Source: Blastomussa wellsi (lineage: Eukaryota; Cnidaria; Anthozoa; Scleractinia; Plerogyridae). Taken from it: a DNA stretch of 64,000 nucleotides. Both the position numbers and the translations under genes were made by a program. Below are positions 1-64,000 of the stretch, one piece after another (the first letter of the stretch is position 1; every line of letters begins with the position of its first letter). The notes beneath the pieces were generated by a model. It was not told the DNA's origin. It saw nothing but the letters and a program-made list of their open reading frames with translations, and did not search any database. The DNA lies in contig OX393567.1 in NCBI GenBank assembly GCA_947652115.1, forward strand, positions 17,559,486-17,623,485. Direction: 5' to 3'.

Positions 1-14
1 AAATGAAGTATGGG

Positions 15-182
15 AATAGACCAATTCCGATATATTAAAATTCTAACATGGCGCCGAGGCTTAGGGGAATAAAACAAAAGAAATTATTTATTCATCCCTA
101 AGCCTCGATGCAAAATCTTTTGTTTTATTCCCCCAAGCCTCGGTGACATGTTAGAATACTAATATATCGGAATTGGTCTATT
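15..182. repeat. Foldback (palindromic) element
   Basis: The outer 22 bp at 15-36 (beginning AATAGACCAATTCC) is the reverse complement of 161-182. Inner blocks around 54-80 and 112-143 (ccgaggctta / aagcctcgg) also pair, so the whole 168 bp can fold into one long hairpin. There is no coding capacity. It looks like a non-autonomous DNA transposon (MITE); I could not find a clear target duplication, so the superfamily is open. Confidence 0.75.
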
Positions 183-512
183 ACTACAAGTTTCACACCG
201 CAAGAAGTGGACGAATCGTTTTGTAAGTAGTGTTTCGTTTTTGTGTTGCAATAAAAAAGCCCACCGCAGACGGCGAGGAAACTAGCAAACAATGCTTTCC
301 AAAATCTTTATTTGGTGCGCAAACACAAGGAACTATTTACAAGGCTAAAAGCGTTTTAAAAAGAGATGAAGAACGAAAGTAAAACGTTTCCGAGGGGGCC
401 ATATGCAGCGGTAATCAGTCGATACAAAGGTTCCCACCCCTCCCTCGTTTCCCACTGACGCGCGCCACTTTTCGCTTCTTGCGTGGCTTGATTCAAGAGA
501 CGCTCGACACTA

Positions 513-621
513 AACAATTATTGGATTCGGTTTTCGCATGATAGCGAGAATTATCAAGGCTGAAGTTTGAGTTATCCGCCGAAGCCGAAGGCTGAGTCGA
601 AAATCGAATCCAATAATTGTT
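513..621. repeat. Short MITE with AACAATTATTGGATTCG ends
   Basis: A 17-bp perfect terminal inverted repeat lies at 513-529 and 605-621 and encloses GC-richer sequence. TA lies just outside the left end and close to the right end, which would fit a TA-targeting family, although one arm has an extra T. Non-coding. Confidence 0.65.
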
Positions 622-977
622 TTATTATACATCAAGCTTCGAGCTTCTGCATAAAACAGTTTTATCAGGTTTGCTAGGGCTCTTGTGTTTCAGGTTCGTC
701 TTCTTTTATTTTTCATTGAAATACTGTCTGAACACTTTTAAGGCCCCATTTCGTGTTTTTTTTCCAAATCTTCTCCTGAGACTTAAGCCGATTCCGTCAT
801 GGCAAAATTAGCAAATGCAAATGCATGTTCGGTGTTGCGTCTATTGAGGTATGGCATCACTTCTACAGACATCAAAACAATTGACTGTAGGTATGACGCA
901 ACGAAACAGTGAAGGCAAGAATTAGCTGGGTGCTTTTAGCCAATCAGAATGGAAACAGTAACACTAATGTATAATAA

Positions 978-1097
<120 letters not shown>

Positions 1098-1752
1098 AGG
1101 AACTTAGGAACGGTCAATAACCAGGCATGGTCTAAATCGCGGGGCACTGACAAAGCTCACGGATAGCACGAGCAAAAGAACCACGAAAAACACGTGGCAC
1201 ACGAGCCTCGTACTAGCAGCACACGAAGAAGACAAAAAAGAGAACATTGACACGCTTGACTCGTGCAGATTTTTTTACCGGCTGTGTCCATGTTGGGTTA
1301 GTTTGGAGGATCGACGCAGCTGATCTTGGCAGCTTCGTCCGACCTCGTCTGTTTTATGAACACTGGCTTGTTTATAATTGTAAATATGAATGCTAGCTCT
1401 AACAATTCCGTTCATTAAAAAATTGAAGCATATACGACTATGGCTGATTTATTTGACAGTAAGTTGCAAGTTTGCAAGTTGGAGCGACTGGCGATTTTTG
1501 ATTGAATGTCATAAAATCATGATCAAAGAAATCACTCTGGTCAATTAAATGGACGCAGACAATCTATTGAACCACTCAAAACTCGTAGGAAACCCGTCCG
1601 AGCGAGAAAATTTTTCAATTGTCTGAACAGACTTGATTGAAAACTTTCCTCTCTCGTACTGCCCCTGGTATGGGTCTCGGTGTAAAATCATGATGGAGGG
1701 AGGGGGGGGGGGGGGTGGGACTGGTGGAATTTGAACATATGAACGGTCCCCA

Positions 1753-2126
1753 AGGCTGCGTCCACATAAATTTGAAAACGGCGTTCTCGACTCGAAAGCG
1801 GAGAAAACATTTTCTGTCCACACTACAAATTGCTCACACCATTGATTTTGAAATGCTGCCTGCCCAGAAACGCTTAAATTCACGCTAGAGCGTGCACACA
1901 TTGCTTGAGCCAAGTAAGTTATTCGAATGTTTCGATGACTCAGCATTTTCAAAAAAATCCGTTTTCGTCGTCCATACTAACACGCCTAGCCAGCGTTATC
2001 AAATTTTTCCGCTTTGGAGAACGTTTTCAAAAGGTTCCGGTTGCGGTGACCGAAAACGCCGTTTGGGTGTGGACGGAAGGCCGGCCAATCCGGAGAAAAA
2101 TAGTGTTTAGCTTCTGTGGACGCACG
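1753..2126. repeat. MITE, copy 1 of a family repeated in inverted orientation at 45 kb
   Basis: The left end contains GCGTCCACA and the right end TGTGGACGC. The interior has repeated phrases such as gaaaacg, cgttttcaaaa and the block ggtgtggacggaaggcc. The reverse complement matches 45259-45500 over long stretches, including the segment around 'gctggctaggcgtgttagt'. Just outside, at about 1691-1714, is an almost pure G tract. Non-coding; short ORFs crossing it are not supported. Confidence 0.7.
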
Positions 2127-2909
2127 TTGCTTAAACCCATGAATCCCGTTTGAAGGGCGGGAAAACTTTTGTTCTTGATTTTGGTTTTATTTCTCGATAC
2201 TTCTGTTTGGTTGAGAAAGTAGCGCGCTTTTTTTAAACCAATTGATGTTGTGATTTATATACCACAAGACAGCGCAGGCTGCTGGAATTTAAAGCATCTG
2301 ATAAACAAGGATTGACGTGATTCTCTTATAGGCGAGAGAGTTGCGATTTGCGAAGTCTCGGATTTGTGATAATGGTTGTTATAATTATTCCAGCCACTAC
2401 ATTCTCGTCCCCTGAGGCCGCGATCCCTAATAAGTCCAGTTTTGGAGGCGGCTAGGCTGGGGGGACTAGAATGAGGGACACTGCGGGAAAATTTTTAAGG
2501 AAATCCCTGAATATTTAATGCTAAGTTTTATGTTAGAGGTAGATTGTTTTATGTTTATTTACCTCTCAATTTCCACCTTCATAATTTTGCTTCCAATTTT
2601 TGCTATAAGCTCGTAATTTCGCACGTTTGGACTAAAATTATGCCACCGATGTATCATGGCCGCCCTACCTCAAGAAAACCTCGAGAAATCGCACGTCATG
2701 CGCGTGCGTAGCCAAGATCTAACCTCTCCCAGACCAGTACTTGGCAGGCGTCAAGAGACCATAAGGTTACAGAGAGAGAGGCTCCCGGTCAAGCCCTTGG
2801 GATATGCCAAGTACGCGAAAGTTATTTTTAGTCGAGCGGAAGTCTGTTTCTAGCGGAAATCTGTTTTCCGAGACGTCAACCGTTGGAAGGAAAACAAAGT
2901 TCTCTTGTC

Positions 2910-3225
2910 ATGGCGGACGAAGTGGAGTTAACGTTTAGCGATGAAGACGACTTTCGAGAACAAGGCAAATTTTTTTCTGGTTTGATAATCCCAGCTGGGA
3001 AAGAAACTCCCCCATTTCTACAAACACGATTAACTCGCTGACCATTGTATGTGATTTAAACGAAGAACTCGAGACCGAAACGGATAGCGGTGACATTCTT
3101 GGCACGACAGCGATAGAGAGTCGGATGAAGACTATACTGACGAAGACTCGATATTTGCGAGCAGCAGGAAAGAATGACGAAAGTCTAAGAAACTGAAAAT
3201 AGTTAAAGCATACGCACGATACATG
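2910..3225 (+). pseudogene. Decayed acidic N-terminal ORF, possibly transposon-derived
   Basis: From the ATG at 2910 one frame reads MADEVELTFSDEDDFREQ. The other plus frames continue with acidic tracts (NEELETETDSGD, then SDSDRESDEDYTDEDSIF followed by a basic KSKKLK stretch). Together these look like a single acidic-then-basic protein start broken by frameshifts. Acidic N-termini of this kind are common in transposase and zinc-finger ORFs of mobile elements, but no catalytic motif is visible, so I assign no function. It could also be a decayed exon of a host gene. Confidence 0.3.
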
Positions 3226-3634
3226 TTCCTTCCTCACTGCGTAGGCTTGACGAAACGAGGGTAGGTGCGTTATGTAGGGGGAAATTATTATGTACCCAAT
3301 GTATTAATCATGAAACTTTACCCTAACCCTAACCTATACAATCTGTTATGTTGTCTAAAGCGATTTATATGTAAAACCTTTGAATGCAGGGAACCGCAAA
3401 GTAATAGTCAGCAGTTCTTGTTGCCGAATCTCTACGGCAAAGGGCACTTTCAATGGGCCAATATTTCGACTAATACAACTAGCTTCAGGGCCAGTGCTGC
3501 TATGAAAAAAGAAACCGTAGTGCCAGCCTTGAAGTTTAAATTGATTTATATAATTGATTTATATATCCCATAATCTGTTATGTCGTCTAAAGCAGTTTAA
3601 ATATATCTATATATTTTGGGTACATAATAATTAA

Positions 3635-3950
3635 CACCCCTCTGTAACAGACCCACTGAAACCTAGTCTCCCTCGCAGCCGTTTTTTGTCTTGTCACGCA
3701 ACGGAGCGTTGCGTGACGAGACAAAAAACGGCTGCGAGTGAGACTAACAGAAACCCTACCCAGTGGATTATTTTCCCCTACCCAGCGGAAATTTAGTCTC
3801 CCCAGTACCCAGTGAATATTTTGATTTTACCCAGTGACTGTTCGGTGTGACCCAGCGCATTTTGTTTGCAAAAAATAATAAGCAAAATCAAATAGAAAAC
3901 GGGCGGACCCAGTGGGAGATAAAGATTCCACTGGGTCTGTTACAGAGGGG
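3635..3950. mobile_element. TTAA-flanked non-autonomous DNA transposon
   Basis: Inverted ends share CCCCTCTGTAACAGACCCA and are bounded by TTAA on both sides (3631-3634 and 3951-3954). A TTAA target duplication is the hallmark of the piggyBac and Kolobok superfamilies. The left end carries two extra bases between TTAA and the repeat. Removing the element and one TTAA restores the terminus of the surrounding repeat. No ORF is present, so movement would have needed a transposase supplied from elsewhere. Confidence 0.75.
3664..3746. repeat. Near-perfect 40-bp-arm hairpin MITE inside the TTAA element
   Basis: Arms 3664-3703 and 3707-3746 are almost exact reverse complements, starting TAGTCTCCCTCGCAGCCG and ending with its complement, with a 3-bp loop. 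The perfect pairing and distinct base composition suggest a separate palindromic insertion within the element at 3635-3950. Confidence 0.75.
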
Positions 3951-4336
3951 TTAATTTCCCCATGCGATCACGTATCTAACGAGTTTCCCGACCGCTGGTC
4001 AAGGGGAGCGAAGACGCTGGATACTGGGGTGACTTCAAGAACGGGGAAAGCGAAAGAGAGACAATCCCCCTACCCCCGCTAAGTAGGATTTTTTCCAGCG
4101 TCCGAGGGTGTGCAGTTTTCACAGGGTGGGGTGTAGACTTAAAGTAACTCAGGCGCGTGCAGGTGCAATTTGTGCGTTGCGCGCGCGGTTTCCAAGATAA
4201 TCTTGGGTGGGAGCTGATACTAAACCAAAAAGGAACAAGGATGGTAAGATTGAGACGGATGGGGAAAGTCTAGATGGGGTGGGGGTCAAGGCAATTAGAA
4301 TAAATTTACGACACGGTTTATGTTAATAAAAATTCC

Positions 4337-4342
4337 TTTATT
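4337..4342 (-). terminator. Poly(A) signal of the histone H1 gene
   Basis: AATAAA on the minus strand about 250 bp past the H1 stop codon. No histone-type 3' stem-loop was seen between stop and signal, so the transcript is expected to be polyadenylated. Confidence 0.6.
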
Positions 4343-4592
4343 TACAAAACTCTCGCGTAACCTTACGCACCATCTGACCTGTACTTTACATAAATAAATC
4401 GCTATGAAAAACCTAACAATTGCCTAGAACAGAAGTTCACATCTACACAAAGAATTTTTAAATTCTCATTCGTTCTATCTTCGCACCCTCCGCTATAGCA
4501 AAGGTTTTTTAACTTCAAAATTCAACGGAAACCGCAGTCTTTATATATAAACATTATACATGTTTGCAAGTCCAGGGTTCTTTCTAGTTCAC

Positions 4593-5159
4593 TTATTTCT
4601 TCCCCTTTGCTTTCTTGGCTGGGCTCTTCTTCGCCGGGCTCTTTGATTTCTTTGCGGCTTTTTTGGCGGGCGACTTTTTCGCTGGTTTCTTTGCTGCTGG
4701 CTTTTTGGCCTTGGCGGGTGATTTTTTGGCTGCAGGTTTCTTTGCAGTCTTCTTTTTGGCTGCGGGCTTCTTTTTTGCGGCTGCTTTCTTTGCAGCAGGT
4801 TTTTTCGCTGCGGGTTTCTTCTTCGGTTTTGCCGCTGGTTTCTTGGCTGAAGGCTTCTTCTTCGGTTTTGGTTTCACTTCGGCCGCTTTGTTCACCTTGA
4901 AAGATCCGGATGCGCCAACCCCTTTCGCTTGGATGAGTTTTCCAGCCGCAACAAGTCTCTTAAGGTTGAGTTTCACCTGAACTCCAACATTGTCTCCAAC
5001 TTTGTAATGTTCCGAGATGTATTTCACAATTTTTTGACGAGAGGAGCCCGTGCGTTCTTTCAGCTCTTTAATCGCCGCGACGATCATTTCTTCGTACTTC
5101 GGGTGCTCGGCAGGCTTCTTCGCTGCCTTCTTCTTGGTCGCCGTCGCTGTATCGCCCAT
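4593..5159 (-). CDS. Linker histone H1 (H1/H5 family)
   Basis: An intronless ORF of 188 residues that binds nucleosomal linker DNA in the nucleus and compacts chromatin. Residues 1-18 are a short basic tail. About 19-93 form the winged-helix globular domain ([20 protein letters not shown], then [10 protein letters not shown] and [16 protein letters not shown], ending GASGSFKV). The remainder is a Lys/Ala/Pro-rich tail with many AAKKPAAKK and SPAKK repeats; SPxK motifs are known kinase and DNA-binding sites in H1. The start codon has an excellent context (gtcaccATGG). The 3' flank has AATAAA rather than a histone stem-loop, and no core histone genes are nearby, so this is a solitary, probably replication-independent H1. 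Long ORFs on the opposite strand are only shadows of the Lys/Ala codons. Confidence 0.95.
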
Positions 5160-5422
5160 GGTGACTGATTATATTAATTTAACAACGAGGTTTCTCGGAA
5201 GAAATCGATAGCGAGACAATCAAACTCACGAACCTCAACTCGGAGTCGCTTGGGGAGAAGTGACGCAGCTACGAACGCGCATCTTATTCATACCCTGAAT
5301 GCGGACCACTGAGGAAACAGGTACGAACTGTTGCCATTTCAGACCGCCATTGGGCTAGTTGTGCTTCTTGTCCTAACTTTTCGTCTCATACAGGATAATT
5401 ACATCAAGCGATTTCCGTGAAA
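5160..5422. promoter_or_regulatory. Putative bidirectional promoter between H1 and a plus-strand exon
   Basis: This 263-bp gap separates the H1 start (minus) from the ATG at 5423 (plus). It contains a locally CpG-richer stretch (tcggagtcgcttggg, cgaacgcgcatc) and an AT-rich motif (minus strand, tatgaataaga). The head-to-head layout suggests a shared promoter, but no core element is decisive. Confidence 0.35.
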
Positions 5423-5465
5423 ATGGCTTTAAACAAGAGTGAATTTGTTTGCTTTTCTAGCGATG
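5423..5465 (+). CDS. Candidate first coding exon of an unidentified gene
   Basis: The ATG at 5423 (context gtgaaaATGGC) opens a short exon, MALNKSEFVCFSSD plus one base, ending at a consensus donor ATG/GTAAGT at 5465/5466 (phase 1). The position next to the H1 promoter supports a real 5' exon. A possible continuation is an acceptor at 10844 (ctttgcag) followed by codons reading DADIPFFGSI in the matching phase, but there a MITE begins after 30 bases and the link is not secure. The family is unknown. Confidence 0.4.
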
Positions 5466-8400
5466 GTAAGTAATGTAAAATTTCTTCTTACAATTTTCTA
5501 CAGTTTAACGATAAGCGCGAAACTCCAATTTGGTTTGGTTTGACATTTTGCAAAGAACGTTCTGCAGCTCACACAAGATAGAAGGAATTTTTACTTTTTG
5601 GTTAGTTTAGCAAAGTTAAACCATCTAACTTTGCATTAAAATCACAAAATTGGCTGGTGGACGTGTAGGAGTGCGTTGAAAACTTTGTTAAATATAGACA
5701 ACAAACACATCTCGACAAGTGGCTGCGAGCTGTCGTAATTGCTTTCCTCGTAAACATTTTCCTTAAAATACCAATATTTCTCGTATTTTATATTTATTTG
5801 GGTCAGAAGCGATTTTAACAATCAGTAGTACGCGTTTGTGATAGTTTTTGGTGGTGGTTTTGTTATTTTAGGCCTTAAAAGCTTTCGAGAATGCAGTATT
5901 TGGCTCCTACCATCGGAGCGTCTGCTCCGTTTGATCCGCGAACTCTATTCAACTTATCGAACTTTCAATTATTTTAACAGCAAATCTGTCCCATATTCTA
6001 GTAAGGCGAAATCTTTTAGCTTCAAAAATGAAGCAGTTCAGTTCTTTGTATATATGGGGCTATTTTTCTTTCCTAAAAGAGACAAATGTCTCTCGAATTT
6101 TAGTGTATACCCAAAGAAACAAATTTGCGTCAACTCATTTCTTCCAGATGCCTGTTCATCTTCGTTCTTCGTTGACTTTGAACTACAAGCGTTTATATTT
6201 CACGTTAAAAGGGATTTGTTGAGGATTTTTTAAAATAAGGTTCTTCAATTTACTTTTTTCTTGAAGCTGAGCCATTTATGTATGAATTTGGTTCCTCCAG
6301 TGAGGAATTTCTGAAGTTTATTTCGTACATCAAGTTCCCAACAATGTTAACCGCCATTTTGACGATTACGGTTACACATACAACGCATCGATCTTGTCTG
6401 TTTTCAAAAGTTTAGCTCTCCTTTGCAACAAAGTTCAGTTTTAATTCACCAGAAGAGATCCTTGCTGCCATCTGCTAAGAAATCGTTTGCTTATTTAGCT
6501 AATTTTCTCGTCTAAAGGTTAAAACGTATATTCGCAGACAACGCGCCTTCGACGAACACAATATCCATTTTCAAAGGGTCAGTCTACGATAACAGAAGAA
6601 GTAAATTTGCGAGTGTTTTGCAACGTTTTATTCATCAGTTAGCTCTAAAATTTAAAGTTAAAAGCAAATTGTCTTCATTTTGTTTATAAAAAGCGTATTT
6701 CAGGAACAAACATGCGAGATTTTGTTGAAAGTTTCTCATGCTCGTTCACAGCGTCAGGTCATTCATGAGCGCTAAAATGTTCCGCGGCGAGCATCGGAGA
6801 ATAGAAATAACGTTTGTGCGTCATTTCTTGTTTTATAAAGACAAAAGTGGGTCGATTTTTTCTGAAATGGCTTTTTAATTATATCCTTTTAAATTCTAAA
6901 CAACTAAGTGAACGATCAAGATATTTTTTAAGCATTTTCGAGAATTTTACATTTTATCCTCGACACACCCTGCGAGCGCCAAGTCGGCTTCCAACAGTAC
7001 GATTGTTTACGACTCATCGAAAGCACTTCAGCAGTCAATGTATACATTTTAATCTGATCTTTCTTAAATAAATGCTAAATTCACTGAAAAGATCTTTATA
7101 CCGTTTCTAAATGCATGAGAGCTTGTTTTAGAATAAAGTTAGAATTTCCACGTTTCGTATCTCAAAACCCATCATGAGACTTATTTTGCATAAGTAATGA
7201 CGTATTTTCACTTCCAAAAGACATCTTCGAGATAGCTCGTTCGATTTTGTCCGGCTTATGAAATATTATTTTTCTGAGAAATTGTTATATTTTTGTGTTT
7301 ATTATAAAATATTTTCTGCAAAAATAAATTTGTATTATAGAGTTTGTTTTTTTCAGTTGAAATGACCCAAACTATTTCTGCTTGAAGTGAATAATTTGTG
7401 AGATAATTAGATGTGCTTTTCTTCATCATGTAATGATATAACTCACTGGCTGTATGTAGCTTATCCATTCTCTTGTATTTGCTGTTCATGAAATAGAGGA
7501 TGTTGATTCTTTCTCTGCAAATCAATAGCTAAGGACTTTTTGAAAACAACTATTTAAAATGATTTTATTTAATTTCAGCAAGTCAGTTATATAATTTTAC
7601 AAAGCATTATTTTGTATTCTAGGGCAGACAGACTCTTTGCGTAATCATTACAACTCCAGCCTAGTCCCTAGCTATAGGTGTTCTATCTTGCCTCACTGTC
7701 CATGCAAAGTCTGGGAAGCAGCAATCGGTAGAACGCCTATACTAGCAAATATTACCAAAAATACCCCTGATTGGATTTTAAGAGTTTCCACATCTGTTCT
7801 CCAGGCTAGTCTACACCTATTTTGCTACAGCTGCACATTGATGGATTAATGAAGTGTCTATAAACATTCGTAAGTTCTGGACTTTGTGACTAAGGTTTTT
7901 TGTTATTTTATTCGCCGTTGGTTTTCTTAAAATGTCTTTCCCGTACAGACTTTGTTGAGTTGCAAGGGAAATTTTTGGTATGCAATCAGTTCTGTTTTGG
8001 AGTAACATTGAGATTGTGAGTTCGCTAAGCGTCCTCCGTGTAGCATGAAGTCTCCACGGGTCAAAAAGAAAGCCTGGAAGTATGTCTTGTCAAATATCTA
8101 AGAGTGTTGCTTACGGCAGTAAAAATATTCAGGTATGATTAAACATCAATTTTATTTGCAGAATGGTCTTGTCTTCTTATTTATATTCACAAAGGGCTAC
8201 GCCCATGATCAAGTGTTAAAAGGCAACTGCACTTCCCTAACAGTCATTGGTGAGAGCCCGGCAGAGGGAGATTGAAGCAGCTAGGGAAATATTGCCATAT
8301 ACCTCCGCCATATTGGATCTGGTAATATTTGCTAGGCATTCTTGGCGAGTGCTCTTCGGTTATGTCACAACTCATGATAGACTCCAGACTCCCCTGAGCC

Positions 8401-10843
8401 AAGAACGCCAAGGGACTAGGCTGTTACAACTCCTTTTCATATCTCAAACGCTTAAGTTTAATTTAACAATCGATAAACAGTTTATTTTTGGTCAATCTTT
8501 ACATGTATTAGACCTATTTTATACGTGTATGTAGAAATTACTTGAATATTTCACAATATTTTTTCTCCACAAGACTGGTTTAACAAGTTCTGTTGAGTCC
8601 TGTTATTCCTCCTGGTTGCAAAAGAGTTTAAAAGTCTTAAGAAGTGATGAAAATCATTTACCAATCCAAGTGAACAATTTTGGTTTGAAGTTAGTGGAAG
8701 TTTAATTTAATTCAGAGGGTGTGAGAAATCAAATAAGTATTGAGTTTATGCTCCTTATTATTTGTGCAAGTCCTGTAGAGGTGATGAAGATACATTCAAG
8801 CAATGATTAAAATGTCTAATCGTATTGTGTGGTTCCACCACCACCCCTCTGGAATTTCCGTTCCAAGGGGCAATTTAGGACCCCCCACCCCCCAGGAATT
8901 TCCATAATTTTTAAACATTGATCACTCTACCCCTAGAAAAATCCAAATGGTGTTTTTCTTTAATATAGCCTCTATCTCCCTTTGAAACGATTCTTTGTAA
9001 TCATATGTACATGATACTTTTCCGATGCTTGGTATCCAGCAGTACGTCAATGTTTTTTGCTGATATTGCATGGAAATTTGTCTGAGTGTTTTAAGCTTCT
9101 GTTTTTCTCTGTGGAATAATATTGTAAAAGGTGGACTCTGACATGTGAAGTGTACACAGTGGATCACGTCATAAGCAACTCTCCCAGACAATAAAAGTCA
9201 ATACAGGGCTTCTTTCTGTCTAAACCATTTCTCTACCATTTCTCAACTGTTGTGCAGTCCACTGATGCTTTTCTTTTCAAGAAACCAGTAACTTTGTAAA
9301 CAGCTGTATTCGTCATTGAATTTCTGCTCTGCATTCTTCACTGATTAGAAGCCAACCTTCTGAAGGTTGATGGGGGAGTGGGATGAATTTTGCCTGCAAA
9401 GTTGCCATTTCATCTCAGCAATTTGTCTTAAGAACTAAACTTAGGAATTGCAGCGCTAGAAAACTCAAATTAAAATTGGAAACTTTAAAGCTTGTGATGT
9501 TCACCTTAACTAAGTGGAAAAGACGTTCTATTTTGGCAAAATAAGGTGTGGAAGTATTGCTTCATGCTTTGGATGGATTGTGAATTGCTTTCAATTTTTC
9601 GCATGTTTCTTTACCGTCTGAAAAAGATGCTCTTCTCCCCTTGGAAATTTCTGCCTGGAGCCACACATTATATGTTAAACCATTAAAGGATTTATTATTC
9701 CACTATGATGTGACCTTTTTTGTTGCTCCTCTTTCTGTCAGTAGTTTTGCCCTGTTCTACAGTGTGTTAGACAATATTTTATTTTGTATTCCCCAATGGC
9801 CCTGGGACCAGAGCCTTCTGAACATGAATGCCTCCGGCTCATGCGGGGAATCTTGCTCGAAATTTCAAAGAAACATAAGGAAAATTACTGCTGGGGTGCT
9901 GCAAAACCAAAATAGCATTGAAAGTTGCAAGCCTCTGGAGCTTATAAATGGTCTGTGGGTTAGAGGAATACCTTTATTAATTGGAGCACTGTTTTGGTGT
10001 TTTTAGCTTCATTCATTGCTAAAATTATTACCTGGTACCTTTACTCGTGCTCAAAATGCTCCTGATGGACTAACATGAAGATATCAAATGAATTGTGGCT
10101 GAGAGAGCTAACCATAACGAATTTCTGGTGATATTTTCGAGGAATGGCTCTAGAATTTTAAAGAAGTGGCAAGTTTTTTTCAAATTTCAATTCACTTCCA
10201 CCCTAAGTGATCTGTGGCAATAAACAGTTTCAGTGTAGTGATGTAGTCCTAGTCCTAACAAAATTACACCATTATTTTTGGGTTTCCATTGATGCAAGAA
10301 CATATTTCAGCATTTTGAAATGATGCCAAAATACACTGACAGTGCCAGAAAAAGATTTGGTAGGAGTGACTTAGACGATTCACAGATTAATTGAACTGAC
10401 AGGAGAGTGAGGGTCAGTCAGAAGTCAGGCATGTTTAACTCAACACAAGGTACTATCCCAAATCTGTAGCGAAATACCTTTAAACTATTTTGTCAAAAAC
10501 TTTAGCTGAACTGATTCTGTTTAGTCTTTGATGGCCATCTGATCTTTCACCAAAAGCGGGAAGTTAGTGGAGAAACTGCAAGTACATGCTCTAACCTGGC
10601 CTTGGCCTTGATGAGCCACTGATGGGTCTAAAGTGTGTCACTTAATAATAGGCAATATATTTTGCATTCTCAGCACTTAGCTTAGTGCCCATTGAGAGTG
10701 ACTCCTCTTTTGTTCAATATTTATTCAAAGTACTTCATATGGCTTGCATTTGGTGTAGTAAAAACCCCTTGGGGAGAATTTATAAAGTATTGTATTGTAT
10801 TATAACCTGAGCTATAACTGCAATCTTTTTCTCTTTCTTTGCA
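5466..10843. other. No recognised gene: AT-rich intronic or intergenic DNA
   Basis: Only short ORFs without protein-like composition occur here. A 12-bp inverted pair (agcctagtccct near 7660, agggactaggct near 8411) hints at a decayed element. The stretch near 8836-8910 has ccaccccc and ggaatttcc repeats. It may be a long first intron of the gene beginning at 5423. Confidence 0.4.
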
Positions 10844-10873
10844 GATGCTGATATTCCATTTTTTGGTTCCATA

Positions 10874-11077
10874 GGTGTACGAGCCGGGGGGCCCAGCCCA
10901 GGGGCTGCACCCCCCCTCCCAGTTTCAAAATTTTTTGACATTTTTAGGGCAAAATGCTCAGGATTCATGCAAATGCAGTAGCAGTTTTTGGGCAGTTGTA
11001 TACTGGTTTAAGAAAATTGTGTAATTTTTTGGGCATGGAGGTTACAGCTGCCCAAAGTCCGACGGTGCCCATACGCC
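10874..11077. mobile_element. MITE of the GGCGTACG-end family, copy 1
   Basis: The left end GGTGTACGAGCCGGGGGG and the right end CATACGCC are imperfect inverted repeats. The interior carries gggctgcacccccc and ttttttgggca phrases shared with the copies at 39896 and 47699. Non-coding. It abuts a possible splice acceptor at 10844. Confidence 0.6.
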
Positions 11078-11300
11078 AATGCATGGTTCAGTTCCATCTA
11101 TTGTGTTTACATTCAGTTGACTTCAGTTGGCATGAAATTGAAAATAGGATTTCTGAAAGAAGTCAAAAACTTCCACATACCGGTAGTTAATGCCAAAAAA
11201 AAATTATAATGTCATACACATGGTTCTCTCTATCCCCTTTGCTCCGCTATGGAGCAACTATAGGGCATTCCCTCCACTCATTACAGTCGTGGGCACAAAG

Positions 11301-11663
11301 CCCAGGGGGTACTCGAGGTATACATGATAGGGGGTCCGACGTATTTTTTCTGGTTGAAAATTTACACACTCGGTATTTTTGGGGGGGTCAAGAGATCTGT
11401 CCCTTTATTTTAGGTCTTAAAAAAAATACGCGTATTTTTTTAGGTCTTATCTCCGAGCGAACTTTTCGTTTTGGGTTTTCGTTGTGATGAGTGGATCAGA
11501 AAAAATATTCATTCGAACTTTGTATTTTTTTGGGTTGGAAATTTCGATGCCAGGTAATTTTTTGGGTCTAACATTTCAGGCTTGTGTATTTTTTGGGGTT
11601 TGCAATATGAAGCTCTGTCGGACCCCCCCTCCAAATCATGTATACTTTGAGTACCCCCCTGGG
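11301..11663. mobile_element. Non-autonomous hAT-type element with 8-bp target duplication
   Basis: Inverted ends CCCAGGGGGTACTC and GAGTACCCCCCTGGG, followed inward by matching blocks (tatacatgatagggggtccgac and its imperfect inverted counterpart), are flanked by identical GCACAAAG at 11293-11300 and 11664-11671. An 8-bp target duplication is typical of hAT transposons. The short ORFs inside are low-complexity (repeated 'tatttttttgggt') and not believable genes. Confidence 0.8.
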
Positions 11664-11938
11664 GCACAAAGTTGTTGTTCAGCTGGCCTTCCCCAGCTGG
11701 CTTTCCTTGCTTTCTTCTCCCTTACATTGTGGGTTCCAGAAGAGAGCCTGCCTGGTTTTTTTTTTTAGGGTAAAAAACCCTTGTTTTTTTTATTTATTAA
11801 GATTTTTTGACAAAGACTACAGTTTGATTACTTACAACAAATTACATGACTGCTAACAACTTGCAAGTTACTACTTACAACTTACTTATCAAGCAACACT
11901 TACAATACTTATCATTACAATGCCTATTTACATTTTAT

Positions 11939-12880
11939 AATACAATACAATACAATACACTAGAAATAAATACATAAATAAATAAATAAAAAGAAAAGAA
12001 ATAAATAAAAATAAACCACCTCCAAACAGTTGCCCTTACAGGTTTTTGTTTACCTGTCACAAAAGGGAAAGTGACACAAAATACATTTAGAAAAACTTCA
12101 AACTAAGATGAAACAAGGGGAAGCAGAGGCTCCCACTTCGTGTAATGATAGTTAAGATTATTTCTCTCTCTCGCAATGAAGTGTTCTAATTTGTAGGTAC
12201 TCTTGATTCTCTCTAGTAGCAGTCTTGGAGATAAGAACCTATCATTTAATTTAAAGAGATAAAGGAGGTATTTGCCTTCAAGGATGATGTAGTTAATTAA
12301 GTTGTTGTAAATTTATTTATTATTGAGTCCGAAAATAACATCTGTGATTTCAAAGTCCTTAGAGATCTTTAGTTGATCTCTGAACAAATTAACTACTTCT
12401 TTCCAGTACGTATTTACGTGCGAGCAGTAGAAAAAGAAGTGTTCTAGAGTTTCTATTTCCGTTTTACATAAGTAGCATAAGGGAGAGTCCGCTTTTTTGA
12501 ACTTGTGAAGCATGTTGTTTGTGTAGAGAATCCTATTTAATATTTTGTATTGGAATTCACGCAATTTAGTACTCAACGTTACCTTTAGTGGTAATAGAAA
12601 GATGTCTTTCCAATTTAACTGAAAGGACTCGGTGTTGAAGAGATCTTCATATTTCTTCAAGGCGGTAGGTGCATTTGCTACATTAGAGATTAGGCTGCCA
12701 TACAGAGATTTTGATCGCATTTTCTCTACATTGATTTCTTCATTGTTTATGTAAATAAAAAAGGTGGTTAAGTTTCATTGGTGTGAGTGAAGAGGTATAA
12801 GGCGTCGGTTTGTGTTTAAGATATTTCTCCATTTTAATGGAAGCGCCTTGTATATACTGAATAGTAAGAAAGAGTCGGTG
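11939..12880 (-). mobile_element. LINE 3' part, left of the transposon insertion
   Basis: This is the minus-strand continuation of the LINE whose upstream part lies at 20325-20960. It comprises the end of the reverse-transcriptase ORF, a roughly 370-bp 3' UTR and a tail of tandem TGTAT units at 11939-11960. The element was intact through this point before the 7.4 kb transposon landed between 12881 and 20324. Confidence 0.8.
12313..12880 (-). pseudogene. LINE reverse-transcriptase C-terminus with zf-RVT
   Basis: Residues such as LREFQYKILNRILYTNNML, then SPLCYLCKTEIETLEHFFFYCSHVNTYW, are the zinc-binding zf-RVT module (CxxC...H...C) found at the C-terminus of L1/Tx1-type non-LTR reverse transcriptases. 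The ORF ends in GLNNK and a stop at 12313. Upstream (12770-12880) the frame reads through FLLFSIYKALPLKW but has an in-frame TGA near 12778 and a slightly shifted start, so this copy is dead. It is the same copy as 20325-20960. Confidence 0.8.
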
Positions 12881-12882
12881 TA

Positions 12883-13617
12883 GTCAAGGAGCTAGCCTAG
12901 GACCAGAGAAAATCAAATTTGCACAACCCACACTACAGAAAAGGTTTCACACCGGATTATTGTAGAACAATATCTCCTCTTCGTTGTCAGATACTATGTA
13001 GAGTCAAATTGTGGTACCATTCATGAGATACAGGGCGGTATTTACCTTGATGGCAAGAACTGCATGAAAACGAGGCTTATCTCATGTTTACCGTGTAAAA
13101 CTGCAGATTTACGACAAGGTCCACTCTAAATGAGTCTTAGCAGTAAGAACTAAAAACACTCTATCATTTAAGTTGAACATAGCTTGTCTGTATCTGTCAC
13201 GTGGCTAGTCACGTGACGTTTAACGTTTAAAAGCCCTTGAACATTTCAAAACAGTCAACTTGCACTCTTTGTACATCCTCATAGTGTTCCTATTTTTTGA
13301 TTACTGTACCTTTAAATTATTGTTTATGCCATTCACAGTCATATGCTTTCATAAAATGTCGATTTTCATTGCAAAAGCTCAAAACATTGCTCAAAACCCA
13401 CGATCCTCACTAACCTGGGTCGATGACATGGAAACGAGGCTAAACTGAACATTGCAGTAAGACTTATCCCTTTCATGATATTGCATCGCTAATCTCATGT
13501 TTGGGTAATAAAAAGCTAATTCACTCTACAATGTCCGTTTCAAAAGAAAATTGCAAGAATATTGCTGAAATAAACACAACTATAACCTACTTCGTTGAAA
13601 ACATGAAAACGAGGCTG
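12883..13617 (+). repeat. Left terminal inverted repeat
   Basis: 735 bp matching 19594-20322 in reverse complement with scattered substitutions and small indels. It carries three copies of a 15-bp motif CATGRAAACGAGGCT at 13063-13077, 13427-13441 and 13602-13616, and two CACGTG boxes within 13196-13217. A 62-codon ORF appears identically in both arms (13260-13448 and 19754-19942), simply because the arms are the same sequence; it is not likely to be a gene. Confidence 0.9.
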
Positions 13618-14634
13618 GAGTAAAGCTTTGCATGGCTAGAAGCATATGCATTAATATAGAGCTCGAGGATTTAAACCCTTGAAAACAAGGTTTAAAAGGA
13701 TGCTTTAAGTCAGTGCTGTCCTAAATTTAACGGCAATTGGAAAATAATATAGCGAGTATATAACAAGAAGCCTGGTTTGTCTCTAATGAAACGAATTTAC
13801 CTTTGTCACCACCAAAATAGGTTTTTTGTATTTCAACTTTTAGTACAAAAATTTGTGACAGTGTAACTGCTCCTACTTCTTTTCTTTCTTATTTCAAGCT
13901 TCAAAAGATAAGAAATAGTTTTCAATACGTTATAGGGTCTATGAGAAGGCTTGAGGCCAAATGGAAATAGTCACGTGACTTTAAAGCGTGCGTTTGAATT
14001 TCAAACAACCGTTATGGAGCATTTTGCTCGTGCAAATGGATCATTGCTCGTCGCGCTGTGCCGGAATAAAGGAAAGACGCTATTATGAGGTACGTATTCA
14101 ATCCGTATATAATTTGTATTCCATTCTCTTTGACACTGTAAATTATAAATTGAGGAGGCGCCCTTTAACGGAATTCTCTGGGGGCAGACATATCGGCGTC
14201 TTCCTACAGTAGGTTAAATAAAGTACCAGAATGAGTAAAACATAACAAATCTAACACCGTCTAGAACTATTATTGGCTTTTCTGGATATTATCTGACAGA
14301 TTATCGAGTATGAGACCACTAGGATTTCCTTTATTGACTCTATATTTATAACACGTTCAACAAATCTGCTCTGTAAAATATTTGAGAGACAAGCACATAT
14401 TTGCGAGACGGTAGACATTTAGCTCTCCAATAGTTGTAATATGGTACACTCTAATGAAGAAAACTTTAAACTTTCCGACAGCGTAATAATGTTGTTTTAA
14501 TAACTGATTGTCTTCATACCGAAAAATAAAAAAAAGTGATGTGCCCAGGTTTGGCATAATTACCCAACAAAGCAATGTAAAGTTTATCTTTCCATTTATA
14601 TTCAGAACCAAATTCGAACTTAACAACTGACGGG
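13618..14634 (+). promoter_or_regulatory. Leader region between left TIR and transposon ORF
   Basis: This roughly 1 kb stretch lacks coding potential. It contains a further GTCACGTGAC palindrome at 13970-13979. A possible untranslated first exon ends at a GAG/GTACGT donor at about 14090, and a tatattcag acceptor lies at about 14604, so the leader may be spliced. An ATG at about 14013 opens a 24-codon upstream ORF that stops just before that donor. Inference only. Confidence 0.4.
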
Positions 14635-17600
14635 ATGGATGACCAAGAAGGCACGTGCGATCTTTTGCACAGGCCAGCAAAGAGGAAAAAAAGTTCAGAT
14701 TTTGACCGCTGTATTATTTGTCAAGTGTCCGATGACAAAACTATTAGAAAAGCACACGTATCCTCAATTCAAAATTTCCTGAGTGCAATGGAAGTGCGCC
14801 GAGATGACGTTTTTGATCGCCTTTCGCCCGATTTGCCCACTTTAACGGATCGTCAAATTGTATGGCACTCATGTTGCTATGAATCTTACACAAGTCAGCA
14901 GAATCTACGATATGTGATTGGCAAAACTCATGAACATGCGACAACACCAGAGACTACAGTCAAGCGTGTGCAACGTATATCATTCGATTGGTCGAAATGC
15001 CTTTTTTGCAAGAACAAAACACACAAAAAGGACAAGAAACTTATTAACATTGCAACGTTTGAGGCATGCGAGAGCATAAAGAAGGCAGCAGAAACAAAGA
15101 ATGACGAGGACATGCTCCACATTCTTAGAAGTGTCAACGACCTGATAGCAGCAGAGGCTAAGTACCACAAAGCCTGTTATAGCTCATACACCAGCAAATC
15201 AAATTTGAAGTTTCAAGGTCAGCACGAAAAGGAAGAAACGAAGCACGACGAAGCTTTTAATGATTTAATATTCATCGTTTCACCTAGAATCAAAGCTGGG
15301 AAGGCTTATGATATGAATAACCTCCTTCGCATCTTTAAAGAGTCACTTAAGTCCAAAGGTGTTGACTGTGAAGGGTACACGAAACAGAAGTTAAAAGCTA
15401 GGTTGGTGTCCCACTTCAAAGAAGGTTTGGTCTTCCACCAGCCACAAAGCACGAAGCCGGAACTCGTGTTTTCTAGTTCGTTATCATTACTTGATGTTAT
15501 TAATGCTGCTAGCAGCCTTCCAGCCAATGAAACAACAATGGGTACACAGCATACAGGAGCTAAACATATTTCAGATCACAATGATGACGCCAAGATGGTT
15601 TATGCTGTGGCTACAATAATCAGAGGTGAAATCAGTCAGTGCAAAGGTATCAATCTCCAGCCTCTGGATGTTGATGATTTGAGCCTTTCAAATTCAAGAG
15701 CACTTCTTCCAAGAAGCCTTTACTGGTTCATGAGGTGGGCCATAACAGGGGAGGAATATAAAGGTGGAAAAGAGGGCTTTGGCGAAACTGGTGAACCTTG
15801 TTCGAATTTGGCAGATGAAAGAAAGATTGTTATGATCGGCCAAGACCTCGTTCACTGTGCGTCTCATGCTAGAGTTAAGCTCCCAAAACATGTCAGTCTG
15901 GCGATTTCAGTGAGACATCTAACTGGCTCAAAGCAGCTGATCACTATGCTCAACAGAATGGGTCATTGCTGTTCCTATGAAGAGGTTGAGTTAGTCGACA
16001 CATCTCTTGCTAATGAGATACTTGCAAAGTCAGATGAAACAGGAGTTATCATACCATCAAATATACATCCTGGTGTTTTTGTCCAAATGGCGGCTGATAA
16101 TAACGACATCAATGAAGAAAGTATTGATGGGAAAAATACGACACACGCTACAACACTTGTTGTCTATCAGCGCAAGAATTATGGCCCAATCCCTCCCCGT
16201 CAGATACACGCAGATCACTCTCAGAGGAGAAGATCTCTGGATTCAGCAAGAACCACTCTGGACATCCAAGAAGTGAGCGTATGCGGTAGACGAGCACCCC
16301 TTACGAGCTTCCTGGGTCAATTCAAAATGGAATGGCTCCAATGTACTAATCAGCTATTATCTTCTTACACCCAAGATCTTGTTTGGATGTTACTTCGTCT
16401 CCATTCCACTTCTATTTTTCAAGAAACTGGTATTCCATTACCTGAGCAGAGTATACCAGGATGGAGTGGGTTTAACTCACGCTATTTCTGTGAGATACCA
16501 GTCAGCACAGTAATTGGTTATTGCCCGATGATAAACGCCTCAGCAACTGAATACAGCACAATCTTCACTCTGATGAAAGTTTCCCAAGAAATGGCAAGAA
16601 GATTACAACAAGACGACTCTGTCATTACATTTGACTTGGCAATCTATATCAAGGCAAAGCAGCTTCAGTTGAAATTCCCAGAAGAATTTAAGAACACTGT
16701 GATACGCATGGGAGGATTCCACATAGCGTTGAATTACCTGTCCCTACTTGGAAAGAAGTATGCTAATTCTGGGTTGGAGGACCTTCTCATAGAATCAGGT
16801 GTCTATGCTGCGCGTACCACATCAGCTCTTTTGCTTGGGAAGTCGTACAACCGTGGAATTCGTGCTCACAAGCTCAGTATGGAGGCACTCTTTCGTCTTA
16901 TGTGGCAAGCTTTTCTGCGGTGGCTGGGAAGTCAAACAATAGGAGTTGATAACCATTACAAGCAGAATTTGATAACCAAGATCCAGGAATGTCAACATTG
17001 CTTCAAGAAGAATGAACCCATCCAACAGAGCTGCGAGGCAGTGAAAAATGACATGGATGCCATAACTTCTCTGCTCACTGTTTTCAAAACTGAAGCAAAA
17101 GGAAGATCAAAATTATTCAGCTTCTGGGAAGAGTACATCTCCATGGTAATGATACTCTTGCAGTTTATAAAGGCAGAGCGCACTGGCAACTGGAGTCTCC
17201 ATTTGTCGTCCACGGCCGCAATGCTTCCTCACTTCTTTGCCATGGATCGATCCAATTACTCACGCTGGATCCCAATTTACCTTGCGGATATGCAAAAGCT
17301 TGAAGAGAGGCATCCTAACGTTTTCGAAGAGTTTGCCGCTGGAGCTCACAGTATTAGTAGTTCACAGCAGCCGTTTGCTCAAGTCTGGTCAGACATGGCA
17401 CTTGAACAATCAATTAACCTGGATTCAAAATCAAAGGGGGGCATAGTTGGCATTAGTCGCAGAGAAGATGCTGTGGATCGCTGGTTTTTGACTTGCCATG
17501 AACGGGCTTCCATCACACACTCGTTGAAGGAAATGTGTGGGCTTGAAAATCGTGCGGAGCGGGTTGGAACACACAAGGAATCTGGCGCTGCTCGAGTGAA

Positions 17601-19446
17601 GAGGGATCAAGAAGATGTTGAACGTCTGGTTTCAAGCTTCAATTCTGGCCTGCTGAAAAACCCATTTGACATCCCTGAAGAACAAGAGGAACCTCTACGG
17701 AACATTGCAACTGGGGTTGTCCTGCCCCAAGAAACCGCTGATCGTCTTTTGGATGCTACAACAACTGGAACACGCAGCATGGAGAGCTTCATCGAAACCA
17801 GAATTAATACCAACCAAGTTAACTTCTGGGATCCGCTGACAAAGTTGAAAATAAAAACATTTAGCTCTGCAGCGAAAAAAGTGCAAGTAAAATCAACTGA
17901 TGACAAGATCGTTACTCTCACTGCCGATCGAGAGCTATTTGGAAGACTTCTTGTTGTTGCTAGGCAAAGAGAAATTGACTTGCGTGATGTACTTAGCTAC
18001 GAACTTTCCACTGTTCCTGTGGCAATAGCTCATGGTGACGGAAGTCTAAGGAAGACCACAAAGAGCTCACTGATGTCAGTTCTAGAAAAGAACGTACCTG
18101 CTTCGCCTTCATTGCCACCGTCCTTGGTTCCAACAGCCTGTGTTATTGATGCAATGGCTCTGATTCAAGTGATGAAGTCAGCAACTTCTGCGTCGTTTGG
18201 AGAAATGGCGGAACAGTACTGCCTGCACATCTCACGCACTTTAAGTCGGAACAGCTGTACGCGAGTAGACTTAGTTTTCGATCAATATCGTGACCAGTCA
18301 ATCAAGGAAGGAGAGCGACGCAACAGAGGAGAGTCAAGTTCATTAGAAGTTAAAATCCACAGTGAATGTACGCCAATCCCGAAACAGTGGGCAAAGTACA
18401 TATCAAACCCAAGGAACAAAGAGAACTTGGCTGATTTCCTCTGCAGCGCACTGTGTAAACGTCTAGCCCAAAACCTACAACCTCAACAAAAGGTTTTTCT
18501 TGCTGGTGGGTTCAAAGACGGCATGAAGACAGTGTCTTGCATTCAAGGTCATTGTACGATAGAACCGCTGCTACATTCTGATCACGAAGAAGCTGACACC
18601 AGGCTTTTGCTTCATGCAAAACATGCATCACTGACACACGGCAGAATTGTGATACAGTCGCCAGACACGGACGTTGCTGTGCTTTGCATGGCCCATTTTG
18701 AAGACCTGCAATGTGGCGAGTTATGGTTCCGAACTGGAGTAAAAGACCGGCTGAGGTTCATCCCTGTCCACCTGTTACACTCTTCCTTTGGTCAGCCCCT
18801 CTGCAAAGTCCTTCCGGCTTTCCACGCACTAACTGGTTGCGATTCAACTAGTGCGCTACAGGGAGTTGGAAAGACGACAGCATGGAAGATTCTGCTCAAA
18901 GATAACCAGTTTCAGCAGCAACTCTCCCACTTTGGTGCAGATCCTATTGTGAGCATTCAATCGGCGATATCAAGTGAAGCTTTCATCTGCTCCATATACA
19001 CTCGTGGGCCCGGACAGCTAACCAAAGCGGATGATGTGCGGTATTTGCTTTTCTGCCAAAAGAACAAGAAGAGCGAAGACCTTCCTCCAACTTCTGAAAG
19101 CCTGGCTCATCACATCAAAAGGGCAAACTTCCAAACATTCATTTGGAATAAAGCTCTTGTCGCAATGCAGAATCTCCCTTCACCTGGTGGACATGGTTGG
19201 AAGCTGGTGGAAAACAAACTCGTGCCCGTGCTGATGACGAAAGAACATGCACCAAAGAGCATCGTGGAACTGACTGCTTGTCGCTGCAAGAAATCGGCAT
19301 GTACACGAAATTGTTCTTGCAAGTTGAACAACCTTTCATGCACGGATGCTTGCTTGTGCATGGCCGATGATGAATGCCAAAATCCAATGAACGTTCTGAC
19401 GACATCTCTTTCAGATGATTCAACTGATTCCGAATGGGAACAGTGA
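14635..19446 (+). CDS. Transposon protein: Cys/His modules, possible RNase H-like core, FEN1-like nuclease, CXC domain
   Basis: A single uninterrupted ORF of 1603 residues. Residues 26-82 and 122-182 are repeated Cys/His modules (CxxC...WHSCCYESYTS and CxxC...YHKACYSSYTS). A conserved-looking core follows: TFDLAIY (D667), GGFHIALNYL (H696), YNRGIRAHKL, MDRSNYSRW (D871) and ALEQ (E924), a candidate DDE/RNase H-like triad. Residues about 1170-1415 resemble FEN1/XPG nucleases: VIDAMAL (D1172), VFDQYRD (D1216), EEAD (E1319, D1321), SPDTD (D1344, D1346), then TGCD (D1403) and GVGKTTAWKIL. The C-terminus (1549-1581) is a nine-Cys CXC cluster starting CRCKKSAC, as in tesmin/LIN54. Similar uncharacterised proteins are, from memory, widespread in cnidarians, fish and arthropods. 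The likely role is transposition (inference). The ORF is intact, so the copy may be young. Confidence 0.85.
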   Translation: MDDQEGTCDLLHRPAKRKKSSDFDRCIICQVSDDKTIRKAHVSSIQNFLSAMEVRRDDVFDRLSPDLPTLTDRQIVWHSCCYESYTSQQNLRYVIGKTHEHATTPETTVKRVQRISFDWSKCLFCKNKTHKKDKKLINIATFEACESIKKAAETKNDEDMLHILRSVNDLIAAEAKYHKACYSSYTSKSNLKFQGQHEKEETKHDEAFNDLIFIVSPRIKAGKAYDMNNLLRIFKESLKSKGVDCEGYTKQKLKARLVSHFKEGLVFHQPQSTKPELVFSSSLSLLDVINAASSLPANETTMGTQHTGAKHISDHNDDAKMVYAVATIIRGEISQCKGINLQPLDVDDLSLSNSRALLPRSLYWFMRWAITGEEYKGGKEGFGETGEPCSNLADERKIVMIGQDLVHCASHARVKLPKHVSLAISVRHLTGSKQLITMLNRMGHCCSYEEVELVDTSLANEILAKSDETGVIIPSNIHPGVFVQMAADNNDINEESIDGKNTTHATTLVVYQRKNYGPIPPRQIHADHSQRRRSLDSARTTLDIQEVSVCGRRAPLTSFLGQFKMEWLQCTNQLLSSYTQDLVWMLLRLHSTSIFQETGIPLPEQSIPGWSGFNSRYFCEIPVSTVIGYCPMINASATEYSTIFTLMKVSQEMARRLQQDDSVITFDLAIYIKAKQLQLKFPEEFKNTVIRMGGFHIALNYLSLLGKKYANSGLEDLLIESGVYAARTTSALLLGKSYNRGIRAHKLSMEALFRLMWQAFLRWLGSQTIGVDNHYKQNLITKIQECQHCFKKNEPIQQSCEAVKNDMDAITSLLTVFKTEAKGRSKLFSFWEEYISMVMILLQFIKAERTGNWSLHLSSTAAMLPHFFAMDRSNYSRWIPIYLADMQKLEERHPNVFEEFAAGAHSISSSQQPFAQVWSDMALEQSINLDSKSKGGIVGISRREDAVDRWFLTCHERASITHSLKEMCGLENRAERVGTHKESGAARVKRDQEDVERLVSSFNSGLLKNPFDIPEEQEEPLRNIATGVVLPQETADRLLDATTTGTRSMESFIETRINTNQVNFWDPLTKLKIKTFSSAAKKVQVKSTDDKIVTLTADRELFGRLLVVARQREIDLRDVLSYELSTVPVAIAHGDGSLRKTTKSSLMSVLEKNVPASPSLPPSLVPTACVIDAMALIQVMKSATSASFGEMAEQYCLHISRTLSRNSCTRVDLVFDQYRDQSIKEGERRNRGESSSLEVKIHSECTPIPKQWAKYISNPRNKENLADFLCSALCKRLAQNLQPQQKVFLAGGFKDGMKTVSCIQGHCTIEPLLHSDHEEADTRLLLHAKHASLTHGRIVIQSPDTDVAVLCMAHFEDLQCGELWFRTGVKDRLRFIPVHLLHSSFGQPLCKVLPAFHALTGCDSTSALQGVGKTTAWKILLKDNQFQQQLSHFGADPIVSIQSAISSEAFICSIYTRGPGQLTKADDVRYLLFCQKNKKSEDLPPTSESLAHHIKRANFQTFIWNKALVAMQNLPSPGGHGWKLVENKLVPVLMTKEHAPKSIVELTACRCKKSACTRNCSCKLNNLSCTDACLCMADDECQNPMNVLTTSLSDDSTDSEWEQ

Positions 19447-19593
19447 GTTTAAATTTCTTTCAGGAAAGTCCAGTTTACCCCCGGAATGAAGGGGAACTTT
19501 GCAGTAACTGTGAGACATACCCTTTGTCATATGAGCGAATAACAATTCTTTTTCGAAGTGCATATACAGATTCATAACAAACAAGTTTTTGAA

Positions 19594-20322
19594 CAGCCTC
19601 GTTTTCATGTTTTTCAACGAAGGTTCTATTTTTATCTGTTTCAGCTCGTAATTTTCTTTTGAAACGGACATTGTAGAGTGAATTAGCTTTTTATTACCCA
19701 AACATGAGATTAGCGATGTAATATCATGAAAGGGATAAGTCTTACTGCAATGTTCAGTTTAGCCTCGTTTCCATGTCATCGACCCAGGTTAGTGAGGATC
19801 GTGGGTTTTGAGCAATGTTTTGAGCTTTTGCAATGAAAATCGACATTTTATGAAAGCATATGACTGTGAATGGCATAAACAATAATTTAAAGGTACAGTA
19901 ATCAAAAAATAGGAACACTATGAGGATGTACAAAGAGTGCAAGTTGACTGTTTTGAAATGTTCAAGGGCTTTTAAACGTTAAACGTCACGTGACTAGCCA
20001 CGTGACAGATACAGACAAGCTATGTTCAACTTAAATGATAGAATGTTTTTAGTTATTACTGTTAAGAATCATTTAGAGTGGACCTTGTCGTAAATCTGCA
20101 GTTTTACACGGTAAACATGAGATAAGCCTCGTTTCTATGTGGTTTGCGCGATCAAGGTAAATACCGCCCTGTATCTCATGAATGGTACCACAATCTGACT
20201 CTACATAGTATCTGACAATAAAGAGGAGATGTTGTTGTACAATAATCCAGTGTGAAACCTTTTCTGTAGTGTGGGTTGTGCAAACTCCTAAAATAAGGCC
20301 GTTCAGGAGATAGCTCCTTGAC
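19594..20322 (-). repeat. Right terminal inverted repeat
   Basis: Reverse complement of the left arm. The three inverted copies of the 15-bp motif (AGCCTCGTTTYYATG type) are at 19595-19609, 19761-19775 and 20125-20139, and the paired CACGTG boxes lie within 19985-20006. Differences from the left arm are scattered point changes and a few small indels. Confidence 0.9.
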
Positions 20323-20324
20323 TA

Positions 20325-20960
20325 GTGGGTGAAAGAGCCGATCTCAGATTCTCCTCCCATCACCAACTCCCCTGCATTGCCATAGAGGTCGCCAACTCTG
20401 TATAAGCCATGTCCCAATATTTTGGAGCTGAATACGGATTTTCCTCCGATGCAGATATATTTGGAGGAAGGATCTGTTTTATTCAGAGAGGACCATAAAA
20501 TAAGACATTCCTTGTAAAAATTGGGAACAGGTATAGACAGTTTCTTGAAATCAAAATTACAGTGAAACAAAAATTTTCCTCCCATGTTTTTGAGATACGA
20601 ATCTAAGAAAAATCTCCAGCCAGCACTGTAGGGATCTAAATATCTTTAAATACACATTATTCTTTGTGTAGAGATCATTTACTCTATATCAGGCATATTA
20701 AGTCCCCCTTTCTCAATTGGATTTATCAGTGCCGTTCGTTTTATTTTGTCTTTACCTTTCCAAACAAAAGAGTAGAGGAGTGAATTGAGGTTTTTAATGA
20801 AATCTTTTTTACAAGAGACCAAAGCTGCGCGGTATAGGATTTTTGGGATAACAAACGATTTAATTACTTGTATTCTGCCGATTAGTGTTAGGCCTCTCCA
20901 ACTCCAACCCGACAAGTATTCTTTGATGGATTTTTCGATAGATTCAAAATTTCAAAATTT
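20325..20960 (-). pseudogene. LINE reverse-transcriptase fragment, upstream of the transposon insertion
   Basis: The minus strand reads SGWSWRGLTLIGRIQVIKSF, then IPKILYRAALVS, FVWKGKDKIKRTALI and KGGLNMPDIE. This is the thumb region that follows the reverse-transcriptase core in L1/Tx1-like LINEs. It continues (with a frame change near 20640) into GGKFLFHCNFDFKKL and ends at SEIGSFTH at the insertion point. The 5' side stops near 20960, so the copy was 5'-truncated, as is usual for LINEs. The rest of the same copy is at 11939-12880. Confidence 0.8.
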
Positions 20961-21263
20961 TTTGCCTGTCTGGTGACATTGTGCTGTTGCTTTCTTAGAG
21001 TGTGGCCAACCATTTCCATTTCTTTCTTCAAATTTGAGCCAACATCCCCTCTTCCTGTGTTTTGCTTTACTAGAGGTTTTTGTTGTTGTACTTGTTTGAT
21101 AAAACAAATTCTTAACAAATCCTATTTAATGGACTTGTTGTTATAAACGAGTTTAGAAATAGTGTTGCTATTTTTGCTTTTCTGTCTTCCCCGTGTTTAC
21201 TTAGCTCTTATTAAGCGAAGAGGAGATCTGTATGGTAGAATCTTGAGAGATCATGAGTTATGA

Positions 21264-22345
21264 TACAATACAATACAATAGTTAATTGACACTCCCCTGG
21301 TGGGGCTTTTCAGTGACAAAGCGACTAAAAACTAATTAAAATAAGAGAAGCAGTTAACAAAAGCAATATAAACATACCTATTTAAGAATTAATCGTATAA
21401 TGAATATTCTCACTACGTACTATACAATGTGCATATTTTAAGTTAAAAAATTATAATAAAATAAGACACTAGTAAGATACTAAAATACTATCATAACGTG
21501 CTATTTAAAAAGTCAGTAATCAATTTATTTTTCAGATAAAATTTAAAAGTAGAAACCGATTTTGCAGTTTTAAGAGTACTGTCTAGATTGTTCCAAATGT
21601 GCACCATACGGTAGTGGAATGTTCTCTGTCCGGTACTCGACTTCGAGTCACGCGCCCGGTGACCGCAATTCTTGTTGTAAATTGATCGCTGAGGTAATGA
21701 GGAGCTTGACCAGTCATGCATTTAAATGCCATGAGAGCGTAGCGGAAGAACAGCTTTTGTTTAATTGGAAACCAACGTAGATCTCTTAGTGCGGGGGTTA
21801 TATGATCAAATTTCCTGGTACCTGTAATAATGCGCGCGGCAAAGTTCTGTACTGACTAGTCTACAGATATTTTTGTTCGAGGTGTTCGACCACACTGTGG
21901 AACAGACTAGGGCACTTATTACTGTCACCAGTTGGTTACGGTCGAGAACATGTTTAACCCGACTGATTTGTGCGAGGCTTGACATACAAGATGACGTAGT
22001 TTTTAAAACATGGTCGTCAAACGTTAGTTGCGAATCTAGAACAACCCCAAGATCTTTGGCCGAAGATTTAAGAGCGAGATCTTTTCCTAGAAGATATATT
22101 TTAAAGTCGGGGAGTTTGGCAAGTAGTTGTCGGCTTCCAAAGACTACGAGTTTTGTTTTGTCAGGATTTAAAAGTAGAAAATTGTTAAAACACCAATTAC
22201 GTATTAAAAGAAGGTCGCTGTTTAGATCGTTCATAGCAGTCGGACAATCACGCATCTTAAAAGAAATCTGAAGTTTAGTGTCATCTACGTAACATTGCGT
22301 TAAACAGTTTCTAGGAACAGAAGGTAAGTCGTTAAAGTAAGATTC
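21264..22345 (-). pseudogene. 5'-truncated CR1/RTE-like LINE 3' end
   Basis: The minus-strand frame enters at LNDLPSVPRN and contains the reverse-transcriptase catalytic motif YVDDTKL at about 22280. It continues LLLNPDKTKLVVFGSR, KDLGVVLDSQLTFDDH and RLAQ-like sequence. Later fragments in other frames (NFAARIITGTRKFDHI, LRDLRWFPIK, TGQRTFHYRMVHIWN, FKFYLKNKL) show frameshifts. The non-coding 3' end carries an (ATTGT)n-type tail at 21264-21281. The copy is dead and 5'-truncated; the exact clade is uncertain. Confidence 0.8.
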
Positions 22346-24120
22346 TTCCTTATTATGACCACATTCTCGCCCTGTGAGCAGTTAACAAATCACATGCTAT
22401 GATTGGATACCTGAGCACTCGAGGTGGAGCCATCTCATTAGTAATTCATCAAATTAAAACAAAGGAAATGAGAACCATGACCATGGTGTGGAAATCTGAT
22501 CTTAGTTAGCATAGATTATTACAAGCTTATTTCTTTGTTTTTTTCTGTAGTTTTTGTGTCAGTTGAGAAGGTTTATCAAACATTTAGAGACAGTGTTTCA
22601 TCACGTTTCCAATCACCTCAAATTCTTCAAAAATACTCTGCTGTGCATCGTATTTTCAACTCTCTTCTCTGACTCAGTGTTAGGAAATGTGATGAAACAC
22701 TCTCTTGTGTTTGATATACCAGTATTACTTTAAAACTGTAGCAAATTGCAGGAAAACTTCCATTACAGTGCTCAAAATGAGCACGATAATGAGATACTTC
22801 AGATAATGAGATACTTCAGGACAAATTAAAGTAACCAACATGTTAACATGTAAAATAGCTGGGATTTGTCATTAAACTTGCCTCCAACAGCTAGCTAATA
22901 ACCCTTGCTTGCAGTGGAATTCGGGTTCTCTCTACACTTGTTTCTTAGCTTTTCTCAGTGCCTTCGCCATTGTTCCTAAAACTATTGATACCCCAGAGAA
23001 GGCTTTTTCTATACAGTTTCTATATGGATTTGCTCACGAGCGAGATAAATCGTCGTTGTTCCCGTAAACAAACACGGTGACCTATATTTTTTTATTGCAG
23101 AACTTTGGTGCACTAATGATCATCTTTAAGTTAAAAAAGTAAAAAAGAGCAATATCTCTCAGAAAATCGTTACTCGATGATGCCAATTATAGCCTTGGGA
23201 ACAACGACTCGAGGGACGTTTTGAGTCGGTATCGTTTAAATTTATCTGATTTTTCATAAATTATATTTTAAATTTTGTTGTAAGATAAGGCCAATCATAT
23301 GATGGTGACCTACCTTTTTTATGGTATTTTTCGAAACAGTGCTTGGAAGGGAACATTCGTGGAAAGTTTCAAAGAAAATATTGCACAGCTTTCATTTCTG
23401 AGGAATCACCTTACACATGTCAAAGTAAGACTTCATTCGTAACATATTTTTAAGGCCAGATAATGCTGTTTTAAAAACTTCCATACACGATAAAAATTTA
23501 ATTATTTCAAAGCTAACAAGCTTGCGGAGTCGTATGACGTATCTGTTACAAATGTATGCGGCAAAAGTGGCAACTTTTTTCACATTTTCTCGAGTTTCCT
23601 TCAGTTAAAGTCGAGATGGGCATGTTTGCTTCACATGACGCTTATTTTTCACGAAAATTTATAAGACCAAATTTTACTGACGAGGAGGACAAAACAACAA
23701 ACTTGCAAATAACGAAGAAATAGCCTTAACAACCCCCTATGGTTTTTAAGTTTAAAATTTATATAAGGGAAGCGTGTATATGCTGTGAAAAGTTTGGAAA
23801 ATTTCTTCAACGAAATTGAAGAAAATCGTGAAATTCAGATTTCAAAATGTACAGATATGATTACCCTATGGAGCCACCTAAAGTGTTATCGGTCCGATGT
23901 TTTTACTGTGAAGTGTTAAATATGCCAAAATTTCAATGTTGACTGTTATATAGGAAATTACAGTCAAGTGTAGCAATAAAAATTGAAAAGTAAAACTACA
24001 GAAAATAAGTTGTTGATAAAATTTTGCCACTAAACGTGTTGAAAATCACTATTGTTGAAAGCAAGTAAACCACAGAATGAATTTAACAGACTCTGGATGT
24101 TCTGCGCTGCACATTTAAAG
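22346..24120. other. No recognised gene
   Basis: AT-rich sequence with only short, unconvincing ORFs. The segment near 23030-23090 (gagcgagataaatcgtcgtt...cggtgacctata) resembles 61630-61700, so it probably contains an interspersed repeat. Confidence 0.4.
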
Positions 24121-24401
24121 CCAGGACAGGAGCCCATGAGAAGGAGCCTCCATCTCCCATACTGACCATCTGAGTCAACCCTGTCCCGTATCTTTTTATT
24201 TTTAGAAGCATTTCCCACGGTGGTTTTCGCGGGTGTTTTTGTAATGGCCAATCATGTGAGAGCTCACTGTTCTTTCGCGGGTGTTTTTGTAACAGCCAAT
24301 CATGTGAAAGCTGACTGTTCTAAAAACAAAAAGATACGGGACAGGGTTGACTCAAGGGCAAAGTACGAATGGAGGCTCCTTCTCATGGGCTCCTGGTCAG
24401 G
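24121..24401. repeat. Foldback element with internal tandem duplication
   Basis: A 32-bp inverted repeat pairs 24121-24152 (ccaggacaggagcccatgag...) with 24370-24401. A second inverted block (gtatctttttat / aaaaagatacggg, gggttgactc) pairs further in. The centre holds two tandem units of about 50 bp, each containing ttcgcgggtgtttttgtaa and aatcatgtga. Non-coding; a MITE whose centre has duplicated. Confidence 0.75.
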
Positions 24402-25454
24402 GTAATTGCTAAAGATGGGGGTCATCTTTCAAGCAAGACTACAAGTTCTCATCCAATATTTAAAACCATCGTGGCTAAAGTGCTTTCGACGACATAGTTC
24501 TTCCGTCAAAAATTTAGTTCATCGCGTTTTTGAGTGATTTTAGTGATTTCAACTGAAAATTCAAAGCGATATTTAAATTGTAATTAAATTATAAAGTCGT
24601 TAATATTGGCAGATTGCAGCCGCCATAATTAATATTTATTCCATGGGCAGGCGTTGGATATGAGGTGGTAGATATCCAACAAGCGCGAGTGGAATAATTT
24701 TTTGGTTAAAAACGCACAAAAAGTTCAACATTTGAGCTCCGTGGCTTTTCTCGTTGACGCGTGAGCTTACCGTATTTGTCAGAGGAAGAATGACACCTAG
24801 CCCACAATGCAAAGCGTCGTTGTTTTCCAGCGGTAGATCGCAAGATGGCGTATTTGCATAGCATGGTATATTGGCTCACGCAGCTGTTTGAAGAAAGGTT
24901 GTCGGAAGAAAAAGAAGTGCACTCGACAACCCCGAAAGTATTTTTAAAACGGAACTCTTTATTATGCGATAATCGGGATAATTAACGTTGTCGCAAAACT
25001 ATTTACAATGAACGTTTCTGGTGATGCAATTATTAAAATGACTAGCAAAATTAAATCTACGGGAACGAACAAAGCACAAAATTGATCCTAGAATGAATGA
25101 TTTAAAAAGGAGTAACAAAACATAGCGTTTTATGAAACAAAGTTTGGTGTGATCGTACGCGAGTATCAATAAACAAAAAAACTATTTCCTTCTATTTAGA
25201 ATACAAATTCTAAAAAAATTCTGCCATCTTACTTAAAAAGTGCGCATTCCCCGAAAGATATTGTGGGTAATTTTAACTCGGCGCTTCAGGGACGTCTGAG
25301 AAAGTGGCACGAGACACCATGGACAACTGTTTGTTTGCGGTTTTGATGTATTTATCGACTACAATCGAAGGCCGGCTATCACAGAAGGTGTATCTAAAAA
25401 GAAACAAAAGAAAACTATTTTCTAAAAATCTACAATACAAATTCTAAAAAATTT

Positions 25455-26045
25455 ATGGTATCAAACAGCTGCCCAATGACTGGTGAACAAATTATAATAA
25501 TGTTCGTGACATTGAATTTTGATCAGCAAGACAAGAAGCAACCTTTTGCAAAGTTTTAAAAAATTCTGTACATGCAGTTTGGAGCCACCTTAAATAGGCC
25601 ATTTTACAGGTCTGTGAAATGTAACCAGGCCTCTGTATGAAAGCGAGTTTCAGGGTGATCTTGTCATGATAGAGACCAGAAACTATTTAGCATAACAACA
25701 AAATGATTTACATATCAAAAGCAAGAGGGTTTGTATCTATTCAAGGTCACCTTCAGCCTCAATTCCACTCAAAGGCTTGGTAACTAAGCACAGAACTGTA
25801 AAATGGCCTATTTTCGCAAAGTTAAGGTGGCTCTGGGCTGCATTTTTTGAAACTTTGCCAAAATTTGCTTCTTATCTTTCAGATCAAAATTCAGTAATAA
25901 GAAATCTAGGTCACCGAGCTCGTTTTCGAGTTATTGTCAATTAAATCTAAAATTAAATTAGGTTATACTGTTGCCATGGTTACATGTAATGTCAGGAACA
26001 TTATCACAACTTGTTCAGCAGAAATTGGGTGTCTGTTTGAAATTG
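25455..26045. repeat. Large imperfect foldback repeat
   Basis: Left arm segments (gaacaaattataataatgtt, tgaattttgatcagcaag, gtttggagccacctta, aataggccattttacag) recur in reverse complement and opposite order at 25793-26035. The arms have diverged by indels. No ORF supports a protein. A further copy of 'tttggagccacct' is at about 26117, outside the arms. Confidence 0.65.
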
Positions 26046-28490
26046 TTTCATCAATTGAAAAAGATTCGCAGCATTGACCCGTCAATGTTGAGGTACTGAA
26101 AAGTGCAGGGAACAGTTTGGAGCCACCTCAACTTGTGACAGTTTCCTAAAAAGACATGATTTCCAGACAGAATTTTAGCTTCCTTTTCGCTGTTTTCCTC
26201 CAGATTTTTCCCTACATGTTACCGCGGTTAAACGCTAATACTGGAAAGATAAGGTTTAATTTTTACTTTAAAGCTTGATATTTTACCAATTTCCTGTCGA
26301 TTTAGTAAATTTTTTCGGGGCTTTACTAAAAGCCTCCTGCATGACTATTTGAAACCGTCGAAATGCGAACTTATCGACGCCATTGTGAAGGTGATTTGGT
26401 CGGGCGCAGAGAATTTGGAAAGCAAAGACATTCATTTATTTGGAAAAATGAAGAAAAATACCAAAAAATATTTACACTCATGACTATTTTATATTCCCAT
26501 TCATCGCAGATGATATTCCCCAAAAAAGACGTTTGACCGTGATGGACAGCTTTTTGCCTAGTTCCTAAACCTCTTCACGCGGTCACCGAAAAGGCCTGGA
26601 AAAAGCCCTACAGACGCCCTACAGCAACGATCTGATTTTGATTTTCAAATTCCTCGAGCTTCAAATTGATTTATCGTGAAAAAGGAGTGAAGCTGCTTCA
26701 TGTAAGGTAAGTAGATACTGCTTTTCTCACAACAACTGGGAAATACTAGCACGAGGGGTGTGCATATGGGGTGCGTTTGATTTGTGATAAAAATAAACTT
26801 AAAACTATTCCTTTTATTGGAAAATAAATAAAACAAACATTCTGACGTACATGACCGGGTTTCACTTTATATAAAATTTCCAATAGGTAACAAAACTTCT
26901 GTTTTGTCTTCAGTTTGCGAAGAGAATAATATATAAATTCATTCTATGTGGTGTTTAAACTGCGAAACAGGGATTACTATTTTCCTGCGAAGTGTGATTA
27001 ATTCTGCCTCACATACTTTGTAGTCTGCAGTGCCTCTTGAATCTCATGGAGACGGAATATATTAGACTCTTACAGGCGTGCTGTCGGAAAGTTTGCGACA
27101 TCATCTGCAGAGAGTTATTGAAGTTTACTATTAAACTTTCCTTGCGTAATAAAAACACCGCCATGCGCCAAAACTGCAACGTTTGTTCAGGGTGTTCTCT
27201 TCACCTAGCATCATCAGAAGTTAATAAACCGCAAGCCACACTCTGTACACACAGCTGAACGACGCCTTTTTACGTAAATTATCCCGCATTGTTTGCTAAT
27301 GTTTGGCGTAATTTGCCCGTTGTGTTTCACTATTCATTTGAGCGAGTTAAAATCTTTTATTATTAATTTTAAATTACCCCACTGATCGAGCTCTCTTTAG
27401 AAACGGGCTATAAGCTGATCTTTCCGAGCCTTGAAAACACGAATGAAAGAATCGGCGCTGATTTATCAGCTGATTTATCAGGGCGGGGAAATTCTGTTGA
27501 TCCTCGAAAGTTAATGAAACATTACATGTAGAGTTTAGATGAAGAGATATAAAATTGGCTTAATTTCTTCGAAATTTTATCGAAATCAGTGTTCTTGGCA
27601 GTTACATTTAAAGCGAGAGAAAGAATACGTGTATAATTTATCTTGAAGCGAGCAAATCGGGACATCATTAATAAATATTAACATTTTCCTTAATTTTGGA
27701 ATGCATATCATAGTTAATTTCTGATTTTTGTCAGCTTCCATCTGGTTTTCGAAGGCTACTTAGGCTTCTGTAATGCCATATTTTCGTCGTTATTGCATAT
27801 CAGTTTAAAGAGCGACTGCCATGATATATTTACATTACAAGGAGAAAATTTAGTTCCCTTATTAGCGAATAAGCTCAAATGAAAAGACCAAAAAACAAAT
27901 GAGTCTCTGTTGAGCGAATGAAAAGAGTAATTAACCTCGCGTTGGATGGTTTTTAAAGATGGCTTTGTTTGGTATGTTAATGCTACACCGAAATCAAACT
28001 CTGATCAAGTCTTTAAAATATAGTAATGATTTATATCGTTTTGTTGGCTGTTTACTGAAGTAATGAAAATCTATTTATAGTCAGCTCATGCTCATATGAG
28101 ATATTAGGAACCAGGTTGTTTTCATTTATGGTGTTACGTGTTCGGTTGAAAGCCCTTTTAAGTTGACGAAGAAATTGGGCTTTACATAAAGGATCAATTT
28201 CAAGTGGTTAGGCTGAGATTTCGGCGACGATTGTGGATTAAAAGGATTTTGAATTGTGTGTTTATTGCAACCTGTTCTTTTGTTTTTCTTGGCAGATAAC
28301 GTGGAATGAGTGAGGAAACATTGTTGTTACCTGCCGATCAAGTCGATCGCTGCAGTGCTTTGTTGAGATTCGGTAGAGAGGCCCAAACTAAAACCCCATC
28401 AAATGCAAAATTGTGTGATTTCTGGAGCGACTTTTAATTTGTTTGTTGTTGATCCTCAACAAACGCACGAGGCAAGGGATAAAAGCCTGC
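26046..28490. other. No recognised gene
   Basis: AT-rich DNA with scattered short ORFs (for example near 26645 and 27037) that show no domain, no coding-like composition and no supporting splice structure. It could be upstream regulatory DNA of the homeobox gene that begins at 29872, but nothing in the sequence proves this. Confidence 0.4.
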
Positions 28491-28502
28491 ATTGATAATT
28501 AT

Positions 28503-28504
28503 AG

Positions 28505-28550
<46 letters not shown>

Positions 28551-28750
28551 TATGACAACATCATTTTGTTTTATCAACTAGGTTGATAATGTGAATTGGC
28601 CACCGTAAAGAGATTCAAGAGCTGACGTTTCGAGCGTTAGCCCTTCGTCGGAGCGAATCCGACGAAGGACTAACGCTCGAAACGTCAGCTCTTGAATCTC
28701 TTTACGGTGGCCAATTCACATTATCAACCTAGGTGATAAAACAAAATTAT
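28503..28750. mobile_element. Minimal Penelope-like inverted-repeat copy, 12-bp TSD
   Basis: It starts AGAGGGGGTAAGTTTC and contains 'aactaggttgataatgtgaa...cgagcgttagcccttcgtcgg' followed at once by the same segment in reverse complement. It is flanked by identical ATTGATAATTAT at 28491-28502 and 28751-28762. The same module flanks a GIY-YIG remnant at 56.6-57.3 kb, which identifies it as the terminal (pLTR-like) unit of a Penelope-like retroelement. No coding sequence remains. Confidence 0.75.
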
Positions 28751-29871
28751 ATTGATAATTATAACCGATCAGTTTGTATGATCGTGCACAGTTTCTTTCA
28801 GTATTGCAGGCGAACATTCATAAAGGGTAACTGTAGTTTTAATGTTGAACGTTAGGTTAAAAAGGAATCTTTTCACGGTGAGTTCAAATTTTATACCGAG
28901 ATGTGAATAAAGATTATCAAAGAGGACAAAAAAAACGAGATGTTAGACTGAAGAGTTTTCTTTTGAGAATTAAAATTTGATGAGCTGTATGTAAAAGATC
29001 AACTTGATGAAACATTAGTAAACTGTCCGTCGCCAAATCACAATTATTTAGTTTGAGTGCAGGGATTTCTTTGAAAGTAAATAAATTGTTGTTCCTTTTT
29101 GGCTTAGAAAATGAGAAAAATTGTAATCGGCCATCTAAAGTTTTCAGGAAATCACCGTTTAAAATTGTGCATTATGTTTTCTACATTAATCAAAGTCATC
29201 TTGTGGAAATATGCTTCATACTTTAATATCATTTTTATCTTGCAAAATGAATTAACTGCATCTATTACTAACCGTGACCACTTAAAAAATATATATGTAT
29301 TGGTAAATACAATGTGTAAAGTATTAAATAAGAATGCGCAAAGTTTATTTATGGCTAGTGTCTTTTATACAAATGTAGCAGTTGGCAAAAATATTTTCAT
29401 GTACATGAACACACGCAGTTCTGATCAAGCTTATATTATCCCGAATTAATTTCTAAGATAAAGATTATTTTGCTTTTGCTGTAGCATATTTTGTATAGGC
29501 AGAATTTTCGAAGACTTTGGAGTGTTAATAATATATTAAAGAATTTAACTATAATTCGAACTTTAACGAAAAAAAGCCAATCAAATGCAGTTGGTTTTCT
29601 CCATCTTACTTCCATGGCAACATAATGCCAGGTTCTGCAGCTCTCGAGATCATTTTTTGTGTCTTTTAATCTTTTAACAAAAGAGAGGTATGAAGCTTTT
29701 GACACGCTTTGTCGGTATTGGTTGACGGGTGGCTTGCGCAACAGCCTCAATTAAGAGCTGCGGGCATTCAACACACAATTGGACAGCTTTGTAAACTCGG
29801 CCTCTATATTTGTAGCGAATTTGGTGGTTAATTTAGTTCTTCGAAACGTGCCTCAAACGCAACATCGTAAC

Positions 29872-31428
29872 ATGGACCTACTGCGACACCAGTATCATCT
29901 ATACTCGCATCATCATCCTTATCGCCTGGCAGGCATGAGATATGGAGCGGTATCACCTTATCAAGTACTGACCGTCCCTCATTGCACCTGCGAGTGTTAC
30001 TGCGAGAGGAATCGAATGCAGTTTGGCGAGGGTGAAACTCGAAACTTACCTCACTCCGACATAGAAAGAAGACAAAGAGATATGGATGATCTTAAGAACG
30101 GTATGTTTCAAGCTCATGTCTATAAAGTCTTTACTTTACTTAACATTGCCAGCGAATAAGCAATATAAATGTTGACAAACCCCTCATGAACAAGTTTTTT
30201 AACGTGGGTTTTCAAGCTTGACACATCCGGTTTCTCAATACACAGTCTTTAACACGATTTAATCGCTGATTACTGCGTTTATCAGGTCTATTTTCTGCCT
30301 AGTATTGGCCCTCATTTGTACTGCCTGTTTGTGTGGTTTTGTGATTAAGTTGAGAAGAAGAACAGCTAATACAGAACCTTGTCGGTCAGTGTATAAAATT
30401 TAGCTTAGTAAAAACAATGTTTAAAAGAACAGTCTCCCATGAAGTTAAGAAAGTACTTTTTGCTTAGGATGTCTCCTTTCTTTATATTGAGTAGCTAACG
30501 TAGTAGAATCGAATCACAGTATTGGCTTTTTGGAGAAACTTGCTTTCTGGCAGAGAAAAAATATCCGGTCCTCTTCATGCTTCGATTAAATCCAGCACCA
30601 ATTTTTATCAGCGAAAATTTAAGTACCAGTTGTCTTGAAAGCAAAGAACAGCTGCCTTTTCCTGCAAAAGTTAATCTTTTCCTCTTCGATAAAGTTTTGT
30701 TTCGGAAATCTTTCTATTTTTAAAGACAATGGTTCTTTAACTTTGATAATGAACTCAGATTTCTGATCTTACTCGAGTGTTTTTGTATAATCCCAATTCC
30801 GGGCTCATAAGCGGCTAATTTCAGACAAATTTAATAGGAAATTATTTTTCTTTTCTCCCTTGAATGCAAGAAAAGATTTACGCTTTTAAATGCACCTTTG
30901 AGCTATTACACAACTTTTGCTGTTATTGATAACCATTCAATTTCGCACTGATATGAAATTTGATTCATATATTGGTTTTCAAGGTACGTGTACAGAAATG
31001 TATCGACGTTTCCTGGTGTTTCAACATTTGCTACAATAAACTTTCTATATTTCCTTTCATGCCAAAAATCATAACCATCCATGAAATAGTTTGTCTAGGT
31101 AGATTATTCTGTCTTCCTGATTTCCAGAAATAAACTATATTGGTCCGTTATTGGTTATGCTAATTAATTCTCATTAACCTATCTAAAATCCATAAAATCC
31201 TCAAGAAATGCATGCAATATTTCAATTACTTAGCTTATTTGTCGCTAATAGTTTCACCCCATAGCGTTCTCCTTCAAACACTACAATTTTTAAGACGTTG
31301 TTTTGAATTGTAAACCAAAAAATTCTAGCTTTCGTTTAGCGTTTATATTTTGTTGTGTTAGTGAACGCAGTGGCGTTGAAGTCGACTCGTACTATAAGCA
31401 CCACAAACTACGACATGCTTTTGGATAG

Positions 31429-31473
<45 letters not shown>

Positions 31474-34400
31474 GTATAACAATATAATTTGGTTTTATCA
31501 ACTGGGTTGATAATGTGAATTGGCCACCGTAAAGAGATTCAAGAGCTGACGTTTCGAGCGTTAGCCCTTCGTCGGATTCGCTCCGACGAAGGGCTAACGC
31601 TCGAAGCGTCAGCTCTTGAATCTCTTTACGGTGGCCAATTCACATTACCAACCCAGTTGATAAAACCAAATTATATTGTACTACATGCTTTTGACTGGCA
31701 AAAGTATCAAATAATTGATGCATTTATTTAAATTTGATTTTCTGGCTGGGACGCGAGGCAAAAGAAGCGAGCGGATCGAACAGAAATCCTTTATTCCATA
31801 TGTCACTCTCATACAGATCGATTTCGACATAAAATTCAACGTAATCAACTTCCAAATGATACCTTGTCGCACCATCTTTGTACAGCTGCCAGGTTGGGAA
31901 AACATGAAGCCCGCGCGACCATCACCTCGGTTTTGAAGAATACACAAAAACGGAGTCTTTATATCAACCTTGGTTCAAAAACTCACATAATCCAAGTATT
32001 TCTTAATTTGCCTCATTATCGCTATAAATGCGGCCAGCGGTATTTAAAGATGTCTCCTTCTATAAATTTCCACTAAGTAGGTTCATGATTGTATACTGAA
32101 ATGATCGTCGCAACTGAATTGGTCATTTGTAGCGAGGATCTAAGGATCGAGGATCTAGTTGCCGTGAAAAAGAATTCCAGTTTGAGTGGTAATTTTTAGA
32201 TAAATTGCTATCCGGTTTTTCTCTTTTAGTGTTTAGGTTGTCAGGTTTAAAACCGTGTTTTCACACAGCCACTGGATGGTCTCAGCGCTCTGCAAAGTTG
32301 AAAAAAAAAGAAAACGAGAAAATATAAAAACTCATCCTGCTGAAAGGCTAATCAAGTTTTCGGACATCGTACAAATGTTTTTCATAGCTGGATTGTCATT
32401 TAGCTTAAGAGATTTTTAACTATATATAGTTCAGTTTAATTTACTTATCTCAAACTGTTTTTTCCAATGATATTTATTGATCAAAGCTATCGATATCGTT
32501 AAAGTCGTATCATTTTAATTTGGAGCGAGATATTTTACGTCAATCAAGATTTCAGCCAACCAAAACTTTCATATTTATTTATTTATCTTTCTCGCTTTGG
32601 CTCTTAACTTCTTAGCGCAAAAAAATGAAGTCGCAAAAAAATAAAAATAGACAGATTCAGAGCTCATTTGATTCTTCAGCTCTTTTCCTAATCATTTTAA
32701 ATCGACTAATTAAATAAAAGAAGACCTAGATGTTTTTCTAATAATTGGCGATATTTTCCTGTGCGCCGTCCAATAAATGAACAAAGGCTATAGGACCTAT
32801 AGTCGCGATTTGGACAGATTCCTCTATGATATGTTTAATGTCATAATTTTATCGTGACACTTCCAGAGAATGTGTTTTAACACCTTGAATACAGTATTAA
32901 CACATATGCACAGGTGACGGTGAATGTAGCTTTTCTGTTGAGCTGTGTAAACTAGAGATGTCTAAACATGTAAATAACGCCTAGCGCTCGTTAAACAGCA
33001 CTTCTGGGAGGAGCTATATTCACAAACCAGCGTTCACAAACAGTTTGACAGCTCGTATAGCCTCATTTCGAAGAACATTCGCTGATTCGCTCTCAAGTTT
33101 AGCTTTGGTCTATCCTGCGATCAGCCATTCTTTTTTCACGGCTGGAGGAAAACTCGAAGAACGTCTGATCGTTGGTTAGGTTTGAGAATAAAAGGCGGCA
33201 ATAAGTAAAACGAAGTTTCATTTCTGTCTTGTGTTTCACCGCCGGCTAACTTAAAGCAATAAACGAAATATTCACCCTTTAGCCAGGGAAACCAAGTCCT
33301 CTCCAGCTTTATTCAAAAAAGTTCACAGAAATAGTTTTATTTTAATAAATAGGCAGCATTTTTTCGAAACTAGGGTTTCATACTCAGATTTGCAGACGTT
33401 AGGACTACCTTGTACAGCTCGAGTACCGCATGGAAGTGCTGCCAAAAGCGTTCATTTGAATGGTCATACTTAGGGATTCATATAGACTGTTCACAGCCGC
33501 TCTATTTTTTCAACGCAAAAGAACGCGCGCGAACAAAAAATACAGTGAACGAAGCGCTAGGGGGCGGGGGCGGTGAGCGAGCGCCCCACGTTTTGCGCCG
33601 AGTCCAGTGCGGCGTGTGAACAGTCTAGGATTCATCCACAGACTTAACTTGAACTGTAAAAATGCTGCAAGAATCATCTTTCAGAGTATAATAAACAGTA
33701 TTACATGAAAGCACTGTTAGATACCATTAGTTTTGATAACAAGTCACACAGTGAGCTTTCATCCTCAGATTTATTAGAGAGTTTTAGCAACGACGACGGC
33801 GACGACAACGAAAACGTCATTTAAAATATAACTTCTCGTTTCTGTAACGCTTTTCGACGCTTTGAATTGGCAATTATTGAAATCAGTTTGACTTGGAAAA
33901 TGTTGACGAACTGTCCAGGAACTAAATTACTATGAACGGCGTTAAAGTAAGGAAAAAAGAAAGAAAACTTCGGTGCCATGCGTTCACGTTCTCGAGAAAC
34001 AAACAATTTAGTCATTTCACGTTGTTGTTTTGCAGATGACCGCACAGAAATGTACAAAACTATAAAACGCACGTGCAGAGTGATTGTTTTTGCTCATTAA
34101 ACTTATTTGTTTTGTGGCGTGCTCGTTGCCGTTGCCGTCCTAGTTGCTAAAACTCCCCAATTATTCGACCTGAAATCGCGCGCAAATTCAACTCTTAGCC
34201 CTGGCCGCTGTATGGAATTATTGATAATCACACGCACTTTTTCCCAGCTTCTAGACTGCGAGCAGTCTCTATTTTGCTCCAAAATCCGTAGCGAAAGCGA
34301 AAATTTGCGAGTGCTATTTTCGAGGGGCGAGCGGCAGATCCGCGAACCGCAAGTGTCGTGGGCCCCCACGCAAATTTTCGCTTTCGCTACGGATTTCACC

Positions 34401-35364
34401 CAGCTTCTTCCTAATGAGCAAATCGACGTGAGCTCCGCTTATGATGCTTTAACTGTTTCACTCTGCAGTAGACTTTTGTCACGACAAAACCGGCAGGAGA
34501 AACCGAACCACTTACAAGAGATGGCAAATCGATGAACTTGAACGAGCATTCACTGTTAATCCATACCCTACGAGTGTGTTCAAGAAGACTCTCGCACTAA
34601 GACTGGGTCTCAGAGACTCGCGAGTACAGGTAATTAACATAATTTCACATGTTTTCGTCAGGGAATTGAAGGAAGAGTTTTTTAATCCTTTCAAATTTCA
34701 AAACTGGCCAAGTTCCTAGGTTATCCACTGACAGCGGATTCACTAAAGCTGTAGCCAACTCGGCAGCACAATGCACCTCACTGGTACTGGCTTCAATGCT
34801 CTAAGGCCACACACTTAAGGGTTCATAAAAGCTACTACCGCCTCATGCATCGAATGCGACATAACAAGCAGTACTGCTAAATAGCTTTTCATTTAAATGG
34901 TCATTCACGGTTTCATGTAGCGACTCAAAATTTAGAGCCGCGTTAACATATGAACACATGTTTTGTGCTGTTTCAATGTTTATTTCCCACATATTTACAA
35001 TCAATTAAATAAAAAGCAAAAGAGAACTGAAAAAAAAAACAAACGAGAAATAAGTGGCGAGGAGACCTCAAGGAAACCTTAGGGCTTATATTAACCACTT
35101 AGGGACAAAAAGGTAAAACACTGCTCAAATCTGCCATAAGATAGTATTGTAGATCTTAATATTTCCAGGATTTTAATAAGCATTTCTTTGCAGGTATGGT
35201 TTCAAAACCGCCGAGCAAAGGCAAAGCGAGAAAGACACGGGTCGACTGAAGGTTACAGCAATGACACAGAAGCCGAGCTCACGGAAGAAGAGCACGATTC
35301 GGCGGACACTGAACATCCGATTGATGTCGAGGAAAACAAAGGACTGGACGGCGATGTCGAGTGA
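29872..35364 (+). CDS. PRD-class homeobox transcription factor (UNC4-related paralogue), three exons
   Basis: Exons 29872-30100, 34469-34629 and 35194-35364 join in frame (phase 1, then phase 0) into 186 residues. The donors GTATGT and GTAATT and the acceptors ctctgcag and tttgcag are good. The homeodomain spans residues 85-144: RRNRTTYKRWQIDELERAF, then [38 protein letters not shown], with Q50 and N51. The second intron falls between homeodomain residues 46 and 47, the classic PRD-class site. The N-terminus is His/Tyr-rich with a CTCECYC cluster. The C-terminus is short and acidic (TEAELTEEEHDSADTEH) with no eh1 motif. The start is the first ATG of the open frame. It is a nuclear DNA-binding regulator by family; its target genes are unknown. 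Family placement is less certain than for the copy at 49461. Confidence 0.85.
31427..31674. mobile_element. Minimal Penelope-like inverted-repeat copy in homeobox intron 1
   Basis: The same organisation as 28503-28750: AGAGGGGGTAAG start, the roughly 90-bp unit containing ccaccgtaaagagattcaag, then its reverse complement, ending ccaaattat. ACATGCTTTTG occurs on both sides (about 31413 and 31684), so the target duplication is imperfect. It lies inside intron 1 of the homeobox gene. Confidence 0.7.
33483..33627. repeat. Short MITE in homeobox intron 1
   Basis: Inverted ends TAGACTGTTCACA (33483-33495) and TGTGAACAGTCTA (33615-33627), with a G-rich centre (ggggcgggggcgg). Non-coding. Confidence 0.65.
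33781..34153. repeat. MITE with GTTTTAGCAACGAC ends in homeobox intron 1
   Basis: The left end GTTTTAGCAACGACGACGG pairs with the right end CCGTCCTAGTTGCTAAAAC. The interior has AT-rich sequence and no ORF of interest. The ends resemble hAT-like non-autonomous elements common in corals (from memory), but no target duplication was resolved. Confidence 0.65.
34253..34400. repeat. Foldback repeat just upstream of homeobox exon 2
   Basis: Arms 34281-34309 and 34369-34396 (aaatccgtagcgaaagcga... and its complement) pair nearly perfectly. The left flank contains tagactgcgagcagtctc. It ends about 70 bp before the exon 2 acceptor, so it could influence splicing; the open frame through it is a coincidence. 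Confidence 0.65.
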
Positions 35365-35581
35365 ATGTTTTATTTTTATTGCACCTTGTATCAGACTGAA
35401 CCGGATTTGAGTCTAAGTGGGGTATTGTACAGCTTTTCTACAAACCTGAACTAAAAGTCAGTGAAACAAATCAAAACTGGTCAAAATTCACTCGAATGAG
35501 GTGCTGCAGTCATCTTCGAACCGGCTTTATTTATATTTCAAAGTGAAAGTTTCTTAGCCAATAGGACTGCTTAAGCAACTA

Positions 35582-35747
35582 AGGACTTTTATCGTGTTTA
35601 CATAAACTCATCTAAACACGTGTGGGTTTGGGAGAATTCGAGAGAGTTGTGCAAACCCGAGACGCAGTCAAGGGTTTGCATAACTTTTGAGAATTCTCCC
35701 AAATCCCCGAGTGTTTAGATGAGGCTATGTAAACACGAAAAAGTCCT
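35582..35747. mobile_element. Palindromic MITE with CTA target duplication, 3' of homeobox gene
   Basis: Inverted ends AGGACTTTTATCGTGTTTAC and its near complement, with further pairing at catctaaacac and gagaattc, are flanked by CTA on both sides (35579-35581 and 35748-35750). A partial second copy (catctaaacacacc) is at about 35820. It lies between the stop codon and a candidate AATAAA at 36218-36223, and so may fall inside the 3' UTR. Confidence 0.7.
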
Positions 35748-36217
35748 CTATTGCTTTTATAAAGTATTTCTTAAACATACGCACGAAACTAATACGTCAC
35801 AACCGTGTTTGCATACTCTCATCTAAACACACCTATCAACCAATGAGAGCGCGCGTAATATCTCAGTTATTTTTTAATAGTCCGTCATAACGTGTTCTGT
35901 GGCCTATCTATAAAACTTAAGCTTATATCAGTCCTTCAAAGACTGTCACCCGAAAACGTCAGAACCAATAAAACTGTAGCCAGAAATACATGAAACCAAT
36001 CAAATCTTAGCGCACATTTCTTGAACCAATCACAGCCCAAACACGATTCGGGCTTTAAAATTATCAGTTAGAATATTCGTCCAGTGGGAATCAAGAGCAA
36101 TGTTTCTTAGTTATTTTCGCTTTGCGTTTGTCGCGCTCGTTATTTGCATTATAAGACCTTATAATTGCAATAGAAAGCAGTTAGATGTAAGATACTGTAA
36201 ATAGAAAACTGATAAAG

Positions 36218-36223
36218 AATAAA
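36218..36223 (+). terminator. Candidate poly(A) signal downstream of the first homeobox gene
   Basis: AATAAA about 850 bp after the stop at 35364, preceded by AT-rich sequence. It is the first convincing signal on this strand after the stop, but the MITE in between makes the assignment uncertain. Confidence 0.35.
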
Positions 36224-37579
36224 TGAATATATACTCCAAGCGATATTCCACATGTATTGAATTTTTAGATTTATATTCGCACGTTTAGTTTCCATCCCCA
36301 GTAAAGTGTTTTTTGATTAGAACTGAACATTTTAAACAGAATGAAAATATTTTGAACGGCCACAATTGGGCGGAAAAGTATGTCCAATGCAAGTAAAGAT
36401 AAAGCTATGTTTTGCGAACTAAAGCGCGCGAATTTTCCCGCCAAAACGCGGCTGAAACAACTACCCGCGTCACCCCTCGTCCCCCTCGTCCTCGCACTTG
36501 CCTCAACAAACCGTCCTCAAAACTGAAAGTCGGTGAAGGTTGAATCTTCATATTCCCTGTTTCAGTTTGACTCGCCACATTTCCTGCTAAAGGACAGAAG
36601 TAAAGGATGGTAAGATCTTAAAAATTGTAACCTAAACAAGCTCATTTTTAAGTCATGAACAACTTAAAGGAGTTAAAGAAGTGCTACTGTTATGGTATAC
36701 AACGAAGAACCGACATGACATTTTGATTCGCAAAAATCTTTTTCGCAGGCTGATACGTAATTAAATGCCAGAAAATATAAGCTTAATCTTGTTATGCTTC
36801 CTCGACGTATATCATATCAGTCTCCTTCTGTTGTCCTCCCTTGTGCTTTTTGGCTTGACTAGTACAGGTATTCAATTTCGTCATGTCTCGTCAAAAAGCG
36901 AACGAAAAATGCAACAGCTTGATTGACAGACTAGAATGAAGAAATGCATTGAAAATTAAATGACTATTAAGCCTAGTTTAGCATGTTTAGTCTTACATGA
37001 AGCACTGAGACTGTATGTACATTTTGCCAACCTCACAAAACAACGGTTATCAGCTGGTACAAAAAGTCCTAAAACTGGCAACAATCCTGATCCAAAAACC
37101 CACACGGGTCCAACTGAAAGGGTCCCGCGGAGACTGGGACTGGATGTGGGGGCTTACCAAATTCCATTTTCCAGCCCAAATTCTGCACAACTCCCATTTC
37201 TAATACTATGTTTGACTAAAATTCAAGTCCCAGTCACCCAAATCCTATTTTCCAGTATCTCCCCTCCTCGAACAGAAACAGTGTAATTCTTAAGTGGTAG
37301 GGCCGAAAAATCGTGGATTTCGTTATTAGGGGCAGGATCAGAAATACAGGAATTCATTAAAGTGATGGAGTGATGCTTCAGGGGTAAAACCCAGAAATTT
37401 CATGAAAATCTTTGGAGGTAAACATTTGATTAATGGATTTCATGAGGGGTTGATACATTTTTAATTGATTTATTTAATTGAGACCTCAGAGATTGTTATT
37501 AGATTGTGAAAGCGCTGTCCTCAATAGGTCTTTTTTGGTGGTGGGGTGATTAAAAGAAACAATTCACTTCGCATTTTGG
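36224..37579. other. No recognised gene; possible start exon at 36.6 kb
   Basis: The stretch 36420-36610 is GC-richer (gcgcgcgaattttcccgcc) and ends in AAAGGATG/GTAAGA at about 36609, which could be a 5' exon with the donor right after the ATG. No downstream exon was identified. The ORF at 36960-37286 is low-complexity Pro/Thr-rich sequence and is not convincing. Confidence 0.3.
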
Positions 37580-37935
37580 AGTGCCATTAATTAGCAGCTA
37601 GCATCTCGGAGCATTTTACCAGCTAAACCTTCTTATTACAATAGACCAGACCACAACAACACCGAGAACTCAATGCCCTACCCTTTACGATTACTGAGTG
37701 GGTTCTTTAACGTCCCCAGCTGACCGTAACATCGAAGATGAGGCCTACGGTTTATTGTCCTTATCCGACAAGACTAGAAGAACATCGAACCATTTGCAGA
37801 TGTCATTGCAAAAGCAGCACGTTCTCCTCAGTCCTTTTAAGTCCTGAGTGTTGGTCCGGTCGCTTCCGTCTGGGAATCGAACCCGAGACCTCCCCCAAGC
37901 AGTCCGACTCTCTACCAGGCAACACGCTTAACAGG
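37580..37935 (-). mobile_element. tRNA-derived SINE
   Basis: The minus strand starts with a tRNA-like head: an A-box-like TTGCCTGGTAGAGAGTCGG (about 37910) and a B-box GGTTCGATTCC (about 37880). The body contains gttaaagaacccac and ends in an AT-rich stretch near 37620. It is pol III-promoter-derived and non-coding. The 66-codon plus-strand ORF across it is an artefact. Confidence 0.65.
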
Positions 37936-39895
37936 TAAAGCATGTTTAACTTCAAAATGTTTTAGCTTTTTTGTGAATAGCATAATCTTTTTCTGGTAAT
38001 AATGCAACCGGGATAACGTCCTTTCAATCTTAAGCCACTCGGGAGAACGTAACACAATAGTTAAAGCTCAAACTCCGGCGCCAACCAAAGGTAACCGCGC
38101 CTTCCGGAATAATCAAACAAAGGGTCCTGTTGTAAAACTACTAGTCATGGTACCATTCTTGATATCTAAGTCCGTGCAGGTTCTATAAGCAACTGATTAC
38201 TACATTTCAATCGGATTGCTCGCTGGTATGCATTTGACGATGTTGGACTCCAAATCTCATGTTTCCGGAACCAAAATAGTACCAGTAAAATCATATATCA
38301 GATATATGTGCCGAATTTGACCGTAGCGCCGACCCTTTCACAAAACCACGCCTCTGACGTTGTTGAGAAATGTAAATATTTGTCGTTGTACCCCTGACCT
38401 GTTGAGCTACACCATAGAGTTCTACCCCACCAAGAGATATTCATTATGTTGACTGCCATGCACGAAGGACAAAACATTGACAAGCAATCATGGGGTCTTT
38501 GCATTTTATTAATCACCAAGACCTGAAGGGAATAAAATAGAGTGATTAAAAGATAATATAATGATTCGCATATGGAAGAAATTGAACGAAAAGAAAGGAT
38601 ACCGCTGCACCTCTGTTGTCAATTTACAATTGAATCGACCAAACGAATATTAAAATAAATCAAGACTATTCAGTGTAATTACGATGATAGACTTGGAATG
38701 TGGAAAATAAACAATGTTGAATTCTTTTTTTATGAGAAGGTTCTGGCTTTGCTTTGCATGCCTCCGGCGAGAGACACTATGTTGGAAGTATTTGATTCAC
38801 AGATCAATAATGAATGTAGGTCACCCAATTCTGCCTCGTCGGGTTCCATGTTTACCATTTGTAAAATGTTAAATAAACCTCCCATGACGGAAATTCATCT
38901 CCCTCAGATCAGCTTATTTCCTTCTGTAGGGATCTTCCCGTTGAGCACTGTAACGTTAATTGAGAAGGAAGATGATGCGTGCCAGCTGATTTTACTGCCG
39001 GAGAACAGGAGGGTGCAAAATGTTTCTGATCGATAAATGACAAGATAAACAAAATAAAAGTGAAGCAATTATTAAAGTATTGAAACCGAATGAATGATTT
39101 GAAATCTCAAGCTGACTTGGAAAATGTGTCGTGTCTTTCAGCCTATTTGTTAATTTTTTTTTTTGCCTTCCAAGCTGCGTTTGCATGTTTGTACTTTGCA
39201 CTCGTTCATTAGACCATACCATTCGTTTTCATTCATATCTGTACCTTATTGTTTATCTCATGCAATTTACCCCAACATTCTTTCGCTTTTCACACGTCTT
39301 CTCCTTACATCTGTATATAAGCCTTGCACGGAATATTTTTTCTAATCCCTGATGGTGCCGTAGATCGGCGAAAGCTTGGATTTTTAAAACGATTTTAATA
39401 TCAATTTTACAGTAGTGTAAGGCCTCAAGCGAACCTTTTTTAGTTTCAAGAATTTGAACCTTTATCGAGGTTTGAGCAGAAGAGAAAAACAAATCAGCCA
39501 TTAGAAGTTGCCATTCGGTTATTCTCCATCTCTCGGCGTGGCCATAAACTAGAATATTTTCGCAAATGAGCAGCTTAAGAGTTTCCTCAGGTTACATTAC
39601 TTAAGAGTGAACCAGGTAGACATAACAAGCAGATTGTCCAATTAAAGGTTAGCTGCAGTTTTAAATAATAGTCTAGAAACACACGAACCTGGGACGAGCA
39701 TGTTGTGGCAACAGGCTCTATGAGACGGTAGTTCTGTATGATTTAGCCTTAGTAATATAAACACTCAACACACAACATTTCCTTCGGATAAACTCTGATA
39801 TATATTCGATAGATTTCCATTGCAGCACCTTTTACATTATGAAAGGCGAAGAAAACGTACCGAATTTACCAATGTTATTCAGGGGTTAGCAGTCA

Positions 39896-40060
39896 GGCGT
39901 ACGTGTAATTTTTTGCCGGGGGGAGGGGGCGGTGGACCATTTGCCCAAAACATTCTCCCAAGTTGCCTTACCCAAATTTCTCTTGCTGCCCAAAAAATCT
40001 GAGTTGCCCAAAATTTGGGGGGAGGGGGCTGCAGTTTCCCCGTCCCCCGGCTCGTACGCC
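39896..40060. mobile_element. MITE of the GGCGTACG-end family, copy 2
   Basis: Left end GGCGTACGTG, right end CTCGTACGCC, with CA on both outer sides. The interior has gccgggggg, ggggctgcag and repeated 'ttgcccaaa' phrases. It shares its structure with 10874-11077 and 47699-47862. Confidence 0.7.
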
Positions 40061-40104
40061 CATGTAACAGCAGTTCATGCAAAATTAAGTCTGGTTGATC
40101 TCAA

Positions 40105-40680
40105 ATCTCAAATCTCAAATCTTTATTTAAACACGGTTAAAAAATTCATCAGGTTTGTTACATATAAAATTAAACTACAAACAATATTTATAATAGTAAA
40201 TACATATCTAAAAAGTCTCTTAGAAATACTAATTAGAATTACCCTAAACTATACCTGTTTTCCATGAATGCCGTGTATCTAACTTAATTCACTAAAATGA
40301 AAGTTTAACAATTGCTTAAAACGAGCTAGAGATTTCTCTTGCCTAAGATTGCAGGGCAGACTATTCCAGAGAGTTGCACCTCTATAGCTAAAGCTCATTT
40401 TTAGATAGTTGGTTCTTGGTAGAGGGATCATGCTGATCCGCTGTTGAACCACACGTTTTTGAATCTTCTTGTTCGAAAATGTTTTGTTATAAAAGTCATA
40501 TATGACCTTAATATTTAATGATTTACACTCCAGACTGGAATCTTTCATTCGGATATTCAAAGGATTAAACCGAATGATGAAATCTTTGCTGAAAGCTACA
40601 GGACACAAATTGGATTGGCAAGTTTTAATCACGCTATAAGACTCTTTGCACCTCATACAAACAACAACTCTTGATACCGT
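40105..40680 (-). pseudogene. LINE reverse-transcriptase C-terminal fragment
   Basis: The minus-strand ORF 40279-40656 ends with SFSYRGATLWNSLPCNLRQEKSLARFKQ, the typical last segment of CR1/RTE-like LINE ORFs (GAxLWNSLP...R...SFK). It starts abruptly, so the copy is strongly 5'-truncated. The 3' end is a short tandem tail of TTTGAGA units at about 40100-40125. The coding part is not known to be functional alone. Confidence 0.7.
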
Positions 40681-43600
40681 TTCTGTTTTTTTTTTTCACC
40701 ACAATCTGCAAATCTATTTAAATTCATGACCTTTCATTTCTGGCCGTTTCGAAGAATATACTTTAAAATGCCGATGGAGTTCATTGCGTTTTGGCCCGGC
40801 ATGTGGCCATTGAGTTAATAGACGGGATTAATTCCATTCTTTACATATTAAATCGATGAAAACTTAAGTCAATTAATGGCATCCCCGGCTGATCAACGCC
40901 ATTGAATCAATCGAATTACAATATTGCATTCCCAACCAGAGGCCAAAAAGGGGTCACTCAAACGACATTTAGCGTGATCAAGGTTAGAAAATATTCCACG
41001 GCGTCATGTGGAATTTGTGGATAAACAAGATAAACAACTCCCGACAATTTAAGTCAATCATCGCATTTGCGTGCGATTCCAGACTTTTTAGAACGCACGA
41101 TGAATAAAGTTTTTAATTATCTCGTCAGATTTTCACCTTTCTGACCCTTCATTCTCCCAGTTAAAACTAACACAGATGTAAATTTCACACCACATAACAG
41201 TGTACAGCCCTAGAAATATAGCATCAGACCTGGAAAAGAACATTTTAACCCTGATTTCCCGCTATATATATGCAATGAAATAACTTGGGGTATATTAAGC
41301 CATCCCCCGCCCCCCATTGAAAAACGCCTTTCTGTATAAGATATTTTATTAAATCTTTATGGTATTTTAAAGAAGGATCTCCCATATGTTGTAAATTAAA
41401 CAACAATATTAATACTTTTGAATGTTCCCGCTGTCTTTGGTTGGCTGATTAGCACGTGCCACATTTTTGAACTACAAAGAAACAACAAGAAAACCGCACA
41501 GTACCACCTAAATTGATTTTGAAAATTTAAGGGTTTCAATCTCCTGGAGATCCATTCTTAATTCCCTACCAAGTTAATTAGGTTTTCACGAGAATTTGGA
41601 CACGATTCCTTACGGTACTTAACACCACCAGCTATGAGGAGGATTCAGCTATAATAGTCTAAAAAGTCTAAAAACTACCACAAAGTTGGTACATTCTGGG
41701 TAAGACTAAAGTAAATCAGTCCTCAATCAAAATTGAACTGGTGTTGACTGTATTCATATTAGATAAAATCAAAATGTAGCATATCTCAGTATATAGTGTA
41801 GCATACTTCAATATACAGGGTAGAAATTTGAGTAGGAATACACAGAAAGACATATCTGAAGGCGTACTGGTCTGCTGGAACCACAAACTGTTGACCATAT
41901 TTTTCAAATCAGTTGAATACAAAAGTTCAGCAAGGTCGAGATTTCAGTTTTAACAAGTCTTAATTCTGTAATTTAACAGACTATTTTCTTGAAAAAAAAA
42001 AATATTATTTCATTTCGCGAACGCATGTATCTGGCCGATGATTGTTGCCTTGTTTAAAATCAGTGGAAAGTAATCCTGTTATTAGATTCCAGCTGATCAA
42101 GGAAGTCCTGTTGACAGATCCTTGTTGACTCCAATTCCTTCTAATCAGTTCAGAAAGGCCCCATTTCCCAACGTTTCAGCAGTTCATTTTTAACTGCAGC
42201 TTTTCGGGAACATCAATCTTTCTCTTTTCAGCTTGTTTCAGTATTATCCTTAACGCTGTCATGTTGCACATTTAGGTCACTCGAAAGAACAACATCAATT
42301 TATCACCTTGAGCATACGTAGAAAACGCCCGTTGTTCAATTGGCTGAAACAATCGATGTCAAGGAGTTTGTGTGACCTCGCTATAGTTAGCTAGCCTCGC
42401 GGGCACAATTTCAGTCAAAGAGGCTTTGTTGCCTGCAGTCCATGGGTCCTATACGGCGAATATGTGTAGACGTATGCTCGAAAATAATTGGCAAGTAATA
42501 AATCAACGGAAATAAGCCAATTTACATACCGGGAAACCAAATGAAATGAAAGCAAGTCAGAGTAAAGATTTTAAATATTAAGACAACTGTTCTCGGTAGA
42601 GAGGGACCAATTATTGCTTTACGCATTGTTAAAATGGATTTGATTAAAAAGGGGTGAATTGGGATGGGCTCAAAAGGGTCTAGAATATCACTGGGTGGTT
42701 GACCTCTAGCTTGATAATCGTCTGTTATTTGCTTTTTTCCATAGAGGTATAGTTATTTTACGGTGTTAAGGCCTCTTCCCGGGTTGACGAAGTTAGGCCT
42801 GTTTGCTATGTGCCAGTGTCCTTAAAAAACGAAGCTGTGTGCGTCGGAAATGTAAGTGTGTGCGAATATGCATTGTTGGTAACGCATTTTGAAATTAATC
42901 TTGTATTTTCAACTGTGCTTTAAATCTTTCTACAAAGTACACACGACAAGGGCAGAGGCCGTGCAACTCTCCTAAAGTCATAGATCATTTCTAAAATGGC
43001 TTCCTCTCTTCGTTAAACAATTATTCACAAACTGATTTGGTATTGTGTTATGGCGCACGCGAACCACACCTTCGTTTCTAAGCTTAGCGAGTCGGGCATT
43101 CCATTGGAGGAACGGTTTTCAATTCAACTCTGATTGCGAAGAAGCTTTATATTACGACTGAGTTACCATATTTCATCGTTGTTTGCTTTATTAAACTAAA
43201 CTTTACTTTTAAAATTGTTTAAATTGGCGAAATCAGCGTCAACAGAAAGTTCTTCTGACTAAATTTTAAGGACAATTTCTAAATGTATACAGTCCAGTTG
43301 GTTATTTCACTTTGTCCGAAGAATCGAAACCAACCACATATGCGGTTAAAATAATTATAGCAACTACTTGTATTTTTAATTCCATTAAGTTTGATCGCTC
43401 GGAAAACTGAAAGAGCAGCTTAGGTCAAACTGCATACGTAGACGACTGCTCCATCTGATCCAAGAGCAATGTCTGCATTTTATCACAAGAAACCGTTGAT
43501 AGGGATGCACCCCCACATTACTTAGTAGCTTAGTTTACCCCGGTAAGTGTAAATTTTCCGGCATTTCCTTTTCTCTGTAGTTGATAATTTGTGAGTTAAT

Positions 43601-44680
43601 TCTTCTTGTTACGATGTACTGTAACTAAGACCAGGATTATTCGTTTCTCGTCCGATCCGTCGTACAACAACGATACAATAATTTCATGTAAATCCTGGGA
43701 TGGACCAATGTAGTGAGTGAGTGATCTCAGCATTGTCAAGGTATGCTACCACAGAATCACTAGCCGGAGTCGTTTAAATTTACTTGCCTTAAGCTTCTTC
43801 ACCGAAGGCAAAGGTATGCACAAAATAAAATTCCATCTGGCTCGTCCAATTTATAAATTTCTTTGCCCTCGAATATTCGTCAACAGTTATTTCGAAATCC
43901 TGCTTTCAGGAACCACGTTTTGACGAGCTCTGGATCATCATACCTTGCCAGTTTCCTCTAAAGGTACATTTGAGCAGCTTTTACGATTAAGTTTCTTGCT
44001 CTGGGTCTAGGATAGCCATTTTTAAGCGGTTGATGATGCATTTAATTGCATTTTTATTTAATTTCTGAATACGATATTTTAGCCTCGGAGAAATCAGACA
44101 AACCTTTGAGTTTCAAAATCTCTCTTGCGGCACAGAATACTGCTATTTGTCTACAAAGCAATATCAGTTCTATCTATGATTTAAACAATGATTTATGATA
44201 CGAAAGCCATGAAAATGGTAAGTCTCACTTGTGTAATTCTCTGTTCTGAGGTCATATAAAGACTTCATTTAGTACGGGATTGAATAATATCTCGAAATCT
44301 TGGACATGCTGGTTTGAGTGTTCGTCAGGTTCTTTGCAGCCGTCAGATTCTTTTCTGTCAGAACTGAGTTGTTTGCTAACTGTTGCTAACACATATGACA
44401 CCAGTTCTTAATTTTTCAAGTCTAATAATGTAGCTGAATTTCTAGCGTCTTGTTTTTACAAAACGTACTACGTATACAGGCCCTGTTACGTGCATACAAT
44501 CTCGTATCGTGGTATTTGGTGTAACGGATAAACCAATTTGATACTGCCTATGCATAGATAATATTGTCCGACTGATTTGATAGTTGTATTCGACAAAACG
44601 CCACTGATTAATAAATTCTGACCACAGTTCAAACTGGCAAATCATGATCACTGATCAGAGAATCAAATCTTGAGATAAAA
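40681..44680. other. No recognised gene
   Basis: About 4 kb of AT-rich DNA between two LINE fragments. Short ORFs (for example 41716-41922 and 43717-43923) lack domains or coding-like composition. No long inverted repeat was noticed by eye. It may be regulatory DNA between the two homeobox genes. Confidence 0.4.
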
Positions 44681-45100
44681 ACATGATGATGATAAACTTT
44701 ATTTCAGTGTCAACGTCTTCTAGCTTGCCATATCAGGCCTGATTTATAAAAATAATAAAAATAATAACAATATAAAAATAGAAACTAGTATAATACAGTA
44801 AAAATTTACAAATAGAAATAGAAACTAATATAAGCTATACAAAAAAATGACTTAAAAATTGTTGCTGCGAAAAAATATTAGTCCACATATTGTGCTTGAA
44901 GCACCCAATGCTGTCCGCCAGCCTTATACGTAGTGGTAACTCATTCCAAATTTTGGTTCCAGTAACGAGGAACGTGCGCCCACCTTCAGTTTCTCTGTTA
45001 TATCTATCCCTTCTGGCTACCAGGGATGGTTACAATTTAGCTTCGTGTAAGTTCACGGTGTCGCAGGACTGTCCCTGTAAACTGTGTTATTATGATGGCA
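44681..45100 (-). pseudogene. LINE 3' end with (ATC)n tail
   Basis: The minus-strand frame reads NRETEGGRTFLVTGTKIWNE, then LPLRIRLADSIGCFKHNMW and a stop near 44845. This is the usual LINE C-terminal pattern GTxxWNxLPxxIRxxxSxxxFK. The tail is AAAGTTTATCATCATCAT at 44681-44700. Only the last fragment is retained. It is a different family from the fragment at 40.1 kb. Confidence 0.7.
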
Positions 45101-45258
45101 TTAGACCTCTTGCGGATGTTAAAAAATAACATCAAACAATTCTAGTTTTTAACATCTGTGGGGTGGAGAATTACTTTCTATGCAAGCTCTTTGACTCGAA
45201 TGATTTGTGGCTAGGTACAATTTATGTTTCGAGTGGTTTCTCTGGTGATTATGTCTTA

Positions 45259-45650
45259 GGCTACGTCCACACTTATCCGGATAAATTTGAAAAAGCAACT
45301 TTTTTTCTCCGGTTGGGCCTTCCGTCCACACTAAAACGGCGTTTTCGGCCACCGAAAAGCCGGGAACGTTTTGAAAACGCTCTCAAAACTGAATAAATTT
45401 GAAAACGCTGGCTAGGTGTGTTAGTGTGGACGGCGAAAATGTTTTGAAAACGCTGACATCAAAACAGTCGAATAACGTGGCTCGGGTAATGTGTGCATGT
45501 TCTAGCATGCAAAGCGTTTCTGGCGAAGTAATGTTTCAAAGTCAATGGTGAACAACAATATTTGAACATGGTATACTGGAGATGTGGACAGAAAACATTT
45601 TATCCGCCTTCTAGGCGAAAACGCCGTTTTCATATTTATCCGGTTAGTGT
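45259..45650. repeat. MITE, copy 2 of the family at 1753-2126 (inverted)
   Basis: It contains ggctacgtccacac, ttttttctccgg, gccttccgtccacac, aacggcgttttcgg and ggctaggtgtgttagt, which match the reverse complement of 1753-2126 in the same order. Inverted repeats of gaaaacgc type recur through it. Non-coding. Confidence 0.7.
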
Positions 45651-48600
45651 ATTTGCAGTTGCCTTTTTCAGTAAATGTTATTCCTTGAGCTGCATTACCG
45701 ATGGTTGATGCGAGGGTGTTAGAACAAAGATCAATGCAATGTTGTGCAATAAGCTGTTCCATCATACAAAATCCTAACAGTTACTTGATCTCTTGCTGTC
45801 TTTAAAGTGGGTTCAATCCGAATAAGCTGAATAAACACTGGCATTTGCAGTAATATGTATGAGATATATCCCTGCGAATTATGCTTTATGAAGGTACGAT
45901 GAATAGAGCTCAGTCTGTAGCTAGCAAAAAGGGTAAGCCGAGGTACATGCCTCGTCATAATTTAAAACTAACATTAAAAAAACCATTGAATTGGGAAAGT
46001 AGTCGAAGGAGAGTGATTTCTGAAGAAGAGAAGAAGAGATGTTTTTTTGGTGGGGGTGGAGGGGCGGCGCGGCGGCAGAGTGGGATTATACCCCCAGACA
46101 GCGTCTCGAGCCTTGGGCGATTTCTTCTCAGCGATGCTGAATTTACACGGATTTTGTGGCTTATTTGTTTAATCCGATACAGTCCGAAGACACGTGACTG
46201 ACTTCATGCTCCCGTTAGCTTAGTTGTACATTCTTGGAGCGTCTCTCACTGAACTGAACAGCTTCGATCAAAATTTTTTTTGTAAAAGCCCATTCAAATA
46301 TTTTTCCGACAATGACAAACGAAAAATGTTTTTTAAAATAGGCTATTAGTATCAGGGTCAGCACTTTTTATATTGGCGATATTTTAAATGGCAATGTAAA
46401 GTGCAAAAATTATCAGGCATTGTGGTATGCATACATTTATTGGCTGGAATCATTATTTTAGGAGAGATTCTACACATCGTAGGTACCTTAATCAAGCAAT
46501 ATTTTGCACAGAGTTATTGTCATGATGCGACAGCAAATGTATGCTTAACAGTGAGTTTGGGATTTGGGTAACTGAGGCAACTGAAGTCCCCAAAACGTAT
46601 CAAATGCACTGACCATGTGAATAAAGTTTGAATCAGTGGCTTTGATGCTCGTCTTTTTCAACTATTGGTGTAGAATCCTGACTATGTACCATGACCCCTT
46701 TGGATGGGAAACAGGTGTTCAATCAGAATAAAGGAAATCACGGAACATTGGAATTTTTGTCTTGACCAAGAGAACCATGCGAAAGCTCTTCAGAACTAAT
46801 TAAATACTAATAGTGGCTAGCAGTAAGAAGGATTCATTGATACGTTAAGCTTGGTCTGAAGAGGATTAAGGCTTGATTCTGCTTATCATTCGGATCAGTG
46901 AATAGAAGCACCACGAATGATAGTCAGCAGCGATAGCAATGGTCACTCAGTCAAACATTCAACAGACTATGGGCGCCAGCCATTTTTTAGGGCTTTGGGT
47001 GTGGCTGTACATTGTTTAGTTATACCTCGAAAGAAGGGCAGGACTGGAAACTAGGGGATGATCCTCAGAGTTTAGAGTAGGGATGCACTTTCTCGAATGC
47101 TTACCCTTCTGTAGCAGATTATTTCGAAACATATCTTCCCTAGATTTGAACATGACTTGACCTCTAAATTCTTCACTGTTACGTCTCTCAAAATATCCAG
47201 TAAGAGAACCCCGGTAAGAAATAACTTTGGCTCCAAGGAAAGTGTGCCGCCCTCTTTTCCTTTTGTCCTTTGCACCTTTTTAACTTTGTTCTTTGCAAAA
47301 TTAAAATTGGTACTTTATAACTACATTGTTTTTGCAGAGCTAGAACACACTAAGCCAAGGCAGGATCTACAGATTGAGAAAACACCTGAAAACACTGATG
47401 GGTGCGCAACCGTCATGCACTGCTAAACAGAAACTGATCACCCACAGCAACGGGAATTCAACTCGTAAGGGAATGACTTTTTATCGCTAAAGAAACTTTC
47501 ATATTGTCTAAAATACCTTAATAAATAAAAATAAAAAGACCTTCTGCCGCCGAGCTAGCCTGCCGGACAGGCTTCCCGAACTCTCGGGCGGTGGGGTCAT
47601 GTGAAGGACGCAGAACATCGGGTGCAAGCTCCACTGGTTGGCGCTTCGCACCGGAAAATAGCGCCCCTCCGGTTCAGAAGCCTATTCGCCGGCTCTTAGG
47701 CGTACGGGCCGGGGGGACTGCAGCCCCCCAAAATTTTGGGCGACTCAGATGTTGTGGACAGCACGCGAAATTTTGGCAAAACAACTTGGGAGAATTTTTT
47801 GGGCAAACGGTTCACCACAACGCCCCCCCCCCTCCCTCCAGCAAAAAAATTACCTGTACGCTTATGCGCAGGCTACCGCCGAGCAATTCTCGTCACGACT
47901 TTTCGATTTTTTAAATGAATGTTTTAGTAATCTAGTTAATGTAATATATAGATCTTTAATGCAATTCAATTAAATTTTGATTCATATAAGGCCCCTATGG
48001 ATGTCAGCCTTTGGAGCTGAATGGGCCACCCTAACTTACTAGACTTACTTACTAGCAGACTGATCTTTATGGCAGGGAAAATACCGAGGCAAGATGAAAG
48101 GAGCTTATCAAATTAAAATACAATTTGTAGTCGTGGTTTTCCTGTTCAGTGTTTAAACACTCCGAACTGCCAATACACTGTCGAATGTTAAGAAAAATAG
48201 CTAAGACGTTATGGCCTTGTTAGAAAGAAGCAAAAGTTTTAAAAACCGTTTTTCATTTAACATAAACGCGTGTACAAATGCATTCCACGCAAGACTGAAG
48301 AAAGGAGTAGAGATTATAAACTGAAACTGAGTTATAGTTTACGAACAGCACCGCCGCAGGAAAAGTCTTTCAAGAGTAGAGTATCAGAAGTCAGACGATC
48401 TGTCCTAATTAAATTTCCTGGCATCATACTGGATGATCTGCTGTTATTCTCGTTGACAATAATAACCCATTCCAGATCACTATAGAATGCCTCGACATTC
48501 GATTGTTTTCCGCTTGCCCCGCGTCACCCAATCATATCCTTCGTTCAATTTTATATCGCGCTGTTCTCAAAAACTGCAGCAAATAACTTTTAAGAGTAAG

Positions 48601-49460
48601 CTCGCCAGAGAGTCCTTCAAAAGGTGATCTTCTTAGAAAGCGTAAATTAAATCATTTTCAGACAGGCGACAGCAGGGCGTGTGTGGTCTCAAGTTGAATC
48701 TCTCAGATCCACGATAGAAGCGATATGGAAAATATTTTAATAATTTAATTGTGGAAGTGTTTGTAAAGTCCAGATGCACCCATTTTTTTACTGAACACGA
48801 CAACACAAGAGCTTCGGCGAACATGGCCCTAAGAGCTTGCACTTCTCGTTTATTCTATCATCGTAGATGAATAGTGGATAAGACCTTGATTTATTACTGT
48901 AACGCTTTTAAAAAAGACAAGCAATAACCAATACTATCAACCTCGCAAATCCGTGTAATGAAACCCTTTATCAACTGCGCGTCACAGCACGCTTAGCTTA
49001 CTAATCTCTCTTTACCAATTGGCGCAATGATAATCACACACTGCCAAATTGTTTACCCAACAGCTAAGCGCGTAACATAAACAGCCCGGATCGCAAACAA
49101 TCACCAATTAGCCCGCCAAGTAGACAATCCTGTAACAGCGCGGCTCCGGTAGCTGATGTGTCGAGTGATATTTGTGGCGTCGGGACGTTAGCTTATCAGC
49201 TCTAATTACTTTAGCCGTAATTAGATAATTGGACAGCTGACTTGACGGCTTGTTAGTCATCTCTGCCTTCCAGTGGCAATGGTCTTGGGTTTCTGTTAAC
49301 AACTCGTACTGCTTTCCTAACGAGGCGCCTAAAGCTTCGGCGTGTAATCAATCCTTCCTTTCTGACGGAAACAAGCGCGCGCGATTTTATAAAGCGCTCA
49401 TCGCCAGCGCTACCACATCCATTTTGGCGCCGGCTTCCACACGGGAGCGAGAGAGGGATT
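45651..49460. other. Mostly unannotated flank upstream of the unc-4-like gene
   Basis: Apart from the MITE at 47699, nothing is recognised. The last 350 bases (about 49110-49460) are GC-richer with many CpG (gcgcggctccgg, aagcgcgcgcgatt) and directly precede the homeobox ATG, so they are the likely promoter. A repeat-like GC-rich stretch is at 47540-47695. Confidence 0.4.
47699..47862. mobile_element. MITE of the GGCGTACG-end family, copy 3
   Basis: The left end GGCGTACGGGCCGGGGGG and the right end ACCTGTACGC are imperfect inverted repeats, with tta adjoining both sides. The interior shares actgcagccccccaaaatt and acttgggagaatt with the copy at 39896. The ORFs crossing it are Pro-rich by base composition only. 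Confidence 0.7.
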
Positions 49461-52400
49461 ATGAATTTTCATCCTCCAACATTTAATCTCATGTTGTCTG
49501 AAGGCGAACCCTATGCGCACGCAGCTGTGGGAAATGTTCGCTACTCGTGCGCGACAAATGGAGGATCAGATGCAAATTTATTCCATTACCCAGTTGCTCT
49601 TGGTAGTTTAGCAGACTTGAGTTCGGACTCCGAAGTCGAGATAATCGAAGCCATAGGTACGCATAATTTGTAAAACGTTTGTAGTAGCTTTAGTCCTGAC
49701 ATGGCCGGGCGCCTTCGCAGCGTCTTTTGCATAACAGTGCAACACGGTTAATGATTGTATCTCTTTCTGTCCCTCTTTTTACTACGATGCGATGCCATTC
49801 TGCAGAAATTCCTATCTTGCCCAAGAAGCGAAGGAGCAGGACGAACTTCGACGCTTGGCAACTCGGTGAGCTGGAGAAGGTTTTTAGGAGAACGCAATAT
49901 CCAGACGTTTTCACCAGAGAAGCACTCGCTCTGAAGCTTGACTTACTTGAATCAAGAGTACAAGTAAGGAAAAATTGTCCCTGAAATAACTCACAGAACT
50001 TACTTAGGTTATGTATTGTTTATAATACTTGAGATTATTGTGCATGCAGTTGTGGCTGCGCCTAAACAGAAACGTGATTGTTCCTAAAGAATTTAACCTT
50101 AATCTCGATCCCGGTTTGGATGTCGTTTAGACCCTGGCTGCCTTTTCGGCTTTGTAGAAACATGACGAGCTGTAGAAATCTTTGGTTACCTTTTGGTTAG
50201 AATACAAAGTTCGTACAATGCAATTCGCAACAGATGCCTGAGCGATAATTCTCTTAACACGTTTTGCAGGTTGCTATAGTAAGTTTTCACACTAGTCAAT
50301 CCAACGAAGAACAGACTCTTTCGCTTTGAGCAAGATTCGGAGTCGTCCTAGGGCTAAAAACGCTCAATCTCCTCGAAAAGAACATCCGAAATCGACAAAT
50401 TAGTTGTCCTCCACGTTTGTTCTGTTCTTAATAATCGGGTAAGTTAAGCATAAGAAAGTTTCAGAACATACGGTTGATTTATGGTTGGGAACGAAGAGAC
50501 ACCCAACTGAGTGGGTTCCTGTCGTGTTCCTTGATTTACACACCTAATTGAATTTAGCCAGTCGTTTGCGGACCACTCTTCGTCAATAGACCAATAAATG
50601 ATTCCTCTATTTTCCCATCGAAAGAAAGTATTCTACCACAATTGCACTCCACATTTCCGCTAGGGGCTCGCAGTGGAGTTTTGAATAAGCAATGGCAGCC
50701 ATTTTGTGATAGCGTTTCTGTTATCGCACAGAGTTCGTAATGGCGAAAATTTTACTGGCGACTTTAAGTCGCCAACAGTTTCCGTTTTACGCGTCCGAGA
50801 CATGGCTTCGTGCAGAGATTTTGTCTCGTTTTCCTTGAAACGTGAAAGAATAAACTTGAAAAGCTGTTGAGAAAGTCATCAAATCGGCAAACCATCTTGC
50901 TTCAGACACGTAAAGTCGGTAGTTTATTTGTTTCTCAGTGACGATTTAGCTACCTAGGTGTCGAGATGGATGAGAATTTAAACCAGGTCCCACCTTGCCT
51001 GCTAATCAGTAAATAAATAAAGCCTGTTTTACATTCAACTGTTCAAACTGTGCTAAGCATTTCTAAAGTTTGGTTTTGAGGAGTGCTTTTTGGTTATAAA
51101 GGAATGTTTTGGGAGCGCGCTGGTTGGGAATCCGGCACTTAGTTCATCTCCTTTAACGCCTTTAAACGGTGTTAAAACGTTCATTGTTTAGCACTCTTTA
51201 GAAGCTCTAATTGACGAAGAAACCACACTACCTCGATGATTAATGTTGCTGCCGATTTTCAAATATTTCTTGACTATGCAGCGGTCCAAGCATGCAAGCA
51301 AATTAAAATCAATAGCTAACCTTTCATCTTTGAACAACAGTATTTCTTGTGCGAAACATAACAAAGTTGGGAGGGCGATAACATTTGCTTCTGGACACCA
51401 TAGTGGGAAAATATTTCCCTGCCAATGGCTCCTTTGAAGCGAATTACTTCCTCAGTTTAACCTTGTAGTTTTTTGCTTGTCAAAGCATAATAAATTACTC
51501 TTAGTAAGGTCACGATTGATTAATGTCCTGCAGAAAGAGGAAACGATTGCCTTTATCTTCTCGTGCTTATGTTCATTCTTTGCGTTATGTTTTTACATAT
51601 GGCCACATTATTTGTCACAAGTGGCTTATGTAGAAATATATGGTTTACTGCCAAATTATTTATTGAATTTGATTTGTACACTTGGATGTGTAAACACGTT
51701 TGAAGCGATGAAAACGTTGAGCCGCTTTGTTTACATACGTTGTAAAGTCACAGGGCGGTCTCGTCGGCTGGATAAGAAACTTGGGTTATAAATTTAAGTC
51801 CTTGCAAAAATGATTTATGGTTGAGATGTCTTTAGATAACTTAAGCCGAGAAAAAAGTTAATTGTCTCCATTGTCGTTGCTTTCGTGATTGGTTCAATAT
51901 TCTGCCTTCGTGCGACATTGTGTTGGCTTTTGTATTAAAATGGGTTCTGCTTTGAACAATTTCAGGTATGGTTTCAAAACAGGAGGGCAAAATTGAGAAG
52001 AGAAGAGAAAACCAAAGCGAGACCTGGAAGGAGAGAGAAAAGTGAGGTTGAAAAATCCGCTGTGACTTTGAAAATTCTCGAGGTGTTCGACAGGGCTTCA
52101 GATAACAATTCAGATGAAGCTGTTTCCCCCTCGCCACCGAGTGCGGAAAACAATGCCCAGCCACTGCTCTCATCAAACTCTTTTAGCATCGAAAGCATTC
52201 TGTCACGAAAAGACCCTCCGCACCCACATAATAAAAAACAAGCCACTATTTCCCAAAATATCGGTAAAAGTTTCCGAATTGAACAACTAATTGACGCCAC
52301 TAAAGAAATGCAAGAGAAAGCGCTTGACAAGACTAGCTCTGCTACTCGCTCAAGGGGACCAGCATGTGTTACAACAACTCCACTGTCAAATACTACTTTA

Positions 52401-52685
52401 TGTAGAACAACCATGTCTGAAAGTAGAGAACCGGAGAAAGAAAAAGTCCACTGTGACAGGACTAACATTTCATCTCAAAAAGCTGCAGTGTTAGCGCCAT
52501 TTTATGTTCCACTGCCGCAACATTGTGGTTCTTATCAGAGTGTGCCTGAAAGATACGTCCAAAGTGAAAGTGCGCCACATTACAACGCTGAAATGTTTGA
52601 GAACTTTCGTAGCTCCAGTATTTTACGACTGAGAACGAAAGCAGAGGAACATTTGAAACAACTTAGAGTTTCTTATGTTAACTGA
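49461..52685 (+). CDS. unc4: UNC4/UNCX-type paired-like homeobox transcription factor, three exons
   Basis: Exons 49461-49656, 49806-49963 and 51966-52685 join in frame (phase 1, then phase 0) into 357 residues. The homeodomain (73-132) reads [56 protein letters not shown], with Q50 and N51. The [22 protein letters not shown] block followed by EKTKARPGR closely resembles UNC-4/UNCX (WxxKENTKKGPGR in that family, from memory). An eh1 motif FSIESIL at 191-197 and an eh1-like FRIEQLI at 221-227 predict recruitment of Groucho/TLE co-repressor, as known for UNC-4. UNC-4 proteins are nuclear repressors that act in neuronal identity in bilaterians. The intron between homeodomain positions 46 and 47 is the PRD-class site. 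Intron 2 is 2.0 kb and shows no exon. Confidence 0.9.
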
Positions 52686-55509
52686 CTGATCTGAAGAAAA
52701 GAAAAGAAAACGATCACATTGTTTCAACGTGTGACTATATTGTTATAAATGTTTTATTTCAGCTGTTCCAGAATTGCTTCGTTTTTCTTGCAATACCAGT
52801 ATTTAAATACATTTTGTCCTTCACCGAGGCTCATTCATGCCTTCTTATGCAACAACAGTGAATCTAGGGTTTACATTCAATATATTCCCTATTCTTTGTT
52901 CAAAGCTCTTCCTTCTAATTTCTTTCAGTTTGTTTTCTTTGAGAAAAACTGAGCTATTATTTATAATTTTTATTCCGCCCATTTAGAATTGATGCTTAAG
53001 TTTATTTGATCCAATTATGCCACATTCCATATGTTCAATTTTCCACTCAACTCGTATCTATCTGTGCAGATGGAATTCCTCTGACATTTGATAACTTCAA
53101 GTGATAAATTATCTTATTTCGTGACTCCGTACTTGTCAATAACTGTCTCGTTAGGGACTGCTAAATACCGATAGATGATAGTTTATTGTTAGGATACTAA
53201 ATCCTCTCACGATTTTGTAACCAACCCTCTGTTATCATCCTAAAGCTCAAGAATTCTCCTTCTAACGTACACCGACAGCAGCAGATAATAACATAAAGAA
53301 AAGTTTCGTACAGGAAAATTGACTTTCTTGTTAGCGGAGGACCATGTTTACATTTAGAAAAGCCTGTAACCGATACCTTTACTGCCCTCGAGATATTTTC
53401 AAGAAGCATTTAAAGATAAACCAGCTTTGTTTTGCTTTGGTTTATTTATTTATTTTTTACTGCGATTATCTCTGCTGATTACAAAAGGATTTCACTTCTT
53501 GTGCATTTCCTTTCCAGCATCAAACAACGAACCCTTTTTCCAGACAAAGCTAGCAGTACACGAAAGCTGAGTATCTGTGTAGAACGCTGTGGCATTTCTA
53601 TAAATTCAGGAAAAATGATGCTAAAAAGTATTGAAAGATAGATTTGACTGAGAACAGCGACCTTTCTTTATTTATACAGAAAACGATCCACCTTTACTCA
53701 ACAGTTTACGTATCTCATAACCATGGTCCAGTAAAGGTTATCAGAAATCGCACTTTGGTCCGCTCTCGCCGAAAAAATACTCTTGATACGCCTAAATCCT
53801 GACAATAGTCTGTTGGATGACATATTTTGGCTACCATCCAGATCTGTAGATTAACAGATTTACAAGTCGCATTAATGTTTTAATAATGATATTTCAGTCG
53901 AAAGTTGGGAAAATAAAATTAAAGTGTTAATGTATAAAATGATCGAATATCGAAAATGTGGGCTGGTCTGTAAGCCATCAAAATCTCAATTCAAAAGCCA
54001 GATAAAAACAAAAAAGCGGTTCAAACTATACGAAACCAGGAATTTTTTTAACAAAAGAAAACTCGAATGGAAATTGGGTTAAAATAGTGGTTTCTTCTTC
54101 GCCACGCCCCGACTTCTGGTAAATTGAAGATCTTATCAACAGTTTAAGCACCGACAATGTGAATCTTTGTTTCCTTCCCCTGTTAAATACGACTAATTTG
54201 ACAGTTACTGAAGTCCAAGTATTTAGAGAACGCCAGATTCGCCTAAAGTGGTTAAATTGATTAACGACATTCGCAGTGAGTTGTCTAAAGCCGTGTATAC
54301 ATGGAAATCCTCTGCAGATTTTATTTTGAAGTCGAAACGAATTGAGCATTAGGCTCAATTTCTACATATGTTTTTTTATTTATTTATAACAACTTCATTT
54401 GTAATAATCAATGCAAAAAGGCTGCCATCAGGGAGGAACTGAATCCTCATGTAAGATAACCCCCTAACGGTTCATGCATGCTAACACTTTATTCTTCGTG
54501 CCACTGTAATGGTGCTATTTTTCTTTTAATGGCTAAAGCAATTCATTGTAGCACTCGATATAAGTTTTGGTTGATCAAATATTGATAATAAAAACAAGAA
54601 ACAATCCTCGTTCCAAGTGGTGGCTGCGCGAAACTCGAATAGCAAGTTTTTCAATTCCTGTTTATGTCAACCCGGCCGAGAGCCAGGAAAAAAAATCGAC
54701 TTTTAGTTTTTTCAACGGCAAGTTCTTGTTCTGTTGATTAGTCGTCCATTCTTCTACAACACTTTAAAATGCAGTTTCTTTTTTGACGAAAATTCGCGTT
54801 TTTCGGCAGTAAAATTAAAAATCTCAGTGGTCCGTACGTAAACAAATTATTCCTTAATTACGAACCACAGATTACATTTTTCTCAATGATCCGTACCGAA
54901 ACAAATTGTTCCTGAATTTACGAGCCACTGATTACATTTTTCTCTTAAAATATAGACGGTATACTTAAGTCAATTAACGAAATAGTGAACAAACTACTCA
55001 GAAAAATAAAATTGTTTATGAAACAAGGGTGCATCGACTGCGGTAGCAAGGAAATTGATAGACCCTGTGACTGCTATAGAATCTTTCAAACATAGCCCCT
55101 GGCATTGCTCAGCATGTCAAAGCGCTTAATACAAGAATAATTAGGAACGAGGCATGGTACTTCCGATGTTTTATGAATACGGTATAGAGTTTCCTGACAT
55201 TACACGATTCTCTGTCAGTGACAATAATATTACGATTCTAATTTCTTTGACCAGTGGCCCGTTTACATGCTTGAAAACTGTTTCGGTTGTTTAAAATTGT
55301 TTTGTGGAAATTAAAGAAAAATAACCACTAATTTTTAAGCTTGTGTGAACCGGGAACAAAGTTTCTAGATAGTCCCCATCCTCAGCTCCGGTCTGTCCGG
55401 TCCAGGTGGGGATCCGCAAATTCATGATTTCTTCTCTGTCAAGCTTTTTTCTAATTGCTTTCCAATGCTTTTCTACCTTTCCTGTCCAAATGCAAAACAA
55501 GATATTAAA
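52686..55509. other. 3' flank of the unc-4-like gene; no further gene seen
   Basis: The sequence after the stop is AT-rich with no unambiguous AATAAA close to it; the 3' UTR end is therefore not defined. Short ORFs between 53.2 and 55.5 kb lack any recognisable domain. Confidence 0.35.
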
Positions 55510-55750
55510 AAAATTAAAACTGCAAGGCTGGCACTACGACAAAGGACAATTTTAATGGGCCAATATTTCGACTAGTACAACTAGTCTTCAGGGCCAGTGC
55601 TACAATGAAAGAAAGAAATATTTCTGAAACCGAAACCGTTATTTCTTTCATAGTAGCACTAGCCCTGGCGAAGACTAGTTGTGCTAGTCGAAATATTGGC
55701 CCATTAAAAGTGTTTTTTTGTCGTAGTTCCAGCCTTGCATTTTAATTGTC
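55510..55750. repeat. Palindromic repeat related to 3384-3536
   Basis: Left arm aaaactgcaaggctggcact...gggccaatatttcgactag pairs with right arm ctagtcgaaatattggccc...agttccagccttgcatttta, giving a roughly 240-bp near-perfect foldback. A downstream segment to 55860 (ggcaacaagagttactgacc...attccctgcattcag) matches 3386-3430 inverted, so both loci carry the same larger repeat. The layout (terminal unit plus inverted copy) parallels the Penelope-like units at 28.5 and 31.4 kb. Confidence 0.7.
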
Positions 55751-56012
55751 TTTTCTACATGATACAGTGACGTCGGGTACGAGAATCTCTACAAAGAGAT
55801 CCGGCAACAAGAGTTACTGACCATTACTTTGCGCTGTGTGATTCCCTGCATTCAGATTAGGTTTCAAGATATTTTACTTTCACCTATCATATCAGGGGCG
55901 GATCCAGGAATTTTGATGGGGGAGGGGGGGGGAGTCCAAACTTTGAGTCAGTTGAGTGATAACAAGTAATCCTTTCGGCCTGCATGTCGTAGAAATGTTC
56001 TTTTGCTCCTTA

Positions 56013-56498
56013 TGCACCAGTCATGTGAAACCCCCGCCACCCCCCATTGGGGGATACCCGGGGCATTCACTTTTACTGTCCGTGAAATGCAGTGAAAGCC
56101 CTGAAAGCTCCGCCTTGCTGGGGAAAAATCAGAGTTGAACTCCCCCGCCCCCTAAACCTCAAGCACAACTCATTATTATAATTTTTTAACAACTAGGGCT
56201 TTCACAGAATTTTTTTCATACCACTGAAGTCAAGGTTACTTATATTTTCCCTTCCTCTTCGTTTTCACTGTTTAGGCAAACATACGTTCTTCGTCAATTG
56301 TTCAGCCTCCATGTTTTGAGTGAAATCCTCGCCAACCCCCCGCCCAGCCCCCGCATTTTACAGCGAAGCCGCGAGAAAGGTGCATTCCCCGACTACCGGG
56401 GAACCTAAATCAAGTGAAAACGAGGTGAAAACCCCCGGTTTGCCCCGGGTATCCCCCATTGGGGGGAGGGGGTGCGGGGGTTTCAAGTGACTGGTGCA
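56013..56498. mobile_element. MITE with TGCACCAGTCA ends
   Basis: Left arm from 56013 (tgcaccagtcatgtgaaacc...cattgggggatacccgggg) pairs with right arm 56440-56498. The interior includes a second inverted pair (gcattcac, gctttcac). Non-coding and C/G-homopolymer-rich. The target duplication is unclear. Confidence 0.7.
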
Positions 56499-56816
56499 TT
56501 ACGTATCCTCACCTCGGCATTCCAACCAAAACCACGACCAAAGTCAAATCTTTCTCCTCGGAACCAAGTCTCATACTCTGTTTTGGTAGTAGGCAAGCGT
56601 CAGTAACTTCCAAACATTCTCTCAAATATAATTTGGTTTTATCAACTGGGTTGATAATGTGAATTGGCCACCGTAAAGAGATTCAAGAGCTGACGTTTCG
56701 AGTGTTGGCCCTTCGTCGGAGCGAATCAAGGAATTGTGCGTCGTGTGTTTTTATATACAGAAAGATGGAGCTTCGCTATTGGCTGGTGCCTGGTAACGTG
56801 AAAACTTCGGAATAAA

Positions 56817-57195
56817 TTAGTTGAATGAAAAGCGTTCGTTGATACCGTGAGGATAAAGAGTGCCGATTTGAAAAATAAATTTTTGTTCTAGAGTTTTACG
56901 GCTTTCCGTGTTTCCTTGGTGAAGGGAAAGGCCGCAGACTGCCATATGTTGCTTAGAATGATTTGGGAGATTGAAGTGTCTCGCGACCGGTTTCGATGCA
57001 TTTTTGTCGTCTTTCTCTACGTCACGAAGGTGTTCTCGGAATCGGTCGGTCTCCCTGTTTCGCCGATGTATAACTTTTTGCAAAGAGTGCAAGTTATACA
57101 GTAGATGGCATTGGCTGAGGTACAGGTGAAATGATCAGTGATTTTGATAGATCGCTTGGGTCCCGATATTCTGTCAACGTTGTGGATGTTGATTC
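56817..57195 (-). pseudogene. GIY-YIG endonuclease remnant of a Penelope-like element
   Basis: The upstream frame reads GPKRSIKITDHFTCTSANA, then IYCITCTLCKKLYIGETGR, which contains the cysteine pair and the YIG of the GIY-YIG fold. A frameshift near 57045 leads into DRFREHLRDVEKDDKNASKP, VARHFNLPNHSKQH, and an end at PHGINERFSFN. This is the C-terminal endonuclease that nicks target DNA in Penelope-like retroelements. The frameshift and the missing reverse transcriptase make it inactive. Confidence 0.85.
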
Positions 57196-57293
57196 GCTCC
57201 GACGAAGGGCTAACGCTCGAAACGTCAGCTCTTGAATCTCTTTACGGTGGCCAATTCACATTATCAACCCAGTTGATAAAACCAAATTATATT

Positions 57294-59024
57294 CAGGCCC
57301 GTAGGAACGAATTTGGAAGTGAGGGGGCACTACAGTTTCAGGGGGGGATACTTTTTTGAATGGGCCGAAGGCCCATTCCCTGTAGGGGGGTCCGGGGGCA
57401 TCTTCCCCCGGGAAATTTTCAAAAATTAGACGCGCTCTGGCGCCATTTGGTGCATTTTGGAGTCCCTGGCGAGGTGATATTTGTTGACAAGTTCGAGCGA
57501 ACTTAAAGCATTTCAGATCCATATTTATTGATATCCGTTCTAAGAGAGATTCACATGTGTGAAAAACGTATGCCGCAATTTCTGCGCTATTATGATTCAG
57601 TGAACACCGAAGTTAATCTAACAAATTTATTTTAATTTTCCGTTTTCGTTCGAAAACAATTTCCATTCAAAAACGTTCTCCAGAAGACAAAAATTGTTTT
57701 CTCGAGGTTACACTTAACGCCGTTTTAATGTACTTTGAAAACGTTAAGGTTTTGCTGCCGCAACTGCCCACTGCTGCAGAAATGACAGAATCACTATCCT
57801 AAAAATAACTATGATTAAAGTAAATGAAATTTGACGGATTGCACAACAAATTGAAGTAATAATAAGTGGGACTTAAATTGTTTGACCGAAAAGTCTCAGT
57901 CATAACAGACTGTTGGCATTTTTAACAATACCATGGCATCAGCATAACATCCGATTAACCCTGGCCTGAATAAACATTGGTACATTGTTTTTCATTTGAG
58001 AAGTGCATAGACATGTCACGAAGTCTCTGCAGCGGGGGCAATTTTTCCTAAGTTATCATGAAAAAATAACTATTAACATTTTAGATAATTTGTTATAATT
58101 GCCTACCTTTTTATACAATAATCCACAGCGAAAGGATAAAATATCGACGGCGAGATCGTTGATTAAAGCAGCCAAATAGAAGGAAGCAACTGAAATAGTT
58201 GTTAGCCGAGGCTAATTTCCGTTTCGTAAACGGTCGGTGCCATTTTTAACGGTCGATGCCATAATTGGTAACCAAGCTTTTCGGAATGGACGATGCTATA
58301 TGCGCTCTAGTTTAGGCCTGGACTAGGTCGAAACTGGTGATAGACTAATACACACTTACCAAATGCTTAATTGTTCAATTTCAGACTGGTCTGCTTGCGG
58401 TTAGCTTTATTTGTTGGGTGGGGCAATACTATAAGTAAAATATATATACTAAGAAAGTCTTGTTTTATAACGAAATTTTGTGAGGATTTGGCGGATTGGC
58501 CTGGTAGTGTAGTGGTAGTGTACTGGTGAAATAGGGATGTTGGCTTGTCAGAGGTTCAGGGTTCGATTCTTGTCATTGACTAACAATTTTTCTTTTTTTG
58601 TGGGTAAAAAAATTCGATGATAGCCCAAAAAAAATTCTAAGTGTCGAAAAAATGGCATCGACCGTTTACGAAACGGAAACGTGCTTAGCCGACCATACAC
58701 GTGGCAGAGAGAAGTTAGATATTAAATAAAATTAACTTTATCCGCCATGAAGGGTAACGCAATCCTCCTGGCATTAGATAAGAGTCTGATAAGCAAAGGC
58801 TGGCATCTAGTTATATACGCTTCCAGGAAATGTTATTATTTTTTTTAAAAAAAAAGAAAAATTTGAGCTTAAAAACCTTGAAACCATATTTACTCACAAA
58901 ATATGGCATTTTCGTTTCTACTTCTTTAAATCATTACGTACATTATGTCTAATTCATGTCACACTTTCTACAAAAAAGTGGGGGGGCACGGGCCCCCCCG
59001 GCCCCCCCTACTCCTACGGCCCTG
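57294..59024. mobile_element. 1.7 kb DNA transposon with CAGGSCCGTAGGA ends inserted in the Penelope-like copy
   Basis: The left end CAGGCCCGTAGGAACG and the right end (inverted) CAGGGCCGTAGGAGTAGG are followed by G-rich subterminal runs. ATATT directly repeats at 57289-57293 and 59025-59029, and removing the insert restores the Penelope-like sequence shared with 31427-31674. CAGGG-type ends suggest hAT, but hAT duplications are 8 bp, so the superfamily stays open. No transposase ORF remains. Confidence 0.75.
58203..58689. mobile_element. Nested element with inverted ends carrying a tRNA-like pol III promoter
   Basis: Left arm 58211-58247 (gctaatttccgtttcgtaaa...) pairs with right arm 58647-58689. 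Inside, at 58496-58572, the sequence gcctggtagtgtagtggtag resembles an A-box and gggttcgattc a B-box, spaced as in a tRNA-derived SINE head. It lies within the 57294-59024 transposon, so it inserted later or was carried along. Confidence 0.6.
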
Positions 59025-59035
59025 ATATTGTTATA

Positions 59036-59081
<46 letters not shown>

Positions 59082-59635
59082 CTATTCTCTCAAATAGTTT
59101 CCCGCCTTTTGCTTAAAAAGTCATGTGACCGTTGGCCGCCTGCGTCGAGACGGGCCATGTTTGATTTGTATCAATGGGATTGTTCGCTTCAAAGCAGTTA
59201 CTGGTTACGTAATAATTAAAGACTAAAGAACCTTAATTGGTACGCCCGCTCCCACCCCGAAGCATCAAGGTAAGCAAAACGAGAGAATATGTAAATGTTC
59301 GCATGTAACAGACATAATAGTCACAGCACAAGTCTCTTGTTTGCTCGCAATACGAGACTGCTGAGACTGCTAATAATAAAATGTCGCGAGTTAAATCAGT
59401 AAGTTGTGTGTTAAAAGAACATTTAGCTTAAAATATATCAAGCTTATCTGTATAAAGAAAACACAAGCTTAAAATGCTATACAGCTGTACTCAAACTCAA
59501 ACTCTCACTTTCGTTCTGAAATTTGAAACTCAAATTTGCAAGTCGCGCAAAGCCAGAGTTTTCGCTCATCGGTGTTGAACGGATATTATCAGCTCATTTG
59601 ACAGCGCTTGTGATAGTCATTCAACTAGAATCCCG

Positions 59636-59637
59636 CA

Positions 59638-59670
<33 letters not shown>

Positions 59671-59800
59671 TATTATTTTTCCCGCACTGGGACATCCAAA
59701 ACAAAGAAATGCCAAGCTTCACTGAGGTCGCTTTATTTAGCTGTCCCAGTGCGGGAATAATAATACGCTTGCCCTCCAGCATGGCGGATTTTGTGCCATG
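59636..59800. repeat. Palindromic MITE
   Basis: Arms 59636-59692 (catggtacaaaatccgccat...) and 59742-59800 are near-perfect reverse complements with a loop of about 50 bp. The ORFs across it are coincidental. Confidence 0.75.
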
Positions 59801-60939
59801 TGACCGTTTGTTGCAAAAGGCCTATTCTTCCCCGACGTGGGTTTGAAATCAGACAAAAATGACGCTGTTGAATAATTTATGTACAATTTGCAACTTCGTA
59901 GAACTTATTTAGCCCTTTCTGTGACAGAGTTTTTGTTTTTGTTTTTGTGTTGCTGTCACTTGACCCTTACCGTTTATAACTCCAAAGTTCGGTTCTTAAA
60001 TGTGCGAAGGACTTTTAGCTCTGACCAAAAGGTCTTTAAAAGGCTTGTCCTTCATGTGAGCGACAATTGGAGAATATATTTGACCGAGTCTGTTATTCTT
60101 AGTAATTTTGTGATACAATACCGGTTTCGGAAACTAAAATGGCTTCCTTCGTCAGTTGCTTTTTCACTGTGCTCAAGTGGCTGTGAGCGGTTTGCTGCCG
60201 AGTTCGCGAACGAGCTGCTTTTATACACTGAGTTAGACTGGTTGTGTTGAAACTGACCAATTGGAAGCTAGGAAATTTGGATCCGTTACGCATGATAAGA
60301 GCGTGTTCAACGTATCGTATGCAAATTTGGATCCAAGAAAGAGCTTCGCGTCAGTTTGAACAGGTTTGTTTTGCAATTGTCAAAGTACTGAAAAATGTTT
60401 CAGTAAACTCTGTAACAACAAGATAGTAGCTAGGTCTGAACTTTAAAGGTTAAATAAAGCTTGGGTGGTGGAGTATAGTTCAAACGGTGGTAGTGTAAGG
60501 TTTAACTTTTTCCAGGTTTTGTACTGATTGTTAGAAAGGTGCGTGTGGGGGCGCGAAGAGGAGTTGGCCCCTTCTTGCTCCAATAAGGGGTGGCGGGTTT
60601 ACCAGACCTTCGGCCGACATTTTTTTCTGGCATAAGAAAGAGGTTGGAGTGGGAGCTGGGGTGGGGCGGAAGGCCTCTTTGATTTTCTACTGATTGCAAT
60701 CCATCCGCATTTTTATCCGCATTTTTATTGGGAACATTAGTGTTCATTAACTCTTGTGGACACATACGACAGCTGTTACCCCATTTCTCTTCGCCAAACA
60801 GCGCGCTGTATTGGATTTTACTTTATCATGACATCGGTAGCTCTGTGGTTGATAGTAGTTTAAGCTTTTAAACGAGAGTTTTAGGGCTTCACACTGAGGT
60901 AGTCATGACAGCATCCTCCTATATTTAATACCAAAAATA

Positions 60940-61111
60940 CTGACTCGTCCTCAGTCGTCTCTCAGAATAATAACGAGGGAAGCGCTGGGCGTAGCAGCGC
61001 GCGGGGTGATGGGAAGGAGACTCCGACCCCTTCCCATCCCCTGCTCTACCACTTTTTCCCAGTCGACTCTCGCTCCCACCGGAAACTGAGAGACGCCTGG
61101 GGACGAGTCAG
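60940..61111. mobile_element. 172-bp MITE with 9-bp target duplication (Mutator-like)
   Basis: Inverted ends CTGACTCGTCCTCAG-CGTCTCTCA and its complement are flanked by CCAAAAATA at 60931-60939 and 61112-61120. A 9-bp duplication is typical of Mutator-like (MULE) transposons. No ORF of its own. Confidence 0.75.
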
Positions 61112-61244
61112 CCAAAAATACGCAGCCGGAGCATCGCGTGACTGAAATATGCTGAAGGATTGTTCTCATGAGTGACACGAAAAATATCTGTCTTTTCTCT
61201 CGCAAAACAACCATCTGCTAATAAACCGTGGGCATGATTTACCA

Positions 61245-61445
61245 AGGGAGGTGCGGTGGTCTAATGGTTAGTGCGCTGGACTCCACTGTGTTGTGTTCTT
61301 GGACAAGACATTTCACTCTCATAGTTCCTCTGGTCAACCAGAGGTATAATAGGTACAGGCAACCCTGACTTCATGGGAGGCTTTATGCTACAAAAACCGG
61401 GATAGGCTCCGGCCTGATGTACCACTAGGCTCGTATACGCAGACT
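61245..61445 (+). mobile_element. SINE-like repeat
   Basis: It begins with a tRNA-like head ggtgcggtggtctaatggtt-agtgcgctggactcc (A-box-like). The usual B-box is missing and followed by gttcttggacaagacattt. It ends with ccggcctgatgtaccactaggctcgtatacgcagactta. The structure matches widely repeated coral SINE-type sequences (from memory). Confidence 0.55.
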
Positions 61446-62356
61446 TAACCTATGATTTAGTACCAATGGCTTTTAAAAAAATTATCCATGAAAGCAGTAA
61501 AAATGTATTTGACATTTGTAACTGTGGACTACGGATATAGACTAGAAAAATAATTAAGGGCCAATATTTTGATTTAAGGTCATTCCACTGCGTCATTAGC
61601 GGGCGCACATAAAGAAAATGGAGGACTTGGGGAACGGCTTGGCTCGTGAGAGAGATAAATAGTCGTTTTCTCGTAAACGGGTATGGTGACCTATAGTGAC
61701 CAATCACCTTCTTCCTACAACAGGAATATAAACAAATTTCTATTGCAGAAAAATAAATAAATGACGGAAACGTGAACTTATTGAACAGATATTGTGGCCT
61801 CGGGATCGCTGCATGCTAGCAACAAGTTGAACCAGGGTCGACTGGACATGTGTGGTGCTATGATGAAACATATATCAAATTGTTCCTTTAAGACGATACA
61901 GTATATCTATAGTTATAGTTATATTTCAAGCCGTGACGTGAACCGAATAATGGGATATTTCAAGGTGCTCCTGCTCCTAAACGAATATGGGGACCCCTCT
62001 TCCTATTACATAATTTAAATTCCCCTTAGATGAACAACCAATACGCAAAGTTTGAACGAAAATCTATTGTCAGTTCTACTTAGAGGAAATGACCTTAACA
62101 AGCTAGTATCCATGGCTCTTGGCTCTCAGTTTAACTAGACGTTTGTTGCGTTAACTATATCTTAGGTAGTATCAGCCTTGCTTCACTGAATTACATTGAT
62201 TCTACAGGACGAGCGACAGAATGTACAATTCGAGGGATCGGAGCTCTAGCAGGTGCCTCTTCTGCATAAGAAAGACCCTTGCTAAAAACAGGGCCCTCAG
62301 TATTCGTGCGTCGTGGGTATTTAGATACTAGGTGAAATGATCGTTATTTACCTACT

Positions 62357-62515
62357 AGAAGATGGGTATCCACGTTCTGTAAGAAAATAATGCCCGCTTG
62401 AGGTCTAGAAAAGCTGCTAGTGGATGCCCGAGCCGTTAGGCGAGGGCATTCAGCTGCTTTTCTAGACCTCAAAAGGGTATTATTTTCTTATAGGACATTG
62501 GGAAACCCATCTTCT
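62357..62515. repeat. Palindromic MITE
   Basis: Left arm agaagatgggtatcc...aagaaaataatgcccgcttg, then aggtctagaaaagctgc, pairs with gcttttctagacct...tattattttctta...acccatcttct. The loop at about 62420-62450 is GC-richer (gcccgagccgttaggcgagggc) and itself palindromic. Non-coding. Confidence 0.75.
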
Positions 62516-64000
62516 GATTGGTTTAGAATATAGCAATTCGCAACGCAACATAAACTACATCCAGGGTACCGGGCTTCTATAGTTTTTGCCCATGTTTTAT
62601 TAAAAATAAAGCCTGCTAAGATTCCATAGCGAGCATACAGGGCTATATTCTAAATTTTAGTAAATAGTTTCTACACTACCCCTCCTAACACACCCTTGAC
62701 AACCTCAAAACGTTTCAGTCGTAGTAGAGAAATCAGTGTAGTATTTTGTGACAATCGAATATGTCTTATATGCTGCCCTATATGCTAGTGGGATGGGTAA
62801 TGATCGTGAGTGAGTGGTCACGAATGAGCATTGATATGTCGCACGCGTACGACTTAGCTTTTGATGTTGATAAAGTAAATGGTCGTAAATCTACAAAGAT
62901 CTGAGTGAACAACTATCTTATGAAACGCTGAATATCGTCAATTAATTCCATCATTATGCGTTAATGTATTGATTTGTAAATACATTGACTAGCTGATATG
63001 CTCGAAAATGCATGTAAAATTTAAAGCAAGATTGAACATTTTGTAGATACTTTGTTCGTTCTCTAATACAACGCGGCCTTTTTCATTGATTTTGCCCAGT
63101 TTTTAAATAGTCCTTCCTTTTCGAGATAGAAGAAGTTCCTAACGAAAAAAATGTATTCAAACTACAAAACAGAACAACAAGTTTTCACAGTAAGAACGGC
63201 GGTTAAATCAAATTTCCTGAAAGTTATTTTAATTCACTTTAAGGTGATATAAAAATTATTTTACATTAGTCATGGCTCCATTCGCCTCGATGCGTACGGA
63301 CGTTAAGTTTGCCACGTTCTGAGATCATCAGTGGTTTTTAGTTAAGGTGAATGTTCAGGCTTATTTACCGGTAGATAAAGGTTAGGGTACACCTTCCTTT
63401 ACCCTCGAAAGGGTATTCTCCCATGAAGCTTTCCACCAGTGCTCCATGCATTTTAAGGGTATTTAAAGCTACCTGAAGCTACACAGAATGAAAAGAAGTC
63501 GAAACAAGGATGCGAGGCCACAACTCAGGACCTCTCGCACAGAGAGCCGCGTACCAACCAACTGTTCTCGCTGCATTGCTCATATGAATCATTTGAATAC
63601 ACGTTGCATCTCTTAGTTGTAAACTAGCAACCTATCTGTATCATTGTTCAGTATTCGCTGCTGAATTATGTTTGATGATTCCACTGCATCTAAAGCTAGC
63701 GCCTGTAGTCTGACATCCCAGATAGCTCACCAGACAGCTGCCAAAACTGCGGCTTATGTTTTGTCATTGTGCTGTAGTTATAAAATTGAAAAAAAAAATG
63801 CTTTTTAGTTTTCTTTAATTTCCACTAATGCCATTCAACGCACATGATCAACGCGCAATCAATTAGTTATAGGATTCAGCTAAATGTTTTGTATCTCGGA
63901 AAACTGATTGAATGCTTATTTTTGTCATGCAGAGATCTAGTATCACTTCTTAATTCAGTAAAAAATCCAGTTTAGTCAAATAGCCCGCGGGTGCATAAAC
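62516..64000. other. No recognised gene at the right end
   Basis: Apart from the SINE-like fragment near 63.5 kb, the last 1.5 kb is AT-rich with no ORF, splice structure or inverted repeat that I can support. Confidence 0.35.
63340..63595 (-). mobile_element. Possible tRNA-derived SINE fragment
   Basis: The minus strand contains ggttggtacgcggctctctg followed by gcgagaggtcctgagttgtgg, resembling A and B boxes of a tRNA-derived head. The body follows to about 63340 (ctttaccgg). The B-box is degenerate. Confidence 0.35.

Follow-up and report, generated by a model that had tools for sequence, protein, structure and literature searches.

The references for the AcademX transposons, which belong to the Academ superfamily of Repbase, are Kapitonov and Jurka 2010 and Kojima 2020, and in the latter the nuclease of the AcademX lineage is reportedly of the XPG type and a Cys8 zinc finger is reportedly an Academ trait. 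Academ is counted among the DDD/E superfamilies in a passage of PMC9587614, and in a passage of PMC10294476 it is found among the longest DDE types of bivalves, with a mean of 5,565 bp. Two lineages are set apart in passages of PMC10045372: AcademX, which has a nuclease and makes target-site duplications of 3 or 4 bp, and its sister lineage AcademH, which encodes a helicase in place of the nuclease and makes duplications of 9 or 10 bp. The difference in duplication length seems, according to these passages (PMC10045372, citing Kojima 2020), to be tied to the encoded helicase or nuclease, and it is only as this relation that a role of the Academ nuclease is given there.

The window, i.e. the whole stretch of DNA that was analysed (64,000 nucleotides), holds a 7.4-kb DNA transposon that is most likely an AcademX element, and its one protein would combine a predicted DDE transposase, which would cut and join the 3′ ends, with a predicted FEN1/EXO1-type nuclease, which would cut the opposite, 5′ strand; this reading as a whole is cautiously favoured.

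The element and its insertion site

The locus is a transposon that makes a 3-bp duplication. Its length is set at 7,444 bp because the triplet GTG, as read in the sequence, stands on both sides (12878..12880 and 20325..20327) and because the flanks, once the element and one GTG are deleted, join into a reading frame of a LINE that runs on the minus strand unbroken across the joint (...GSFTHRLFLTIQ...). The two parts of this reverse-transcriptase-type frame lie at 12313-12774 and 20322-20951, and farther from the empty site the interrupted LINE copy is itself broken by stops. At 7,444 bp the element is longer than the bivalve Academ mean quoted above from a passage of PMC10294476. A second reverse-transcriptase-like fragment, with a YVDD motif followed by a LINE-like C-terminal stretch, was seen by eye in broken frames at 21583-22381 on the minus strand.

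Comparison of the two arms gives terminal inverted repeats at 12881..13617 (left) and 19594..20324 (right), with the exact ends, like those of the related element described below, placed by eye from shared inverted sequence. The outermost 14 bp, TAGTCAAGGAGCTA, are the same in both arms; just inside them is a stretch that could not be aligned, 23 bp on the left (12895-12917) and 26 bp on the right (20285-20310), beyond which the inner arms, of about 640 nt, are 97% identical between the ends, the longest unbroken identity being 323 bases. Each arm also contains three copies of a short repeat, CATGRAAACGAGGCT, which are candidate binding sites for the transposase: on the plus strand in the left arm (13063..13616, starting at 13063, 13427 and 13602) and inverted, on the minus strand, in the right arm (19595..20139, starting at 19595, 19761 and 20125). 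One of the six copies, the third of the right arm (start 20125), has a changed base and reads CATAGAAACGAGGCT.

A single stop-free ORF over 4.8 kb could also point to a domesticated host gene in place of a mobile element. That is hardly credible here, given the inverted repeats, the target-site duplication and the insertion into a LINE, the 323 identical bases between the arms, and relatives whose member sequences number up to 149, accompanied by shortened or decayed ones.

Two further observations in the window regard other loci. An ORF at 51939-52685 on the plus strand, recognised by eye, opens with the end of a homeodomain and probably represents the final exon of a homeobox gene, and overlapping tandem repeats of 15-48 bp at 4612-4870 would read, on the minus strand, as a Lys/Ala/Pro-rich, putatively histone H1 tail-like stretch.

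The predicted nuclease domain

The element encodes a multi-domain transposase protein in an uninterrupted ORF on the plus strand (14635..19446, ATG at 14635; 1603 amino acids and a stop). Searches of the protein and of the window against Pfam, PDB (phmmer) and Rfam gave no useful match, and matches of the protein to potassium channels were discarded as being at chance level. A FEN1/XPG-like nuclease domain within it, which the original prediction had proposed at 18140..18905, is borne out by structure prediction, which gives a PIN-like FEN fold with a helix-two-turn-helix; the interval is too short, since the fold match extends over residues 1142-1518 (18058..19188, plus strand). Over this domain no Pfam family scores above its cut-off, whether in the window protein itself or in the six relatives scanned; that such libraries overlook it is accounted for by the structural model. 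A glycosyl-hydrolase/chitosanase match overlapping the domain was rejected as being at chance level (Pfam E 0.048, PDB E 0.2).

In structural alignments the domain gives Z scores of 16.0 with EXO1, 14.9 with FEN1 and 13.8 with XRN2, and its identity to nucleases of the EXO1/FEN1/XPG/GEN1 type is 11-17%; by sequence profile, EXO1 is the only nuclease matched, at E 0.65 or worse. The top rows of the Foldseek list are instead taken by XRN1 and XRN2, which have the nuclease core in common with the domain, XRN2 being first (E 2.5e-05) and aligning over 320 residues against 266 for EXO1. XRN enzymes also share the seven active-site acids and the Lys/Arg helix, all of which would suit an XRN-like 5′-3′ exonuclease of RNA or recessed DNA ends, as opposed to a flap endonuclease, with the excision site or transcripts as its target. 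This alternative is nonetheless distinctly unlikely: the Z scores of both EXO1 and FEN1 exceed that of XRN2, the profile matches no nuclease other than EXO1, and the conserved GxGK past D1403 belongs to a helix-two-turn-helix, which is found in the FEN family and is not known from XRN enzymes. EXO1, FEN1, XPG and GEN1 have in common with the window domain the predicted fold, the seven acids in order and the helix-two-turn-helix, and it differs from them in being fused to a transposase.

With the ATG at 14635 taken as residue 1, the motifs stand where they had first been noted: VIDAMAL at 1170 (D1172), VFDQYRD at 1214 (D1216), EEAD at 1318 (E1319, D1321), SPDTD at 1342 (D1344, D1346) and TGCD at 1400 (D1403), with GVGKTTAWKIL, in which the GxGK of the helix-two-turn-helix begins, at 1410, i.e. 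7 residues past D1403. The FEN1-like order of the seven acids is canonical, as had been claimed. D1216 and E1319 are 103 residues apart; the second Asp and the first Glu of human FEN1 are separated by 72 residues, and the longer stretch of the window nuclease is an insertion that had gone unmentioned. The E-x-D pair is that of EXO1, unlike the E-x-E of FEN1.

A search with residues 1130-1500 gave a set of 119 homologous proteins, in the alignment of which E1319 and D1321 are invariant (119/119) and D1172 (117/119), D1216 (117/117 with a letter there), D1344 (114/117), D1346 (117/117) and D1403 (114/115) nearly or entirely so. In 6 of the 119 rows a letter is missing at one of these positions or more; all seven are acidic in 108 of the remaining 113, and the other 5 have each lost one. 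Of the query's 35 Asp and Glu between residues 1140 and 1500, no more than 8 have a conservation of 90% or higher, namely the seven acids and E1318. Because this set had been found with the nuclease itself, the count was repeated on the 40 domain-carrying proteins found only by a search with the transposase, and the seven acids are kept in 27/27 rows of full coverage. The acids thus do not vary freely among homologues, one of the two outcomes that the original prediction had singled out as speaking against it (the other, a predicted structure lacking a PIN/FEN fold, did not occur either), and, judged from these alignments, the pattern is more than chance. A search with the domain alone also gave 381 short proteins: in the alignment of the 120 of them that were listed, 45 cover all seven positions, and the 9 of these that lack one acid are read as decayed copies.

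Conservation extends to the GxGK after D1403 (G1412, 107/116; K1413, 115/116) and to basic residues following the second Asp, where FEN1/EXO1/XPG nucleases have their gateway Lys and Arg: K1224 is kept in 118/119, R1228 in 116/118 and R1231 in 117/117 homologues, but they are offset by one from EXO1 in an ungapped alignment. A predicted FEN1/EXO1/XPG fold with a conserved active site is supported for the domain, so that this part of the first interpretation, a nuclease of that fold within a DNA-transposon protein, stands at the level of the model.

Predicted transposase core, outer domains and coupling to the nuclease

Upstream of the nuclease, fold prediction gives a DDE transposase core of the RNase H-like type, into which a long helical segment is inserted (15790..17529, plus strand). 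The predicted catalytic triad consists of D488 (16096), D667 (16633) and probably E924 (17404). E720 was rejected as the catalytic Glu, since the helical insertion sits between it and the helix near which the fold alignments end; it is there that D920 (118/118) and E924 (116/118) are found. The P element, hAT (Hermes), the IS256-family ISCth4 and RAG1/Transib likewise have an RNase H-like core in which a long helical insertion precedes the last acidic residue; they differ in that their identity to the window core is 7-10% and that they are not known to have a FEN-type nuclease attached. Foldseek with the transposase returned nothing below E 0.001, and the VIA list for the transposase contains no Academ structure, an absence that shows nothing.

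The protein is flanked by further modules. Two N-terminal CxxC...HxxC modules, predicted to bind zinc and DNA (14710..15177, plus strand), are formed by C26/C29/H78/C81 and C122/C125/H178/C181, and in the homologue alignment C122, Y177, H178 and C181 are at least 90% conserved. The C-terminal end (19279..19383, plus strand) is an eight-cysteine CXC (Tesmin/TSO1-like) domain, in which all eight Cys columns are at least 90% conserved and whose family profile matches LIN54 (E 0.0013). Pfam does not report PF03638 for the window protein itself, and among the six relatives scanned the family passes the cut-off in two (P0066 and P0116). DUF6589 (PF20231) also matches some relatives; it gives no link to Academ, because no paper in the collection searched names it.

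How tightly the nuclease goes with the transposase was gauged by a search with residues 440-960, which gave 98 proteins, 47 of them also in the nuclease-search set. The nuclease is present in 87 of the 98 and in all 61 that reach 550 aa or more past the transposase, a line of our own choosing, and the 11 proteins without it all stop within 214 aa of the transposase. In 53 of the 61 the CXC profile is matched as well, both profiles having been built from the 119-homologue set.

The named sources of relatives are all animals (Porites, Actinostola, Exaiptasia, Nematostella, Branchiostoma, Holothuria, Apostichopus, Styela, Sycon, Nymphon and Ceutorhynchus), most matches bearing no name, and to judge by them the host of the window is likely an animal as well. 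The homologue searches took in relatives that share short words with the query and have 0.55-1.75 times its length, so that the helicase-bearing sister lineage is not expected in the matches. Among genome contigs, 38 pattern matches included 2 relatives, L001 and L002; the 22 pattern matches in viral contigs included none, and phage records gave no match. L001 has short, weak inverted matches only. The element in L002 (86-3367) has TAGTAGGGTGCCC at both ends, inverted, and TTA on each side, and it looks like a deletion derivative because the query match covers residues 1257-1598 only. Some relatives stand in records filed as bacterial, i.e. a Planctomycetota bin, a Bathymodiolus gill symbiont, Sedimenticola and Thiodiazotropha (L001, L002, P0042, P0129). 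These are probably animal DNA in the assemblies, and the L002 contig, filed under the mussel gill symbiont, is likely host DNA.

Probable placement in Academ and a possible division of labour

The features by which AcademX is described are found together in the element: a nuclease, here of predicted EXO1/FEN1 fold and with a conserved active site; a DDE transposase, as a predicted core, in the same element; duplications of 3 bp, by the GTG/GTG in the continuous LINE frame and the TTA/TTA of L002, i.e. in two insertions only; and the eight-Cys CXC domain, which corresponds to the C-terminal Cys8 finger reported for Academ. The features of AcademH are not seen, there being no Pfam helicase match in the element's one long ORF and the duplication being of 3 bp. 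Hence the element is placed, with high confidence and by feature descriptions, in AcademX, carrying a nuclease of the FEN/EXO1 fold. By description, no difference from AcademX was found in nuclease or duplication length as given in passages of PMC10045372, and the earlier view that no named superfamily has such an architecture probably does not hold. The architecture is probably not new, and the element would join a lineage already in print. The literature search found no paper that pairs Academ with Cys8 or XPG, and an XPG domain is described in none of the passages retrieved from PMC10799480, PMC10294476, PMC12730594 and PMC4455052, which deal with Academ abundance, naming or helicases or leave Academ unnamed.

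Another DDE superfamily could have gained a FEN-type nuclease independently, the link to Academ being drawn from features and DUF6589 being unlinked to Academ in the literature found. Such an origin is very improbable, in that both an XPG nuclease and a Cys8 finger, reportedly published Academ traits, are present, and in that a nuclease with a 3-bp duplication is what the passages of PMC10045372 give for AcademX. KolobokE, KolobokD and KolobokP are, like the window element, DDE transposase elements with an extra nuclease, and were set aside for their other nuclease folds (lambda-exonuclease-like, DEDDh and His-Me finger), as given in part of PMC9587614.

For an AcademX element of this make-up, a division of the strands between the two enzymes can be tentatively put forward, at somewhat below an even chance. 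Contact with the transposon ends and the target DNA would fall to the zinc modules at the N-terminus and to the CXC domain. Cleavage by the RNase H-like core (D488, D667 and probably E924) would leave 3′-OH ends, and the core would link these to the target at two positions with a 3-bp spacing, which would yield the duplication of 3 bp. The non-transferred strand, if it is still attached to donor DNA, would at either joint form a 5′ flap beside the gapped target strand; such a structure is a substrate of the FEN/EXO1 family, and the nuclease domain may cut it before or after joining. That the nuclease trims or resolves transposition intermediates, as originally suggested, is in this respect a plausible putative role.

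The same domain might, however, work after excision on the broken donor site or ends, steering repair to the element's favour, while the ends would be cleaved and joined without it. Transposases of the P-element and hAT types, whose folds are among those nearest to the window core, cut both strands unaided, and EXO1, which gives the highest Z of the fold matches, is an enzyme of resection and repair. We regard this as unlikely, the fusion of nuclease and transposase in 61/61 sufficiently long homologues suggesting action inside the transposition complex, and enzyme type being tied to duplication length in two Academ lineages in the passages of PMC10045372.

If the placement and the division of strands are right, this copy, whose ORF is uninterrupted and whose ends match, allows the role of the Academ nuclease to be tested by point mutation, the residues to mutate being named by the homologue alignment. 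A comparable arrangement is that of Tn7, in which the 3′ strands are cut by TnsB and the 5′ strands by TnsA, a division of labour that the proposed DDE/nuclease split of the window protein resembles. Whether the likeness goes as far as a eukaryotic counterpart of TnsB/TnsA, in which a single chain would carry a P/hAT-type DDE enzyme to handle the 3′ strands and, to handle the 5′ strands, a repair-type flap nuclease of the FEN1/EXO1 kind that completes transposition without host help, is doubtful, and such a counterpart may be entertained as the boldest form of the comparison between the two systems.
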